Shown here: positions 1 through 64,000 of the stretch, one piece after another
How positions within the stretch are numbered: position 1 is the stretch's first letter
Layout: the number at the start of each line of letters is the position of its first letter
Assembly: GCA_903901975.1 (NCBI GenBank)
Contig: CAIUTB010000055.1
Location: 1-64,000 of the forward strand
DNA length: 64,000 bases
Direction of reading: 5' to 3'
Source: an uncultured Bacteroidales bacterium
Lineage (GTDB): Bacteria > Bacteroidota > Bacteroidia > Bacteroidales > Paludibacteraceae
Program-made: the position numbers and the translations under genes
Notes under the pieces: model-generated
Told to the model about the DNA's origin: nothing
The model's input: the letters and a program-made list of their open reading frames with translations, nothing else
The model's database searches: none

Positions 1-65
1 AATTATGAGTCTTGGAAATCATGAATTTATAGGAGTTGAAGTACCTATAAAGGTAATGATTTCCA

Positions 66-731
66 ATGACTTATACAAATAATATCAGGTTTATTTTCTT
101 GATATTCAAACGATTAACATTAAGTTTAACGAAGTATTGTGATAATGAACTTGGGCAAATTTTAGTTGCTCTAAAAATGGATATTGGGTTGTTAATGAAA
201 ACCATTTCCAAAGAAAATACTTTTGTTGACTCTTTTCGTTTGTTTAAGATGTTAGATAATGTAAAAAATTCCATTGGCAATTCTATCAAAACTACTATAA
301 AACTTATGAATGATCTCCGGTTCGAAGTGCTTTATCTCATGGGATTTGTAGAAGCGGTAAGGTTTTATACTGCTGAATTTGAAACAAAATATAAGATTAA
401 ATGCAATTTTGAAACTGAAATTCAAAAACTTGAAATCGGTGAATATCAGGCTACTTCCTTATTTAGAATACTTCAGATAGCCATGTCTAATGTGGCTGAA
501 CATTCAAAAGCGACAGAAGTAAACATCAGTTTACGCAAAACTGATAAAAAAATATCATTAGAAATTGTAGATAACGGAATAGGTTATGATCAAAAAAAAT
601 CCTTTAATCCTAATTCAAATGGGATAATTTTTATGAAAGAAAGGACTTTATTATTGAATGGTATCGTTCATATTTCGAGTGCAATTGGTGAGGGTGTAGT
701 TATAAATATAGAAATTCCAATAGTGTCCTAA
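66..731 (+). pseudogene. Remnant of a NarL/UhpB-type sensor histidine kinase
   Basis: The 221 codons carry only the end of a sensor kinase. A degenerate dimerisation/H-box segment (CDNELGQILVALKMD, residues 25-39) is followed by a HATPase_c domain with N-box Asn142, the G1 motif DNGIGYD (169-175) and a GEG (208-210). In the HisKA_3 family the box normally reads HDxLGQ; here the phospho-accepting His position is Asp26 (GAT, one base from CAT). No PAS or membrane segment is fused in this frame. The preceding bases in another frame (2-82) end in a stop and could be the tail of a lost sensor domain. I infer a decayed or truncated kinase. A deliberate pseudokinase is possible. Confidence 0.55.
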
Positions 732-835
732 ATCAATCCATTCTTTAATATTTATTTCAATATAATTTAGCTTCCTACTACATTTTAAAAAAATGTGTGA
801 CGCTTCAAAACATCATTTAATCAGAATAAATGTTG

Positions 836-843
836 TATTTTTG
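836..843 (+). promoter_or_regulatory. Bacteroidota -7 element for rlmD
   Basis: TATTTTTG matches the Bacteroidota TAnnTTTG -7 consensus and lies 60 bases upstream of the rlmD ATG. No good TTTG is seen 19 bases further up, so only the -7 half is supported. Confidence 0.5.
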
Positions 844-902
844 CAGCCTGAAATAATAACTGTTCGTACTGGCGGGTCGTGACCTGTCAATAATTAAATT
901 TC

Positions 903-2312
903 ATGGCAAAAACCAAAAAACCGCATCCCATTCTCCCCAACATTAGCATTACCGATATTGCCGCCGAAGGAAAGGCCATTGCAAAATTCAATGATATGGT
1001 GGTGTTTGTTCCCTTTGTTGTACCCGGCGATGTGGTTGACTTACAGGTAACACGGAAGAAAAGTAGCTTCATGGAAGCGCGCCCTATTCACTTCCATCAG
1101 TATTCCGAAAAAAGAATCGAAGCTGTTTGCGAACATTATGGAATTTGCGGTGGTTGCAAGTGGCAGATTCTACCCTATTCCGAACAAATTCGTTATAAAC
1201 AAAAACAGGTTGTTGATAATCTGACCCGCATAGGTAAAATAGAATTACCGGAAGTTTCACCCATTGTAGGGTCATCACACACGGAGTTTTACCGCAATAA
1301 ACTGGAATTTACGTTTTCAAACAAACGCTGGCGTACCAACGAAGAAATTGCCGAAGGAAAGGTTTTTGAAACCATGAATGCAGTTGGGTTTCACATTCCG
1401 GGACAATTTGATAAAGTACTCGACATCAACAAATGCTGGCTGCAAACCGAAGATTCGAACGAAATACGCAACGAAGTACGCCGATACGCTTTGGAAAAAG
1501 GACTCAGTTTCTTCGACCTTCGAAATCAGGAAGGTTTTTTGCGCACCTTGATGATTCGTACCACTTCAACCGGCGAGTTGATGGTTATTCTGATATTTTT
1601 TCACGAGGATAAAGAAGCTCAGGAAGCCCTTTTGCAACACATTGCCGACCAGTTTCCTCAAATAACTTCCCTTTTGTACATTATCAACTCCAAAGCCAAC
1701 GATACCATTACCGATCAGGAAGTACTAGTTTTCAAGGGAAATGAATGTATTTACGAAGAAATGGAAGGATTGAAATTCAAAATCGGACCAAAATCCTTTT
1801 ATCAAACAAACTCGGAACAAGCCTACGAACTGTATAAAATAACCCGTAACTTTGCCGGACTCACGGGAAACGAATTAGTGTACGATTTATACACCGGAAC
1901 CGGAACTATTGCTAACTTTGTAGCGCATCAGGCACGTCAGGTTATCGGCATTGAATATGTACCCGAAGCTATAGAAGATGCGTTGATTAATTCGGCATTA
2001 AACGACATTGAAAATACCGTGTTTTATGCGGGAGATATGAAAGATATTCTGAATGCCACCTTTATTGAAAAACACGGCAAACCGGACGTAATTATCACCG
2101 ATCCACCACGTGCCGGTATGCATGATGATGTAATTAAGGCTATTCTTTTTGCCCAGGCTAAACGGATTGTATACGTAAGTTGTAATCCGGCCACTCAGGC
2201 ACGCGATTTGTCGTTATTGGATACTAACTATAAAGTAAAGGCTGTTCAACCCGTTGATATGTTTCCACATACACACCATGTGGAGAATGTGGTTTTGCTT
2301 GAGATAAGATGA
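903..2312 (+). CDS. rlmD: 23S rRNA (uracil-C5)-methyltransferase RlmD/RumA
   Basis: This is a SAM-dependent enzyme that methylates C5 of a uridine in 23S rRNA. The 469 aa show a TRAM-like N-terminal domain (about residues 12-60). The [4Fe-4S] cysteine motif CEHYGICGGC follows (Cys76, Cys82, Cys85; a fourth ligand is likely in NKCW). The C-terminal Rossmann methyltransferase domain carries YDLYTGTGTIA for SAM binding, DPPRAGM, and the catalytic-Cys motif VSCNPATQARDL. Length and motif order fit the RumA family. Bacteroidota often carry one enzyme of this type, and its exact target uridine (U1939 in E. coli) is assumed by family. The gene stands alone behind its own -7 element. Confidence 0.93.
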   Translation: MAKTKKPHPILPNISITDIAAEGKAIAKFNDMVVFVPFVVPGDVVDLQVTRKKSSFMEARPIHFHQYSEKRIEAVCEHYGICGGCKWQILPYSEQIRYKQKQVVDNLTRIGKIELPEVSPIVGSSHTEFYRNKLEFTFSNKRWRTNEEIAEGKVFETMNAVGFHIPGQFDKVLDINKCWLQTEDSNEIRNEVRRYALEKGLSFFDLRNQEGFLRTLMIRTTSTGELMVILIFFHEDKEAQEALLQHIADQFPQITSLLYIINSKANDTITDQEVLVFKGNECIYEEMEGLKFKIGPKSFYQTNSEQAYELYKITRNFAGLTGNELVYDLYTGTGTIANFVAHQARQVIGIEYVPEAIEDALINSALNDIENTVFYAGDMKDILNATFIEKHGKPDVIITDPPRAGMHDDVIKAILFAQAKRIVYVSCNPATQARDLSLLDTNYKVKAVQPVDMFPHTHHVENVVLLEIR

Positions 2313-2366
2313 TTAATGGTTAATGGTTAATGATTAATTAAAAATTGGTAATTGGTAATTGAATAA
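2311..2366. repeat. Intergenic short tandem repeat (TTAATGG / AATTGGT units)
   Basis: Directly after the rlmD stop, 7-base units TTAATGG occur three times with drift and then change into AATTGGT units. Similar word-like tandem spacers recur elsewhere in the window (22377, 54236, 63781). No coding or hairpin function is visible. Confidence 0.55.
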
Positions 2367-2376
2367 TTAAATATTT

Positions 2377-5300
2377 ATGCAACAGCAAATTTTTCAAACA
2401 AACTCTCCCACACGCTGGAAAAGTTTTATTTGGGTAGTTCGTATTGTCATTGTTTTTTTAATTGTAATTTTTGCATCTGTGGGTTTATCTCTTTTCAACA
2501 AAAGAGATTACGATTTAAAAGTTCTCACCTACAATGCTAAAAAATTACCCGACCTCAATACCGATAAATCAAAAACCTACGTTTCTAAATCGGATCAGTT
2601 GGCTTTTGGCAAACAGCTTGAGCTATACCGAAAAAAAATTAAAAACTCTCATAAACACGTTAAACATGCCACCTCGCCCGAGATAAGCAAATTCCTTCCT
2701 GTGCGCGCCGGTTTCTATGTCAACTGGAACATCAATTCAGGCATTTCGCTCCATAAAAACATTAGCAAGCTAAACATGGTACTGCCGGAGTGGCTGTTTA
2801 TTAAAGATTCGAAAGGTACAATAGACTCCCGAATTGAATTAGAAACGCTTGAATTTATGGGTAGCAACAAAGTGGCTGTTGTACCGATGCTCAGTAACTT
2901 TTGGAATAAAAGATTTAATGGCGACAGTACCATTGTTGTTCTGAAAAATCCAAAATTACGCAAAACGCTGATTTCGCGCATCAAAAATATATTAGAAAGT
3001 AATGAATTTCAGGGAATTAATATTGATATTGAAAAACTTCCCGAAGGTTCAAGTGCTTTTTTTCTGCAATTTTCAAAAGAACTTACCCAAACGCTACACG
3101 AAGAAGGCTATTTGGTTACAGTCGATATTGATCCTACAGATAAAATATCAACCTACAAAGAACTGGCTCAGTATTACGATTTCATTTTCGTAATGGCATA
3201 TAATGAGCATTATTCTGTTACGGAGCCCGGCAGTGTTTCTTCCTTACTTTTCGTCGAAAATGCTATAGACGAAGCCATGAAAGAAGTATCCTCCGAAAAA
3301 ATTGTACTTTGCGTCGGTGCCTATGGATTTGATTGGATAAAACAAACAACAGGCAAAAATACCAGCTATCTTGGTACGCCAATCACTTATCAGGCTCTGA
3401 TTTCAAAAGCAAACGAACTGAATGAGCCGGTTTATTTCAATTTCAGTCAGGCCGATTTGACTTTGAAGTTTAACGACGACAACAATGTCGAACATGAAAT
3501 GCATTGTATTGATGCCGCCGGCACATTTAATATTATCCGAACGGCTCAGGATTTCAATGCAGCCGGCGTTTCACTCTGGTATCTTGGTTCGGAAGACGAC
3601 CGCATGTGGAAATATTATTCTCAGGATTTGAACGCCATGTTCCTGAAAATGAAGAATTTTGATTATAAAAAAATAGAATACATACAATCTATTTCGGCTG
3701 TAAGTTACGAAGGAAAAGGGGAGATTCTGGAAATGACCAGTATCCCCGATCACGGTCATGTGGCAATCGAATATAATCCTGTCGATGCATTGATTACCAA
3801 CGAAACCTATGACGATTACCCAAGCTCATACATGATTAAACGCTACGGCGCAAATAATCCGAAAAAACTGGCCATTACCTTTGATGATGGTCCTAATAGT
3901 GATTACACTCCAAAGATTCTGGATGTATTAAAACAAAAGAAAGTTCCGGCAACCTTCTTTGTAACGGGTTCAAGTATTCAAAATAACATTCCGTTAATAC
4001 GCAGAGAGTATAAAGAAGGACATGAGATTGGTAATCACACGTTTACGCATCCAAATTTGGAGCTTACAACTGATACGCGCGAACGAATTGAACTTCGTTC
4101 CACACGACTGCTGCTTGAAAGTATTCTGAATTATTCCACGCTGTTGTTTCGGCCTCCCTATATTACCGATGCAGAACCAAAAACACTTTTTCAGATAAAA
4201 TCACTGGCTATTGCCCACGACGAAGGATTTATTTGTGTTACATCCTATATCGACCCGAACGACTGGCAGGAAGATGTTTCAGCCGATACAATCGTTGCGC
4301 GCACAATTGCGCACCGGAAAGATGGAAATATTCTCCTTATGCACGATGCCGGTGGCGACCGCTCGGCAACTGTAAAAGCATTGCCGGCAGTAATCGACAC
4401 GCTCCGGAGCCTCGGCTATACTTTTGTTTCGGTATCCGATTTGATGGGAAAAACCCGCGATCAGGTTATGCCGCCGGTTCAAAACAAATTCCGTTTCACC
4501 GATACGCTCGATCTTACATTCTTTACACTTACTTTTATCTGGGAACATTTCCTCGATGGATTCTTTGTTGTAGCCATTTTTCTTATTATTTTCAGACTTC
4601 TTTCGATTGCTGTATTGGCTATCGTACAGCGTCAAAAAGAGAAGAAAGACGAAAAACGCAAACCACAAAATTACTATCCAAAAGTAAGCATTATTGTTCC
4701 GGCATACAACGAAGAAGTGAATGCAGTTCGTACGGTGGATTATTTATTAAAAGCAACTTACCCTGATATTGAGGTGATTTTTGTCGATGATGGGTCAAAA
4801 GACAGTACTTTTGATATTGTAAGCAAAACTTTTGCCGGTAATGAAAAAGTGCGGGTTCTTACCAAACCAAACGGCGGAAAGGCTGCTGCATTGAACTTTG
4901 GAATTGAAAAAGCATCGGGTGAAATATTGGTTTGTATCGATGCCGATACCATTCTTCCTTACGATGCTATCGCAAAGATGATACCGTTTTTTGCCGAAGA
5001 AAAAGTGGGTGCTGTTGCCGGGAATGTACGTGTTGGGAATACTGTAAACTTACTTACTAACTGGCAATCAATTGAATATACAACCAGTCAGAATTTCGAT
5101 CGCCGTGCTTACGATGCCGTAAATGCCATTCTGGTAGTGCCTGGCGCTATAGGAGCTTTCCGTAAAACGGCAATGGAAGTAATAGGTGGATTTACAACTG
5201 ACACATTAGCCGAAGACTGCGATTTGACTTTACGCATGCTGCGTTCGGGATATGTAATTCGCACATGCAATGAATCACTAGCTCTTACCGAGGCTCCTGA

Positions 5301-5748
5301 AACAGTGAATAATTTCATGAAACAACGTTCGCGCTGGACATTCGGGATGATGCAAAGTTTTTGGAAACACCGCGATTTATTATTCAGTTTCAAGAAACCG
5401 AATATTGGATTAATTGCTTTGCCTAATCTACTTATTTTCAACTTTATAATACCATTCTTCTCCCCGTTGGTAGATATACTCTTTGTTATCGGGTTATTCT
5501 CACGCGATGCTGATCAGTACATTTTCTTCTATCTGTTGTATTTCTTTGTTGATTGTGTAATTTCATCTTTAGCTTACCACTACGACAACCAGAAATTTGA
5601 TTTAAAGAAAGCACTTTTTCTCTTTGCTCAGCGGTTTGTGTATCGTCAGTTGCTGTTTTATGTTCTGTTCAAAGCCTATATGAGAGCACTTAAAGGTGAA
5701 TTGGTTAGTTGGGGAGTTATTAAACGAACAGGTAACGTAAAAGAGTAA
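2377..5748 (+). CDS. Trifunctional GH18-like / polysaccharide deacetylase / GT2 glycosyltransferase fusion
   Basis: The 1123-aa protein joins three enzyme modules. After an N-terminal membrane anchor (about residues 16-38) there is a GH18-like domain with the DxE core of the active site (INIDIE, Glu219). A NodB deacetylase domain follows, with metal and catalytic motifs TFDDGP (Asp503, Asp504), NHTFTH (His554, His558), RPPY and LLMHDAGG. After a second membrane segment (about 725-750) comes a processive GT2 domain with VDDG (803-806), DAD (855-857), ED (946-947) and QRSRW (983-987). Three to four membrane helices close the protein. The GT2 motifs are those of chitin, hyaluronan and poly-N-acetylglucosamine synthases. 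I infer a single-chain machine that makes, exports, deacetylates and perhaps trims a beta-linked aminosugar polymer. GH18 and NodB would lie outside the inner membrane and GT2 inside. Confidence 0.88.
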   Translation: MQQQIFQTNSPTRWKSFIWVVRIVIVFLIVIFASVGLSLFNKRDYDLKVLTYNAKKLPDLNTDKSKTYVSKSDQLAFGKQLELYRKKIKNSHKHVKHATSPEISKFLPVRAGFYVNWNINSGISLHKNISKLNMVLPEWLFIKDSKGTIDSRIELETLEFMGSNKVAVVPMLSNFWNKRFNGDSTIVVLKNPKLRKTLISRIKNILESNEFQGINIDIEKLPEGSSAFFLQFSKELTQTLHEEGYLVTVDIDPTDKISTYKELAQYYDFIFVMAYNEHYSVTEPGSVSSLLFVENAIDEAMKEVSSEKIVLCVGAYGFDWIKQTTGKNTSYLGTPITYQALISKANELNEPVYFNFSQADLTLKFNDDNNVEHEMHCIDAAGTFNIIRTAQDFNAAGVSLWYLGSEDDRMWKYYSQDLNAMFLKMKNFDYKKIEYIQSISAVSYEGKGEILEMTSIPDHGHVAIEYNPVDALITNETYDDYPSSYMIKRYGANNPKKLAITFDDGPNSDYTPKILDVLKQKKVPATFFVTGSSIQNNIPLIRREYKEGHEIGNHTFTHPNLELTTDTRERIELRSTRLLLESILNYSTLLFRPPYITDAEPKTLFQIKSLAIAHDEGFICVTSYIDPNDWQEDVSADTIVARTIAHRKDGNILLMHDAGGDRSATVKALPAVIDTLRSLGYTFVSVSDLMGKTRDQVMPPVQNKFRFTDTLDLTFFTLTFIWEHFLDGFFVVAIFLIIFRLLSIAVLAIVQRQKEKKDEKRKPQNYYPKVSIIVPAYNEEVNAVRTVDYLLKATYPDIEVIFVDDGSKDSTFDIVSKTFAGNEKVRVLTKPNGGKAAALNFGIEKASGEILVCIDADTILPYDAIAKMIPFFAEEKVGAVAGNVRVGNTVNLLTNWQSIEYTTSQNFDRRAYDAVNAILVVPGAIGAFRKTAMEVIGGFTTDTLAEDCDLTLRMLRSGYVIRTCNESLALTEAPETVNNFMKQRSRWTFGMMQSFWKHRDLLFSFKKPNIGLIALPNLLIFNFIIPFFSPLVDILFVIGLFSRDADQYIFFYLLYFFVDCVISSLAYHYDNQKFDLKKALFLFAQRFVYRQLLFYVLFKAYMRALKGELVSWGVIKRTGNVKE

Positions 5749-5832
5749 AATTTACAGCAAGTAACTGCAATTTGCAGAGAATCATAAATTTTTAAACAGC
5801 TGTAAATAAGACACATATTTACATAAAAAGCA

Positions 5833-5879
5833 AAAAATAACGCAAAAGGTTGGCAAGTTTCATATTTTGCGTTATTTTT
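5833..5879. terminator. Bidirectional-type hairpin after the GT2 fusion gene
   Basis: A perfect 15-base inverted repeat (AAAAATAACGCAAAA at 5833-5847, its complement at 5865-5879) encloses a 17-base loop and ends in a T run. It sits between the fusion gene and the next gene. Confidence 0.7.
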
Positions 5880-5913
5880 ACGTCCGTTTAATTATAAATT
5901 AATACCACAAATT

Positions 5914-7038
5914 ATGGCAGTAACCATCCGCGAAGTAAGCTCAAAGAAAGAATTAAAACAGTATATCTGGTTTGGCATTAATCTCTACAAAGATTGTGAA
6001 TTTGCGGCACCTCCGTTATTAATGGACGACCTGCTCAATCTGACAAAAGGTAAAAACCCTGCTCTTGATTTTTGTGAAGCTACTTATTATATGGCTTTCA
6101 AAGACAATAAAATAGCCGGACGTATTGCCTGTATAATCAATCCTGTTTCGAACGAAACATGGAATGAAAAACATGCCCGTTTCGGTTGGTGTGATTATAT
6201 TGATGATGTGGAAGTTTCGACAGCACTTTTTGATACAGCCATAGCATGGGCAAAGGAACATGGAATGAGTGCTATTCATGGTCCGCTTGGATTTACTGAC
6301 TTTGACCGTGAAGGAATGCTCATCGAAGGGTATGATCAGATTGGAACAATGGCTACCAATTATAATTATCCTTATTACGTTAAACATATAGAGGATTACG
6401 GTTTTGAAAAGGATATTGACTGGAAAGAATATAAGATTACTGTACCGGAAGTTTTCCCTGAAAAATATTTCCGCATTGCCGATATTGTAAAACAAAAGTA
6501 TAATCTAAAGTCGGTTAAGGCTAAATCCAGAAAAGAAATTGTAGAGAAATACTCACTGAAAATCTTTGATTTACTGAATCTGTGTTATTCTCATTTATAT
6601 GGTTTTACTAAATTAAACCAGAAACAAGTTGACTTTTATATCAAATTGTATTTTAGCTTTTTCCGTCTGGATACAGTTTCTATTGTTGTTGACGAAAAAG
6701 ATGAGGTAGTTGCACTCGGAATTGCTATGCCAAGCTTTACCAAAGCTCAACAGAAAGCAAAAGGAAGTTTGTTCCCATTCGGTTGGTATCACATGCTACA
6801 TGCACTCAATAAAAACGATGTGGTTGACTTGTATCTGATGGCTGTTCATCCTGATTATCAGAATAAAGGTGTGAACTCAGTTATGTTTGCGGATATTATG
6901 CCGGCCAGCGCTAAAAACGGTTATAAATTTGCTGAAAGTAATCCTGAACTGGAAACAAACATGAAAATGTCGTCACAATGGGGAAGCTTCGAACATGTAA
7001 ACCACAAACGCAGAAGAGCTTATATTAAACATTTTTAA
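5914..7038 (+). CDS. GNAT-like N-acetyltransferase (YghO-type), substrate unknown
   Basis: The 374-aa soluble protein has an N-terminal half with the pattern IREVSSKKELKQYIWFGINL and HGPLGFTDFDREGML, found in the YghO-like family. The C-terminal GNAT-like fold includes VVDLYLMAVHPDYQNKGVNS, which fits the acetyl-CoA-binding strand and loop of that superfamily. Members are often annotated only as hypothetical or N-acetyltransferase; no substrate is known to me. It is monocistronic, between two hairpin terminators (5833 and 7051). Confidence 0.7.
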   Translation: MAVTIREVSSKKELKQYIWFGINLYKDCEFAAPPLLMDDLLNLTKGKNPALDFCEATYYMAFKDNKIAGRIACIINPVSNETWNEKHARFGWCDYIDDVEVSTALFDTAIAWAKEHGMSAIHGPLGFTDFDREGMLIEGYDQIGTMATNYNYPYYVKHIEDYGFEKDIDWKEYKITVPEVFPEKYFRIADIVKQKYNLKSVKAKSRKEIVEKYSLKIFDLLNLCYSHLYGFTKLNQKQVDFYIKLYFSFFRLDTVSIVVDEKDEVVALGIAMPSFTKAQQKAKGSLFPFGWYHMLHALNKNDVVDLYLMAVHPDYQNKGVNSVMFADIMPASAKNGYKFAESNPELETNMKMSSQWGSFEHVNHKRRRAYIKHF

Positions 7039-7050
7039 TCAAATAACACA

Positions 7051-7085
7051 TTGAGCAGTACTAAAACTACTGCTCAAGTTTTTTT
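7051..7085 (+). terminator. Rho-independent terminator
   Basis: A 10-bp perfect stem, TTGAGCAGTA with TACTGCTCAA (7068-7077), has a 7-base loop and is followed by GTTTTTTT. Confidence 0.85.
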
Positions 7086-7128
7086 ATGAGACTTGGCTCT
7101 TTATTCTTGGCTCTAAACTTTACAAAAA

Positions 7129-8706
7129 ATGACACGCAAATTTGATTTTTTAATTATTGGCAGTGGAATTGCAGGCATTAGTTTTGCACTGAAAGCTGCT
7201 AAACACGGTAAAGTGGCTTTGCTTTGCAAGACAACTCTAAGCGAATCAAATACTTCGTATGCTCAGGGCGGAATTGCATCAGTTACACATGATCCTGATA
7301 ATTTCGAAAAACATATTGAAGATACACTGATTGCCGGTGATGGTCATTGTGATTTAGCTGCTGTTGCGAAAGTAATACAGGAAGCACCTTCACAGATTGA
7401 AGAATTATTAAATTGGGGAGTTGATTTTGATCGGGACGAAGAAGGTAATTTTGATTTACATCGCGAAGGTGGGCATTCAGAACACCGTATTTTGCATCAT
7501 AAGGATAATACCGGTTACGAAATTCAGGAAAGCCTTATACGTCAGGTTAAAGCCCATCCCGAAATTGAAGTGTACGAACATTATTTTGCTATCGAAATTC
7601 TTACGCAACATCATTTGGGTGAATTAGTTACGCATCACACGCCCAATATTGAATGCTATGGGGCTTATGTGCTCAATCTACAAACAAACAACATACACAC
7701 CTTCCTTTCCAAAGTCACCATGCTGGCTACCGGAGGAATCGGAAGTGTTTATTCCACTACCACAAATCCCGAAATTGCCACCGGCGACGGTATTGCAATG
7801 GTTCACCGTGCCCGTGGAGTTATTAAAGATATGGAATTTGTACAATTTCACCCCACTGGACTTTACCATCCGGGTGAACGACCAACTTTCCTGATTTCGG
7901 AGGCCATTCGTGGTTATGGAGCAGTTTTAAGAACGCAGGATGGCAAACAATTCATGCAAAAGTACGACGAGCGGGGCTCACTTGCTCCGCGCGATATTGT
8001 TTCGAGAGCCATCGATAATGAAATGAAAATTCGAGGACATAATTTTGTCTATTTGGATGTCACCCGCATGGATTCTGAAGAAACAAAAACACATTTCCCG
8101 AATATCTATACAAAGTGTCTCGAATCTGGTATTGATATAACGAAAGACTTTATTCCGGTTTCACCCATTCAGCATTATCTGTGTGGTGGTATAAAAGTTG
8201 ATTTGAGTGGTCGCTCTTCAATAAATCGCTTGTACGCAGCCGGAGAATGTTCTTGTACTGGCCTTCATGGTGCTAACCGCCTGGCGTCAAATTCATTAAT
8301 TGAAGCTATAGTCTACGCTGATGCAGCAGTAAAAGATGCAGCAAAAAGACTTGATTCACTGACATATAATGAATTTATACCTGACTGGAACGATGAAGGT
8401 ACCTCGCTTCCCGAAGAAATGGTATTAATTACCCAAAGTTTCCGTGAAGTAGAACAAATAATGAGCACGTACGTTGGTATTGTTCGATCCAATTTACGCC
8501 TGGTTAGAGCTATGAACCGATTGGAAATACTTTATAGGGAAACAGAACACTTATTTGAAAAATCAGTTGTTTCACGCGAGATTTGCGAACTCCGAAACGT
8601 AATCAGTATTGCTTACCTTATTATCAAACAGGCATTATTGCGCAAAGAAAGCCGGGGGCTGCATTACACGGTCGATTATCCCGACAGAATGCGACACGAA
8701 GGTTGA
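7129..8706 (+). CDS. nadB: L-aspartate oxidase
   Basis: This FAD enzyme oxidises L-aspartate to iminoaspartate, the first step of de novo NAD synthesis. The 525 aa contain the FAD dinucleotide motif GSGIAGISFALKAA (from residue 11), SNTSYAQGGIASV typical of the fumarate reductase/succinate dehydrogenase flavoprotein family, FVQFHPTGLY, and HGANRLASNSLIEA (about 380-393). The fold is complete and the length is close to E. coli NadB (540). nadA and nadC are not adjacent, so the pathway is split in this genome. Confidence 0.93.
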   Translation: MTRKFDFLIIGSGIAGISFALKAAKHGKVALLCKTTLSESNTSYAQGGIASVTHDPDNFEKHIEDTLIAGDGHCDLAAVAKVIQEAPSQIEELLNWGVDFDRDEEGNFDLHREGGHSEHRILHHKDNTGYEIQESLIRQVKAHPEIEVYEHYFAIEILTQHHLGELVTHHTPNIECYGAYVLNLQTNNIHTFLSKVTMLATGGIGSVYSTTTNPEIATGDGIAMVHRARGVIKDMEFVQFHPTGLYHPGERPTFLISEAIRGYGAVLRTQDGKQFMQKYDERGSLAPRDIVSRAIDNEMKIRGHNFVYLDVTRMDSEETKTHFPNIYTKCLESGIDITKDFIPVSPIQHYLCGGIKVDLSGRSSINRLYAAGECSCTGLHGANRLASNSLIEAIVYADAAVKDAAKRLDSLTYNEFIPDWNDEGTSLPEEMVLITQSFREVEQIMSTYVGIVRSNLRLVRAMNRLEILYRETEHLFEKSVVSREICELRNVISIAYLIIKQALLRKESRGLHYTVDYPDRMRHEG

Positions 8707-8792
8707 TGTATTAACTAAAACAGAGACCGTCAAAGGAATAAAAAATAAGCAAAAACTATTTTAATTCCTTATTATAATCCGGAGAAATGCTG

Positions 8793-8800
8793 TAACTTTG
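8793..8800 (+). promoter_or_regulatory. Bacteroidota -7 element
   Basis: TAACTTTG fits TAnnTTTG and lies 53 bases before the ATG of the small secreted protein at 8853. Confidence 0.45.
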
Positions 8801-8852
8801 AAGTCTCAGATTTTTTGTTGAAAAAGAATCGGGATAAATATCAATCAGACAA

Positions 8853-9242
8853 ATGAAACTTATACTTAGCTTTTTATTTTTGTGTATGTCTGTTGCTGGT
8901 ATTCTTGCTCAAAGTGCAACAAAAAGCGACAACCACACATCCAATCAAACCGTATTTATACGGATTGAAGGAAATCAGAATGGCTGGGCAAGAGCTGATA
9001 ATGAAACTTCTCAGGGAGCCGCTTCAGCTGTATCTGGGACAGAAAATGTGAGTTTCAATGGAACCTCTGATGGCATTTACATAACCATAAACAGCGGGAC
9101 CAACAAAATTAAATTATTTGCACTAACCGGACAGTTGCTATTAGACGGTGACTTAACACAAGGACGTTTCTTTATACCAACACGAAAGGGAATCTATTTT
9201 CTGAAAATCAATAATAAAAGTTTTAAAGTTATTTGTAAATAA
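8853..9242 (+). CDS. Small secreted protein with T9SS-like C-terminal domain
   Basis: The 129-aa product has a signal peptide (MKLILSFLFLCMSVAGILAQ) and a short Asn/Ser-rich middle. Its C-terminal 50 residues (IKLFALTGQLLLDG ... GIYFLKINNKSFKVICK) match the pattern of type A T9SS sorting domains: a strand, LTGQLL, then GIYFLK and a final basic strand. It would be exported by Sec and perhaps moved over the outer membrane by T9SS. It is unusually small: almost only signal plus sorting domain, with no recognisable cargo. Confidence 0.7.
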   Translation: MKLILSFLFLCMSVAGILAQSATKSDNHTSNQTVFIRIEGNQNGWARADNETSQGAASAVSGTENVSFNGTSDGIYITINSGTNKIKLFALTGQLLLDGDLTQGRFFIPTRKGIYFLKINNKSFKVICK

Positions 9243-9252
9243 ATTTCTAATT

Positions 9253-9558
9253 ATGATCAAACATATTGTTTTTTTCCGACTTGCCGACGATGCAGAAGGC
9301 AAATCAAAAGCCGAAAATGCTGCAATTATTAAAGTAAAACTTGAAAATCTCAAAACACTCATTCCACAAATTTTTTCAATTGAAGTAGGTATTAATGTGC
9401 CAAATTTGCCTAAAACAGATTTTGATATTGCACTTTATTCTGAATTTGATAGCTTAGCCGATTTGGACATTTATCAGGCACATCCCGAACATATAAAAAT
9501 AGCTTCATATATTGGAAAAGTTAGAACTTCCCGTGCCGCAGTTGACTATGAAGTTTAA
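9253..9558 (+). CDS. Dabb (stress-responsive A/B barrel) domain protein
   Basis: The 101-aa protein starts MIKHIVFFRLAD and ends with a DLDIYQAHPEHIKIASYIG segment, the hallmark pattern of the small dimeric alpha/beta-barrel Dabb family (ferredoxin-like fold). Bacterial members have no agreed reaction. It begins 10 bases after the preceding gene and may be co-transcribed with it. Confidence 0.85.
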   Translation: MIKHIVFFRLADDAEGKSKAENAAIIKVKLENLKTLIPQIFSIEVGINVPNLPKTDFDIALYSEFDSLADLDIYQAHPEHIKIASYIGKVRTSRAAVDYEV

Positions 9559-9676
9559 CTATTTAGATTCATTCTAAATTTTATTAATTAACATGTTGAT
9601 TTTTAACTTATTAGGATTAAGTATCTGATTTTTAGGTAAATTTATTTTTATTTGCTAAAAAATATCTTGATTTTTA

Positions 9677-9708
9677 TTTGGTTACTATAAAATTTCATTT
9701 TATTTTTG
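9677..9708 (+). promoter_or_regulatory. ssb promoter (TTTG-N20-TATTTTTG)
   Basis: TTTG at 9677-9680 and TATTTTTG at 9701-9708 are separated by 20 bases, matching the Bacteroidota sigma-ABfr consensus. The start is expected near 9714, which places the ATG at 9753 rather than the earlier in-frame start at 9678. Confidence 0.7.
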
Positions 9709-9752
9709 CAACAACTAAAACCAAATTACTAACCCTTCTAAATCTAAAAATC

Positions 9753-10175
9753 ATGTCAGTTAACAAAGTAATCCTTGTTGGAAATGTGGGTAAAGACCCC
9801 GAAGTTCGTTATTTAGAAAAAAATGTTGCCGTAGCAAATTTCACCCTTGCAACAACTGAAAGAGCGTATAGCACGCAAAATGGAACTCAGGTTCCCGAAC
9901 GTACTGAATGGCACAATATTGTTGCCTGGAGAGGTTTGGCAGAATTGGCGGAAAAATACATCCGTAAAGGAGGTCAACTGTACATTGAAGGAAAAATTCA
10001 AACCCGCTCGTGGGAAAAAGAAGGCATAAAGCGGTATACTACTGAGATTTATGCCGATACTATTCAATTGCTTGGCAAAAAACCTGAATCAACAGAACAG
10101 TTAAGTTCTGTAGCCGCAGCACCTGTTGACACTATACAGGCACCACCACATGTTGAAGATGACCTTCCTTTTTGA
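9753..10175 (+). CDS. ssb: Single-stranded DNA-binding protein
   Basis: The 140-aa product has an OB fold starting [19 protein letters not shown], with [21 protein letters not shown], and the acidic C-terminal tail DDLPF. That tail is the docking peptide for replication and repair partners. An upstream in-frame start at 9678 would add 25 residues but lies inside the promoter, so I chose 9753. The linker is short (about 30 residues). Confidence 0.95.
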
Positions 10176-10246
10176 TTTTATTAATCAAAGGATAATTAGC
10201 AATTTCCCTTTTTAAAATTTAAACTCTGACTTTTATTAGTCCTTTT

Positions 10247-10285
10247 AAAGACATATTTCAACAAAGAAATATGTCTTTTTTTTTG
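10247..10285 (+). terminator. Rho-independent terminator after ssb
   Basis: AAAGACATATTTC (10247-10259) pairs perfectly with GAAATATGTCTTT (10266-10278), followed by a T tract. Confidence 0.9.
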
Positions 10286-10372
10286 GATCTGAAAATTATA
10301 TATGCATTTTAGGTATTCAAAAGTCAGTTGTTGGCAAGGAGTGGTGCGATTGTCGTACAATTAGAAAAAACA

Positions 10373-10411
10373 AAAACGCTATTAATCTAAATATCAGATT
10401 AATAGCGTTTT
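10373..10411 (-). terminator. Terminator of the tRNA-Asp transcript
   Basis: A perfect 16-bp inverted repeat (10373-10388 with 10396-10411, 7-base loop) lies 6 bases beyond the tRNA 3' end. On the minus strand it is followed by a T-rich run. Confidence 0.75.
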
Positions 10412-10417
10412 ATATTG

Positions 10418-10491
10418 CGGTACGGACGGGACTCGAACCCGCGACCTCCGCCGTGACAGGGCGGCATTCTAACCAACTGAACTACCGAACC
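10418..10491 (-). tRNA. tRNA-Asp (GTC)
   Basis: Read on the minus strand, the 74-nt cloverleaf has anticodon loop CTGTCAC (anticodon GTC) on a CCGCC/GGCGG stem, D arm AGTTCAGTTGGTTAGAAT and T arm GCGGGTTCGAGTCCCGT. CCA is not encoded. The acceptor stem GGTTCGG/CCGTACC holds one U-U mismatch at pair 4-69; the other six pairs are Watson-Crick. Confidence 0.93.
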
Positions 10492-10528
10492 AGGTTAAAA
10501 ACTTGCTGCATTATTTTCAAATGCGGTG

Positions 10529-10558
10529 CAAAGATAAGGCAAATTTTCATTTCTACAA
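10529..10558 (-). promoter_or_regulatory. tRNA-Asp promoter (TTG-N19-TATCTTTG)
   Basis: On the minus strand TTG (10556-10558) is 19 bases from TATCTTTG (10529-10536), upstream of the tRNA. Confidence 0.65.
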
Positions 10559-10631
10559 TAGCTATCAGGTATTTTATGATAAATTTCAATTGAAATGATT
10601 TTGGCCAATATATGAGAAATCAGAAAATGAG

Positions 10632-11402
10632 TTATTTTTTCAATCTCTCCAACAATAATTTTACTCCTTTTTCAACATCAAGTGTTTCATTTAAAGCTTT
10701 AATAAAGGCGCTTCCAATAATGGCACCCGAAGAATAGTAGTTCACAATGTCAATAGTAGATTTGTTGGAAATACCGAAACCAATCAAGCGAGGATTTTTA
10801 AGGTTCATGGCATTGATACGGTTAAAATAGTCCACCTTATCGTCGAACGAACTTTGTGTGCCAGTTACTGCAGCAGACGAAACCATGTAGATAAATCCGT
10901 TAGTATTGCTGTCAATCATGCGGATACGTTTTTCAGAAGTTTCAGGTGTGATAAGGAAAATAAATTCCAGTCCGTAGCGCTCAGCAATTACTTTGTATTC
11001 GGCCAAAAAGTCGGACATGGGAAGGTCGGGAATAATCATTCCATCAACACCAACGCGATGGCATTCCTTGCAAAATGCTTCGAAACCAAATTGTATAATT
11101 GGATTGAGATAACCCATCATTAGCAATGGAATATGGATATGGGCACGCACTGATGTTAGTTGTGCGAATAGTTTGCGAATGCTCATACCGTTCTGTAGTG
11201 CTTGCTGACTACTATTCTGAATTACAATACCATCAGCCATTGGATCAGAAAAGGGTACACCTATTTCCACTAAATCCACTCCATTTATTTGCAGGCTTTG
11301 AAGCGTTGGCACGGTATCTTCCAATTTAGGAAAACCGGCAGTAAAATATACCGATAAGATATTCTCCTTTTTTTGTTCAAATAATTGATTTATTCTATTC
11401 AT
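10632..11402 (-). CDS. trpA: Tryptophan synthase alpha chain
   Basis: This enzyme cleaves indole-3-glycerol phosphate to indole and glyceraldehyde 3-phosphate, the last step of tryptophan synthesis, and works with TrpB. From MNRINQLFEQ it has 256 aa. The catalytic pair is visible in LVEIGVPFSDPMADG (Glu46, Asp57), and the phosphate-binding region in FGISNKS. An earlier in-frame ATG at 11432 adds 10 residues with no similarity to the family. It is the last gene of a trpC-trpF-trpA run; trpB is not in the window. Confidence 0.93.
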   Translation of the reverse strand: MNRINQLFEQKKENILSVYFTAGFPKLEDTVPTLQSLQINGVDLVEIGVPFSDPMADGIVIQNSSQQALQNGMSIRKLFAQLTSVRAHIHIPLLMMGYLNPIIQFGFEAFCKECHRVGVDGMIIPDLPMSDFLAEYKVIAERYGLEFIFLITPETSEKRIRMIDSNTNGFIYMVSSAAVTGTQSSFDDKVDYFNRINAMNLKNPRLIGFGISNKSTIDIVNYYSSGAIIGSAFIKALNETLDVEKGVKLLLERLKK

Positions 11403-11469
11403 GATTTTCTTTGACGATGGACGACAGACCACAGTCGACAGTCCTATATTTTTATAGTTTGATTAATTG

Positions 11470-11501
11470 CAGCTGAGCTAATAACGCCCGAAGGGCAAAT
11501 A
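11470..11501 (-). repeat. Intergenic mini-hairpin after trpF
   Basis: Right after the trpF stop the minus strand carries TGATATTTGCCCTTCGGGC and then GTTATTA. It is a GCCC-TTC-GGGC hairpin in an AT-rich frame, and a sister hairpin follows trpC (12182-12240). Confidence 0.5.
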
Positions 11502-12122
11502 TCATTTTTTTATTTCCTTCAAAAACCCTCTCAAGAAATCCACATTCTTCTCTCCCGGTTTCACTTCAAACATACTGTTCAGGTCTATACCGGCAAATTT
11601 CTGATGTTCAATTTTCAGAATAGCTTCTGCATCGTCGGCAGCAATGCCACCACTGAGTAAGAATGGCGTTTCGCCTACATATTCGTCCAGCATTCCCCAA
11701 TTAAACTTCAGGCCAGAGCCACCATAAGCGTCTGTTTTGGTGTCGAAAAGAAAATAATCACACGCTCCTTCGTAAGCCTTCGTCACTTTGAAATTATAAG
11801 CCTCAGCAATTGGGAAAGCCTTAATAACAATATAACCTGCCTTGCGAAGCTCCTTGCACATTTCCACCAATTCAGTTCCATGCAGTTGTACGCCATCAAG
11901 GTCGTACTTGGCAACTGTCGTCAGGATATTTTCCAGGTTTTCGTTCACAAATACGCCAATCTTCTTTATTGACTTGGGTAAAGCATTCAATGTGGCAATA
12001 TCCAGGTAATATGCAAAGCGAGGCGATTTCGGGTAGAAAATAAAACCCATAAAATCAGGCTGCAAATTGGCAATTTCACTTATGTTTTTTGGGATTTTCA
12101 TCCCGCAGATTTTGATTTTCAT
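11502..12122 (-). CDS. trpF: Phosphoribosylanthranilate isomerase
   Basis: It converts N-(5-phosphoribosyl)anthranilate to the CdRP intermediate. The 206 aa begin MKIKICGMKIP, which holds the general-base Cys6. The general-acid Asp and phosphate region is FLFDTKTDAYGGSGLKFNW. It is a TIM barrel of normal length. It lies between trpC and trpA with spacers of 114 and 99 bases that each contain a small hairpin. Confidence 0.93.
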   Translation of the reverse strand: MKIKICGMKIPKNISEIANLQPDFMGFIFYPKSPRFAYYLDIATLNALPKSIKKIGVFVNENLENILTTVAKYDLDGVQLHGTELVEMCKELRKAGYIVIKAFPIAEAYNFKVTKAYEGACDYFLFDTKTDAYGGSGLKFNWGMLDEYVGETPFLLSGGIAADDAEAILKIEHQKFAGIDLNSMFEVKPGEKNVDFLRGFLKEIKK

Positions 12123-12129
12123 TTAATAA

Positions 12130-12240
12130 AAGATATATACTTCGTTGATATGAATTTCATTGATATTACTCCCTTCTGTCGTGATATTTCAACGTAGTTA
12201 ATATCGTGCGAAGCACAAATTTCACGTAGTATAATATCAT
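12130..12240 (-). repeat. Intergenic mini-hairpin repeats after trpC
   Basis: The trpC-trpF spacer holds the hairpin GTGC-TTC-GCAC (12205-12215), the same TGATATT start and (A/G)ATATTA flank as the one after trpF, and repeated words such as ATATCA and ACGTTGA/ACGTGAA. It looks like a family of spacer repeats and not a single terminator, because trpF follows on the same strand. Confidence 0.45.
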
Positions 12241-13073
12241 TTCAGTCCTGTAATAAACCTCGCTAATGCCTCTGCCGGATTGTCTTCTTTCATAAAATTT
12301 TCACCCATCAGGAAACCTTTGTAACCCACTTTGCGAAGCTCTTTTACTGTTTCGGGTTTGGAAATTCCGCTTTCGCTTACTTTGACAAATTTGTCGGGTA
12401 TCAACGCAACCAGATCAAACGAAGTCTGAATGCTTTGTTCAAATGTTTTCAAGTTGCGATTATTTACACCCAACATATCAATAAAATCATTGGCATGTGC
12501 AATTTCTTCGGCATTATGTATTTCGAGCAACACTTCCAAACCAAGTTCATGGGCTTTTTGAGCGAGCATATGAGTATCTTCAACAGTCAGTGCTGCAGCT
12601 ATTAATAGCACAACATCAGCTCCCATTGCTTTTGCCTCGTAAAGTTGGTATTCGTCTATCACAAAGTCCTTACGCAACACCGGGCAAGCAATAAATTGCC
12701 GTGCTGCCATAAAATCCATTGATGTGCCACCAAAAAAATCTAAATCAGTTAGTATGGAAATTCCGGAAGCACCGGCATCATTATATCCTGAAGTCACCTG
12801 AATCACATCGGCTTCTTCATGAATCCAACCCAAGGAAGGGGATTTACGTTTAAATTCGGAGATTATTCCTGTTTCCGAATTCAATAAGCTTTGCTTCATC
12901 GACAAGCATTTGCGGGAAAAAGCAGGTGCATTTTGGAGAACAAAAACAGGTGTTGAAAGTTTGCGGGAAGCTACTTCAATGGCTTTGGAGGCTAATATTG
13001 TAGTGAGAATATTAGCATTATGTCCTAAAGTGGCGTGAGAATTACTTTCGTCTCCTGAGATTTTATCTGACAT
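12237..13073 (-). CDS. trpC: Indole-3-glycerol phosphate synthase
   Basis: It closes the indole ring from CdRP. The 278-aa TIM barrel shows ISEFKRKSPS with the catalytic Lys, VLRKDFVIDEYQLYEA, LLEIHN, LGVNNRNLKTF and VSESGI. It has about 20 extra N-terminal residues (MSDKISGDESNSH) before the usual NILTTILASK start; no other ATG fits, so the start is kept. It begins 51 bases after lepA with no clear promoter in the gap and may be read from lepA. Confidence 0.93.
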   Translation of the reverse strand: MSDKISGDESNSHATLGHNANILTTILASKAIEVASRKLSTPVFVLQNAPAFSRKCLSMKQSLLNSETGIISEFKRKSPSLGWIHEEADVIQVTSGYNDAGASGISILTDLDFFGGTSMDFMAARQFIACPVLRKDFVIDEYQLYEAKAMGADVVLLIAAALTVEDTHMLAQKAHELGLEVLLEIHNAEEIAHANDFIDMLGVNNRNLKTFEQSIQTSFDLVALIPDKFVKVSESGISKPETVKELRKVGYKGFLMGENFMKEDNPAEALARFITGLK

Positions 13074-13124
13074 ATCAAAAAATAAAAGTTGGCCTATATA
13101 TTGTTGCGCTAAATTGGTTGTTTA

Positions 13125-14912
13125 TTAATCAAGTTTTAAAACTTCCAAAAATGCTTTCTGCGGAACTTCCACATTACCGATTTGTTTCATGCGTTTTTTT
13201 CCTTTCTTCTGTTTTTCAAGAAGTTTACGTTTTCGACTAATATCGCCACCATAACATTTGGCAGTAACATCTTTACGAACGGCTTTAATGGTTTCACGTG
13301 AAATGATTTTTGCTCCGATAGCTGCTTGTACGGCAATGTCAAATTGCTGACGTGGAATTAATTCTTTTAGTTTTTCGCACATCCGTTTTCCCAGAGATAC
13401 AGCATTATCCACATGAATCAGGCACGAAAGCGCATCCACCATCTCACCATTGAGCAGAATATCCAGACGGATAAGTTTCGATGGACGAAATCCGTTCATG
13501 TGATAATCGAATGAAGCATAGCCCTTTGAAATACTTTTTAAGCGGTCATAAAAGTCGAAAACAATTTCTCCTAGTGGCAAGTCATAAATCAACTCCATGC
13601 GATTACCGGAAATATAATTTTGTTTTACCAGTTCACCCCGTTTACCTAGGCAAAGTGTCATAATCTGGCCAATATAATCGGTGCGGGTAATAATGGAAGC
13701 GCGGATAAAAGGCTCTTCAATACGGTCGATAGACATAATATCAGGCAATCCGGATGGATTATGAACCTCAATCAACTCACCTTTGTTTGTTATTACTTTG
13801 TATGACACATTGGGCACGGTTGTAATTACATTCATATCAAACTCCCGGTCGAGTCGTTCCTGAATAATTTCCATGTGTAGCATACCCAGAAATCCGCAAC
13901 GAAAACCAAAGCCGAGTGCCACCGACGATTCTGCTTCAAAAGTCAGGGATGCATCATTTAATTGCAATTTTTCAATTGAATTTCTCAAATCTTCAAAGTC
14001 TTCTGTTTCAATGGGGTAAACACCGGCAAAAACCATTGGTTTTACTTCCTGGAATCCCTCAATATGGCTTGCGCAAGGGCGTTTAACATGCGTAATGGTA
14101 TCACCTACTTTTACTTCCTTCGATGTTTTGATACCCGAAATAATATAACCCACATTTCCGGCACTCAATGTTTTGGTTGGTGACATTTCCAGTTTCAAAA
14201 TACCGATTTCTTCTGCGTTATACTCTTTCTCTGTGTTGACAAACTTCACCAAATCACCTTTGTTGATAGTCCCGTTCACAATTTTGAAATAGGCAATAAT
14301 ACCGCGGAATGAATTGAAAACAGAGTCGAAAATAAGACACTGCAAAGGTGCTTCAGGGTTGCCCTTTGGTGCAGGAACTCGTGTCACGATAGCCTCGAGA
14401 ATATCCATAACACCCATACCGGTTTTACCGCTGGCACGCATAATTTCCTCCGGTTTACAGCCCAACAATTCCACAATCTGATCTTCCACTTCCTCGGGCA
14501 TGGCATTATCCATGTCCATTTTATTCATTATGGGGATAATTTCCAAATCGTGCTCAATAGCCATATATAAATTGGAAATAGTCTGAGCCTGAATACCTTG
14601 TGTTGCGTCCACTATGAGTAAAGCCCCTTCACAGGCAGCAATAGAACGTGAAACTTCGTACGAAAAATCAACGTGTCCGGGCGTGTCAATCAGGTTGAAA
14701 ATATATTCCTCGCCATTCAGCTTGTAGTTCATCTGTATGGCGTGACTTTTAATAGTAATGCCACGCTCACGCTCCAACTCCATGTTATCAAGTACCTGAG
14801 CCTGCATTTCCTTACCGGCCACGGTGTTGGTATATTCTAAAAGTCGGTCGGCTAAAGTACTTTTCCCGTGGTCAATGTGGGCAATAATACAGAAATTGCG
14901 GATATTGTTCAT
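13125..14912 (-). CDS. lepA: Elongation factor 4 (LepA GTPase)
   Basis: This ribosome-associated GTPase is thought to remobilise stalled ribosomes or act in 30S maturation. The 595 aa start with [19 protein letters not shown] (P-loop at residues 11-18), then DTPGHVDF and NKMD. Domains II, III and V and the LepA-specific C-terminal domain ([20 protein letters not shown]) follow. Length is standard. Confidence 0.97.
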
Positions 14913-14944
14913 TCCTAATGTTCTTCAAATGTTGGTTTGGTCTG

Positions 14945-14952
14945 CAAAAGTA
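14945..14952 (-). promoter_or_regulatory. -7 element for lepA
   Basis: TACTTTTG on the minus strand, 33 bases upstream of the lepA ATG, fits TAnnTTTG. Confidence 0.5.
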
Positions 14953-15001
14953 CAAAAAAAACATCAATTATAAAGATGGGTGCTGATTCAAAATTGGTTA
15001 C

Positions 15002-15032
15002 AAAAAAATCCCCGACAAACTAATGCCGGGGA
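15002..15032 (-). terminator. Terminator of the DUF1501/PPC operon
   Basis: On the minus strand TCCCCG and CGGGGA pair around a 12-base loop and are followed by a run of seven T. It lies 16 bases after the last gene of the operon. Confidence 0.7.
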
Positions 15033-15047
15033 ATTGAGATAGTATTT

Positions 15048-17171
15048 TCAATCCCTCGTTATCATGATTAATGGACTCATTTCACGGTATGCAGCATTTT
15101 CAAGGATTCGTTTTCCCCGTTTATCGATTTCGCCACTCACAGTCCCGACAATAGCGATTCCGTATTTAATCTTCTTTTGCTTTAAAACATCACGAGACCG
15201 CACTGAAATTGTCAGCGTTTTCTCTGTTTCGCCGGGGAAAACTTTTACTGCATCCATCACTATGTTTCTATTTTTTGGATAAACCGATAATTCAATCGTT
15301 TCTTTGAAATCAGGATTTCGCTTGATTCTGACAGGTATCGAGATAGTTGTATCACCTTCGGCAAAAGATATCTGGTACTCGCTACCGTTATACAAATGTC
15401 CGGGGAATTCAATTCTGAAAGGTGCTTTGGGTGTAACTTCAAGTGAAAAACCGGCTGCCGGGATATTGTGATGATAATAAAAAGCCTGCATCATTTCGTC
15501 GGCTGCAACAGCATTCTGGGATTTACCATCGGATTGATTTTTAGAGTCGAATAACGAGGCTGAAAGTTTCAAATCGTAGTTTCCTTCACGACTACCTTCG
15601 GGAATAGTGACCGAAACTTCTTTCTTTTTTGATCCGGAAAATAATTTCAAATTACTTAGTTTTGTGCCAAATGGCAAACCGCTAAGATTTAATTCAATGG
15701 GTTTATTCAATTTTTCTTTGGAATTTATAGTTACCGTGAAAATTGAAGTCCCGCCACGAGGCACTGAAAGAGTGGCCGGAGAAACAAACACTTCAAACGG
15801 CAGCGTGACTTTCTTTTTTTCAAGCACATAGAAATAATCGCTGCCCCTGTTGTCCAGCACATCTTCAACCTGCAGGTAATATCTACCCGTTATTTTAAAT
15901 GTATAGGTTAGTTGCGGGTCGGCATGAAAAGTCATTAAACCCTGCATGTCATCTTCCAAATCGTCAGCCTCGGCAAGCTGCTTACCAAACTCATCAAACA
16001 AGCGTAACCTACCATCGAGCAACGACCCAATTCTGCGTGCCATCACTACAAAAGTCACAGTTTCATTCGCATCAGCCAGATAGAGGTATTGCTTCGAACG
16101 GTTTTTTAAATCGAGCGTATCGAAAATCACCTGATTATCGTTAATCTGCAACTTGGTTTTTTCATTCAGCAGCAAATTGGTTGATTTACTTACTCCCCAA
16201 AATGGTACAGAATTCGAGATTTCAGCGTTCAGGCCAATAGCTTTCACTGTATTATAACCTTCATTTTCGGGTTTAAAACTCAATTTATTGGATTTCAGAT
16301 TAACTCCGGTAAATGTAAGTTCTGTTTTTTTTCCAACTTTTCCGGCTGCAGGATAAACCGATTGAACAAACGGAATTTCGCCCAGTTCGATGCGATAAGT
16401 AAAATCTTCCCGACCCCGATAGATAGCATCGTGAATTGACAAAGTATAGGTATCATTTTCAGGTACTTTCAGAATAATCGTTGGGTCAACATTATACCGA
16501 AAATCATCGCAGTAAGCCACTTCCTTTCCTTTAATGTTTTTCAGGCTGATAACCGACTGAAACCAACCCGGCACCGCATCGGCAATAAACGGAACAAGTG
16601 CACGGGCTTTAACCGAAGCCACCAGCGTTATCCCTTTTTCAGCCCTGAAACTAAAATAATCGGTTTCGCCCGGCAAAATCTGACCACATAAAACGGCTGG
16701 TAATTTTTCTACAAAATTGGGATTAATGATGAGTGTAGAAACGCCTGTTTCTGTTACATTGGGATATTGACCTACTTCAAAATTCAGTTTGTTTGAAATT
16801 CCAACAGGCGATTGCAAACGTAAATCACGCAAGCCCGGTTCAGCATTCTTATCAATTGTTATGCGGATATTGAGCTGGTCGGCAAGTTGTGGACTGCTTT
16901 GGTCATCAAGTTTGCGGAATTTTTTCTTTTTGAACGAAGTTTGCTCCTCTTCTGTTGGTTTGATTATTTCAGCCTTCACCCCTCTTCCACTCACTATGAC
17001 GCTCGTAGCTTTATTCACATTCAACCCTCCAACAACGAGTTCAGCAGTCGCACCACGTTCTGCTCCAGCAGGATAGATATAGCCGACTGACATTTTTTGA
17101 GCCTGAATGCTTGTTGCTGAAATGAGTATTACTAATAACAAGCTTCTGATTTTCAACATATTTCGTATCAT
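15048..17171 (-). CDS. Secreted Ig-like/PPC-domain protein of a planctomycete-type cassette
   Basis: The 707-aa product has a signal peptide (LLLVILISATSIQAQ). The early strand GYIYPAGAERGATAELVVGG and later VQSVYPAAGKVGKKTELTFTG look like TIG/IPT-type Ig domains that begin with a pro-gly turn. Between them lies a PPC-type beta sandwich (DYFSFRAEKGITLVASVKAR ... DTYTLSIHDAIYRGREDF). Large secreted proteins of this type accompany DUF1501 and DUF1549/1553 genes in Planctomycetes. Function is unknown; surface or periplasmic binding is likely. It starts only 2 bases after the DUF1501 stop, so the two are translationally close. Confidence 0.75.
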   Translation of the reverse strand: MIRNMLKIRSLLLVILISATSIQAQKMSVGYIYPAGAERGATAELVVGGLNVNKATSVIVSGRGVKAEIIKPTEEEQTSFKKKKFRKLDDQSSPQLADQLNIRITIDKNAEPGLRDLRLQSPVGISNKLNFEVGQYPNVTETGVSTLIINPNFVEKLPAVLCGQILPGETDYFSFRAEKGITLVASVKARALVPFIADAVPGWFQSVISLKNIKGKEVAYCDDFRYNVDPTIILKVPENDTYTLSIHDAIYRGREDFTYRIELGEIPFVQSVYPAAGKVGKKTELTFTGVNLKSNKLSFKPENEGYNTVKAIGLNAEISNSVPFWGVSKSTNLLLNEKTKLQINDNQVIFDTLDLKNRSKQYLYLADANETVTFVVMARRIGSLLDGRLRLFDEFGKQLAEADDLEDDMQGLMTFHADPQLTYTFKITGRYYLQVEDVLDNRGSDYFYVLEKKKVTLPFEVFVSPATLSVPRGGTSIFTVTINSKEKLNKPIELNLSGLPFGTKLSNLKLFSGSKKKEVSVTIPEGSREGNYDLKLSASLFDSKNQSDGKSQNAVAADEMMQAFYYHHNIPAAGFSLEVTPKAPFRIEFPGHLYNGSEYQISFAEGDTTISIPVRIKRNPDFKETIELSVYPKNRNIVMDAVKVFPGETEKTLTISVRSRDVLKQKKIKYGIAIVGTVSGEIDKRGKRILENAAYREMSPLIMITRD

Positions 17172-17173
17172 AC

Positions 17174-18445
17174 TTATTTCTTTATCAGTTCAAGCAGCAA
17201 ACCATTACTCTGACCGTTTTTACCCAGTGATGGCAACATCGGCAAATTTCCTTCAATCGTGTGTGGCAACGTGCCATAAGGATCAATGCCCATCAGTGTA
17301 TAAACCGTACCAATAAGATCGCAGGGATACACTTTTCGTTCCACGATATTCTCGCCGGTAGCATCCGTTTTGCCCACAACTTTACCGGGAATAAAACCAC
17401 CACCGGCAACCAGATACGAAAATGCAGTTCCAAAATGGCTACGACCACCGTTCCAGGGAGCTTCCCACAAAACACGTGGTGTACGACCAAATTCACCTCC
17501 ACACATTACTATGGTATTCTTCAAAAGACCTTTTTCATCCAAATCGGTCAACAACGCCCATAAGGCTTTGTCTAGCTCGGGAAGCATTTGATTCATTTTC
17601 TGGAAATGGACCTTGTGTGTATCCCAACCTGTAGTGCGAACATTGATTACATGTACACCCGCCTCAACCAATCTGCGTGCCACCAAACAGGATTGCCCCA
17701 GTCGGTTGACACCGTATTTTTCCCGCATTTCGCTGGTTTCGTTCTTCAGATTAAAAAATTCCTTCAGTTTTCCACTAATCAATTCTACATTTTGAGTCCT
17801 GAGCGATTGAACGGTCGCTGCATCTACCTCGTGCATTCTGTCTTTATTCAGCGTTTCAAAACTGGCAAGCAAATTCATTCTTTCTTTGAACTTATCAGCT
17901 GGGACATAGGTATTAACCAGACCTTCCACCTCAAAAATATCCTTTTCGGGCATGCCCTTGGTGTCGAACGATTTGAAAGAATTTCCCAGAAAACCACCCT
18001 CGTTGAAACGCGTATTAGCTCCTACAACCGAAATGTATAGAGGAAGAATTCCTTTGTATGAATCTTTCAATTTATACGAAATGGCAGCTCCGAATGACGG
18101 ATAAACCACTGAGCCACCACTCTGGTCACCTGTAATCATGGCATAATGTCCGGTTTCGTGACCATTGAAACCATGTGTCATGCTTCGAATCAGGCTGAAT
18201 TTGTCGGCAATTTTAGCAAGTAAGGTGAACTTTTCGCCAAGCACTATTTCTGGCACATTCGTTTGTTGCACGTTTTTATAATTCCCGTAAATGTCGCGCG
18301 AAGATTCCGGTTTCGGGTCAAAAGTATCGGTTTGCGATGGTCCGCCATCCAGATAAATCAGAATAACTGATTTTGCCTGTTGTGCTGTCAATGAACTTAT
18401 TAGCAGCATAAAAAGTGTGATACTCAGAATTTTTATTTTGTGCAT
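17174..18445 (-). CDS. DUF1501 family secreted protein
   Basis: The 423-aa product has a signal peptide ending LTAQQAK, then VILIYLDGGPSQTDTFDPKP. This is the DUF1501 signature, in which a metal-site-like segment resembles sulfatase/phosphatase folds. SLIRSMTHGFNGHETGHYAM, NVRTTGWDTH and VMCGGEFGRTPR also match. DUF1501 proteins are widespread in Planctomycetes and scattered in Bacteroidota; the reaction is not established. It follows the DUF1549/1553 gene by 12 bases. Confidence 0.85.
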   Translation of the reverse strand: MHKIKILSITLFMLLISSLTAQQAKSVILIYLDGGPSQTDTFDPKPESSRDIYGNYKNVQQTNVPEIVLGEKFTLLAKIADKFSLIRSMTHGFNGHETGHYAMITGDQSGGSVVYPSFGAAISYKLKDSYKGILPLYISVVGANTRFNEGGFLGNSFKSFDTKGMPEKDIFEVEGLVNTYVPADKFKERMNLLASFETLNKDRMHEVDAATVQSLRTQNVELISGKLKEFFNLKNETSEMREKYGVNRLGQSCLVARRLVEAGVHVINVRTTGWDTHKVHFQKMNQMLPELDKALWALLTDLDEKGLLKNTIVMCGGEFGRTPRVLWEAPWNGGRSHFGTAFSYLVAGGGFIPGKVVGKTDATGENIVERKVYPCDLIGTVYTLMGIDPYGTLPHTIEGNLPMLPSLGKNGQSNGLLLELIKK

Positions 18446-18457
18446 AATAAGTCCCGT

Positions 18458-19903
18458 TTAGTGGTTATATAAAAATTCAGTGCTATTTAGTTCCAACCAT
18501 GCCAAATCGTAACACAATTGTTTGGTTGTCAGTTTGTTTTTTGCTGCATACGAATTATAAAGCTGAAGTTCCTCGATTGTGGGATAGCGCGACAAAATAG
18601 TGAGTGTAACCGCTTTGCTGATATCATCCACCGTTAGCTGAGTTTCACACAGCTCATTCAGCATCGGACTTTTCTTGATTTTATTCTCAAGTTCCGAAGA
18701 ATTCATCAGAAATAGCAATTGTCTGGCATTCAAATCCTTAATATGCTGTCTCTCTAGCGATACATCCCTCGAAGCCCGTCCGAACAGTTCCAACGTAGTA
18801 TTCGAAACCGTTGCATCACCCAGTTCAAGCGAGTGAGTGCCAATAGGAAAATAGGAGAATGGCTCAGGAACGCGGCTGCTGTATTGATCGGAAATTCCTG
18901 TAATATCGGCAATGGCATCCACAATCACTTCGGCATTGAGTCGTTGGGAATTAGAAGTTCCAACACCCGAATTTGCACACTGAAAAGGATAAGACATCAG
19001 AATTTCACGCACAAAAGCTTTCATATCATACCCCGATGCAATAAATTTATTAGTCAGGTAATTAAGCAATTCCGCTTTCGATGGCGGGTTTTGTGCACCC
19101 CAATCATCCGGCTCATTCACAAGCCCCTGTCCTAACACCCAGTACCAAAGTCGGTTTGCCATCACGGCAGCAAAACGCTTGTTGGATGAAGCAGTCAACC
19201 AGTCGACATAAACTTTGCGCCAGTCCTCATTTTCAGTCAACGTGAGCGATTTACCTTCAATTAGTACAGGATTGGTCAGTGGTTTCAAGTGATAATCCAC
19301 ATAAACGATTTCCTCTTTCCATTCCTTGGTGTTTTTGTATCGGATTTGAGAGAAAAACAGCTTCCCCTAATCGGTCGGTTTTCGGTTACCCAAAAAGAGC
19401 AGCTGAATATTGCGGTAAATATTGTCGGGAGTTTTACGGGGAAAGGCGCGGAAAAAATTGACCTCCGGCACTCTGAAATTACTTCCTTTCGAAAGCAGTA
19501 ACTCGCTAACCAGTTGATCATAGGGCGTATTCGAAGTCAGTTTTTCATGCACCCATCGGTTATAAGCCTGAACACCGTTTGGCCACAAATTGCTTGGAAA
19601 TTCTGATTTTATGCGGAGCATATCGCCCCAGAGATTTCCGAAATAAGTGATGTATTCGTCCGATTCAAGCAGTTTATCAATCAGTTTCCGTCTTTTGTCG
19701 CTATCAGTTGAATTCAAAAACTCAGCAGCCTTGTCTTTCTTTGGCAACTTACCGGTTACACTCAGGTACGCCCGACGAAGAAACACTTCATCGCTGCATA
19801 AAGTAACATTTTCAGTTTTTGGAACAAAAAACGAATTAATGTTTTGTGCTTCGGTAATAGTGGCTAAAAAAAACAAAACGAAAGCAATCAAATAAATTCT
19901 CAT
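18458..19903 (-). pseudogene. DUF1549/DUF1553 (PSD1-type) gene interrupted by an in-frame amber stop
   Basis: One continuous reading frame of 481 codons is broken by TAG at 19367-19369. The part before it (178 aa) is a signal peptide plus DUF1549-like sequence (VTLCSDEVFLRRAYLSVTGK, NLWGDMLRIK) and stops after LFLGNRKPTD. The part after it reads on in the same frame with GKLFFSQIRYKNT and becomes DUF1553 (FAAVMANRLWYWVLGQGLV, LNAEVIVDAIADITG, LFLMNSSELENKI). In relatives the stretch at this junction usually carries a CxxCH heme-like motif; here no Cys or CH pair remains, so I infer a short deletion plus stop. Readthrough cannot be excluded. An internal ATG at 19298 could make the DUF1553 half alone. 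Confidence 0.75.
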
Positions 19904-19915
19904 TCTGATTGTAAT

Positions 19916-21040
19916 TTAAGATTCAGTAATAGCAATTCCCTCTATCTCAACCAATAATTCCTCCCGACAAACTCCTGCACACACATAAAATGCATTGATC
20001 CCGGGCAATTCAGTTTCCAACACGCTGCGTACCACTTCAAAATCATCAGTTTCCTTTACATACACCCGCAAATGTACAATTTTTAAATCACCGGAAAAAT
20101 CAATTCCGTTTACTTTCAGGTTTTCTGCCGAAATCAAATGCCGGATAAGTGCAATAGTATGAACGGTTTGATTTTTAACGTCGTCATTTCCCAGGCTTTT
20201 CTCACCTAAAATAGCTGCCGTTCCGGAAATAAAGCAACATGCCGAGTTACGGCTAACAATAAGTTTTGCACGCTCAAATTTAGGTGTCTCTTTTTTCTCA
20301 GAATCACCCAATACCGTTTTGGAATAGCAGTGTGCAGCAAATTGCAGTGAGTTATTGACCGGGAAAATTCGGGTTGTGTCATGATACTTTACAGCAATTA
20401 AACTCACAATCACAGCACGAATATCCATCGAAATGCCGGTTGCAGCAGGATAACCATTTCCCCATTTTGCCGTAGCATAAAACCGGGCACGTTCGTTGTT
20501 AAATTCCTGGTAATTCTGATGATTATTTTCAACTCCGGTAATATGACCGATATAATTCCATTGTCGGACAATGTTTTGAGCAGTCATAGAACTTGCCTGA
20601 AGAATTTGCTGGAGTTTGTTGAACACATCTACACTCTGCTCACCAATCGACTGTTGAATGTTATCTGACATCAGGCCTTCGACCAGCAAAGCACTGAATT
20701 GGTCTGTCTCAATGCTAAGATAACGGCCTTGGGCTAAATCGTGATAGCTGACTGCCAAAGTACTTATTGAATCGTGAAGATAACCCACTTCGGCTATGAG
20801 GCTATGTTCATTTTTGGGCGATTGAGCCAGATAATTAAATAGTGGGATTCTTCCGAAAACATGTTGAGCAGTTTGTCTGATTATTTGTAGATTAGACAAA
20901 TAATCATTCTCTGTAACGAGTCCAAAGATACTGATGGTCAGCACCTGTTCTTTTTCGGGCACTTTTTCAAGTAGTTGTATTACGGTTTCTGAAAATCCGG
21001 CATTCGTAGCCGAAAAAGAACGATAATTGATAAACAGCAT
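19916..21040 (-). CDS. Chorismatase-like protein (FkbO/Hyg5/XanB2 superfamily, RidA-like C-terminus)
   Basis: The 374-aa cytosolic protein has an N-terminal half without obvious motif and a central ARFYATAKWGNGYPAATGI (from Arg186), like the substrate-binding segment of FkbO/Hyg5 chorismate hydrolases. The C-terminal RidA/YjgF-like half contains FISGTAAILGEKS and ends LLVEIEGIAI. Known members hydrolyse chorismate to dihydroxycyclohexadiene or hydroxybenzoate products. Activity here is inference; a generic Rid-family protein is the alternative. It heads the four-gene operon, 12 bases before the DUF1549 gene, a strange partner for secreted proteins. Confidence 0.6.
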   Translation of the reverse strand: MLFINYRSFSATNAGFSETVIQLLEKVPEKEQVLTISIFGLVTENDYLSNLQIIRQTAQHVFGRIPLFNYLAQSPKNEHSLIAEVGYLHDSISTLAVSYHDLAQGRYLSIETDQFSALLVEGLMSDNIQQSIGEQSVDVFNKLQQILQASSMTAQNIVRQWNYIGHITGVENNHQNYQEFNNERARFYATAKWGNGYPAATGISMDIRAVIVSLIAVKYHDTTRIFPVNNSLQFAAHCYSKTVLGDSEKKETPKFERAKLIVSRNSACCFISGTAAILGEKSLGNDDVKNQTVHTIALIRHLISAENLKVNGIDFSGDLKIVHLRVYVKETDDFEVVRSVLETELPGINAFYVCAGVCREELLVEIEGIAITES

Positions 21041-21346
21041 AAATGGTTTACAGGAGTTGAATGGATTATTTTACGACTTACAAACTTACAAATAACATTT
21101 TGAAAAAAACTGTTCTGTTATTATTAATATTGTTAGACTTTACTGAAAAGAAATAGTTTAATTCAAGCTACAATAATTCGTTAAATAAATGCAGTTGAGA
21201 ATCAATCCTGAATTTCCGTAAATAATATCAAGTTCAGATCCGAATAACTTATGTAAAAGGACTTATTCGGTTTTGTTTCAAAATCTAATAAGTTTAATTT
21301 GAAAACCTGATAAACATCGCTTGTTACAACTTTTTACAGTATTTTT
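21041..21346. other. Divergent intergenic region
   Basis: This 306-base AT-rich gap separates the minus operon from the plus-strand MetH-activation gene. It holds a -7-like TAAGTTTG on the minus strand (21081-21088) without a matched -33, and the plus promoter at 21321-21347. I see nothing else in it. Confidence 0.4.
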
Positions 21347-21347
21347 G
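21321..21347 (+). promoter_or_regulatory. Promoter of the MetH-activation-domain gene
   Basis: TTG (21321-21323) and TATTTTTG (21340-21347) are 16 bases apart. Because the last base of the -7 box is the first base of the earliest in-frame GTG, translation must start later, at the ATG 21401. Confidence 0.6.
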
Positions 21348-21400
21348 TGTTTAGGTTTATTGAATACCTAATTACACGAATCAAAAAACGAAACGACAGA

Positions 21401-22342
21401 ATGAGTCATATTCCTGTGAAACCGAACAAACTCGGACTTATCCAATTAAAAAACATTGATTTACAAGAAATAGTACCGTTTATTGACTGGGTATTTTTCT
21501 TTATGGCTTGGCGGATGTCGGGCAAATATGATGGTATTGAATCCGTTCACGATTGTGAATCCTGCAAAAAAAGCTGGCTTTACCAATTTCCATTAGCGGA
21601 TCGACCTAAAGCTGAGGAGGCACTAAAGCTTTTTAAAGATGCCCGGGAAATGTTACGGCAAATGCTCGACGAGAAAATTGTTTCGGTTCATGCGAGTTTT
21701 GGGATTTTTCCGGCTTATGCAATTGACGATGACATTTGTATCGAAAATGAAGGCAAAACCATAACCTTGCCTATGCTTCGTCAACAACATGCTTCTACCG
21801 ATGGATTTTGTTATTCGTTGGCTGATTTTGTAGCCCCTAAAAATGATTATGTCGGAGCATTTGCCACTACCATTCAGGGCGTGGAAGCATTTGCCGAAAG
21901 CTTTGAGAAAGACGATGATGTTTATCATTCTATTTTGGCTAAAACTCTTTCTGACCGATTGGCCGAAGCTGCTGCTGAGTGGATTCATTACAAAGTTCGT
22001 AGGGAATACTGGGGTTATGCGAAAGATGAGAATTTGACTATTAAAGAAATGCTCAAAACTCAGTACAGTGGTATTCGTCCGGCTGTGGGATATCCTTCAT
22101 TACCCGACCAGTCTATTATTTTTGAACTGGAACCACTGCTTAAATTTAAGGAAATAGGCATTGAACTCACTGAAAATGGAGCTATGTTTCCAAATGCTTC
22201 GGTATCGGGATTGTATTTTGCACATCCAAAATCAAAATACTTTATGATTGGCAAGATTGATGAAAATCAATTTGCCGATTATGCCCGACGCTGTGGCAAA
22301 TCGACCGATTTACTTCGAAAATGGATGGCTGCCAATCTTTAA
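21401..22342 (+). CDS. Stand-alone cobalamin-dependent methionine synthase activation domain
   Basis: The 313 aa match the C-terminal AdoMet-binding reactivation domain of MetH: IDWVFFFMAWRM, FGIFPAYAIDDD, CYSLADFVAPK, WIHYKVRREYWGYA and the signature RPAVGYPSLPDQ (226-237, normally RPAxGYPxxPDH). In MetH this domain remethylates oxidised cobalamin using AdoMet. Here no catalytic or B12-binding domain is attached. It also has an unusual CESCKK pair of cysteines. I infer a separate subunit acting in trans on a split MetH, or a repurposed AdoMet-binding protein. An extended GTG start at 21347 is rejected. Confidence 0.87.
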   Translation: MSHIPVKPNKLGLIQLKNIDLQEIVPFIDWVFFFMAWRMSGKYDGIESVHDCESCKKSWLYQFPLADRPKAEEALKLFKDAREMLRQMLDEKIVSVHASFGIFPAYAIDDDICIENEGKTITLPMLRQQHASTDGFCYSLADFVAPKNDYVGAFATTIQGVEAFAESFEKDDDVYHSILAKTLSDRLAEAAAEWIHYKVRREYWGYAKDENLTIKEMLKTQYSGIRPAVGYPSLPDQSIIFELEPLLKFKEIGIELTENGAMFPNASVSGLYFAHPKSKYFMIGKIDENQFADYARRCGKSTDLLRKWMAANL

Positions 22343-22376
22343 TGAGCCAATTTACCAATATTTTAATCATTTTCTT

Positions 22377-22423
22377 TCATTAGCACATTGGCACATTAGC
22401 ATATTGGCACATTAGCACATTTT
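22377..22423. repeat. Tandem repeat of ATTAGCACATTGGCAC-type units
   Basis: About two and a half units of a 16-18-base word (TTAGCACATTGGCACA, with one AGCATATTGG variant) fill the spacer before trmD. It is non-coding and ends just before the trmD -7 box. Confidence 0.65.
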
Positions 22424-22428
22424 TTTCT

Positions 22429-22436
22429 TACCTTTG
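22429..22436 (+). promoter_or_regulatory. -7 element for trmD
   Basis: TACCTTTG fits TAnnTTTG and ends 24 bases before the trmD ATG at 22461. The earlier in-frame start at 22434 lies inside this box. Confidence 0.55.
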
Positions 22437-22460
22437 CACATTCATTTATCAAATAATCTA

Positions 22461-23129
22461 ATGCGCATCGATATCATTTCCGCCGTTCCTGAATTGCTGG
22501 AAAGTCCACTAAATTATTCAATTATAAAACGAGCCAAAGAAAAGGGTTTGGTGGAGATTTATGTGCATAATCTTCGCGATTATACTACCGACAAACATCG
22601 GAGGGTGGATGATTATGCATTCGGATTTAGTGCGGGCATGGTCTTGCAGATTGAACCGATTGACCGCATCATTTCTAGATTGAAAAGCGAACGGGATTAT
22701 GATGAGGTAATTTATACATCTCCTGATGGTGAAAAGTTTGACCAGAAAATGGCTAACCGACTTTCAATGTCAGGCAACCTGATAATTCTTTGCGGACATT
22801 ATAAAGGTATTGATCATCGCATTCGTGAACATCTCATTACCAAAGAAATTACCATCGGCGATTATGTGCTCACCGGAGGAGAACTTCCGGCAGCCATAAT
22901 GACTGATGCAATTGTGAGGCTAATTCCGGGTGCTATTGGTGACGAGCAATCGGCTCTTTCTGATTCGTTTCAGGATAATTTGTTGGCACCGCCTGTTTAT
23001 ACGCGTCCCGCTGAATATAAGGGTTGGAAAGTGCCTGAAATCTTGCTATCAGGGCATCAGGCTAAAGTGGACGAATGGAATCATCAGCAATCTGAAGAAC
23101 GAACAAAACGCCTTCGACCAGATTTATAA
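22461..23129 (+). CDS. trmD: tRNA (guanine37-N1)-methyltransferase
   Basis: It methylates G37 of tRNAs reading CNN codons and prevents frameshifting. The 222-aa SPOUT enzyme begins [17 protein letters not shown] and carries [26 protein letters not shown] and the knot segment [15 protein letters not shown], with catalytic Asp in [11 protein letters not shown]. The loop usually written FGGGxGMV is FGFSAGMVL here, a mild variation. The start at 22461 is chosen from the promoter position and family length. Confidence 0.95.
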
Positions 23130-23159
23130 CTAAAAATCACAACTGAAAAAACATATACT

Positions 23160-23432
23160 ATGATAGAAGACTCTTTTTTTTATTTTTATCTTATTGTCAT
23201 TAATCTACTCGGTGGAATTATATTCGCATACGATAAATTTGCGGCAATTACCAAGCGAAAAAGAATAAGAGAATCGGTATTACATTTATTTGAAGGCTTA
23301 GGAAGTGCGTTTGCGAATCTGTTGCTTATGTATGTTTTACGTCATAAAACGAACAAATCATCCTTTTATAGGTGGACATGGATATTTATGATGTTGTGGG
23401 TGTTTATTATTTTACTGACTATTTTGTATTGA
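23160..23432 (+). CDS. DUF1294 small membrane protein
   Basis: The 90 aa contain two or three membrane segments (about 6-26, 45-60, 70-89) and the family signature AYDKFAAITKRKRIRESVLHL followed by LRHKTNKSSF. Function is unknown. It lies 30 bases after trmD and 39 before argC, probably in one transcript. Confidence 0.85.
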   Translation: MIEDSFFYFYLIVINLLGGIIFAYDKFAAITKRKRIRESVLHLFEGLGSAFANLLLMYVLRHKTNKSSFYRWTWIFMMLWVFIILLTILY

Positions 23433-23471
23433 AAAATGCTTCATTGAAGAATAGTACTTAAATATTTTTTT

Positions 23472-24446
23472 ATGATAAAAATTAAAGTAGGCATAATTGG
23501 TGGCGCAGGCTATACAGCCGGCGAATTGTTACGCATTTTGATAAACCACCCGAATGTGGACATTGTGTTTGTGCACAGTAGCAGCAATGCAGGAAATAGG
23601 GTGGCGGAATTCCATAGTGGATTAATCGGTGAAACAGATTTGACTTTTTCGTCGGAATTGCCATTGAATGAAGTAGATGCGCTTTTTCTTTGCTCGGCAC
23701 ATGGTGACAGCAAAAAGTTTTTGGGAGTTAATGATGTACCTGCTTCTATAAAAATTATTGACCTTTCGACCGATTACCGAGCTAAAAGTCCGAGCCATGA
23801 TTTTGTGTATGGATTACCTGAACTCAATCGGGATGAAATAAAGAATGCTACACGGGTAGCGAATCCGGGTTGTTTTGCTACGGCCATTCAACTGGCTTTG
23901 TTTCCCTTGGCAGCGGCCGGTTTGCTCACCGACGAAGTTCATGTAAATGCCATTACCGGTTCTACCGGAGCAGGTGTCAAACCTTCGGACACTTCGCATT
24001 TCAGCTGGCGCAATAATAATATTTCTATTTATAAAGCTTTTGATCACCAGCATTTGGACGAAATCGGGCAATCACTTCGTCAATTGCAGGCCGGTTTCAA
24101 AAAATCAGTAAATTTTATACCGGTTCGTGGAAATTTTGCACGAGGAATTTATGCAACCACTTACACAAGTTGTGCATTGAGCTTGGTGGAAGCAAAGAAA
24201 TTATATGTTGATTTTTACAAAGATGCAGCATTTACTTTTGTTGTAGATAAAAATCCGGATATGAAGCAGGTGGTCAATACCAATAAAGGAATTGTTTACC
24301 TCGAAAAGCACGGGGATAAACTATTAATTGTTTCGATGATTGATAATTTATTAAAAGGGGCGTCCGGGCAGGCAGTGCAAAATATGAATTTAATGTTCGG
24401 ATTGGACGAAAAAACCGGTTTAGCGTTAAAATCTATTGGATTTTAG
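23472..24446 (+). CDS. argC: N-acetyl-gamma-glutamyl-phosphate reductase
   Basis: This NADPH-dependent enzyme is the third step of arginine synthesis. The 324 aa begin with the Rossmann motif VGIIGGAGYTAGELLR. The catalytic Cys134 is in VANPGCFATAIQLAL, and GSTGAGVKPS and PVRGNFARGIY are typical. Other arg genes are not next to it. Confidence 0.95.
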   Translation: MIKIKVGIIGGAGYTAGELLRILINHPNVDIVFVHSSSNAGNRVAEFHSGLIGETDLTFSSELPLNEVDALFLCSAHGDSKKFLGVNDVPASIKIIDLSTDYRAKSPSHDFVYGLPELNRDEIKNATRVANPGCFATAIQLALFPLAAAGLLTDEVHVNAITGSTGAGVKPSDTSHFSWRNNNISIYKAFDHQHLDEIGQSLRQLQAGFKKSVNFIPVRGNFARGIYATTYTSCALSLVEAKKLYVDFYKDAAFTFVVDKNPDMKQVVNTNKGIVYLEKHGDKLLIVSMIDNLLKGASGQAVQNMNLMFGLDEKTGLALKSIGF

Positions 24447-24459
24447 GGAATAAACTACT

Positions 24460-24484
24460 AAAGTATGTTATAAAACATACTTTT
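24460..24484 (+). terminator. Hairpin terminator after argC
   Basis: AAAGTATGTT (24460-24469) and AACATACTTT (24474-24483) form a perfect 10-bp stem with a 4-base loop, 13 bases after the argC stop, followed by TTT-rich sequence. Confidence 0.7.
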
Positions 24485-24511
24485 ACAACACTTTTTCTTG
24501 AAAATGCTTGG

Positions 24512-24538
24512 TTTGTATTTCTAAACGCCGTATCTTTG
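24512..24538 (+). promoter_or_regulatory. Promoter of the small RNA unit
   Basis: TATCTTTG (24531-24538) is an exact -7 match. TTTG at 24512-24515 is 15 bases upstream, a little short. No open reading frame follows before the terminator at 24647. Confidence 0.6.
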
Positions 24539-24544
24539 CATCGT

Positions 24545-24682
24545 GATTTTTTCATAGTATTAGATTTAAGGTTAACAAAGATTGGTAGTAAGGCGTTACT
24601 ACCTTTCGCGTTTTTAAGAGGGTAAGTTCTCCAAAACAACATACGACGAATTCCGATTTATTTCGGGGTTCGTTTTTTTTAT
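24545..24682 (+). ncRNA. Putative independent small RNA, about 135 nt
   Basis: A -7 promoter box, no coding sequence and a strong terminator define a short transcription unit. Within it are the unpaired-looking block ATTTAAGGTTAACAAAGATT (24563-24582) and a perfect 8-bp hairpin GGTAGTAA/TTACTACC (24584-24603). The AGGTTAACAAAGATTGG block looks familiar to me from Bacteroidota leader or small RNAs, but I cannot name the Rfam family with confidence. It might be an sRNA or a terminated leader (riboregulator) of the iron-transport gene downstream. Confidence 0.55.
24647..24680 (+). terminator. Terminator of the small RNA
   Basis: CGAATTCCGA (24647-24656) pairs with TCGGGGTTCG (24663-24672), using two G-U pairs, followed by eight T. 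Confidence 0.85.
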
Positions 24683-24702
24683 CTTATCTCGATTATTTTT
24701 TT

Positions 24703-24710
24703 TACTTTTG
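24703..24710 (+). promoter_or_regulatory. -7 element for the ferritin-like/VIT1 unit
   Basis: TACTTTTG fits TAnnTTTG. It lies between the small RNA terminator and the 35-codon frame at 24728. Confidence 0.5.
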
Positions 24711-24727
24711 ACAAAAATATAATTTCA

Positions 24728-24835
24728 ATGAAACGAACAATGACAAAACCACTATCATTAAAGCACAAAGGAAGATTGTATTTTGTCAGGGAGTTCAATT
24801 TGACCTTAGGTATAAAAAAAAATAAAAACAGATGA
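24728..24835 (+). CDS. Possible 35-aa leader or small protein
   Basis: An open frame of 35 codons (start MKRTMTKPLSLKH, basic, ending IKKNKNR) begins about 18 bases after the -7 box. Its TGA overlaps the ATG of the next gene as ATGA. The overlap and promoter position suggest translation and coupling. The sequence matches nothing I recognise and the frame could be chance, so confidence is low. Confidence 0.35.
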   Translation: MKRTMTKPLSLKHKGRLYFVREFNLTLGIKKNKNR

Positions 24836-25926
24836 AAAATAAAAGTATTCAAACCGAAATAGACGCCTGTTATCTGTACCGTAAATTGTCAGAAAACGAG
24901 TCGGATGAGGCAGTTGCGAATGTTTTCAAGCAAATGAGCGAAATTGAGCAAAGTCATGCCGAGGCATTTACACGTAAATTAAACTTGCCGCTTGAGAATT
25001 TAATTCAACCTTCGTGGCGGGCCATTACACTAAACCTGATTGGAAGGATATTCAGCTATGATTATGTGTTAGGTGCCTTAATGGATACTGAAAAAGGGCT
25101 TTCGAATGCCATTATAAAAACTAAGGAAAAAAATAAGCTTGAAATTACCGGTACAGAGTCTAATCATGTAAAAATTCTGTGGTCGATTCTGGAGAAAGAT
25201 AAAAATATAAGTGGTGCACAACATGCTAAATTTGAAAAGAAACACCGTTCGGTAGGTGGTAACGCTATTCGGGCAGCTGTACTAGGCGGAAATGATGGTT
25301 TGCTTTCGGTTTTCAGCCTGGTGATGGGTGTTTCGGGAGCTACAGGTGGAAACCATAGTGTGATGCTGGCAGGCATTGCCGGTTTGTTGGCAGGAGCTTT
25401 GTCGATGGCATTGGGCGAATGGATTTCGGTGAAAAGTTCACAGGAATTGTATGAAAATCAGATGGCCATTGAACTTGAAGAACTTGAAGTAAATCCTGAA
25501 GGAGAATTACGTGAACTGGCACTGATTTATGTGGCCAAAGGCATTCCAGAAGAGCAGGCTTTTTCTATGGCGACTGAGATCATGAAAGATACGAGTCATG
25601 CACATGCAGTGCTTGTAAAAGAAGAACTTGGAATTAATGAGGAAGAACTAAAAGGTTCAGCCATGGAAGCCGCATTTTATTCTTTTGTTCTATTTACTGT
25701 TGGTGGGATCATTCCTCTGTTGCCATTTATTTTTCTGACCGGAATTCAAGCTATTATTGTAAGTGTAATCTCGAGTGCTTGTGGATTGTTTCTGATTGGA
25801 GCAGCCATTACGCTGTTTACCGGAAAAAATCTTTGGTTTTCAGGTTTCCGAATGGTGATATTTGGATTGATAGCTGCTGCAATAACTTATGGCATTGGCG
25901 ATTTGATCGGGATGGCGATAAAATAA
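24832..25926 (+). CDS. Ferritin-like / VIT1 (CCC1) fusion iron or manganese transporter, MbfA-like
   Basis: The 364-aa protein joins an N-terminal rubrerythrin/ferritin-like helical domain (about residues 1-130, with ExxH-type metal ligands in EIDACYLY and EIEQSHAEAF) to a VIT1/CCC1 membrane domain (about 140-364). Signature segments of the latter are AAVLGGNDGLLSVFSLVMGV, LSMALGEWISVKSSQE and a cytosolic Glu-rich metal-binding loop before the last three helices. The architecture equals bacterial MbfA, an iron exporter. The direction and metal here are inferred from that family. The gene is preceded by an RNA-like unit and may be controlled by it. Confidence 0.88.
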   Translation: MKNKSIQTEIDACYLYRKLSENESDEAVANVFKQMSEIEQSHAEAFTRKLNLPLENLIQPSWRAITLNLIGRIFSYDYVLGALMDTEKGLSNAIIKTKEKNKLEITGTESNHVKILWSILEKDKNISGAQHAKFEKKHRSVGGNAIRAAVLGGNDGLLSVFSLVMGVSGATGGNHSVMLAGIAGLLAGALSMALGEWISVKSSQELYENQMAIELEELEVNPEGELRELALIYVAKGIPEEQAFSMATEIMKDTSHAHAVLVKEELGINEEELKGSAMEAAFYSFVLFTVGGIIPLLPFIFLTGIQAIIVSVISSACGLFLIGAAITLFTGKNLWFSGFRMVIFGLIAAAITYGIGDLIGMAIK

Positions 25927-25944
25927 GTTGAACCTTGTATAACT

Positions 25945-25980
25945 AAAAAGGAATTCATGAGTTTTCATGAATTCCTTTTT
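25945..25980. terminator. Shared bidirectional terminator
   Basis: AAAAAGGAATTCATGA (25945-25960) and its exact complement (25965-25980) form a 16-bp stem with loop GTTT. It has T runs on both strands and ends the plus-strand iron transporter and the minus-strand tRNA-fMet. Confidence 0.9.
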
Positions 25981-25984
25981 TAAG

Positions 25985-26056
<72 letters not shown>

Positions 26057-26070
26057 ATATTTTGTGAGTG

Positions 26071-26101
26071 CAAAAGTACTGTATTTTTTCTAATTGGCAA
26101 A
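26071..26101 (-). promoter_or_regulatory. tRNA-fMet promoter (TTTG-N19-TACTTTTG)
   Basis: On the minus strand TTTG (26098-26101) and TACTTTTG (26071-26078) are exactly 19 bases apart, just upstream of the tRNA. This is one of the cleanest consensus promoters in the window. Confidence 0.8.
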
Positions 26102-26291
26102 TCTTTGACTGTTATATTTTTACATACACCGAAAAACCAAACTTATCTTGTTGATTTATAGTTTGTTTTAGGTTTTTGAATACGGTATTAAAATCAAAAA
26201 GAAAGTGGAATAGCTGAATTTAACTTCCTGAATCCTCTTTATATTTCAATTATTATTGATATTCCTCCATACTGATGGCTCATATTTTATG

Positions 26292-26318
26292 TTTGTAATA
26301 AAAAAAATGCTATATTTG
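26292..26318 (+). promoter_or_regulatory. secDF promoter
   Basis: TATATTTG (26311-26318) with TTTG at 26292-26295 (15-base spacing). The rest of the 316-base gap 26057-26372 holds only the tRNA promoter and AT-rich sequence. Confidence 0.55.
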
Positions 26319-26372
26319 CAACTCTTTTGAAAAATCGAATTATTAATGTCTTATCTTAAATAAAATTTCCCC

Positions 26373-29300
26373 ATGCAAAACAAAGGACTTGTCAGACTGT
26401 TTGCGATATCTCTGGCTTTAGTGTGTATATTTTATCTTTCTTTTAGTGTTGTTACTAGTCACTATAACAACAAAGCAAAGGAGTATGCCAAAGGTGACAA
26501 ACTTAAAGAGTACAACTATTTAGATTCACTTTCAAGTGTAATTGTTTGGAAACTCCCATTATTAAAGAGTGGATATACATTGAAAGAATGTCGTGAAAAA
26601 GAAATAAATCTTGGTCTCGACTTAAAAGGAGGAATGAATGTAACTCTTGAAGTATCCGAAGCCGATATTCTTCGTTCGTTATCAGATTTCAACACCAATC
26701 AAAACTTCAATCAGGCACTGGGCAATGCTACAGAGCTTCAGAAAACAAACAGCCAGAAAGCGTATATTGATTTGTTTGTAGAAGCTTACACTAAACTTGA
26801 TCCAAATGCTAAATTGGCAACTATTTTCAGCACGTTTGAGCTTAAAGATAAAATTTCGCTTACTACAACGAATGCAGATGTAATCAAAGTGTTGAAAACA
26901 GAAGTTGAAGGAGCTATCAGCAATTCATTCAACGTATTACGTCAGCGTATTGACCGCTTTGGTGTGGTTCAGCCTAACATTCAGAAATTAGGTAATGGTC
27001 GTATACTGATTGAACTTCCGGGGATTAAAGAACCTGAACGTGTTCGAAAATTGCTTCAGGGTTCTGCTAATCTGGAATTTTGGGAAACCTATGATTTAAA
27101 TGAAATTATAAATAATGTTGTTGAAGCAAATAAAGTATTGGCAAAACTTCAGCTAACAGGAGGTACTTCTGCTGCAAAAGACTCTATCTCTAAAACTGCA
27201 GCTGTAGCAACTGATAAAACTATTACGGCAAAAGCAAAACCACTAAGCGATGTGGATAGTCTGAAAGCAGCATTGCAAAAGAAAAATGCCGCTTCAACTG
27301 CTAATGCAACTGACTCGGTTCAGCAAATGGAAAAGAACCGCAAAGAAAATCCTTTGTTTGCTATTCTTCAGGTAAATGCACAGGGTGGTCAGGCTGGTCG
27401 TGGTCCGGTTGTAGGTTATGCTCACAGTAAAGATACTATTCAAATAAACAATTATTTTAAAAACAAACAGGTTCGCGAAATTTTACCACGTGACCTTGGT
27501 TTGCGTTGGTCGGTAAAATCGCTGGATAAAAAAGGGGAGATTTTTCAACTTATTGCAATTAAGATTACTAGCCGTGATGGTCGTGCCCCACTTGGCGGAG
27601 ATGTAATTACCGATGCCCGTGCCGACTTTAGTCAGACTTCAGCATATGCCAACGTAAGTATGACTATGAATGCTGAAGGTTCAAAAACCTGGGCTCGTAT
27701 GACTAAAGATAATATCGGTAAATCTATTGCTATTTCGTTGGATGGTTATATCTATTCATTCCCTACAGTAAATACGGAAATTACAGGTGGAAGTTCACAA
27801 ATCACCGGTAATTTCAGCGTTGAAGAAGCAAAGGATTTAGCGAATACCTTAAAATCAGGAAAAATGCCTGCTCCGGCACGAATTGTTCAGGAAAATATTG
27901 TTGGACCAACTTTGGGACAAGAAGCAATTGATAATGGTTTATTATCATTTATAATTGCTTTTGTATTAGTACTGCTTTATATGATACTATACTACGGTGT
28001 AATCCCCGGACTGATTGCTGATATTGCATTGATTATAAACGTATTTTTTCTGTTCGGAGTATTGGCATCGTTCGGAGCTGTTCTTACCTTACCAGGTATT
28101 GCAGGTATCGTGTTGACACTTGGTATGGCAGTGGATGCCAACGTACTTATGTATGAGCGTATCCGTGAGGAGATGAATAAAGGCAAAACCATGCGCAAAG
28201 CGATTGACGATGGTATTGGTCATGCTCTTTCTGCTATTATTGACTCGAATGTAACAACCATTATTACCGGTGTGATTCTGGCATATTTCGGAACAGGTCC
28301 TATCAAAGGTTTCGCTGTAACAGAAATTATCGGGGTAATGACTTCATTCTTTACAGCTGTATTCTTAACCAGATATATGTTGTATTTATATGCTAATCAT
28401 GAAAGTGCAAAAGAAATCACCTTTATTACCGGTGTTACTAAAAACTGGTTTAAAGACATGAAAGTTGATTTTATGGGTATGCGGAAATGGTTTTATGGAT
28501 TATCAATCAGCCTTATATTAATTAGCTTTATATCCTTTGGAGTTCGTGGATTCAGTTTAGGAATTGACTTTTCGGGAGGTAGAAACTATGTAGTTGCTTT
28601 TGACAAACCTGTGAGTACTGACGATGTACGTCGTAAACTTGGTAATGCTTTCGAAGGTGATGTTCCTCAGGTAATTACTATTGGTTCTGACAATCAGGTT
28701 CGTATAGCTACTAAATACAAGATTAATGACAACTCTCCTACCATTGATAATGAAATTGAAGGTAAAATCTACGATAATCTAAAACCATTATTAAAAAGTT
28801 CAATAACCAAAGAGCAATTTATTAAGGAGAATATTAAAAGTTCGCAAAAAGTTGGACCTACCGTGGCTGATGATATTAAACGATCTGCTATTTGGTCGGT
28901 GATACTTGCTATTTTTGGTATTGGATTGTATATTTTTATTCGTTTCAAAGAATGGGGTTATGCCTTAGGTGTTATCGTCTCGTTGGCGCATGATGCTATA
29001 ATTGTTTTGGGTGCATTCTCATTACTTTATGGATTCTTACCGTTTTCGATGGAAATAGATCAGGCCTTCATAGCAGCTATTCTGACGGTAATTGGTTACT
29101 CTGTACACGATACGGTAATTAACTATGACCGTATTAGAGAAAATGTATTATTGTTCCCAAAACGTGACAGAATATCGCTGATTAACCTTTCTGTAAATGA
29201 AATGTTAGGACGTACATTCAGTACAACAATGACAGTGATTTTGACTTTACTTTCAATGTTTATTTTCGGTGGTGAAACCATTCGTGGCTTTATTTTCGCT

Positions 29301-29435
29301 ATGTTATTTGGTATCATTTTCGGAACATATTCTTCAGTATTTATTGCTTCGCCAATTACCGTAGAAATGGGCAAATTAGTAAGTTTAGCTAAAGCAAAAA
29401 AAGAAACAAAAAAATTATCGGATACTAAAAAATAA
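26373..29435 (+). CDS. secDF: Fused protein translocase subunit SecDF
   Basis: This inner-membrane proton-driven accessory motor of the Sec translocon has SecD and SecF in one 1020-aa chain, as usual in Bacteroidota. The SecD part has an N-terminal membrane segment (about 9-28), LGLDLKGGMNVTLEV (about 80-94), a large periplasmic region with a low-complexity Ala/Lys/Thr insert near residues 265-320, and GIAGIVLTLGMAVDANVLMYERIREE. SecF begins near residue 700 with GIDFSGGRNYVVAF and carries VIGYSVHDTVINYDRIREN. Twelve membrane helices are expected. Confidence 0.96.
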   Translation: MQNKGLVRLFAISLALVCIFYLSFSVVTSHYNNKAKEYAKGDKLKEYNYLDSLSSVIVWKLPLLKSGYTLKECREKEINLGLDLKGGMNVTLEVSEADILRSLSDFNTNQNFNQALGNATELQKTNSQKAYIDLFVEAYTKLDPNAKLATIFSTFELKDKISLTTTNADVIKVLKTEVEGAISNSFNVLRQRIDRFGVVQPNIQKLGNGRILIELPGIKEPERVRKLLQGSANLEFWETYDLNEIINNVVEANKVLAKLQLTGGTSAAKDSISKTAAVATDKTITAKAKPLSDVDSLKAALQKKNAASTANATDSVQQMEKNRKENPLFAILQVNAQGGQAGRGPVVGYAHSKDTIQINNYFKNKQVREILPRDLGLRWSVKSLDKKGEIFQLIAIKITSRDGRAPLGGDVITDARADFSQTSAYANVSMTMNAEGSKTWARMTKDNIGKSIAISLDGYIYSFPTVNTEITGGSSQITGNFSVEEAKDLANTLKSGKMPAPARIVQENIVGPTLGQEAIDNGLLSFIIAFVLVLLYMILYYGVIPGLIADIALIINVFFLFGVLASFGAVLTLPGIAGIVLTLGMAVDANVLMYERIREEMNKGKTMRKAIDDGIGHALSAIIDSNVTTIITGVILAYFGTGPIKGFAVTEIIGVMTSFFTAVFLTRYMLYLYANHESAKEITFITGVTKNWFKDMKVDFMGMRKWFYGLSISLILISFISFGVRGFSLGIDFSGGRNYVVAFDKPVSTDDVRRKLGNAFEGDVPQVITIGSDNQVRIATKYKINDNSPTIDNEIEGKIYDNLKPLLKSSITKEQFIKENIKSSQKVGPTVADDIKRSAIWSVILAIFGIGLYIFIRFKEWGYALGVIVSLAHDAIIVLGAFSLLYGFLPFSMEIDQAFIAAILTVIGYSVHDTVINYDRIRENVLLFPKRDRISLINLSVNEMLGRTFSTTMTVILTLLSMFIFGGETIRGFIFAMLFGIIFGTYSSVFIASPITVEMGKLVSLAKAKKETKKLSDTKK

Positions 29436-29462
29436 TTCAGTGAATTAGGTTTTATAAAAGCC

Positions 29463-29500
29463 AAAAAAGCCTTATTGATTTAGTTCAGTAGGGCTTTTTT
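29463..29500 (+). terminator. Terminator after secDF
   Basis: AAAAAAGCCTTATTGA pairs with TCAGTAGGGCTTTTTT (two G-U pairs), followed by further T. Confidence 0.85.
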
Positions 29501-29658
29501 GTAGTTTATCCATAAGATTCTAAACAGCAGAACTTTAAATTAACATGTACAAATTTTGCGGACATAAAATTAATTATGTAGTTTTGTAGCATTAAATTGA
29601 TTCCAGAAACTATTTCTGCCCGAAACGACTATTTGATTACTAAGTTTATTTATCCATT

Positions 29659-30051
29659 ATGAATAAAGATTACGATAGGGAGTTCAATCAAAATGTTGAT
29701 AAAATTCTGAAGGAATTATATTTTAATTCCAAGAAACATATTTCCGGCAATAAAAGCATGATTATCAAGACCGATAAGCGTTATGTTGACTATATGACAG
29801 ATATTGGGCTGATAAAGCATATTAACCTGCTTTGGGGTGGAGAATATGATATTACCTTAGATACTAAAGGATTTGAGGTATTCGAAAAATACAAAAACTG
29901 GTACGATTATAAGAAAAAAGTACTGGATAAAAAGCAGAAAACAGAAGAAGCAAAGAGCATTGTACAACGTTATTGGTGGGTTTCTATTGTCATTGCATCT
30001 GTAGCACTTATCATTTCACTGTTGGCTTTGTTCTGCGTTTATTTTGATTAA
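29659..30051 (+). CDS. Hypothetical protein with C-terminal membrane anchor
   Basis: The 130-aa product is not recognised. It has a charged N-terminal region (about 1-85) whose YDITLDTKGFEVFEKYKNW resembles the wing and last helix of winged-helix folds. A short Lys/Glu-rich helix follows, then one membrane segment (about 106-128) at the very C-terminus, so the bulk is probably cytosolic. It stands alone, ending at a strong bidirectional hairpin. Confidence 0.6.
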   Translation: MNKDYDREFNQNVDKILKELYFNSKKHISGNKSMIIKTDKRYVDYMTDIGLIKHINLLWGGEYDITLDTKGFEVFEKYKNWYDYKKKVLDKKQKTEEAKSIVQRYWWVSIVIASVALIISLLALFCVYFD

Positions 30052-30076
30052 GCCAAAACTAAAATTCGTGAAAACT

Positions 30077-30124
30077 ACAAAATAACAGCTTCATAATTTA
30101 TTGATTATGAAGCTGTTATTTTGT
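30077..30124. terminator. Strong bidirectional terminator between convergent genes
   Basis: A perfect 20-bp inverted repeat (30077-30096 with 30105-30124) with an 8-base loop sits between the plus gene ending at 30051 and the minus gene ending at 30169. Confidence 0.9.
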
Positions 30125-30168
30125 ATATTGTGAAAAAAGCAACTTTGTAGATCTTAAAAAGATTTTGG

Positions 30169-30867
30169 TTATAGCTTAGATAGGTTTCGAGTTTTTTTGA
30201 ACTTCCAAATTCCATACATTGCTGACAAGCAGAACAACACAATCCAACCATCACCCACGGGAATTGGATCACCAGTTGGATCACCACCGGGGTCAGTTGT
30301 AGGGTCAGTACCAGCACCAACCGATTGTTTATTTGTAGTATTAGTAGACAATAAAGACAAATCAGTAGTTAATGAAATCAATCCGGGAGATAAATTTGTA
30401 TTTGATTTATTTTTGGAGTTTTTACCTGAAAAAGTGTATAAGTCACCTCCTATTCCTGAATTAGTATTCGAATTAGCTGAAACATGATCAGCCATATTAG
30501 AAATCTGATAACCCTGGTTATTAGAACTGGAGCTGAAACCAGTATTATTATTTGTAAATGCTCTCTTTAATCCTCCATTGTTGTTGATATCAAGCAAAGA
30601 ATTTTCGGATGAACCTGAATTTCCATCGCCGCTGAATCTTTTCTTATTATTATTAATCGTAATTTTACTTGTATTATCTAATTTGCTTGAATAATTAATG
30701 GCACTGCCATTAAAAGCAACTCCTTGATTAGCAATATAGAATCGTTTTGGTCCGTACAGTTCAGGACTACCAAATGGAGAATAGAGAACAGCCAAGAGCA
30801 AACCTGCCCATGTCAACACCCAAACTAATATGTTTTTTTGTCTTTTATCCACTTTATTATCTGACAA
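30169..30867 (-). CDS. Companion of the giant adhesin; low-complexity protein with C-terminal PVGDG-helix-basic tail
   Basis: The 232-aa product has an N-terminal membrane segment (about 13-29), then YSPFGSPELYGPKRFY. A long Asn/Ser-rich low-complexity region, a Thr/Asp/Pro/Gly stretch (TDPTTDPGGDPTGD) and a C-terminal tripartite tail follow: PVGDG, a hydrophobic helix (WIVLFCLSAMYGIW) and KFKKTRN. The tail has the layout of sorting signals such as PEP-CTERM or LPXTG, but the motif is different. It overlaps the end of the giant adhesin gene by 11 bases, so co-translation is likely. Function is unknown; I infer a surface or envelope partner of the adhesin. Confidence 0.65.
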   Translation of the reverse strand: MSDNKVDKRQKNILVWVLTWAGLLLAVLYSPFGSPELYGPKRFYIANQGVAFNGSAINYSSKLDNTSKITINNNKKRFSGDGNSGSSENSLLDINNNGGLKRAFTNNNTGFSSSSNNQGYQISNMADHVSANSNTNSGIGGDLYTFSGKNSKNKSNTNLSPGLISLTTDLSLLSTNTTNKQSVGAGTDPTTDPGGDPTGDPIPVGDGWIVLFCLSAMYGIWKFKKTRNLSKL

Positions 30868-33800
30868 TTAATCTCTTAGAAAAATCCTCTTTAGCAGTGA
30901 TAACTCTAGCTATATAAGCTCCAGGCACTATGCCCGAAAGGGTAATAATACCATTGGGAACCAATGGAAGTTTTTCTAAATAATGACCTGCAATATCATA
31001 AATCATGATATCTCCTTTTGAATTATCAAGGTTTTGTACAAAAATATTTCCGTTGCTGCTGAAGACCTTAATCTGACTTTCCGTATCCGGGGCATTTTCT
31101 TCATAATGGCGTGCCACTATTTTAAACCGTTTATCAGTCAGTGTTGAAGATGTAGCTGAGAACGAATAGGTTGTGCCACTTTCAGTTACATCTATTGTTT
31201 TGTTATCGAGTAAGTCAACCAAATAAACACCAGCATATTTTGATTTAATATTGGTATGTGTAAATGTCAAATTATATTCAGTGTCTTCACCAACCAGAAA
31301 ACCAATTTCAGTATCATTTATATCATCTACTGCATTAACCTGATATTTGCCATCCGGTTCAACAGCGTAGATCTGAGGTGAAAGTGCAGAACCTATAAAT
31401 TTGCTTCCATCCCATCCATTATTAAATGTTCTTGTGCATCCAGGTTGACTGATTAACCATAAGCGATCGGAAGCTTTCCTTCCTTTTACATCAATAATAG
31501 TTGAAACCTTATCAGTATTACCAAAAAGGTTGTTATTAATCCCTTTTATTCTATGTATTGCTGAGTCAAAATCTACTACAATAGAAGTATACCGAATTCC
31601 AAAAGTAGCATTGGAAGAAAGATTTTTGGCTTTTATTAATACCGACTGCATCGAAGCTATTTGTGCAGGAAGAGTAAATTGACCTGCAAGATTCTTTGGA
31701 ACAGCTATATATTGTCCGGCACCCAGACCAGAAGTAGTTCCTGCATCGGGTAACCATTGATTATATGTGCCTGTGTTATACAAATATGCGGTGCTCTCAA
31801 CATCAGTGCCATAATCTAAATCATAAATTGAAATACCCGCAGTATACGAATTTGCATAAACATGTTGTCCCGGGTACAATGCTGTAGGAGTAATTGCCAT
31901 CTGACCAGAGCTAAAGTCGCTTGTGACTAAAGTGCCCTGAAAAACAATTGTAGTTGGGGCAGCCTGACAAATTTCATATCCATAAAATGGATCTAATGTT
32001 GAATCATTTGCGAGCTGTATCCAATGATTTGTAATGTTAGTACCTATTTCATACCATTTTCTTACATAAGATCCCATAAAAGTAGGCATAGCCGTTACTG
32101 TAGTAACCGGTATCCCAAAGTACTGCCATTTATACTTACTATTTATGGGTTGGTTCAAGTCCCATGAAGCTTTTGAATACATTTCTACAGTTGCGTTAAC
32201 GACTGTGTTTTGTGTTGGTTGATTGAAATGTAAAGAACCATTTGCAAGTGTAGAACTCGACAATATATCTATCCTGTTAGGATCTCCATCGGTTATCGTA
32301 TAATTATTTACTTCAAGTCCTTTTGCTGCGGGAATTACTAATGCTTTTGTAGTTGCATTAATTAAACTGCCAATCGTTCTGTTTTTATCGAGCCATAAAT
32401 CGTTAATTGCCACTGAGTCAGTATTAGCAACAGTAGCATATTCGACATCATCACCCGGTAGCGGAACGTAATTTCCTGTCCAGTTTCTAGGTTTTGCCCA
32501 ATCGGTATCAGTATAGCCATACCAGTAATTTGTTCGTGTAATTACTGTTGCAATCACATTTGCATTAGCCGGATTATTTGAAACGCAGCTTAGGCTTGAA
32601 GTCAAAACACATTTTATGGTGTCTTTATCGTTAGGTATATAAGTATAGGTTGTACTGTTAGTACCAACTGGACTACTATTTACATACCATTGATATGTTG
32701 GTGTACTTCCTCCGTTAGTTGGTGTAGCAGTATAGGTTACAGGAGTATTTTTGAAAACAGGATTCGCTGAAGCTACGACTGTCACACTGACTGGAACAAT
32801 TGGATTGACTGTCACATCGGTAGTAGATGTTGCCGGTAAAATCTGCCCGAACACTATATCGTCCAAAGCAAAGTCATTACCGGCTAAAACAGTATTTTGA
32901 TTTATCAATTCCAGGTTCAAAACCGTATTCGAACCCGCTGAAGCATTATAAAGGAATTGAGCCCACTGGTAATTTACCTGGGGTGCTGTATAAACAGGTC
33001 CGGCAGCGACTCCATTTACATAAAGTTGGAGTTGAGATGCATTTTTGGGAACCTGAGTTATATTCACTGTTTGTTCCCAATAGGTAAACGCATAAGTTGC
33101 GCCGGGAATAACAGGGACTGATTGACTCCAAACTACAACACCAGCCACAGGAGCACCATTAACAACCATTTGTAAGCCTCTGCCTGTAGTATGGTCGGGC
33201 CAAGTGGTAAAATCAGAATGTACAGAATGTGGTAGTTTTACCACTGTATAATCACCTTCAGGAACTAAAGCTGATGTGCTGGTTGTATCAACATAGGTAT
33301 ACCCGCTTCCGAAGCCAACTTTTCCTAACTCAAAGTCACCATTAAATACAAGATTACCACCTACATTTACATTTCCGGTAACTGTATATGTTCCACTCAT
33401 TGATGCAGTTGCCGAAGTTAAAGTCGGATTTTGAGCTAAGGTGTAGAATGAATTTGGTCCTTGCCAGTAACGGTTTTGAATATCAGCCCCGGTACTTGTC
33501 AGATTAATGGTAGAACCTTCACAAAAAGTTCCACCGCCTCCGGCAGTAACCAATGGTGATACAAACACTGTACCGACTAAAGCTACATTCTTAGTGCCAG
33601 CACCTGTTGAAGCTACGGTTATATTTACTCCGGTATAACTACCTGCAGTTAAAGCGGATTTTAATCGTACATAAATTAAAGTAGGATTTACCCGTCCGGA
33701 AGTTAAACTAATAGTAAGAGGAGTAGATTGGAATCCGGAACCCGATGTTGTAGAAATTTCATAATTTGAAGGAGGTGTTACAATAATACCAGCCGAAAGC

Positions 33801-36800
33801 GATGTTCCACTAACCGTAAACTTTTGTTCGCTGGATGGCCCTGTGCCTTGCATATATCCAAAACCAGTCAAGGTAGAAACAGATGTGAGAACGGTTGGTG
33901 TAGAAGGGGACGAAGCAACTACTGTACCTGCTAAAGCAACAGTTTTTATAATTGCGCCACTAGATTTCAATGACACATTAGCTGGTCCAAAATTAGTAGT
34001 AATAGTATTTGATCCAAGTCCAGTAACCATCCTGACATAAATTGTAGTTGATCGTGTGGAAACCCCTGCTGCACGAGTAAGAATAATCGAACCGGTTGTA
34101 AAACCTGATCCCGAAGTAGTAGAAATTTCAAAGTTTGCAGGAGCTACAATTGTATCATTCCGTAATGTAGTTGATAAATTAGTTCCATTTAACACAAATG
34201 ATTGTTCTCCGGAAGGACCAGCTCCGAAAGTATAAATAAAGCCAGCAAGATAGGAAGTGGCGGTTGTCAAAGTTGGAGCAGCAGTTACAGTTCCCGTCAA
34301 TGCCACAGTTTTATCGGTAGCACCTACAGCAGATGCCGTAATATTTTGATTATGTGATCCCACACCCAAGCCAGCAGGCATAATTACATAAATGGTTCTA
34401 CTGGCCAATGTTCCGCCGGTTGGGGTTAAAGTGATAGGGGTTGATGCATAACCCGATCCATTTGTCGTTGATATCAGATAATCCGATGGAGGTGTAACAG
34501 TAACATTCCCGGACAGATTAGTTCCACTTACTGTAAAGGTTTGTTGTGCGGTTGGGCCTTTAGTATAAACATAACTGAAACCACTCAAACTTGTTGGGGT
34601 AACAGTAATTGTAGGTGCATTACCAACAGTACCACTACAAGTTACCGTTTTTGTTGTTGCACCTGAAGCAGATGCTGTGATAAGTTCAGAAGTGCTATAT
34701 GTTCCTATTGCCAATCCGGCTTTTAATCGAACATATATAGTTGTTGTGGGAACAGCACCACTGCTGATAGCTAAACTAATTGGACTTGTCGCAACAAAAG
34801 AAACTCCACTAGTTGTAGAAATTTCGTAATCAGTTGCATCTGTTAATGATATATTTGTCGATAATGAACTTCCTTTGACAGTAAAGGTCTGCTCTGATGA
34901 AGGTCCCGTTCCGTAAGGATAACTGAAGCCACTAAGAGTTGTGGTAGACACTGTTATAGTTGGAACTCCCTGAGCCAATACAAAGAAGCGGTTAGTTCCA
35001 ATTAGATTTGAGTTGCTGATACCAAAGCCTCCTACAGTTCCAAACAGTGATGTGTATGTTCCGTTTACAGCTGTTACATTTCCAGCCAAAACATCATTAG
35101 GAGCAATAGAAGTGGTTTTACTAACAGAAAGTGTGGAATTAGTGAAATTACCGCTTGTTACTAATGCCCAATACTCTGTAGCACTTATAGCCGTTAAAGT
35201 GGCATCTTTCCCACCTGAAGAGTTTGTGTCAAAAGCTTCAACCTGAGCAGTAACTGTACCTGTTGTAGTTGTAGGATTTACAAGAGAGAATGGTAAATAT
35301 GTTGTTCCTTTTCCAACTGGAAACAAGTACGTAGACCCTGATACTAAATTGGCGGGTAATGTCCATTTTAAAGGGCCACTTACAAATGATGTGATCGCGG
35401 TACTTGAAATGGCCGTGCTGGCAGTATTAGTAACAGACAGTAATGCCGATGTTGATGATGTCAAAATACCACTTCTCAATATCAGGTTATTTGTTACTGT
35501 AGCATTCTTGCCTAATGTAGTTCCTCCTGAATTGATTGTCAGGTTGTAGAACGTATTTGAAGCGGCAGTTCCGTCTATAATTTTTGCTGTTCCGGTCATA
35601 TTGATAGTTCCTGTTCCCGGAGTAAAAGTTCCACCATTATTTGTCCAGTTTCCATTTACGGTATGAGAAAATGCTCCACTTGTGAAAGTAGTACCGTTAC
35701 CGATAGTTACATCTCCATTAATTGATAATGCTACAACCCCTGTTGTTAGTGTTGTTGTTGTACCGGGAGTTGTTGTACTCAGCGTAAAGTTTCCTCCAAT
35801 GGCTGTAGTTCCTGTTGCTAGTGTTTTTGTACCGCTTCCTGCGAGAGTCAGGTTATAATAGTTTCCAGTCTTTACAGTTTGATTTCCAGCAAAATTATAA
35901 TTCACAGTATTTCCTACGGCAATAGCATTTAGGTTTGACAAACCCATTGCACCAGTAAAACTAACATTCAGAATTCCGGTTCCTCCCTGAGTCAGCGTGC
36001 CACCTGTTCCGTTTAAAGCTGTTGTTACAGTTAACGTTCCGTTATTTGTATATGTTCCGGTAATGTTAGCTGTAGGAATAGAAGTTAGGGTTGATCCACT
36101 GAGTATTTTATTAGTCCCTGTAAAGTTGTGCGATCCGGAACTTGCTGTAAAAGTATTTGCACTATTAGCGAAACTTCCTGCAATTGCTATAGTTGCCGCA
36201 CCTGTTTCATTCCAAAAAGCACCTGAGTTCAAAGTTATATTCCCAGTAAAAGTTTTAGTTCCTGTATTTCCCAAAGTGAGTGTTCCGGTTACAGAGGTTG
36301 TTCCGGTAACACCTAAAGTCCATGTATTAGTAGCGCCTGTTGTAAGAGTAGTACCTGTTCCTACCGTTAAATTGCCAGCAATAGTTGTGGCAGCTACAGT
36401 TGTGGCAGTAGCAGTTCCACTTAGCGTTAAACTTCCTCCAATTGCTGCTGAAGCTGCTTGCAATGTTTTGATACCACCACCTGAAAGCCCAAGGTTATAA
36501 TAAACAATCGGAGCAGTAGTTTGAGCACCTGCTGCATTATAGTTTACGGTACTAGTTGCAGCGGTAAAAGTTCCGGCTATACTAGATGTTCCGCCAATAT
36601 TTATTGTACTAGAGCCACCATTTAATGTAGTACCTGCTGTGCTAGACCAGTTCCCGGATATAGTATGTGTAAGTCCGGCTCCCAAATTTAAGGTTCCGGT
36701 TGCACCGGTTAACGATAAAGTTGATGCATTTACATTTCCGGTGAATGTTGCCGTACCACTTGCTTTAGTACAGGTAACTCCACCGGTAGTAGTAAATCCG

Positions 36801-39800
36801 GCAATGCTCTGTGTCCCGGTTCCGTTTATTGTAATTGCTGAACCATTAGCAGTAAATGTACCACTATTATTCGTAAAGTTTCCTCCAAAAGTCAATGCGA
36901 AGTTACTTGCACTAGTATTGAGAGTAGCTCCGCTGTTAATGGTCAGATTAGCTGTCACTACTTCAGCACTGTTTATAGTAATTGCTCCGGTACTACCAAT
37001 AATTATGCCTCCTGTTGCTACAAAAGGAGTAATCCATTCTGCACCGGCAGTACGAGCAGTTGCTGTATTATACTGTAATGTTGCAGCAGCACCGTAAGTT
37101 GGAGCAGCTGAAACAGTTCCTGTTTCTTCCATCGAAAGAATACCATTAACAGTCGGAGTTGTTGAGAATGTTTTTAATCCAGTTCCTGCTATGGTCAGGT
37201 TATTGAATGTATTTGTGCCGCTAATTGTTTGTGCTCCACCGGTAAGTAATACAGTACTTGTATTAGCAGTGAATAGTCCATTATTAGTCCAGTTTCCTGT
37301 AACAGTCAGCATGTTTGAAGCTGTAATGGTTAACGAAGAACTTGCATTAATTGTAATATTATCACAAGATGAAGTCGCTCCAATAACCGGCTTATTGGTT
37401 ACATTTGGAATAATTACATCATCAGCTGATGTTGGAACCGCACCATCCGACCAGTTTGTTGCTACATTCCAGTCAGCACTTGTAGTTCCAGTCCAACTTT
37501 TCGTTGTATTCAGTATGCCGGTTGCTGCGGCGAAATATGTGGGATTAATATTGCTTGCAGCCGAACCTGTACCACCCCATGTGGAAGTTCCCTGTTTGAC
37601 TCCGACAAAGTAAAGTGCTTTAGCTGTATGTGTAAGCCCTGTACCTAAATTAGCAACAACACCACTGCCAATTGAGAAATTATTATTGGTTACCGTTGCG
37701 CTTGCAAATGTTTTTGTTCCGCTACCTGCCAGAGTAAGATTGTTGAAGGTAGTTGCACCTGTAATCGATTGTGTTGTTCCATTCAGATTAATGGTACTTG
37801 TTCCGGCAGTAAAAGTAGCACTGTTACTAAAGTTCCCGGCAATATTATGAGTATAAGTTCCTGCCGTAAATGTGGTTCCGGTACCGATAGTCAAATCAGC
37901 GCCAATAGTCAAGCCGATTACAGCTGTGGTAGTTGCCGTGCCACTGAGTGCAAGAGTTCCGCCTATTGACGTAGTTCCCGTTTGTAAGGATTTAGCACCA
38001 CTGCCCGACAAATTCAAATTATAAAAATTATTTGCATTTACTGTTTGTGCTCCACCCGTAAAGTTTACAGTATTTCCTGTTGCCGTAGTAGTAAGTGTAG
38101 TAATTCCCGCTGTTCCTCCAATATTAAGGATTCCGGTCGTTCCCTGAGTTACACCTCCTGTGCCTGATAAAGCAGTTGTTGCTGTTATAGTTCCGTTATT
38201 GGTGAGTGTAGTTCCTGTTACTGTCAATAAGGTTGCCGATGTTAATGTTCCGGAATTGCTGTAAGCACCGGTAAAAGTAACTGAGGGTATAGAAGTTGTT
38301 GTTGCTCCGCCGAGTGTTTTGGTAGCTCCGCTGAAAGTGTGAGTTCCGGTGTTTGAAGTAAAAGTAGTTGCATTATTTGTAAAGCTTCCTCCAAAACCAA
38401 TAGCAGCAATTCCTGTTTCATTCCATACAGCACCGCTGTTTAGTGTAATATCGCCTGTAAATGTTTTAGTTCCGGTATTAGCCAAAGTAAGAGTTCCTGT
38501 AACATCGGTTGTACCACCTACCGCTAAAGTCCAGGTATTGGTAGCACCTGTTGACAGTGTTGTACCAGTTCCCACTGATAAATTACCGGTTATCGACAAA
38601 GCACCTACAGTGGTAGTAGTCGCTGATCCACTTAAGGTAAGACTTCCCAGTGTGGTTGTTCCTGCCTGAAGAGTTTTCACAGCACTTCCGGAGAGGATTA
38701 AATTATTAAAGTTCAATGCAGCAACCGTCTGAACACCGGCATTGTCATAATTAACTGTACCTCCGGTAAAAGTATTGGTGCTGTAATTAGTTGGGAAATT
38801 TGATGTGCCACCTATCAATAAAGTTCCTGCAACAGTAAGAGTTCCACCTGTAGTCGCACGGTTTGCTGTGAAAGTAGCTAAATCCAGACTTGTGCCCGAA
38901 CCAATATTCAAGTCACCTGCTATACTTAAGTTTGCAACTAAAGTGCCAGTTGCAGTTCCTGATAATGTCAGATTTCCCCCAATTGTTGTAGTTGTGGCTT
39001 GCAAGGTTTTTGCACTTGTTCCTGAGAGAATAAGATTGCTGTAGTTAATCCCCGAAACCGTTTGAATGCCGGCATTATCATAATTCACGGTACTTCCGTT
39101 ACTAAGCGTTGTAGTTGCAAATCCTGTTGGAAAATTCGTTGTACCCCCAACAAGTAAAGTGCCAGTAGACGAAAGAGTTAATGTCCCGGTTCCGACCATT
39201 GCAAAAGTGCTTAGATCAAGTGTTCCGTTGACTGTAACTGAAGATGCAGTAGCTGCAGCTGTTAAAGTAACCACATGTCCACTTTGAATGATTACTAAAT
39301 TGTCTAAGCTCGAAGGTACACTGGTAGCAGTCACCCAACTTGCATTATCGAATGATTGTTGCCAAGTTGAAGTACTATTCCAATTTCCTGTTGTAAAGCT
39401 CCTGAAGTATTTTGGGGCATACTTTAAACTCATTCCAGTCATTGAGACCAAAGAAGTACCACTCATTGTTATTGAAGAAACATCTGTTACAGTTGTTGTA
39501 GGAACACTCCTGTATTCGGTAAAATTTCGAACTCCATCACCAGTTGCAAAAGTTTGTTCTGGAGTTAATCTGGTCCAGTTCACAGGGTTTGTCGATACTG
39601 TACGGGGTGTTGTGTTTGCACTACGCAAAGAACTGATAATTTCAACAGCCTGGTCACCAGCATTAATTGTAATACCGGTAGCATAAGCAAATGTAGTTAC
39701 AGCAGTAGTAATACTATTGTAAGTTTGGGAATTTGTTATTGGAGATATTTGGTCAACATCATCATAAACTGCTGCATAAACAGTATTAACACAAGTAGTC

Positions 39801-40306
39801 CCTCCGGCTAAAGTTATTGCAAGAGTTGTATTTGTCGCGGCTTCAATCCCTGCTTCATTCAGATAATACAACTGAGTGTGTTGGCGAGTGGTTGCAGTTG
39901 CCATATCACCACTTACAGGAGTCATTGTCTGTCCTCCATAAGTGATTGTAACTGTACGTGCCCCCACTGCAGTTTGAGATGAAGCTATACCAACTACCAA
40001 AACACGATTAGTATTTGTTCCTGTTGGCACAGAATAGGTTAAGCCCGGAGGAGTATTAGCGGTATTGTTATATAAGTTTGACCAGGTGTTTAATGTTGTT
40101 ACATCAGCATAAGCAGACATTAGTCCAATAGCCAAAAATACGATTAACATAGCTAATCGTACAGAAAAGAGGGACTGCATAGTCCTATAATTTTCAGGTT
40201 TATTCAAACGCTTAAAAATATTAGTTTGCAAATCAACATCAAAAAGGCTCATTGTCTTTATTTTGTGAGATATATTTTTATAAGCCGCAATAGACTTTTT
40301 AACCAT
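30857..40306 (-). CDS. Giant repetitive T9SS-exported adhesin-like protein
   Basis: About 3150 aa. After a long basic leader and signal helix (LAMLIVFLAIGLMSAYADV) come Ser/Thr/Gly-rich filamentous repeats of the type NLILSGSGxKTLQxGTTxIGG (DNA about 35500-39300). Four roughly 110-residue beta-sandwich repeats starting LSGFSYxYGxGPSSEQTF follow (about 33560-34960), then an Ig-like segment, a carbohydrate-binding-like jelly roll (LVFNGDFELGKVGFGSGYTY; about 32850-33350) and a T9SS type A sorting domain ending GAYIARVITAKEDFSKRLIV. The first ATG (40333) lies inside the -7 box, so I use 40306; 40252 and 40180 are alternatives. It is probably a surface fibre or adhesin. Confidence 0.85.
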   Translation of the reverse strand: MVKKSIAAYKNISHKIKTMSLFDVDLQTNIFKRLNKPENYRTMQSLFSVRLAMLIVFLAIGLMSAYADVTTLNTWSNLYNNTANTPPGLTYSVPTGTNTNRVLVVGIASSQTAVGARTVTITYGGQTMTPVSGDMATATTRQHTQLYYLNEAGIEAATNTTLAITLAGGTTCVNTVYAAVYDDVDQISPITNSQTYNSITTAVTTFAYATGITINAGDQAVEIISSLRSANTTPRTVSTNPVNWTRLTPEQTFATGDGVRNFTEYRSVPTTTVTDVSSITMSGTSLVSMTGMSLKYAPKYFRSFTTGNWNSTSTWQQSFDNASWVTATSVPSSLDNLVIIQSGHVVTLTAAATASSVTVNGTLDLSTFAMVGTGTLTLSSTGTLLVGGTTNFPTGFATTTLSNGSTVNYDNAGIQTVSGINYSNLILSGTSAKTLQATTTTIGGNLTLSGTATGTLVANLSIAGDLNIGSGTSLDLATFTANRATTGGTLTVAGTLLIGGTSNFPTNYSTNTFTGGTVNYDNAGVQTVAALNFNNLILSGSAVKTLQAGTTTLGSLTLSGSATTTTVGALSITGNLSVGTGTTLSTGATNTWTLAVGGTTDVTGTLTLANTGTKTFTGDITLNSGAVWNETGIAAIGFGGSFTNNATTFTSNTGTHTFSGATKTLGGATTTSIPSVTFTGAYSNSGTLTSATLLTVTGTTLTNNGTITATTALSGTGGVTQGTTGILNIGGTAGITTLTTTATGNTVNFTGGAQTVNANNFYNLNLSGSGAKSLQTGTTSIGGTLALSGTATTTAVIGLTIGADLTIGTGTTFTAGTYTHNIAGNFSNSATFTAGTSTINLNGTTQSITGATTFNNLTLAGSGTKTFASATVTNNNFSIGSGVVANLGTGLTHTAKALYFVGVKQGTSTWGGTGSAASNINPTYFAAATGILNTTKSWTGTTSADWNVATNWSDGAVPTSADDVIIPNVTNKPVIGATSSCDNITINASSSLTITASNMLTVTGNWTNNGLFTANTSTVLLTGGAQTISGTNTFNNLTIAGTGLKTFSTTPTVNGILSMEETGTVSAAPTYGAAATLQYNTATARTAGAEWITPFVATGGIIIGSTGAITINSAEVVTANLTINSGATLNTSASNFALTFGGNFTNNSGTFTANGSAITINGTGTQSIAGFTTTGGVTCTKASGTATFTGNVNASTLSLTGATGTLNLGAGLTHTISGNWSSTAGTTLNGGSSTINIGGTSSIAGTFTAATSTVNYNAAGAQTTAPIVYYNLGLSGGGIKTLQAASAAIGGSLTLSGTATATTVAATTIAGNLTVGTGTTLTTGATNTWTLGVTGTTSVTGTLTLGNTGTKTFTGNITLNSGAFWNETGAATIAIAGSFANSANTFTASSGSHNFTGTNKILSGSTLTSIPTANITGTYTNNGTLTVTTALNGTGGTLTQGGTGILNVSFTGAMGLSNLNAIAVGNTVNYNFAGNQTVKTGNYYNLTLAGSGTKTLATGTTAIGGNFTLSTTTPGTTTTLTTGVVALSINGDVTIGNGTTFTSGAFSHTVNGNWTNNGGTFTPGTGTINMTGTAKIIDGTAASNTFYNLTINSGGTTLGKNATVTNNLILRSGILTSSTSALLSVTNTASTAISSTAITSFVSGPLKWTLPANLVSGSTYLFPVGKGTTYLPFSLVNPTTTTGTVTAQVEAFDTNSSGGKDATLTAISATEYWALVTSGNFTNSTLSVSKTTSIAPNDVLAGNVTAVNGTYTSLFGTVGGFGISNSNLIGTNRFFVLAQGVPTITVSTTTLSGFSYPYGTGPSSEQTFTVKGSSLSTNISLTDATDYEISTTSGVSFVATSPISLAISSGAVPTTTIYVRLKAGLAIGTYSTSELITASASGATTKTVTCSGTVGNAPTITVTPTSLSGFSYVYTKGPTAQQTFTVSGTNLSGNVTVTPPSDYLISTTNGSGYASTPITLTPTGGTLASRTIYVIMPAGLGVGSHNQNITASAVGATDKTVALTGTVTAAPTLTTATSYLAGFIYTFGAGPSGEQSFVLNGTNLSTTLRNDTIVAPANFEISTTSGSGFTTGSIILTRAAGVSTRSTTIYVRMVTGLGSNTITTNFGPANVSLKSSGAIIKTVALAGTVVASSPSTPTVLTSVSTLTGFGYMQGTGPSSEQKFTVSGTSLSAGIIVTPPSNYEISTTSGSGFQSTPLTISLTSGRVNPTLIYVRLKSALTAGSYTGVNITVASTGAGTKNVALVGTVFVSPLVTAGGGGTFCEGSTINLTSTGADIQNRYWQGPNSFYTLAQNPTLTSATASMSGTYTVTGNVNVGGNLVFNGDFELGKVGFGSGYTYVDTTSTSALVPEGDYTVVKLPHSVHSDFTTWPDHTTGRGLQMVVNGAPVAGVVVWSQSVPVIPGATYAFTYWEQTVNITQVPKNASQLQLYVNGVAAGPVYTAPQVNYQWAQFLYNASAGSNTVLNLELINQNTVLAGNDFALDDIVFGQILPATSTTDVTVNPIVPVSVTVVASANPVFKNTPVTYTATPTNGGSTPTYQWYVNSSPVGTNSTTYTYIPNDKDTIKCVLTSSLSCVSNNPANANVIATVITRTNYWYGYTDTDWAKPRNWTGNYVPLPGDDVEYATVANTDSVAINDLWLDKNRTIGSLINATTKALVIPAAKGLEVNNYTITDGDPNRIDILSSSTLANGSLHFNQPTQNTVVNATVEMYSKASWDLNQPINSKYKWQYFGIPVTTVTAMPTFMGSYVRKWYEIGTNITNHWIQLANDSTLDPFYGYEICQAAPTTIVFQGTLVTSDFSSGQMAITPTALYPGQHVYANSYTAGISIYDLDYGTDVESTAYLYNTGTYNQWLPDAGTTSGLGAGQYIAVPKNLAGQFTLPAQIASMQSVLIKAKNLSSNATFGIRYTSIVVDFDSAIHRIKGINNNLFGNTDKVSTIIDVKGRKASDRLWLISQPGCTRTFNNGWDGSKFIGSALSPQIYAVEPDGKYQVNAVDDINDTEIGFLVGEDTEYNLTFTHTNIKSKYAGVYLVDLLDNKTIDVTESGTTYSFSATSSTLTDKRFKIVARHYEENAPDTESQIKVFSSNGNIFVQNLDNSKGDIMIYDIAGHYLEKLPLVPNGIITLSGIVPGAYIARVITAKEDFSKRLIVR
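33560..34960 (-). repeat. Four tandem beta-sandwich repeats within the giant adhesin
   Basis: Each repeat is about 340-370 bases and opens with a GFxYxxGxGPSSEQxF-like motif. The motifs sit at about 34890-34930, 34540-34580, 34200-34245 and 33815-33870. Each ends KTVALxGTV. Confidence 0.8.
35500..38757 (-). repeat. Two large copies (about 1.1 kb) of the filament repeat block
   Basis: Copy 1 (about 37640-38757) and copy 2 (about 35500-36548) share the same order of about 360 residues: VNYxxAGxQT, TTLxTGATNTWTL, TGTLTLxNTGTKTFTG, ITLNSGAxWNETG, TSIPxxxxTGxYxNxGTLT. They are separated by about 1.1 kb of related but shorter repeats. Identity is moderate, so the duplication is not recent. Confidence 0.7.
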
Positions 40307-40330
40307 TTTATAATGAATGAGAAAACAGAG

Positions 40331-40361
40331 CAAAAGTAATGATTAATAATGAATAACCAAA
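40331..40361 (-). promoter_or_regulatory. Promoter of the giant adhesin (TTTG-N19-TACTTTTG)
   Basis: On the minus strand TTTG (40358-40361) and TACTTTTG (40331-40338) have ideal 19-base spacing. Transcription should begin near 40325, which excludes the ATG at 40333 as start codon. Confidence 0.75.
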
Positions 40362-41343
40362 GATTAACCACTTATTTATGGAATAATTACTACAATTTGT
40401 ACTCTCTAAACAGCTTTTCAGAAATTTTGTTCGGTTCTATGAAAAAAACATATAAAATTAAAGCCCAATATGGTTGATGATTATTGAGTTGTAGGACGAT
40501 TATTTTGATAAATTAGTTCAATTATACCAACAATTCCGTCAAAATAATTTCATTAAATATTTGCGGCTGTTAAATGCCCTTATGCCAGAGTTTTGTAATT
40601 TTTATTATCTGTTATGATTACTCTTTTTTGAAAGAATTTCTTTCATTACTCAGTAAAACAGACAACTAACCGAATTGTTTAATAAATTAAATATTTAACT
40701 AACCTAATTTTTAATTGCAATAAATTTTCTGAGTTCAATTAAAATTCTTCAAGTAACTCAAATTATTGCTCTGACTTCTCTTAAATTTCGATGGCCGATG
40801 AAGAAAATTTTTTGGGTTCAGTCAATAACTATTTATGAATTTATTTAGCATGTGAAATACATCGAAATTTTAAAGTATGCAACTTTTGGTAGGATTGATT
40901 TCTACATTTTAAGTATAAAAACTGTATATTGAATATGAATATATGTTCCTCATATCCATTTCTTTAACGTTTTGGTTGTGTTAATTGTTAAATACTTTAT
41001 ACGACAAGTAAAATTTATTTGTAATAGTTACAAATATTAAAAAGTTAATTATCTGAATACTAAAACATTGAAGATGCCTAATTATACTGATAAAAATGAA
41101 AATAAAATAATTTTAAAATTAATAATCAAAAAAAATTGTGCGAATAAAAAAAGAGTTATTTTTGTAGCATTATTTCTATACGAATGTAGTATTTTTATTG
41201 CTGCATTTTTTTTCAATCGAGCGATTAAATATACAGTTTTACTCTACTGAAGTTGACAAAAAAACATTCAACTATTTTTAAAATGTAAAGATTTCAAATC
41301 AATTATATTAAAATTTTATTCACATTAAAAAAAATTATTTATT
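40334..41343. other. Long AT-rich divergent intergenic region
   Basis: About 1 kb with no convincing gene separates the adhesin from the divergent pilin-like operon. It holds both promoters (40331-40361 minus, 41136-41164 plus). One 60-codon frame (41068-41250) is Lys/Ile/Phe-rich and spans the plus promoter, so I do not count it as a gene. The size suggests room for further regulation, but I see no clear operator. Confidence 0.5.
41136..41164 (+). promoter_or_regulatory. Promoter of the pilin-like operon (TTG-N18-TATTTTTG)
   Basis: TTG at 41136-41138 and TATTTTTG at 41157-41164 are 18 bases apart. The leader to the ATG at 41344 would be about 175 bases, long for this genome. Confidence 0.65.
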
Positions 41344-42033
41344 ATGAGAAAAATTAATTTCTTTGCAGTTATGTTGTTATGTTCTGCAACAGTATTTGGA
41401 CAAGCAGTTAAAGACAGAAATGTTATTCCTGTTGCAGTAAACCTTAATCAGGTAATGCGTATGACGATTACAAATGGTGGTAACATCGAATTTGTTTTTA
41501 ATACCATTAATGATTACAAGAATGGTATATCAGCTGATGCTATTGGAGGAACTACTGGTGTTATGTATGAAACCAACTTCACCGTTTCATCTTCAACCCG
41601 TTGGAAGCTAACTTATGGTTCTGAAACTGCAGATTTTCAAGGAACAGATGATCCATCTCACATTTTATCGCTTGACAATGTAGGTTTTGCACTTTCTAAA
41701 TCAGGGAATCATTCATTTGAAACTACGACAACAAAAGGAACAAGTGCAGCAGAACTTTACAGTCATCCAACAAAAGGTGGTCAGGAAGTTGCAGCATTGC
41801 AAGCTTATCCTACACTGTTGATTGAAGATAACAATAAACCAGGTTCTGCAGCTCTTTCTGATGCCGGTGATGCAAGTGACAATTCATTTAAAATGAGCTG
41901 GCGTGTTGGAACCAAAGAGAGCCAGGGGAAAACAACTCCAATGAACTCAGTAGCAATTATTGATCAAACTACAAGTCCGTCTCCAGACAGATATGTTGCC
42001 AGTGTAGTATTTGATCTTGAAATGGATAATTAA
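41344..42033 (+). CDS. Secreted beta-rich protein, putative major fibre subunit
   Basis: The 229-aa product starts with a signal peptide (MRKINFFAVMLLCSATVFGQ). The mature part is polar, without Cys, and rich in alternating beta pattern: PVAVNLNQVMRMTITNGGNIEF near the N-terminus and a final strand YVASVVFDLEMD. It matches no family I can name with certainty. Position first in the operon, a long leader, an attenuator hairpin straight after it, and the usher-like and chaperone-like neighbours suggest the abundant structural subunit. Function is inferred from context. Confidence 0.6.
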   Translation: MRKINFFAVMLLCSATVFGQAVKDRNVIPVAVNLNQVMRMTITNGGNIEFVFNTINDYKNGISADAIGGTTGVMYETNFTVSSSTRWKLTYGSETADFQGTDDPSHILSLDNVGFALSKSGNHSFETTTTKGTSAAELYSHPTKGGQEVAALQAYPTLLIEDNNKPGSAALSDAGDASDNSFKMSWRVGTKESQGKTTPMNSVAIIDQTTSPSPDRYVASVVFDLEMDN

Positions 42034-42056
42034 TAAATTTATATCTGCATAACAGG

Positions 42057-42094
42057 AAGATTGATCGACATGGTTTATGTTGGTCAATCTTTTT
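42057..42094 (+). terminator. Intra-operon hairpin terminator/attenuator
   Basis: AAGATTGATCGACAT (42057-42071) pairs with ATGTTGGTCAATCTT (42077-42091) through 15 pairs including two G-U, with a 5-base loop and then TTT. It lies 24 bases after the first gene and 30 before the second, both on the same strand, so partial termination would favour the first gene. Confidence 0.8.
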
Positions 42095-42124
42095 GTCGCA
42101 TATATTCAACCTGCTAACTGCCAA

Positions 42125-42700
42125 ATGATTCCTTTCTATTTAAAACAAATCCTGTTTGTATTGCTAATTCTTAGCAGTAGTGAGCAGGCTGTGTCTCAAG
42201 AGTGGAATTATGCCCGATTAAATGTTATGTACGGCAGTTCCATACCTTTTAATTTTAGTACTATGGATAAAATTAAAAAAGGTGTAGAAATAAACCCGGG
42301 TACCCGCTTTGGGATTTCATTGGCGGATTCGGCCAGAGTTGGACATGTACTTCAAGGATTTGTACTTAATTTCAGAACATTCAATAACCAAAATGTAATA
42401 AAAGGTGATTCCTATTCTATTCCGTTAAACAGGATACGTGTTAAAGCTGAGAATGCTACCGGACTGGAATCGGGAACATCGTACGGATATTTGGATCTTT
42501 CATCGAATTGGATGCCTTTATTCTCATTTACCAATCTGACATGGCACGATTTGAACTGGGCAAATGCACAGCTTAATATCTCTTTCGAGTGTGGAAAACC
42601 AACCATATCGGGTGGAAATGGGAATTTATTAGGCGAAGAACCTGATTACTACAATGTGGAAATAGAATTTGAATTAGTGCCTACAGGATTGGGTTTTTGA
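42125..42700 (+). CDS. Secreted beta-rich protein, putative minor or tip subunit
   Basis: From ATG 42125 it has 191 aa with a signal peptide (FYLKQILFVLLILSSSEQAVSQ). An upstream in-frame start at 42077 lies in the terminator stem and is rejected. The mature protein is beta-rich (YARLNVMYGSSIPFNFSTMD) and ends in a strand VEIEFELVPTGLGF, comparable in pattern to the end of the preceding protein. No family recognised. It sits between the putative major subunit and the usher-like gene, as minor subunits do in chaperone/usher loci. Confidence 0.55.
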   Translation: MIPFYLKQILFVLLILSSSEQAVSQEWNYARLNVMYGSSIPFNFSTMDKIKKGVEINPGTRFGISLADSARVGHVLQGFVLNFRTFNNQNVIKGDSYSIPLNRIRVKAENATGLESGTSYGYLDLSSNWMPLFSFTNLTWHDLNWANAQLNISFECGKPTISGGNGNLLGEEPDYYNVEIEFELVPTGLGF

Positions 42701-42731
42701 CTATTAATGACATGCTCTAATTCAGAAAACA

Positions 42732-45700
42732 GTGATTCTTAACAACAACTATTCCACTACTACTCTAAGGTCGTTAATGATCTTATGGATAAGTTGTAGC
42801 TTTCTGTTCAGCAATTTTAATAGTGCTTGTTATGCTCAAGACTCAGGCTTCAACATAGAAATGAGGTTTGTAAAATCAAACGATAGTATCAAATCGACCG
42901 ATCTGTATTTTAATGTACTAACGATTTGTAACAGCTCTTCAAAAAAAATTACCGGAAATCTTACTTTTAATATTCCTGAAGATTGGAAAATTATCAGCTT
43001 TCCTACTGAGCAAACAGTCATTCTTCCTGGAGATACGGTTTTTGTTCCAATTCGTATATCTCCTAAATCCAATGCAATCGGAGGTATAGCATATATAATT
43101 AAGGCTAGCTTCCGCACATCCAAACAGTTAATCAGCGCCAACACCTATCTTACCTTGCCGTCTTTGATAAAATGGGAAATGACCACAAACAGGACCACTG
43201 CCTATATTACCGAGAGCAGCCCGAAAACGTTTTTCGAAATTAAGCTCACAAACAAAGGTAACACCAACGAACTGATAAAATTAAAACTCGATGCTGGAAA
43301 ACTACTGTCTTTTAGTGAGAATTCAGTAAATAACATGGTTGAATATGTAAATCTAAAGGCATTCACCGATACAACTATTTTACACTCGGTATTCATTCAA
43401 AATAAACTTAGTTTTGCTGAAAAAATAAGGTATGAAAATAACTGGAAAGAGTCGGCCATAAAAGTGACCGCTGAAAGTGAAAAAAATGAGAAGAGCACAG
43501 CTATACAGATTCATAAACTCAACAGCAGTTACGTAAATCAACGACTTCAAAGTTCTTCACCGCTCAATCTAGATTATCAGGTTTATAATCTCATGTCGAA
43601 CAGTGATGTACGTCACAATTTCAGATTATACGGGAGTTTGCTTTTCCCTGAAAACAGGGAGTTGCAGTATATTGCCGGTATTCAGAATTTTGGGATTGGG
43701 AATACCAGCGAAGTTTTTGATATTAATCGTCAGTTTGTATATAATTTAAAGTATACTGACAATCACAATAATGTACAGTTAGGTTATAATATTAGTGGAG
43801 GAAATTTGCACAGCATTAATGGGAGAGGTATTTCAGGAGTATTTAACCCTAATCGGCAAAATTCATTTTCGTATGCTGTGACTCAAAATCCTTATTCACA
43901 AATTATCGGTGAATTTGTTGGTTATAGCAAGTCATTCAAGAATTTTTCAGTAAATTCAGAACTAACTCACGACGGCATAGCCGATGGAACCTATCAAGCT
44001 ACTTCAGGCTTATTGGGTATTAGTATGAGTTTATTAAAATATCATTCTATTTCTGTCCAGTTTCTCGGATCTAAATCAGACTATAACAAAACTTTGCCTC
44101 GAGACACCAGTGTTCTGGGTTACAGTTACAACATTAACTACAATGTTCGATATAAAAAATTCAATCTAAGATTGAGCTCGTTGAATTCCGAGCACAATTA
44201 TATTCAGAATTCAGGGCTTCAGCAAACATACCTGGATAGCAGATATACAATTACTGATAATCTGGGGATGACGCTTTATGGAAGTCATCTTAAATACGCC
44301 ATAACACGTTTCCCTTATAACTTTTTCAACTCAGCAAATTATGATACAAATGATAATTTCAGACTCAGCACTTCACTTAGCACTCCAAATGTCGTATATC
44401 AGTTAGGACCGAATTATATTGGTTCCATCCGTCAGTCATATAATTCTTTTACTCATTACAAATCTGAATATACAAGTTATCAGCCTGGAGTATGGTGTGC
44501 TGTAACTATTAAATTTGATGGGTACAGATCTATAACTCCGAATCTGACTGTCAGTAATATCCGTTTTTATTACAAAACAGATGATCCGGCTATGCAAAAT
44601 TATTCATTCGACAAAAACATTTACTACTCGGCGGGTGTAAGTTATTTTGATAATGTCTGGAGAGTAAATGCCTATTATACAAGTGGGTCTACTACAGATT
44701 TATACCGGAGTGTGTTGATAGATGCGACGCCAACCATTACCCGAAGCATTCAGGTTCGCCCATCGTATGAGAACTTCTTTTTCAATCGGAAAATAAAACT
44801 GAGTGCCTCTATGAATTATGCCTATTACATGCCATCAGGACGTGAGAATGTTTCGTTTAATGTGAAGTACGATCAGTTTTTAAAAAGTGGATGGAATATT
44901 TCAGTCAGTGGATTTATGTACTCAAACACTCGCGTTGACGATAATCAGGGAAGGATAAGCACCAAAGATATCAATCTGGTAGTTGGAGTTACAAAGTCAT
45001 TTAACATTCAACAACCACGAATTAAATACTACAACCTCAAAACTATATTTTTCAATGATCTGGATGGAAATGGAATAAAAACAGAGAATGAACCCCCTGT
45101 TTCGAATATATTGGTCAATATTCAAAAAGACCGGACTACTTCTACAACTCCAAGTACAATCCCAGAAGTTCAGTTGTTGTCGGATGTAAGTGGTGCTATT
45201 GAATATGAAAATCTTCCAAAAGATAAATATATGATAAGTTTCAACCCATTGGTGAATCTTCAGAGTTTGTATTTTTTGAATGGTTCAGAGCAATCTTATT
45301 TAAATGACAAAGACAGAATATGGTATGTACCACTTGCTGAAAGTTATAAAATAAGAGGAAAGGTTATTGTTGTGCGTGATCCGAACAGTTCCGAAGGGAA
45401 AATAGAACTCGGGGGTATCCGTGTAATTGCTACTGGGAGAAAAGGCGAGAACTATTCTGCCTTGACCGATAATTTCGGATCGTATATTTTAAATGTTTCT
45501 AAATCCGGCAAGTTTAAAATACATGTAAATAATGTTTTTGGCGCACAATTTATTATTGACTCCAACGAAACAGAGGTTCAGTTCTCGGATAATAAAACAA
45601 TTAACCTTGACTTTACATTTGTTGAAAAAAAGCGTGGTATTCAGTTTGATGGTGGTGATGAACTGTTTAAGTTCAGCTCGCTTGGTGAGCAGTCCGAAAC

Positions 45701-46538
45701 ATCAGTTGTACGGGAAGAAACTCTGCAAGTTCAACAGCCAGTAGTAGAAGCTTCTAAAACCTATACTATTCAGTTGGCTGCATTAAAAACCTATCGCGAT
45801 CCATCATATTTCAAAATGAAGTATCATATAAAAGAAGATGTACATTATACCGAACAGAATGGTTCTTATAAATACTATACTGGCAGTTATCCTACGTCAA
45901 AGGCTGCAAAAGTAGCCATTGCCAAAACAGGTATTGCCGGAATTCCGGTTGAAGTGGGCAGAACAGCTCAGACTCAGCAACTTTCATCAAATCTAAGATC
46001 TGTTAAACCGACTCAGGACAGACCAGGAAAATCTAACAGAACATTTTCAACCAATAATCAGGATGAAATTGCTTATGTAAAGGGTAATGAAGAAGAGATG
46101 CTAAAAACTGAACCGGGAACCAGGCTGCAAACTAAAAGTCAAGCTGCTACGGTAACTCAGAATCAACCCGAACAACCCGCGAATCTCAATAATCAGGTAT
46201 TTATGCCCAAGACTGAACCGGCAAAGCAGGGGACTGATAAATCAACTCTTCTTGGTTATAAAAACGGAGACCAGGTAGATTTTATGATTGCTGTTTCCAA
46301 AAATCCGAACATTTTCACCATTCAACTTGATGAACTGAAAAGCTTCCGTGAGCCTTCATATTACAATCAAAAATACAAATTAAAAGAAAATATATATTAT
46401 CAGGAAAGCCATGGTTTGTTTCTGTACTTCTTGGGCATGTATGATTCACTGGACGAAGCAAAAGCCGCCATTACCCGCCACGGTCTAATGGGATATATTG
46501 TTGGGATGGATAAGAATCTGCTGAAGAGAGGGAAGTGA
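42732..46538 (+). CDS. Usher-like outer-membrane protein with two SPOR-like domains
   Basis: The 1268-aa product has a signal sequence ending NSACYAQ and an N-terminal Ig-like region (about 40-260; NLTFNIPEDWKIISFP). A long stretch of amphipathic strands rich in Tyr/Asn/Ser (about 270-760) looks like a large beta-barrel. Next is an SdrD/usher-C-terminus-like domain (FFNDLDGNGIKTENEPPVSN, from about 772) and a carboxypeptidase-regulatory-like domain (IRGKVIVVRDPNSS ... DNFGSYILNV, about 877-940). Two SPOR-like repeats (YTIQLAALKTYRDPSYF, about 1009-1078; FTIQLDELKSFREPSYY, about 1193-1260) close it. The order resembles ushers. The start is GTG 42732; ATG 42777 would remove the only basic residue before the signal helix. 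Confidence 0.65.
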   Translation: MILNNNYSTTTLRSLMILWISCSFLFSNFNSACYAQDSGFNIEMRFVKSNDSIKSTDLYFNVLTICNSSSKKITGNLTFNIPEDWKIISFPTEQTVILPGDTVFVPIRISPKSNAIGGIAYIIKASFRTSKQLISANTYLTLPSLIKWEMTTNRTTAYITESSPKTFFEIKLTNKGNTNELIKLKLDAGKLLSFSENSVNNMVEYVNLKAFTDTTILHSVFIQNKLSFAEKIRYENNWKESAIKVTAESEKNEKSTAIQIHKLNSSYVNQRLQSSSPLNLDYQVYNLMSNSDVRHNFRLYGSLLFPENRELQYIAGIQNFGIGNTSEVFDINRQFVYNLKYTDNHNNVQLGYNISGGNLHSINGRGISGVFNPNRQNSFSYAVTQNPYSQIIGEFVGYSKSFKNFSVNSELTHDGIADGTYQATSGLLGISMSLLKYHSISVQFLGSKSDYNKTLPRDTSVLGYSYNINYNVRYKKFNLRLSSLNSEHNYIQNSGLQQTYLDSRYTITDNLGMTLYGSHLKYAITRFPYNFFNSANYDTNDNFRLSTSLSTPNVVYQLGPNYIGSIRQSYNSFTHYKSEYTSYQPGVWCAVTIKFDGYRSITPNLTVSNIRFYYKTDDPAMQNYSFDKNIYYSAGVSYFDNVWRVNAYYTSGSTTDLYRSVLIDATPTITRSIQVRPSYENFFFNRKIKLSASMNYAYYMPSGRENVSFNVKYDQFLKSGWNISVSGFMYSNTRVDDNQGRISTKDINLVVGVTKSFNIQQPRIKYYNLKTIFFNDLDGNGIKTENEPPVSNILVNIQKDRTTSTTPSTIPEVQLLSDVSGAIEYENLPKDKYMISFNPLVNLQSLYFLNGSEQSYLNDKDRIWYVPLAESYKIRGKVIVVRDPNSSEGKIELGGIRVIATGRKGENYSALTDNFGSYILNVSKSGKFKIHVNNVFGAQFIIDSNETEVQFSDNKTINLDFTFVEKKRGIQFDGGDELFKFSSLGEQSETSVVREETLQVQQPVVEASKTYTIQLAALKTYRDPSYFKMKYHIKEDVHYTEQNGSYKYYTGSYPTSKAAKVAIAKTGIAGIPVEVGRTAQTQQLSSNLRSVKPTQDRPGKSNRTFSTNNQDEIAYVKGNEEEMLKTEPGTRLQTKSQAATVTQNQPEQPANLNNQVFMPKTEPAKQGTDKSTLLGYKNGDQVDFMIAVSKNPNIFTIQLDELKSFREPSYYNQKYKLKENIYYQESHGLFLYFLGMYDSLDEAKAAITRHGLMGYIVGMDKNLLKRGK

Positions 46539-46583
46539 AAAACAGGTAGCAGTTAACAGTCAATAATTAGCAGTTTTTTTATT

Positions 46584-46979
46584 CTATCTTGTATAAATAG
46601 CGTGAACATTAATCTCAGAACTCCCGTCGTACATATTATAATCAAAATCTATCCTCTTGAAATCGTTTGAAACAAGGCCTGTTCCTGATTTTACGGTTAG
46701 AGCTAGAATCTGTTGCTGTGTAATGGTCAGAGTCTTTCCGCTCAGATGTGCTAAGATAAATTCATTGACATCCTGATTATAAAAATTACTCATCAGATAT
46801 TGAGTGGTATCGGTACGTTTCCGGTCAATATCCACCAGGTAATTTCGTGAGCCATATGCTGAACTCTCAGCACAGTGCCACGACCCGATAATAGATGTAT
46901 GTGCCTGAGGCTCATTGCCAGTACACGAGATCAGAGTAATGCAACACAAAGCGATATAAAAAAAAGTTGTTTTTCTCAT
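46584..46979 (-). CDS. Small lipoprotein
   Basis: The 131-aa product has a lipoprotein signal with lipobox LISC (Cys19), then a short polar domain (SIIGSWHCAESSAYGSRNY) that could be a lipocalin-like barrel of the SIIGxW type. Its start overlaps the stop of the MORN gene by 4 bases (ATGA), so the two are coupled. Function unknown. Confidence 0.7.
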   Translation of the reverse strand: MRKTTFFYIALCCITLISCTGNEPQAHTSIIGSWHCAESSAYGSRNYLVDIDRKRTDTTQYLMSNFYNQDVNEFILAHLSGKTLTITQQQILALTVKSGTGLVSNDFKRIDFDYNMYDGSSEINVHAIYTR

Positions 46980-48163
46980 TCCACTACCTCTCCGTTTTTA
47001 TACATTCTGGTTTCAACCAGTTTTCCATTTTTAGCATATCCTTTTACCAGTCCGTCACGCTGTCCGTGATTAAAGCTTATCTCTGTCATCACAACGCCGG
47101 TTGTATAGTATGTTATCCAGAGTCCGGTTCGGGAATCATTTTCGTAATTGCCTTTGTTTTTCAGTTCGCCGCCTTCATAATAAAACAGCCATTCTCCTGT
47201 GGCATTCCCGGTCTTATACGCTCCGGTTTGTTTCAATTTTCCATTCGGGTAAAATATGTTCCAGATACCATCCAGTTTATTGTCAATGAAGGTACCTGTG
47301 CAGTTTGTTTGTCCGCCTTTATAAAATGATTTCCAAATACCGTTTTTCTTATTGCTTAGATAACTTCCTGTTTCCCTCGGTGATAACTTGGTTGTATCGT
47401 AATACTCAGTATAAATACCGGCTATCTGATCGTTTTCATACGTACATTCATTTTTTTTATTTCCGCTTGGGTAATAACCGATGAGCTTGCCTGTGAGTTT
47501 TCCGTCTTTATAATAGCACGTTTTGTTAATAGCCCCATCTTCAAATTCTTTGTAATAATCAGTAAACAGGCCATCATACACCCCGGCTTTTTTAAGTGAC
47601 TTTTCTTTAATCTTTCCATTTTCAAAATAGCTCGATGATGTTCCATACTCAACTCCATTATTGAACGATTTTACAAATCTTGGTTTTCCGTCTTCGTAAA
47701 ATGCCTTGACTTCGCCATTGGGCATGTTATTCAGGTAAATTGTCGATTCCTGAAGTTTTCCGTTTTCAAAATATGTAAATGATTCACCGTTCAGCAAATC
47801 ATTTTTATAGCTAAGTTTTTGTTGCACTTTACCTGAAGGATAATAATAATTCAGAATGCCGTTCAGTTTTCCTTCTGCATATGGCATTTCCTGTTTCAGT
47901 ATGCCGGTTTCATAATAATCCTTCCATAAACCATTGAGTTCATTATGATTATAATTGCCTTCCTGCCATAGTTTTTTATCAGAATAATAAATAGTATACT
48001 TGCCGTGTTTCACCAGTGTGTCATTCCCCACACTAACAACTATATACGATTCCTTTAGCTGAGTATGCGCCGCATCATACCAGGTGTTCAGTGTTCTTTC
48101 CTGCGTATAAGCAATGAAAGAAAATTGAATAAGAAACAGAATTACACAAAAACGATTTATCAT
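46976..48163 (-). CDS. Secreted MORN-repeat protein (YwqK-like)
   Basis: The 395 aa begin with a signal peptide (CVILFLIQFSFIAYTQ). About fifteen 20-24-residue MORN_2-type repeats follow, such as GIWKSFYKGGQTNCTGTF and GEWLFYYEGGELKNKGNY. These form an extended beta meander. Similar proteins are labelled YwqK antitoxin-like, but no toxin is seen here. It is the middle gene of a three-gene minus operon with a PapD-like chaperone and a lipoprotein, so I infer an envelope scaffold. Confidence 0.85.
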   Translation of the reverse strand: MINRFCVILFLIQFSFIAYTQERTLNTWYDAAHTQLKESYIVVSVGNDTLVKHGKYTIYYSDKKLWQEGNYNHNELNGLWKDYYETGILKQEMPYAEGKLNGILNYYYPSGKVQQKLSYKNDLLNGESFTYFENGKLQESTIYLNNMPNGEVKAFYEDGKPRFVKSFNNGVEYGTSSSYFENGKIKEKSLKKAGVYDGLFTDYYKEFEDGAINKTCYYKDGKLTGKLIGYYPSGNKKNECTYENDQIAGIYTEYYDTTKLSPRETGSYLSNKKNGIWKSFYKGGQTNCTGTFIDNKLDGIWNIFYPNGKLKQTGAYKTGNATGEWLFYYEGGELKNKGNYENDSRTGLWITYYTTGVVMTEISFNHGQRDGLVKGYAKNGKLVETRMYKNGEVVE

Positions 48164-48173
48164 GAATTAATAA

Positions 48174-48971
48174 CTACTTAATTTCTAACAATATTTGTGT
48201 TCCGCCGAGCGGTTGACGATGTCCGTAATCCAGAATAGCTGCAAGCGCATATTTACCTTTAGCCACTATTTCGGGCAGTTTTAACGTTAGTGTACGGGAA
48301 GCATCGGGATAAACCGATACTTTCATCGGATTAAATTTTTGCTCCTTTGCTGTCTGCATATCTGCCAATGCCAGATTTACATTAGCATCAATTACATTAT
48401 CACCATTATTGGTTATAAGTACTTCAAACGAGCGTTGTTTGTCACCCGGTTTGGTAACTTCTTTCAATCCTGAAATGCTTGCTTTGTAATTACTGTTACT
48501 TCGGGGCGATTGTTTGACCAAAATGATAATGCGTGGAACCAACATAACCCCGGCAGCAAGGGTTTTATCTGCTTCAAAAGTAGTTTGCTCTCTGGCCACT
48601 TCCACCTGAATAAGGCACCATTTAGCCGTAAAACCATCTTTTGGAACAGCCATTAAAGCTTCTATTGTAGCCGATTGATTTGGGTTAAGTTCAATAATCG
48701 AAGGGTTGAGGGTAAGCCAATCGGCACACGACCGCTTGCTTGTTCCAAGTGGAATCCCTTTTTTGGTGCCATCTTTTTCCAGCACATAATCGGCAAGTTT
48801 CAGACTGTATTTCTGGGGTTTTCCTGAATGATTAATCAGGTTGATTTCCTTTTTCTGGATTTCGCCCGGGTCGGCGGTAAAATTCATTAATACCGGTGAT
48901 ACCTCAAAATCCTGAGAGAAAAGGTAAGATGTAAAAAATATGAAACAGAAAAGAGATTTAATACGAAGCAT
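48174..48971 (-). CDS. PapD-like periplasmic chaperone
   Basis: The 265-aa product has a signal peptide (LFCFIFFTSYLFSQ) and an Ig-like first domain with the pattern of pilus chaperones: FEVSPVLMNFTADPGEIQKKEINLINHSGKPQKY, a WLTLNPSIIELNPNQSATIEALMAVP edge strand, and Cys82 and Cys119 that may pair. A second beta domain carries SFEVLITNNGDNVIDANVNL. In chaperone/usher systems such proteins hold subunits before export. The pairing with the convergent operon at 41344-46538 is inferred from proximity. The usual Arg/Lys anchors cannot be assigned by eye. Confidence 0.7.
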   Translation of the reverse strand: MLRIKSLFCFIFFTSYLFSQDFEVSPVLMNFTADPGEIQKKEINLINHSGKPQKYSLKLADYVLEKDGTKKGIPLGTSKRSCADWLTLNPSIIELNPNQSATIEALMAVPKDGFTAKWCLIQVEVAREQTTFEADKTLAAGVMLVPRIIILVKQSPRSNSNYKASISGLKEVTKPGDKQRSFEVLITNNGDNVIDANVNLALADMQTAKEQKFNPMKVSVYPDASRTLTLKLPEIVAKGKYALAAILDYGHRQPLGGTQILLEIK

Positions 48972-48998
48972 AATTTAATGTGGAATAAAAATGAAAGA

Positions 48999-49030
48999 CA
49001 AAAATACACTTTTAACCCAATAAAATCAAA
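48999..49030 (-). promoter_or_regulatory. Promoter of the chaperone/MORN/lipoprotein operon
   Basis: On the minus strand TTTG (49027-49030), 20 bases, then TATTTTTG (48999-49006), 28 bases before the chaperone ATG. Confidence 0.7.
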
Positions 49031-49173
49031 CTTTTGTAGCATAATATTTAATAAACTCAGTTCGTTGTAGCAAAATACCTGTAGAAATATTGCTTGTTAT
49101 GTTTACGAAAACATATGTTTTTCTAATAGGGTATCCCTCCCTTAAAAACATTATAATTTTTACAAACTATTTA

Positions 49174-49959
49174 TTATCCTATGGCCAGTTTTAATATTTT
49201 AACAAACAACTTAAAACCTGTCAGGAATTCAATGCGATTGTAGTGTTTGGTGCTTTTCAGAATACCGGTAACCAGGAATTTCGTTACAACATCAGGGTTT
49301 TCGGCCAAAATATCGTATACTTTTTTGAACTGCTTTGCTTCTTCGGGTGAACGTGCTTCTTTTGCCTGAGTCAGAAATTCAGTACGCACCATGCCGGGAC
49401 TAAGAATACCCAGTTGTACATTTCCGGTTTCCATCTCTTTCGAAACTGTTTTTGTGAAATAGTTCACTGCCCGCTTGGTGGTGCCATACAGACTTAGTTT
49501 ATCCATCATCCGGCCATCACTGCCAAACCCTTCCATATTGAAAATCTTTCCGTATCCCTGTTTGGTCATAAACTGCGCTGCCGCTTTAGTGCCGAGCATC
49601 AGACCGTATATATTTATTTCGGTAATGGCTTTGATATCTTCCACTTCTAAATCCATAAACTTACGGTGAGGTTGTGGAACACCGGCATTATTTATCCATA
49701 TATCTATCTTGCGGAACATATTCAGCGCTTTGCTGATAAGCTTTTCGTGTGTTTCGGGTTCATTCACGCTTCCCGTTACACCTGCCACATTTTCGCCGTA
49801 TGCGTCTTTGAGTTTAGCAACTGCCCGTGCTACTTTCTCCGGATCGCGACCATTGATTACAACTTGATGTCCGGCTTTCAGAAATTCTGTTGCCAGTCCG
49901 TGACCTATGCCACGCGTACTGCCTGTAATTACAATTGTTTTCTTGTTCATACTATTCAA
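49174..49959 (-). CDS. Short-chain dehydrogenase/reductase
   Basis: This 261-aa NAD(P)-dependent oxidoreductase has the cofactor motif TGSTRGIGHG, NNAG, and the active-site YGTTK; SPGMVRTEF is also typical. The catalytic Ser position falls near MEGFGSDG and is not clear. Substrate unknown. The C-terminus is longer than minimal SDRs and ends hydrophobic. ATG 49950 (MNKKTIV) is an equally good start. It lies 91 bases downstream of the HxlR regulator on the same strand. Confidence 0.88.
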   Translation of the reverse strand: MNSMNKKTIVITGSTRGIGHGLATEFLKAGHQVVINGRDPEKVARAVAKLKDAYGENVAGVTGSVNEPETHEKLISKALNMFRKIDIWINNAGVPQPHRKFMDLEVEDIKAITEINIYGLMLGTKAAAQFMTKQGYGKIFNMEGFGSDGRMMDKLSLYGTTKRAVNYFTKTVSKEMETGNVQLGILSPGMVRTEFLTQAKEARSPEEAKQFKKVYDILAENPDVVTKFLVTGILKSTKHYNRIEFLTGFKLFVKILKLAIG

Positions 49960-50050
49960 ATTTGGCGAATAACATATTAAAATCGTCTGATTTTTTAATT
50001 TAGCATTTCAATATCAAAAAGTTTGAAGTTATGATAAACATTATTTTGGT

Positions 50051-50380
50051 TCATTCTATCTCAAATTTTCCACCATACTCACTCATAGCCTGCATAATCG
50101 GAAGTAGTTTCATGCCTTCCTCGGTCAGACTATATTCAACTTTTGGTGGAACTACTTCATAGACTTTTCGGTTTACAACTCCCTGTTCTTCCAATTCCCG
50201 AAGCACCTGAGAAAGCATTTTATCATTGATAGTAACCAAAATCCGTTTCAACTCGCTGAATCTTTTCTTGCCTTCACGCAAGTTCCAGATAACTATGCCT
50301 TTCCACCTGCCACCTACTATATGCAGCGTCAAATCAACTGGACAATAGTAAAAAGTACCGTTTAAATTATATCGTTTCAT
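50051..50380 (-). CDS. HxlR family transcriptional regulator
   Basis: The 109-aa winged-helix protein has CPVDLTLHIVGGRWKGIVIW, LREGKKRFSELKRIL, MLSQVLRELEEQGVV and VEYSLTEEGMKLLPIM, the standard HxlR layout including the N-terminal Cys13 that can sense electrophiles or oxidants. It is divergent from the SnoaL-like gene and upstream of the SDR. The palindrome between them (50421-50454) is the likely operator. Confidence 0.93.
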   Translation of the reverse strand: MKRYNLNGTFYYCPVDLTLHIVGGRWKGIVIWNLREGKKRFSELKRILVTINDKMLSQVLRELEEQGVVNRKVYEVVPPKVEYSLTEEGMKLLPIMQAMSEYGGKFEIE

Positions 50381-50420
50381 ACCACAAAATTACTCGTTCC
50401 ATCTGACTTTTTATACAGCA

Positions 50421-50476
50421 CTTACCAAAAAGATAGTGCTTTCAATTTGGTAAGTATATAGGCAAAGGTAAGTATA
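50421..50476. promoter_or_regulatory. Putative HxlR operator
   Basis: An inverted repeat CTTACCAAA (50421-50429) / TTTGGTAAG (50446-50454) overlaps a direct repeat of GGTAAGTATA (50449-50458 and 50467-50476). It lies between the divergent HxlR and SnoaL-like genes. Confidence 0.55.
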
Positions 50477-50481
50477 AACTT

Positions 50482-50489
50482 TAATTTTG
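50482..50489 (+). promoter_or_regulatory. -7 element for the SnoaL-like gene
   Basis: TAATTTTG fits TAnnTTTG, 23 bases before the ATG and just after the second operator repeat. A bound regulator would cover it. Confidence 0.5.
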
Positions 50490-50511
50490 CAAGCACAAAA
50501 CAATCAAAAAA

Positions 50512-50991
50512 ATGACAAACATGGAAAAAGAACAAGTAAAAGAAACAGCGCTGGCTGTTTCAATAGCAATTCAAGATGGTCGATGGAATGATTTAGACAA
50601 TTTGCTCGACGACAATTTCACTTACACAGGTGATGGATTTGTATTTAGCAAAGATGAATACATGGGTTTTATGCAGGATATGAAAGCTGCATTTTCGGGC
50701 TTGAAAATGGTATTTCCATCCATCCAAGTTGATGGCGATATGGCTTGCATCCGTTTTATTTCTACAGCGGTAAATACAGGTAGTTTTATGGGAGTACCAG
50801 CCAATAAAAAGAATTTGGAAATTCACGGGATTAACATGCGAAAAGTGAAGGATGGCAAAGTGATGCAGGAATGGCAAACTACGGATTTGCTTGGTGTTAT
50901 GAGTCAAATCGGATTTGGTGCATTGTTTGGTTACGCTCTTTTTGTAGGTTTATTCAAGGTAAAACAAGCCCGTCCGAAAAGGAAATTATAA
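50512..50991 (+). CDS. SnoaL-like (NTF2-fold) protein with C-terminal hydrophobic tail
   Basis: The 159-aa product has an NTF2-like cone fold with RWNDLDNLLDDNFTYTGDG, VPANKKNLEIHGINMRKVKDGKV and EWQTTDLLGVMSQIG, matching SnoaL-like polyketide-cyclase/ester-cyclase relatives. The last 25 residues (FGALFGYALFVGLFKVKQARPKRKL) add a hydrophobic stretch and basic end, which could anchor it to the membrane. Reaction unknown. It is under divergent HxlR control by position. Confidence 0.8.
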   Translation: MTNMEKEQVKETALAVSIAIQDGRWNDLDNLLDDNFTYTGDGFVFSKDEYMGFMQDMKAAFSGLKMVFPSIQVDGDMACIRFISTAVNTGSFMGVPANKKNLEIHGINMRKVKDGKVMQEWQTTDLLGVMSQIGFGALFGYALFVGLFKVKQARPKRKL

Positions 50992-51010
50992 AGAACAATA
51001 GCTGCGCAAA

Positions 51011-51880
51011 ATGATACTTGAAACTCAGTGTAAATCGGCTTTATCGAAGCACGAACATGAATTTCCTACTTCATGGGATGTAAATCCCTACAGAGGATGC
51101 ACTATGGGTTGCAGGTATTGTTTTGCACAGTATTCTCACAAGTATCTGAATATGAGTAATTTCTTCAGTGATATTGTGGTAAAAACTAATATTGCTGAGA
51201 TTTTATACTCGGAATTACGAAAGAAAACGTGGAAAGGCGAACAGATAAAGCTGGGCGGAATTTCAGACATTTACCAACATGCCGAAAAAAAGTACAAATT
51301 GCTGCCACAACTAATCGATGTGCTGAAAAAAACTCGGAATCCGGTTTTTATTCAAAGCAAATCAACGTTGATTCTCCGTGATTTTGAGCTAATTAAAGAA
51401 TTGGCAAAATACACAACGGTTGATATTGCCACCAGCATTTGTACTTTTGATGAAACCGCTCAAAAAATTATTGAACCGGGTGCTCCATCAGCACAGGAAC
51501 GAATGGAAATGCTTTCTCAGTTTACAGGAATTTGTCGGCATACAATAGTTTCGTTTATGCCTGTAATTCCTTTGATTTCAGACAGTGATGAAAATTTAGA
51601 AACTACTTTCAGGTTGACAAAGGAATTCGGAATTGACTCAATTATTGCCTATCCCTTACATTTGCGGGGAAATCTGAAAAAACCTTTCCTGAAACTGGTT
51701 CAAACTCATTTTTCGGAGATTTATTTTCAATTTTCAGAGCTTTACAAAACTGCGGATTTGAATGAAATCTATGCAGCAGACCTGTTTCAAAAGATTTCCG
51801 GAATACGACATAAATATCAGCTTTATGGTTCGTACTCCATTGTGCAACCGCAAGATAATCAACTGAGTTTGTTCCCTTGA
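51011..51880 (+). CDS. SPL-family radical SAM protein
   Basis: The 289 aa have CTMGCRYC (Cys30, Cys34, Cys37, spacing CX3CX2C) for the [4Fe-4S] cluster. SWDVNPYRGC before it and KLGGISDIYQHAEKKYKLL after it identify the spore-photoproduct-lyase-like radical SAM family. In non-spore-formers the substrate is unknown; DNA repair is only one possibility. It follows the SnoaL-like gene by 19 bases on the same strand. Confidence 0.85.
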   Translation: MILETQCKSALSKHEHEFPTSWDVNPYRGCTMGCRYCFAQYSHKYLNMSNFFSDIVVKTNIAEILYSELRKKTWKGEQIKLGGISDIYQHAEKKYKLLPQLIDVLKKTRNPVFIQSKSTLILRDFELIKELAKYTTVDIATSICTFDETAQKIIEPGAPSAQERMEMLSQFTGICRHTIVSFMPVIPLISDSDENLETTFRLTKEFGIDSIIAYPLHLRGNLKKPFLKLVQTHFSEIYFQFSELYKTADLNEIYAADLFQKISGIRHKYQLYGSYSIVQPQDNQLSLFP

Positions 51881-51893
51881 GGAATTCGCTTTT

Positions 51894-52547
51894 TTACAAT
51901 TTCTCTCCGTATGCTAAATCACCTGCATCACCCAATCCCGGAATGATATACGAATGCTCGTTCAGTTCCGGGTCAATGGCAGCCGCCCAAACCGTAGTTT
52001 TTGTTTCGGGTAAATGAGTAGTAATATAATCGATAGCCACCTGACTTGAAATAACTGTAGCAATGTGAATATGAGCCGGTTTGCCTTTGGTAAGTAATGC
52101 GCCGTAAGCCAACTCCATTGAACCACCTGTAGCCAGCATTGGATCGGTAATAATCAGTGTTTTACCAGTTAAATCGGGTGAAGCGATGTATTCAATGAAA
52201 ATATCGAATTTCAGTGCATCTTTGTATTTTCGGTAAGCCGAGACAAAGGCATTTTCGGCCGAATCGAAATAATTCAGAAAACCGCTGTGAAAAGGCAATC
52301 CGGCACGAAGAATCGTTGCTATTACGATTTTTTCATCAATCACTTCAGTCGGAGCCAAACCAAGCGGAGTTTTTACTTCTTCTGCTTTATAACGCATGGT
52401 TTTACTGATTTCATACGCCATTATTTCGCCAATTCGTTCCATATTCCGCCGAAAACGCATTGAATCCTTTTGAATTTTTACCGAGCGAATCTCCTTGAGA
52501 TAATGCTTTAAAATGGAATTGTTTTCTGATAAATTATTGATTTTCAT
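51894..52547 (-). CDS. upp: Uracil phosphoribosyltransferase
   Basis: It makes UMP from uracil and PRPP. The 217 aa contain the PRPP loop LIITDPMLATGGS (131-143) and the uracil-binding end YIIPGLGDAGDLAYGEKL. RAGLPFHSGF matches the family. The gene is next to an acyl-CoA synthetase gene on the same strand, 19 bases apart, without obvious link in function. Confidence 0.95.
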   Translation of the reverse strand: MKINNLSENNSILKHYLKEIRSVKIQKDSMRFRRNMERIGEIMAYEISKTMRYKAEEVKTPLGLAPTEVIDEKIVIATILRAGLPFHSGFLNYFDSAENAFVSAYRKYKDALKFDIFIEYIASPDLTGKTLIITDPMLATGGSMELAYGALLTKGKPAHIHIATVISSQVAIDYITTHLPETKTTVWAAAIDPELNEHSYIIPGLGDAGDLAYGEKL

Positions 52548-52566
52548 TTTTCTAATTGATTATTTT

Positions 52567-54225
52567 TCAATTTTTACTGTCATTTTCCCGAATCTCTGTC
52601 CGGCGAATTTTACCACTGATTGTTTTCGGTAACGATTCAACAAACTCGATGATTCGTGGATATTTATAGGGTGCTGTAACCGATTTCACATGTTCCTGAA
52701 TCTCTTTTGCCAATTCTTCACCGGCCTTGTCCTTGTATTCTTTAGACAAAATAACGGTTGCTTTCACTATTTGTCCGCGAATATCATCAGGGACACCTGT
52801 AATGGCACATTCCACCACAGCAGGATGCGTCATTAGAGCACTTTCCACCTCAAACGGACCAATGCGATAACCGGAACTTTTTATCACGTCATCGTTTCGC
52901 CCTACAAACCAAAAATAACCATCTTCGTCGCGCCAGGCCACGTCACCGGTATAATAGATATTGTCGTGCCAGGCGTTATACGTAAGCTCTGAATTGCGGT
53001 AATATCCTTTAAACAAGCCTTCCGGATAACGTTTATCGGTACGGATGACAATTTCGCCCTGCTCTCCCACTTCGGCCACACGACCTTCAGGGGTCAGCAA
53101 ATCTATATCGTAATGAGGATTTGGAAGTCCCATCGAACCTGGTTTAGGCTCAGTCCATGGTGAAGTCAAAATACTCAACGTTGTTTCACTTTGCCCATAG
53201 CCTTCTTTCAATTTAATACCGGTTAGCTTGAGAAATTGCTCATACACAGCCGGATTCAGCGCTTCACCGGCAATGGTGCAATACTCCAATGACGATAAAT
53301 CGTATTTGGTAATATCTTCACGAATCAGAAAGCGGAAAATCGTTGGTGGAGCGCAAAGTGATGTAATGCGGTATTTCTGAATCATTTCCAACATGGCAGC
53401 AGGTGTAAATTTGTCGTGATCATACACAAAAACACAAGCCCCAACTATCCACTGACCGTATAATTTTCCCCAAACTGCTTTCAACCAACCGGTATCGGCA
53501 ATGGTAAGGTGTATACTATCTTCGTGCAAATTATGCCAGTATTTTGCTGTAACAATATGAGCCAGCGGATATACACAATCCAAGGTTACCATTTTAGGGT
53601 TACCGGTAGTGCCAGATGTAAAACTAATTATAAGCGCATCGTCATTCTTGTTCACATTTTCCACTTTGGTGAATGGTGTGGCTTTTTCAATTCCTTTGTG
53701 GAAATCAAGCCATCCTTCAGGGACAATCGGTCCAACGGAAATCAACATTTCAACGGTTGGTGATTCGGGCAGTGAATCGGTAATATGACTTACAATCGGT
53801 TCTTCGCCCACAGCAACAATTGCCTTAATATCAGCAGCATTATTGCGATAAACCAAATCTTTTTTTGTAAGCAAATGCGTTGCCGGAATAATGATGGCTC
53901 CAATTTTATGCAGGGCAATTATGCTGAACCAAAATTCGTAACGTCGTTTGAGAATGGCCATCACGATATCGCCTTTTTTTATTCCAAGGCTCTGAAAGTA
54001 GGATGCGGTTTGATCACTGTATTTCTTTATTTCAGCAAAGGTAAATTCACGACATTCACCTTTGTCATTTGTCCAAAGCAAAGCGCGTTTGTTGGGTTCT
54101 TTAGCTGCCCATTCGTCGACAATATCGTAAGCAAAGTTGAAGTTTTCCGGTACTAAAAGTTTGTAATTGGCTTTGAAATCCTCAAAGTCAGTAAATTGGG
54201 TTTGTTTTAGATATTTTTCTAACAT
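52567..54225 (-). CDS. Acyl-CoA synthetase (AMP-forming, acetyl/medium-chain type)
   Basis: The 552-aa ANL-superfamily ligase has the P-loop FTSGTTGNPKMV, YGQSETT, YYTGDVAWRDEDGYFWFVGR, SSGYRIGPFEVESAL and the C-terminal catalytic Lys in PKTISGKIRRTE. It activates a carboxylic acid with ATP and CoA; the best class is acetyl/butyryl/medium-chain (MACS-like), exact substrate unknown. It is paired with an upstream XRE-cupin regulator on the same strand. Confidence 0.92.
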   Translation of the reverse strand: MLEKYLKQTQFTDFEDFKANYKLLVPENFNFAYDIVDEWAAKEPNKRALLWTNDKGECREFTFAEIKKYSDQTASYFQSLGIKKGDIVMAILKRRYEFWFSIIALHKIGAIIIPATHLLTKKDLVYRNNAADIKAIVAVGEEPIVSHITDSLPESPTVEMLISVGPIVPEGWLDFHKGIEKATPFTKVENVNKNDDALIISFTSGTTGNPKMVTLDCVYPLAHIVTAKYWHNLHEDSIHLTIADTGWLKAVWGKLYGQWIVGACVFVYDHDKFTPAAMLEMIQKYRITSLCAPPTIFRFLIREDITKYDLSSLEYCTIAGEALNPAVYEQFLKLTGIKLKEGYGQSETTLSILTSPWTEPKPGSMGLPNPHYDIDLLTPEGRVAEVGEQGEIVIRTDKRYPEGLFKGYYRNSELTYNAWHDNIYYTGDVAWRDEDGYFWFVGRNDDVIKSSGYRIGPFEVESALMTHPAVVECAITGVPDDIRGQIVKATVILSKEYKDKAGEELAKEIQEHVKSVTAPYKYPRIIEFVESLPKTISGKIRRTEIRENDSKN

Positions 54226-54235
54226 AGATAATTAC

Positions 54236-54316
54236 ATTTTACCACTAAGGCACTAAGATTTCTAAGTTTCACAAATAAATACTTAGTGGTTCTCTGTGTA
54301 CTTTATGGCTTAGTGC
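54236..54316. repeat. Intergenic word-like repeat (CACTAAG / CTTAGTG)
   Basis: The spacer holds the words ACCACTAAG, GCACTAAG, CTTAGTGGT and GGCTTAGTGC on both orientations. They could fold as an imperfect long hairpin between the regulator and the synthetase gene. Confidence 0.5.
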
Positions 54317-54322
54317 TTATTC

Positions 54323-54871
54323 TTAAATAATTACTGCCAAAAATTTTAATTTTTTTCCTCCCAAAGCTTTCATTCCATGCGGTTTGCTGGCATCGAAATA
54401 AATACTGTCGCCATCATTGAGAGTAATGTCGTTTCCACCGATATGCAATTGCATGGTGCCTTCCAAAATGAGATTAAACTCTTGTCCGCTATGCGAATTC
54501 AAATGAATCGGGTTGTCAGAAGGTTCTACCGTAACTTCGTAGGGTTCAGCCTTAGCGTTGCGAAAACCGTGTGCCAACGACTGATATTTATAGGCTTTGG
54601 TGCGTTCGATGCTTGCACCGTTTCCTTTGCGGGTTACGAAATAAGCCAGCGAATGAGGATCAGTCCCAGAAAAAAGAGCTGAGGTCTCCACGTCAAATGT
54701 TTGTGCCACCTGACAAATAAAACTCATGGGAATGTCGTTTGCTCCCGATTCATAACGGGCATAATCCGTTTCAGGAATGCCACATTGCTCAGCTGCTTGT
54801 GCAATAGTCAGGTCGAGTGCGTCGCGAAGTCCGCGCAATCTTTCAGCAATTTGTTTGATTTGTGTGTTCAT
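54323..54871 (-). CDS. XRE-family regulator with C-terminal cupin
   Basis: The 182 aa comprise a helix-turn-helix domain (about 7-62; LTIAQAAEQCGIPETDYARY) and a cupin domain (about 110-180; HSGQEFNLILEGTMQLHIGG, DSIYFDASKPHGMKAL). Such proteins commonly sense a small metabolite through the cupin. It lies immediately upstream of the acyl-CoA synthetase, which it probably controls. Confidence 0.9.
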   Translation of the reverse strand: MNTQIKQIAERLRGLRDALDLTIAQAAEQCGIPETDYARYESGANDIPMSFICQVAQTFDVETSALFSGTDPHSLAYFVTRKGNGASIERTKAYKYQSLAHGFRNAKAEPYEVTVEPSDNPIHLNSHSGQEFNLILEGTMQLHIGGNDITLNDGDSIYFDASKPHGMKALGGKKLKFLAVII

Positions 54872-54909
54872 GGGAAAATTTATGTTCTGTCGAACTATTT
54901 TTTAATAAT

Positions 54910-56037
54910 TCATTCTTTTGATTTGAGTTTTTTCTTTATTTCTGAGATATTATCTTTGAAAACTTTTTCAAGTTTAACAACAGTATCAGTCAAAAATAAT
55001 ATCATCTCATTCCAATCCTTATTATCAAAATAGCTAACATCGTTTATTTCACATTTAATTCTGGATGCTTTTTTTGAATCCAATCTTTCCCAAACAAATT
55101 TGATTCCTGTTTTTTCTTCAATATCAATCTTTCTTTTGAACAACTCATCAAATATTAACTTATTCTCGTCTTTAGATTGTCTACTTATATAAAATTCAAC
55201 TCGAGCATAATAATTTGAAATAACCAAATTTATAGAAGCTCCAGAAAGACCAGAACCTATACTTATCCAATTATCTTTAGTTGGGCTTATGTTTTGGAAT
55301 GAATTAGTTTTGGCATTCATTTGTTTTAATAATTCTTTCCAAAAATCAATTCTAATGACATGACGTGATTTTACTTCTTCTTGAGTATTAATATCTTCTT
55401 GTGTTTTATCAGCCATACTAATCACATAATCTTCAGCATCTTTCATTGGAATTATTTGTTCAATATCCAAAAATAACTGATCACCTAATTGATAAGGAGT
55501 TGCTTTAAAGCATTGTATCCTTAATTTGTAATTTAATAGCCATAAAACAGTTGATGTCACTTCCTTTCGATAATTAGCAGCAACCAAAATGATTCTTTGA
55601 GTTTGACCACTATTTAAACTAACTTCAGTAAAGTCAGTTACATTGAAAAATTCAGCTAAATTGTCATCCGCTTTTTCATCAACGTGTTTTTTATCTAAAT
55701 ATTCTTGATATATTTTTCTTATATGTTCTTTCTTTAATGTAGAGCAATAAGATGCATATTTTAAAACTTGCCATGTAACATCCCTACCTGTGTCATCTAA
55801 TTTATTCTCAATTATAACCAGATTCCCTTGTTTATCAACACCAAGTAAATCAAGCCTTTCATTTGTATCATTGAACCCTGAAAATTCTTTTTGAATAATC
55901 AAAATTTCTTCGCCTAATGATTCTGGATTATTAGCAACCCACTCTTGTAAATGTTTTCTTTCACCAAAGCCTAGATCTTTAAATGATTTCTTATCAAGTT
56001 TTGAAATTCTATTTGCCTTCTTGTCAATTATATACAT
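54910..56037 (-). CDS. PD-(D/E)XK nuclease-like protein with DUF4268 domain
   Basis: The N-terminal half of the 375-aa protein shows the nuclease-fold signature LDLLGVDKQGNLVIIENK with Asp63, Glu77 and Lys79, followed by WQVLKYASY, as in NucS-like and restriction-type folds. The C-terminal half (from about 225, VIRIDFWKELLKQMN) is DUF4268, often linked to restriction or defense proteins. No methylase or partner is adjacent. The gene is more AT-rich than its neighbours, which hints at transfer. Whether it cleaves DNA is not shown by sequence. Confidence 0.8.
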   Translation of the reverse strand: MYIIDKKANRISKLDKKSFKDLGFGERKHLQEWVANNPESLGEEILIIQKEFSGFNDTNERLDLLGVDKQGNLVIIENKLDDTGRDVTWQVLKYASYCSTLKKEHIRKIYQEYLDKKHVDEKADDNLAEFFNVTDFTEVSLNSGQTQRIILVAANYRKEVTSTVLWLLNYKLRIQCFKATPYQLGDQLFLDIEQIIPMKDAEDYVISMADKTQEDINTQEEVKSRHVIRIDFWKELLKQMNAKTNSFQNISPTKDNWISIGSGLSGASINLVISNYYARVEFYISRQSKDENKLIFDELFKRKIDIEEKTGIKFVWERLDSKKASRIKCEINDVSYFDNKDWNEMILFLTDTVVKLEKVFKDNISEIKKKLKSKE

Positions 56038-56094
56038 ATTTTCAAAATCTAAGGAAAGTGTTATAATTCAAATTTAGCGAGATGGTGTGAGGTG

Positions 56095-56895
56095 TTATTT
56101 CAAATGCGAAGCCTTCAATCCCTTAATCACAGCATTTGTAAATCCATTGGCTTCCATTTCATTAAGGCCTTTGATGGTTATTCCGCCGGGTGTAGTTACT
56201 TTGTCAATTTCCACTTCGGGGTGTGAGTCGTTGGCTTCGAGCAGGTCGATAGCACCACGCAATGTCTGAATAACCACTTCCTTGGCCACAAGGGGATAAA
56301 TGCCCATTTCCACACCGCCTTCCATAGCTGCCCGAATGTACCGGAACGCATAAGCTATTCCGCACGACGACAATGACATAAAGGCATTCAGTTGAGTTTC
56401 TGGCACTAAAAATGCTTTGCCTAATTCAGCAAAAAGTGACATTATCATGTTTTCCTGTTCTTTCGTTGCGTTGAACGACGAAATGGTGGAAACGCTTTGA
56501 AGAACGTCTATTCCAGTGTTTGGAATGATCCGAAACATGGTGGCATCTGTGCTGAATAAATCAGCCATCTTTGCAAAATCCACACCTGCAGCAATCGAAA
56601 CTATCAATTGTTTTTTGTAATCGATTTTGTTTTCAATTTCATCGGCCACCACTTCAACCAACCATGGTTTCACAGCAAGTATCACAATATCAGCATCTTT
56701 CAAAATTTCACGATTGGAAGTGCTAACCGTAATTTCAGCATTAAATGCTTTGATAACGTCCAGATTAGCCTGCGAAACATCACTTACCCGAATGTTTTTC
56801 GAATGAACAAGTGTTCCTTTTGAAAGTCCTCGGGCAATTGCACTGCCCATATTTCCAGCTCCGATAATTGCAATTTGTAGGTTGGTAGTTTCCAT
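56095..56895 (-). CDS. proC: Pyrroline-5-carboxylate reductase
   Basis: It performs the last step of proline synthesis, with NAD(P)H. The 266 aa start with the Rossmann motif IAIIGAGNMGSAIARGL, and VILAVKPWLVEVV, MFRIIPNTG and TPGGITIKGLNEME are the family signatures. Length is typical. Confidence 0.95.
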   Translation of the reverse strand: METTNLQIAIIGAGNMGSAIARGLSKGTLVHSKNIRVSDVSQANLDVIKAFNAEITVSTSNREILKDADIVILAVKPWLVEVVADEIENKIDYKKQLIVSIAAGVDFAKMADLFSTDATMFRIIPNTGIDVLQSVSTISSFNATKEQENMIMSLFAELGKAFLVPETQLNAFMSLSSCGIAYAFRYIRAAMEGGVEMGIYPLVAKEVVIQTLRGAIDLLEANDSHPEVEIDKVTTPGGITIKGLNEMEANGFTNAVIKGLKASHLK

Positions 56896-56982
56896 TTTGA
56901 GATGTTTTTTAAGGATTTTGTCGTTGATTTATTATTTGATTGACAAAGATAGGATATCTAATTAATAATTAATTATTCATGA

Positions 56983-59403
56983 TTAAAAATTTAAGCTAAG
57001 GCAACCGCGAATTCCCCACGGAGCAACTTTTCGTCCATCCAAACCCATATAATTCAGGTCGGTGAGTCTCCAAACCGATTGCAGCGTAAAAATGCCAAGA
57101 ATATTCGTAAAGCCTACACCCACTTCCATGTAAGGTTTGTTCATCGGATTCATGTAAGTCGGATAATCAAATTGTAATTTATGTGCTTCATTCAAACCTC
57201 CATAAGCCAGATTAAAGGAACACATTTCCCTCAGATTCAGATTTTTAATCAACGGTATCTGATTCATAAGCAAGCCATTAAACATCAATTCAGTATGTAG
57301 GTTCACATATTTATCGGCAGCGTATTCCATGTAATTCATCATGTTAAACTGAAAAGTGCTATAGCCACCGGTTTCGCTTCCCGGAGGAATTTCAAGCAAT
57401 TGATAGGGTACATTTCCAAAAATCAAACCGGCATCAAGAATATAATTAAACTGTCCGACATCAAACTTGACGAATTGTCGCATGTTGGCTGAAATTTTGC
57501 CATAATTACCCGATTGATTTCCATATTGATAATTTCCATATTCCAAAATTCCATAAATAACCGGTTTCGTATTCGAAATATAAATCCGCTGCATATGGTC
57601 ATCATATTTCCGCTCGCCGAATGAAAATCGTGTGGCAATTGTGACTGATTGCTGCAACAAGGAACTGCTGACACTCGCTCCATTGAGTTCCATTGGCATG
57701 GAAGCATTAGCAAACATGCGGTTATGATGAAGATACAAGGTACTTTCAATATTGGGAGTCCAATCGTTTGAAAGTGAATATAAAATTTCACTTCGTTCGG
57801 CTATTTTTCCGGCAGATTTCGCTGCAAAAACTGAACTTGAAATATCTTCATCGCCAGTGATTAATGGATTTTCACGAAACAAAAAATCATTATAATTATA
57901 ATCTACCCTTCGAAAATCGTAAGTATAATACATGCTCATTATCCGGTGTTTATTACCCGGCAGTTTAATCTGAAATCCAACTGAGTATTTCGGATCTTGA
58001 TTTTTTGTTCCCAGGCCCAAATAGCCATTAAAAGAAAAGGTTTTTGAGAGTTTCTCGTTGGTACGAAAGGGCAATGTCAAACGTAATCCTTCCAAATCGG
58101 TGATTCTGATGATTTGTTCCACTTTTCCAAGGTCTATTTTCCCCAAATCCATATAACCGGTAAACATCACGTCGGCAATCCATTTGGCGGTACGCAAAAC
58201 AGGAGTATTATTAAGGTCGTTCAATTTGTCGTTCAAATTTTCAGTACTGAAAGTACTTTTGGCAAAATTCCTTGTTGGAGTAGAAACAGAGTCGGAGTAA
58301 TGATATGAAGCGCTACGCTTAACATAAATTTCGGGTTTGGGGTGCAGGCTGTCAGCCATTAATTCGTAATTCATATTCAGTGCCATTTCTTCCGATTGAC
58401 GTGTCCAACGTCGGTTCGGTTGTACCGTATAATTTTCAGAAATCCGCAGGTTATGAATCAAGTTGATATTAGCCTGATTAGGTAGCTCAGCTTCAATTTT
58501 AGTTAGTGCAAGCGAAGCTGAATCGATCCACATTTTTCCATCAAAAGCCAGATTTTTGGTATTTTTAGTTCGGAAATGAATTTCATATTGCTTACCAGAG
58601 CTAGTATGAATGCTATCGGCCAAATAATAATCGTAATAGGCATAACCAACGTTGGCAAGTGGACTAATCAAATTTTTACCAAAAACAGTAACGGAATTTT
58701 CGTAAAAATTAAGCTCAGGCTCCATATTTCCAAGCAGTTTTTCAAGAATTTTCATACCACTTTCAGGCGAGGAAAATATGTTTTTCGAAATTTCCTGTTT
58801 CTGCTTCGAAGTCAAACGGAATTTTGTTTCAGCCATATACAGCGGCAACACAAGGGATGAATCGGTTTTTGATAAATTGCCCATTTTAAATTGATCGAAA
58901 ATCTGTTTACTGATCGTTCGTTGGTTTATTTTGCTGAGCAAAACCAGATTTTGTTCTGTACTTTCGGCCGAAAAATTCTGATGCTGGCTGCTGTCGTTTA
59001 CTTTTCGCATCAACCTTACTTTTTTCATCAATTCAAGTGCCGGATTAGCTCCCGGTATAATAAAAGCTTCCTGCAATAGGGTATTTTCTTCTTCCAGTTC
59101 GATTTGAATACCTACACTCTGTCCTGGTTTTACTCTGATTTTTGCTTTCTTAAATCCTATTGACGAGAAATTAAGCTGAGATTCTTTTCCACTATAACGA
59201 ATCATAAAATAGCCTTCTTCGTTACTCTGAGTTACTTTATCAGAGTTTTTAAAGCTTATATTTACCTGCGAAATAGGACTTTTGTCTGCTTTATTAAGGA
59301 TCTGTCCTACGACTATAGTTTCCTCGGCTTTTGCAAATGAACTCACAAATAATAAAATTATCAGCAGTAATTTAGAACTATATTTATAATTTTTCAATTT
59401 CAT
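56983..59403 (-). CDS. DUF5686 family outer-membrane protein with carboxypeptidase-regulatory-like domain
   Basis: The 806-aa product has a signal peptide (KLLLIILLFVSSFAKAEE). A CarboxypepD-regulatory-like beta domain (about 29-108; VVGQILNKADKSPISQVNIS) and a linker PGANPALELMKKV follow. The long C-terminal part has DUF5686 features, including alternating strands that suggest a barrel and a final aromatic strand (GIRGCLSLNF). Typical of Bacteroidota; function unknown. Its start overlaps the end of xerD by 4 bases. Confidence 0.88.
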   Translation of the reverse strand: MKLKNYKYSSKLLLIILLFVSSFAKAEETIVVGQILNKADKSPISQVNISFKNSDKVTQSNEEGYFMIRYSGKESQLNFSSIGFKKAKIRVKPGQSVGIQIELEEENTLLQEAFIIPGANPALELMKKVRLMRKVNDSSQHQNFSAESTEQNLVLLSKINQRTISKQIFDQFKMGNLSKTDSSLVLPLYMAETKFRLTSKQKQEISKNIFSSPESGMKILEKLLGNMEPELNFYENSVTVFGKNLISPLANVGYAYYDYYLADSIHTSSGKQYEIHFRTKNTKNLAFDGKMWIDSASLALTKIEAELPNQANINLIHNLRISENYTVQPNRRWTRQSEEMALNMNYELMADSLHPKPEIYVKRSASYHYSDSVSTPTRNFAKSTFSTENLNDKLNDLNNTPVLRTAKWIADVMFTGYMDLGKIDLGKVEQIIRITDLEGLRLTLPFRTNEKLSKTFSFNGYLGLGTKNQDPKYSVGFQIKLPGNKHRIMSMYYTYDFRRVDYNYNDFLFRENPLITGDEDISSSVFAAKSAGKIAERSEILYSLSNDWTPNIESTLYLHHNRMFANASMPMELNGASVSSSLLQQSVTIATRFSFGERKYDDHMQRIYISNTKPVIYGILEYGNYQYGNQSGNYGKISANMRQFVKFDVGQFNYILDAGLIFGNVPYQLLEIPPGSETGGYSTFQFNMMNYMEYAADKYVNLHTELMFNGLLMNQIPLIKNLNLREMCSFNLAYGGLNEAHKLQFDYPTYMNPMNKPYMEVGVGFTNILGIFTLQSVWRLTDLNYMGLDGRKVAPWGIRGCLSLNF

Positions 59404-60329
59404 TTTTCAATTTCTTTTCGTTCATCATCCTGTTCAACAGTTTTTTTATAAACCGGATGGCAATCCATCACCGTTTTTCTTAAAAAATGCACATCAATAT
59501 GCGTATAAAGTTCTGTGGTTGTGATAGATTCGTGTCCAAGCAACTGCTGAATGGCACGCAAATTTGCTCCATTTTCGAGCAAGTGTGTTGCAAATGAATG
59601 CCGAAAGGTATGTGGACTTACATTTTTTCGAATTCCGGCCAGCAGACTTAGGTCCTTTACTATTTTGAAAATCATATCTCGGGTCAGTTTCGACCCACGG
59701 CGGTTCAGAAACACATAATCTTCATATCCTTTTTTGATGGTAAGTAAATTACGATCAATTTTCCAGAGTTGTACTTGTTTCAAAGCCTGTGGTGACATCG
59801 GCACAAGTCGTTGCTTGCTTCCTTTTCCTTCCACCAACATATATCCTTCTTCGAGGTACAATTTTGAAAGTTGAAGATTTATCAGCTCCGACACACGTAA
59901 TCCTGAGCCGTAAAGCACTTCAATAATAGCTTTATTCCGCTGACCTTCGGGTTTAGAGAGATCAATGGCTTCAATAATGCTGTCAATTTCCTTTACTGAA
60001 AGGACTTCCGGTAAGCGCAAACCAATTTTCGGGCTTTCGAGCAATTCAGTGGGATCGTTATCCAGTATATTTCGGTAAATCAGAAAATGATAAAAAGACT
60101 TGATGCTCGATAAAATTCGTGCTTGTGAACGTGGATGAATACCCAGCGAACTGATTTCGATTATAAAATCGCGCAAAATTTCGGGAGTCGCTTTTTCAGG
60201 AGCTATATGCGCATCGGTCAGGTAAGAGTTCAGTTTTTGAAAATCACGCTCGTAAGCCTCAATCGTATTGGGCGATAGGCTTTTTTCAAGTTTCAAAAAC
60301 AAATGATAATTGTCGGTAACTGACAGCAT
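59400..60329 (-). CDS. xerD: Site-specific tyrosine recombinase XerD
   Basis: It resolves chromosome dimers at dif together with its partner Xer protein. The catalytic residues are all visible: Arg in SGLRVSEL, Lys in EGKGSKQR, HTFRHSF, LGHESI and Tyr in TTELYTHI. From ATG 60329 it has 309 aa, close to the family's 300; ATG 60356 adds nine residues. XerC and XerD cannot be fully told apart by eye. Confidence 0.9.
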   Translation of the reverse strand: MLSVTDNYHLFLKLEKSLSPNTIEAYERDFQKLNSYLTDAHIAPEKATPEILRDFIIEISSLGIHPRSQARILSSIKSFYHFLIYRNILDNDPTELLESPKIGLRLPEVLSVKEIDSIIEAIDLSKPEGQRNKAIIEVLYGSGLRVSELINLQLSKLYLEEGYMLVEGKGSKQRLVPMSPQALKQVQLWKIDRNLLTIKKGYEDYVFLNRRGSKLTRDMIFKIVKDLSLLAGIRKNVSPHTFRHSFATHLLENGANLRAIQQLLGHESITTTELYTHIDVHFLRKTVMDCHPVYKKTVEQDDERKEIEK

Positions 60330-60447
60330 AGTTAACCTTTTCAAAATTGCTGACAAAGGTATTAAAAAGATTTTGGAACTGCTAAAAAAATGGCCGTAAA
60401 GCTATTGCTCAACGACCATTTAGGTATTTAATCAAAAAAACTTATTT

Positions 60448-61302
60448 CTAATTTCTAAGAAATATATCTTTAGCAACACCATTTATTGTAAGTGTGGCTT
60501 TTCTGTCTTTCGTTCCGTCACCATAATCCAACACAGCGGTGCGGGTTTGAGTAGTGGTACTAACAGTTCCCTGAACAAAGTATGGGTAATTGTTGTAAAT
60601 AATCAACGGGCTGGTAATTTCTACTGTATAAGCCACACCCTTTGCATTTACACCTGTAGTCGAACCGGTAATGGAGTATTTATCATCCCAAAATAGTTTT
60701 GGAGTTCCGTTAGTATCAATTCGTTCACGGGTGCGGGTTGAATTACGAATAATTGTTGATTTATCCACACGTACAATAGTATCTGAAACACTTACGGTCA
60801 TACTTGGATTCTTTGCTGCATTTAATCCGTTGTTTACTATTGATTTAGAGCCTTTTATATTATTCCCATTCACGTAGAAATCAAGCGGTTTGATAGTTTT
60901 GGTTGCTCCGCTTTTCCAGAGTTTTTCGCTAATGTTGATTATTATTTTGCCTTTAAGCGTATCGCCTCGGCTATCAATAAATCCGGTTGTGCCAAAATCA
61001 ATTGTAATCGTTTTAGGGAAATTAAGTGAGTCTGGTGTGTCAATTGTAATAGTAGGTCCTGTAAGTTGATTTTCACCTTTTACAGCCATCAAAATAGTAT
61101 ACCCATTGTCAGCCAGTGTATTGACATAAGTATCAGCAGTACTTAGCACAACATCGCTTAAAGAAGCAGCCTGTGCTTCATCGGTTGCTGTTGTGCTGAG
61201 CGAAGCATCCGTTGCCACATTATTTTCATTTGTACAAGAGGTACCAAGTAAAGCAAAACTGGCTGCAATAACCAATAATGCAAAAAAACTTCTTTTTTTC
61301 AT
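60448..61302 (-). CDS. Lipoprotein of unknown function
   Basis: From ATG 61302 it has 284 aa with a lipoprotein signal (FFALLVIAASFALLGTSC). The mature part has Ala/Ser/Thr-rich sequence and a large beta-rich domain (TITIDFGTTGFIDSRGDTL ... VAYTVEITSPLIIYNNYPYF). The family is common in Bacteroidota but unnamed. An upstream in-frame ATG (61356) adds 18 residues before the signal and is rejected. Confidence 0.75.
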   Translation of the reverse strand: MKKRSFFALLVIAASFALLGTSCTNENNVATDASLSTTATDEAQAASLSDVVLSTADTYVNTLADNGYTILMAVKGENQLTGPTITIDTPDSLNFPKTITIDFGTTGFIDSRGDTLKGKIIINISEKLWKSGATKTIKPLDFYVNGNNIKGSKSIVNNGLNAAKNPSMTVSVSDTIVRVDKSTIIRNSTRTRERIDTNGTPKLFWDDKYSITGSTTGVNAKGVAYTVEITSPLIIYNNYPYFVQGTVSTTTQTRTAVLDYGDGTKDRKATLTINGVAKDIFLRN

Positions 61303-61465
61303 AAGTCTGAATTTTTTAAAATTAGTGTTTAATGGATTTGTTTTGTTTGGACGCAAATTAAATGAAAAGGTTTAAACATTCTACAAAATATTAGTTAAAT
61401 GAATATACATTTAACTAATGAATTATATTTTCATTCATTCAAATCGATTTTGAATTTAAAATTAA

Positions 61466-61473
61466 TAACTTTG
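61466..61473 (+). promoter_or_regulatory. -7 element for the Nudix regulator gene
   Basis: TAACTTTG fits TAnnTTTG, 28 bases before the ATG at 61501. Confidence 0.5.
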
Positions 61474-61500
61474 TAGTTATAATTTTAAACGAATAAATGA

Positions 61501-62202
61501 ATGGCAAATACCAAAACATCAACAATGAGCTTCTATCCAAATCAAGATACTTTTCTGATTGCAGTCGATTGTATTATTTTTGGATTTAAAGACAATAAAA
61601 TCAGCTTATTAGCTCAACCACGCTTTCTTGAACCATTCAAAAATGGTTTATCCTTGTTGGGTGGATTCGTAAAAGAGAATGAATCAGTTGAGCAGGCAGC
61701 AAGTAGCGTATTGTCGAGGCTTACCGGCTTGGAAAACATTTATATGGAACAGGTTGGAATGTATGGAGCATTGGAACGTGATCCGGGCGACAGAGTTGTT
61801 TCGTGTGCATTTTATGCCCTTATCGACATAGAGTCTCAGGACGAGCAGCTACTGGAAGAACATAAAGCCTTCTGGATTAATATAGACAGAGCCAACGAAC
61901 TTATTTTTGATCACCCGCGTATGGTGGCCGATGCAATTAAGTTACTTAGACAAAAAGCTGCCATTCAAGCTGTTGGATTTAACTTATTACCCGAAAAATT
62001 CACTCTTTCTCAACTTCAGGCACTTTATGAAGCCATTTATTATCAAGTTTTTGATATTCGTAATTTCCGAAAGAAAATGCTGAGTATGGATTTTCTTGAG
62101 AAACTAAATGAAATGGATAAATCGGGTTCAAAAAAAGGGGCATATTATTATCGTTTCAGGGATGAAAAAGTGCAAAACGACCAATATCCAAGCCGATTTT
62201 AG
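61501..62202 (+). CDS. Nudix-fold transcriptional regulator (NrtR/AraR-like)
   Basis: The 233 aa have an N-terminal Nudix fold (about 15-150) and a C-terminal winged helix (about 160-230; KFTLSQLQALYEAIYYQVFDIRNFRKKML). The Nudix box (GGFVKENESVEQAASSVLSRLTGL, about 54-77) lacks the catalytic REuxEE, so it should bind but not hydrolyse a ligand. In Bacteroidota this family includes the arabinose regulator AraR. No sugar or NAD genes are adjacent, so the regulon is unknown. Confidence 0.85.
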   Translation: MANTKTSTMSFYPNQDTFLIAVDCIIFGFKDNKISLLAQPRFLEPFKNGLSLLGGFVKENESVEQAASSVLSRLTGLENIYMEQVGMYGALERDPGDRVVSCAFYALIDIESQDEQLLEEHKAFWINIDRANELIFDHPRMVADAIKLLRQKAAIQAVGFNLLPEKFTLSQLQALYEAIYYQVFDIRNFRKKMLSMDFLEKLNEMDKSGSKKGAYYYRFRDEKVQNDQYPSRF

Positions 62203-62245
62203 ATTATTTATAGTTTCCATTTTGGGCTTGGCACATAATTTAGCC

Positions 62246-62253
62246 TATCTTTG
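62246..62253 (+). promoter_or_regulatory. -7 element for the S1/P1 nuclease gene
   Basis: TATCTTTG fits TAnnTTTG. TTTG at 62221-62224 is 21 bases upstream. Confidence 0.55.
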
Positions 62254-62293
62254 ACGACAAATTATGTAACAATTATTCAAAATATATACAAAA

Positions 62294-63070
62294 ATGAAAC
62301 TTACTAAATTTTTCACCGGTCTATCATTTTTACTGATTTCAATCTCATCATTTGCCTACGATGCTGTTGGTCACCGAATTGTAGCTGACATTGCTTATGA
62401 TAATCTCACCGATAAAGCCAGAGCACAAGCCGATAAAGTATTGGGTAAAAAAGGGTTGGTTTACGAAGCCACCTGGGCTGACGAAGTGCGAAGCGACAAT
62501 AAATACGCTTATAGCTACCAATGGCATTATCAGGATTTGGACGATAATATGACTTCGCCTGATATTAAAAAATTATTGGACAATCCGACTGCTGAAGGCG
62601 AACATCTGTTTTTTGCACTGGACCAAATGCAAACTCGCCTGAAAAAAGATAAAAACGATGCTGAAGCACTGAAATTTCTGATTCATTTTATGGGCGACCT
62701 GCATCAACCCATGCATATGGGACGAAAAGACGATAAAGGCGGGAATAAAGTGGATTTCAACTGGTTTGGACGAAAAACCAACCTCCATTCAGTATGGGAT
62801 GGTGCTTTGATTGAAAATCAGAAAATGTCGTATTCCGAATACAGCCATTATTTACAGGACAAATTTGAGCCACGTAAAACCGAATTCAAAAAACACGAGA
62901 TTTTACAATCCATTGAAGCTTCGTATGCGGTTCGGAACTTGATTTATGCATACGATACTACAGACACGAATAATTATCATTATGTGTATCAATTTGGCGA
63001 CAAATTAGATGAAATGCTTTATCGTGGAGGCATCCAACTAGCTAATGTGCTGAATGCCATTTACAAATAA
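62294..63070 (+). CDS. Secreted S1/P1-type nuclease
   Basis: The 258-aa product has a signal peptide ending SSFA. The three-zinc nuclease pattern follows: AVGHR, TWADEVR, WHYQDLD, HFMGDLHQPMHMG, and NLHSVWDGALIE. S1/P1 enzymes degrade single-stranded nucleic acids and use the N-terminal Trp as a zinc ligand; here the residue after the predicted cut is Tyr22 (YDAVGH). The role would be nucleic-acid scavenging in the periplasm or outside. It ends at a good terminator. Confidence 0.9.
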   Translation: MKLTKFFTGLSFLLISISSFAYDAVGHRIVADIAYDNLTDKARAQADKVLGKKGLVYEATWADEVRSDNKYAYSYQWHYQDLDDNMTSPDIKKLLDNPTAEGEHLFFALDQMQTRLKKDKNDAEALKFLIHFMGDLHQPMHMGRKDDKGGNKVDFNWFGRKTNLHSVWDGALIENQKMSYSEYSHYLQDKFEPRKTEFKKHEILQSIEASYAVRNLIYAYDTTDTNNYHYVYQFGDKLDEMLYRGGIQLANVLNAIYK

Positions 63071-63091
63071 ATTTGATAGTACAACTTAATT

Positions 63092-63130
63092 AATTCCCTT
63101 CCTAATCGTTTGATTTTGAAGGGAATTTTT
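63092..63130 (+). terminator. Terminator after the S1/P1 nuclease
   Basis: AATTCCCTTC (63092-63101) pairs with GAAGGGAATT (63118-63127), followed by T. Confidence 0.85.
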
Positions 63131-63205
63131 GAATCAACCAACTTTTAAACGTCAGAATTGTTTAATATCTTAAAGTAAAAATGGAATCAATTCGTCTTCC
63201 TATTC

Positions 63206-63781
63206 ATGGAGACAAGCATAAACATAGCAATGGCTGACAAAAAATCACTTTCCATAACGAAAACCATACAGGAATTTGGCAAAAATCTGTTTGGGTTCGT
63301 GCGTGGCAGGGTGAAATCGACCGAAGATGCTGAAGATATACTTCAGGATGTTTGGTTTCAGTTAAGCAATTTTAGCGATGGAACTGATATTGAGAATGTA
63401 AGTGCGTGGTTATATGAAGTTGCCCGAAATAAAATTACCGACCGTTCACGCAAAAAGACCAACCTGGCGTTGGAAGATTTCAGTTACGAAAACGAGGAAG
63501 GTGAGTTCAATTTCAAAGAAATACTATTAATGGACGACAGTAATAATCCTGATTTAGGTTTTTTCAAAGAAATGTTTTGGACAGAATTTCAGACAGCCAT
63601 GGACGAATTGCCTGAAAATCAGCGTGACGTATTTTTGCTCAACGAAATGGAGGAAATGACACTTCAGCAAATTGCCGACCAGAAAGGCGAAAATCTGAAA
63701 ACCATTATCAGCCGAAAAGGCTATGCCGTAAAGCATTTGAGAAATAAACTGAATTATTTATACAAAGAACTTAATAATTAG
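63206..63781 (+). CDS. ECF-type RNA polymerase sigma factor
   Basis: The 191 aa show sigma region 2 (VKSTEDAEDILQDVWFQLSNF ... WLYEVARNKITDRSRKK) and region 4 (MDELPENQRDVFLLNEMEEMTLQQIADQ, with LKTIISRKGYAVKHLR as the recognition helix). ATG 63230 is an alternative start. No anti-sigma is recognised in what follows, but the next gene, cut by the window edge, encodes a small membrane protein that could serve that role. Confidence 0.9.
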   Translation: METSINIAMADKKSLSITKTIQEFGKNLFGFVRGRVKSTEDAEDILQDVWFQLSNFSDGTDIENVSAWLYEVARNKITDRSRKKTNLALEDFSYENEEGEFNFKEILLMDDSNNPDLGFFKEMFWTEFQTAMDELPENQRDVFLLNEMEEMTLQQIADQKGENLKTIISRKGYAVKHLRNKLNYLYKELNN

Positions 63782-63804
63782 TCGGCAGTTTACAGTCGGC
63801 AGTA
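63781..63804. repeat. Short direct repeat GTCGGCAGT
   Basis: GTCGGCAGT occurs twice within 24 bases straight after the sigma-factor stop. It resembles other word-like spacer repeats (46540-46575 CAGT words, 11410-11440 GACAGAC/GTCGACAGTC words). Confidence 0.45.
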
Positions 63805-63819
63805 AAAAAATACAATAAT

Positions 63820-64000
63820 ATGGAATCAACCAATCAACATCAGTGGAGAAAAAGAAGATTTTTCTTTTTTCCGGTATTTATAGCCGGCCTTTTTGCAATC
63901 AGTGCGGTGGTAATGCTTCTCTTTAACTGGATAATACCCACCATATCAACCATTCATGCACTAACTTATTGGCAAGCCATGGGTTTTTTGGTACTGAGTC
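63820..64000 (+). CDS. Partial small membrane protein, cut by the window end
   Basis: The frame starts MESTNQHQWRKRRFFFFP and stays open to the last base (60 codons). A membrane segment lies at about residues 17-40 and a second begins near residue 55. Position after the sigma factor suggests a regulator or membrane partner, but the family cannot be told from the fragment. Confidence 0.6.
   Translation, partial: MESTNQHQWRKRRFFFFPVFIAGLFAISAVVMLLFNWIIPTISTIHALTYWQAMGFLVLS

What the first reader, a model, noticed from the sequence alone, without database searches (positions are those of the whole stretch)
41344..48971. Candidate chaperone/usher-like surface-fibre system of Bacteroidota
Two convergent operons together contain what a chaperone/usher pathway needs: a secreted putative major subunit, a second secreted beta-rich protein, a 1268-aa protein with Ig-like, barrel-like and usher-C-terminus-like domains, and a PapD-like chaperone. 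The extra SPOR-like domains (peptidoglycan-binding in other proteins), a MORN-repeat scaffold and a small lipoprotein are not known parts of classic systems. The domains are seen in sequence; joining them into one system is inference from proximity.
Basis: partly seen in the sequence, partly recalled or inferred. Interest (0 to 1): 0.75.

Follow-up and report, generated by a model that had tools for sequence, protein, structure and literature searches.

The report
Bacteroidota chaperone-usher-like pilus genes
This stretch of a Bacteroidota genome appears to encode a little-known machine that exports and strings together pilus subunits on the cell surface, and the subunits are relatives of solved filaments named TLP whose owner, as far as I know, was not identified.

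Summary
In detail: six genes at the stated places. The system reading is supported and extended. The 229-aa and 207/191-aa proteins are one secreted family whose profile matches PDB filaments TLP-1/TLP-2 (E 1e-21); the window's own subunit is a distant member. Chaperone, subunit and barrel genes recur together: 31 of 32 barrel-positive genomes among 198 also have the chaperone; 37 of 45 TLP-selected loci carry both. AlphaFold gives the 265-aa protein a two-domain PapD-like fold (top Foldseek hit CfaA; WxLIP fits as well). The 1268-aa core is predicted as a 26-strand barrel between beta-sandwich domains; Foldseek's top seven PDB rows are FimD ushers, but no plug is predicted, another aligner prefers MtrB, and no usher relation shows by sequence. 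The first subunit has a donor-strand-like N-terminal extension that the second mostly lacks, as for shaft and tip. SPOR and OmpA are alternative tails. MORN and lipoprotein genes look accessory. Best reading: a divergent chaperone-usher-like pilus pathway of Bacteroidota, tethered to peptidoglycan. Export, strand exchange and tethering are inferred.

The parts
41344..42033 (+). SUB1, 229-aa secreted subunit, probable shaft pilin; family of TLP-1/TLP-2
   Evidence: Profile A3 against PDB E 1.3e-21; alone no hit; SUB in 28 of 31 usher-selected loci.
41404..41451 (+). Donor-strand-like N-terminal extension of SUB1 (residues 21-36, AVKDRNVIPVAVNLNQ)
   Evidence: Alternating hydrophobic pattern in 21 of 23 SUB1 and 2 of 23 SUB2 of usher-selected pairs.
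42077..42700 (+). SUB2, 207 aa (191 aa from 42125), paralogue of SUB1 without the extension, probable tip subunit
   Evidence: Same 56-protein family as SUB1; alignment A3.
42732..46538 (+). USH, 1268-aa usher-like outer-membrane protein
   Evidence: Relatives in 37 of 198 genomes at E 1e-3, 32 counted as real; AF2 of the core.
42798..43517 (+). USH N-terminal beta-sandwich (Ig-like) domains
   Evidence: AF2 model; coordinates.
43545..45014 (+). USH barrel, 26 predicted strands, no plug
45027..45626 (+). USH C-terminal beta-sandwich domains (SdrD_B- and CarboxypepD_reg-like)
   Evidence: FimD rows align collinearly to residue 942 of the model.
45750..45953 (+). SPOR-like repeat 1
   Evidence: Pfam 20.0 bits against 21.
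46269..46517 (+). SPOR-like repeat 2
   Evidence: 40% identical to repeat 1 over 68 aa.
46584..46979 (-). 131-aa lipoprotein-like protein, probably accessory
   Evidence: 3 of 31 loci.
46976..48163 (-). 395-aa MORN_2-repeat secreted protein, accessory
   Evidence: Pfam 143.7 bits; 12 of 31 loci.
48174..48971 (-). CHAP, 265-aa PapD-like periplasmic chaperone
   Evidence: AF2 and fold searches; hhalign to PapD family; co-occurrence with USH.

Best explanation
The locus encodes a divergent chaperone-usher-like pilus assembly pathway. CHAP captures secreted SUB1 and SUB2 subunits in the periplasm and keeps them assembly-ready by completing their fold; it delivers them to USH, a 26-strand outer-membrane barrel with beta-sandwich domains on both sides that recruit the complexes; SUB2, which has no donor strand of its own, starts the fibre as tip, and SUB1 units follow, each lending its N-terminal strand to the unit ahead. 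SPOR (elsewhere OmpA) tails tie the channel to peptidoglycan. Shown here by computation: conservation and co-occurrence of the genes, kinship of SUB with the TLP filament proteins, predicted folds of CHAP and USH, the N-terminal extension of SUB1 and its usual absence in SUB2. Inferred: export, donor-strand exchange, the order tip then shaft, peptidoglycan binding.
Confidence: 0.78

Rival explanations
1. A surface-coat complex like the WxL systems of Firmicutes: CHAP is a WxLIP-like peptidoglycan- or partner-binding protein, SUB proteins form a coat or short complexes, and USH is a structural barrel tied to the wall; nothing is polymerised through it.
Against: SUB relatives TLP-1/TLP-2 are solved as 16-chain assemblies named as filaments in my recollection; SUB1/SUB2 differ by a donor-like strand; FimD is the best Foldseek match of USH.
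Confidence: 0.08
2. The barrel is a conduit or porin of another kind (MtrB-like), or only the anchor of the fibre; subunits leave by another route such as type IX secretion.
Against: Near-strict co-occurrence with a PapD-like chaperone; beta-sandwich domains on both sides of the barrel; no type IX sorting tail was seen in SUB by eye.
Confidence: 0.09
3. The six genes are not one system; only the subunit-barrel triplet is, and the chaperone group is a frequent neighbour.
For: Two convergent groups in the window; CHAP lies beyond 4 genes of USH in 4 loci and is absent from 14 of 31 usher-selected stretches.
Against: Genomes lacking CHAP in the stretch mostly have it elsewhere: 31 of 32. In 37 of 45 TLP-selected loci both are present. 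For the MORN and lipoprotein genes this rival is probably right.
Confidence: 0.05

Closest known systems
Chaperone-usher pathways: CfaA (CFA/I), CsuC (archaic), FimC/FimD (classical)
   Same: Two-domain PapD-like chaperone fold; barrel flanked by beta-sandwich domains with FimD as best Foldseek match; subunit pair with and without a donor-like extension.
   Different: PF00345 absent from the own genome and PF00577 cut-off not reached in 99 genomes; 26 strands and no plug predicted; OmpA or SPOR tails; no invariant basic residues in the chaperone.
TLP-1/TLP-2 (PDB 9ikj, 9ikk)
   Same: Same subunit family: E 1e-21 by profile; 41-42% identity to L056/L057 SUB1 and up to 55% (L097).
   Different: Window SUB1 is a distant member. 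That TLP means fibrils of the CryoSeek pond-water study (Wang 2024, PNAS) is recalled; the paper was not held and no PDB title was seen.
WxL-interacting proteins (Enterococcus WxLIP)
   Same: Fold like CHAP and weak sequence hits.
   Different: Window CHAP is far under the Pfam cut-off (13.3 against 27.3 bits); barrel and pilin-like partners are not known to me from WxL loci (recalled).
Type V pili (FimA/Mfa1) of Bacteroidales
   Same: Fibres of Bacteroidota with strand-based assembly (titles and abstract starts).
   Different: No FimA/Mfa Pfam hit in 37 SUB-family members; mature SUB proteins seem to start at Q, not at a lipobox Cys (by eye).
MtrB conduit barrel (6r2q)
   Different: Electron-transfer partner genes instead of pilin and chaperone (recalled); a shared barrel size shows no kinship.

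Membership tests
Chaperone-usher pathway | Two-domain Ig-like chaperone of PapD fold | tested here: met
Chaperone-usher pathway | Chaperone reaches the PapD_N (PF00345) cut-off | tested here: not met
   0 matches in the own genome; 4 of 16 CHAP sequences hit it weakly, best E 0.0042; L082 18.2 and L085 15.1 bits against 23.
Chaperone-usher pathway | Invariant basic pair in the chaperone (its role is recalled) | tested here: not met
   R44 and K148 invariant in six E. coli chaperones; no invariant K or R in 26 CHAP sequences.
Chaperone-usher pathway | Usher profile PF00577 | tested here: not met
   0 of 99 genomes over cut-off; one sub-threshold hit in G032, whose locus L096 has no USH match; hhalign prob 0.5.
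Chaperone-usher pathway | Usher with 24-strand barrel and inserted plug | tested here: not met
   26 predicted strands, largest gap 19 residues; largest insertion in the barrel of 28 relatives 16 residues. A prediction, one model only.
Chaperone-usher pathway | Barrel with N-terminal and C-terminal extra-membrane domains | tested here: met
   Model; several FimD chains align from 253 or 254 to 940 or 942. Kinship of the N-terminal domain to the usher's was not tested.
Chaperone-usher pathway | Shaft subunit with N-terminal donor strand, tip subunit without | tested here: met
   By sequence pattern: 21 of 23 against 2 of 23 usher-selected pairs; exceptions L048, L055, L056.
Chaperone-usher pathway | Subunits with incomplete Ig fold completed by a chaperone strand | not testable with these tools
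Chaperone-usher pathway | Chaperone, usher and subunit genes together | tested here: met
TLP filament protein family | Sequence homology to 9ikj/9ikk | tested here: met
   weak for window-clade members alone, none for the window protein alone.
WxL-interacting protein | WxLIP_PGBD (PF06030) cut-off | tested here: not met
   Window 13.3 bits against 27.3; relative L085 passes with 28.4.
Type V pili | FimA/Mfa-like Pfam domain | tested here: not met
   No such hit among 37 members at E 0.1.

The most novel reading that the evidence does not exclude
A separate branch of pilus biogenesis in Bacteroidota in which a plugless 26-strand channel, tethered to peptidoglycan by exchangeable OmpA or SPOR tails and not derived from the FimD usher, works with a PapD-related chaperone to build TLP-type filaments; the owners of the TLP filaments are then Bacteroidota close to loci L097-L099 (their habitat was not seen here).
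Probability: 0.4. Interest if true: 0.9.

Novelty: new variant of a known kind. Interest (0 to 1): 0.77.

Why it matters
It would give Bacteroidota a recurring chaperone-usher-like pathway that the usher and PapD family models do not see. It would put genes, an assembly route and candidate hosts behind solved filaments; a review says that filaments found in pond water could not be conclusively identified (PMC12967142, passages only), and I recall TLP as being among them. It raises a direct question of how an usher could work without a plug and with a cell-wall tether. Two named species carry the gene set, Flavicella marina 2A-7 and F. sediminum ALS 84 (L109, L129), so it can be tested.

Tried and rejected
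Single-protein scan for CHAP in genome contigs: 93 pattern matches, none a relative. TLP-2 against 395 genomes of the phylum: 1 match, G515. The barrel profile hit 66 of 395 genomes at E 1e-3, but most rows are short hits to the SdrD-like or neighbouring domain; besides the own genome I took 12 genomes with matches of over 300 profile positions, fetched 14 stretches from them and one from G032; 13 of these 15 show USH at the threshold used. SUB against eight E. coli pilins: 8 columns, prob 14, so no sequence kinship to classical pilins is claimed. NCBIfam gave no useful name. Open-access searches for a described chaperone-usher system in Bacteroidota (listings and abstract starts only) showed none; they do not cover subscription papers or preprints. 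Searches for the TLP study found only papers that cite it.

The N-terminal extension count was refined after seeing results: a first rule (SUB2 shorter by 8 in 43 of 65), a second (46 of 64; strand in SUB1 63, SUB2 7 of 64) that miscalled the signal peptide in the window and L105, then the rule reported. TLP-selected loci were found with a SUB1 motif, so SUB1's strand there is by selection; only the usher-selected set carries that claim. Rows dropped: 5 of 37 USH genomes (four tail-only matches, and G067 at E 8e-4), 15 of 48 CHAP genomes weaker than 1e-20; 8 of 31 and 4 of 43 loci. Related genomes were not down-weighted in any count.

Full report
Observation. The six ORFs are at the stated places. 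Pfam sees MORN_2 clearly and SdrD_B and SPOR just under cut-off; it names neither the small secreted proteins nor a chaperone nor an usher. A second SPOR-like copy is 40% identical to the first.

Relatives. The 1268-aa protein has matches in 37 of 198 genomes of the order at E 1e-3, of which I count 32 as real. A core-only profile finds long relatives in further families of the same class, in a sample of 395 genomes of the phylum. Stretches around them were fetched. Iterated profiles seeded with the 229-aa and the 207-aa protein converge on the same 56 proteins, so both are one family (SUB). In 31 usher-selected loci of the order, window included, SUB is present in 28, CHAP in 17, MORN in 12 and the lipoprotein in 3; many contigs are cut short. 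In 13 loci from other families CHAP is present in 13 and SUB in 12. In five of these (L084-L087, L093) a 477-478-aa protein with a SUB match (E 1e-11 to 4e-14) follows USH and one or more 180-198-aa secreted proteins precede CHAP, of which only some reach the SUB profile; this recalls major pilin, chaperone, usher, adhesin, which is inference.

Co-occurrence. Across 198 genomes 31 of 32 USH genomes have CHAP and 31 of 33 CHAP genomes have USH; the exceptions are G017 (70% complete), G051 and G067. Kinship is not corrected for. Close to USH (within 4 genes) 55 of 198 genes match SUB, further out 1 of 169; for CHAP 13 of 198 and 4 of 169 (usher-selected set).

Filament link. The SUB profile matches TLP-2 and TLP-1 in the PDB, 16 chains each. 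L057 SUB1 matches TLP-2 from residue 2 to 236 of 237, E 5.6e-44. The window's SUB1 does not match alone, and a profile of 16 window-clade members has TLP-2 and TLP-1 as its only two PDB hits up to E 10, but at E 0.025 and 0.05; the connection runs through intermediates. A pattern scan of named genomes brought 45 loci, 43 with USH, 38 with CHAP, 37 with both. TLP-2 groups with L097, L098 and L099 (support 1.0), records titled Chitinophaga pinensis (a MAG) and Bacteroidetes bacterium (two), 49-55% identical. I recall TLP as fibrils of the CryoSeek pond-water study; that paper is not held. I saw only passages of a review saying that filaments from pond water could not be conclusively identified (PMC12967142).

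Tails. Of 29 rows 12 carry OmpA and 4 SPOR by Pfam at E 0.1; the window's row was cropped before its SPOR repeats. Of seven further tails tested, L120 (contig of the same length as L057's) and L054 (already among the 29) have SPOR and five show neither. Both families bind peptidoglycan elsewhere (established knowledge), so the tether is inferred.

Subunit anatomy. From the estimated mature start to a fixed core residue SUB1 is 30-32 residues in all 23 usher-selected pairs; SUB2 has a median of 17 and is shorter by at least 8 in 20 of 23; an alternating-hydrophobic stretch lies in the extension in 21 of 23 SUB1 and 2 of 23 SUB2. Donor-strand exchange predicts this for shaft and tip. In the TLP-selected set 26 of 39 SUB2 are shorter; the other 13, and L056, have a segment with at least two Cys instead.

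Verdict. A divergent chaperone-usher-like pilus system of Bacteroidota, well supported as a conserved gene system and as a home of TLP-family subunits; the mechanism is inferred. Its distance from described systems is that of a new variant; the channel may turn out to be of separate origin.

Noticed in passing
window 30857-40333 (-): 3158-aa repetitive secreted protein whose end looks like a type IX secretion sorting tail (by eye), transcribed away from SUB1; no BLAST match in the 30 relatives' stretches compared.
   Followed up: no
L036, L038, L039, L043, L044, L046, L047, gene upstream of SUB1: A conserved 624-706-aa protein beside SUB1; the one scanned, from L046, has TPR repeats and a SpoIIE phosphatase domain. 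Possible regulator.
   Followed up: partly
L084-L087, L093: Look-alike 180-198-aa secreted proteins in tandem before CHAP-USH, a 477-478-aa SUB-matching protein after USH, and a response-regulator-like gene close by.
   Followed up: partly
L126: A record titled Chlorobiota bacterium carries CHAP, SUB and USH genes: transfer or a binning error.
   Followed up: no
SUB2 of L056, L097, L098, L106, L108 and others: N-terminal segment with two or more Cys in place of the donor-like strand, perhaps an adhesive or capping element.
   Followed up: no
G067 (C71): Strong CHAP match (E 4.1e-76) about 3 kb from a weak, stop-broken USH match (E 8e-4): perhaps a decayed copy.
   Followed up: no
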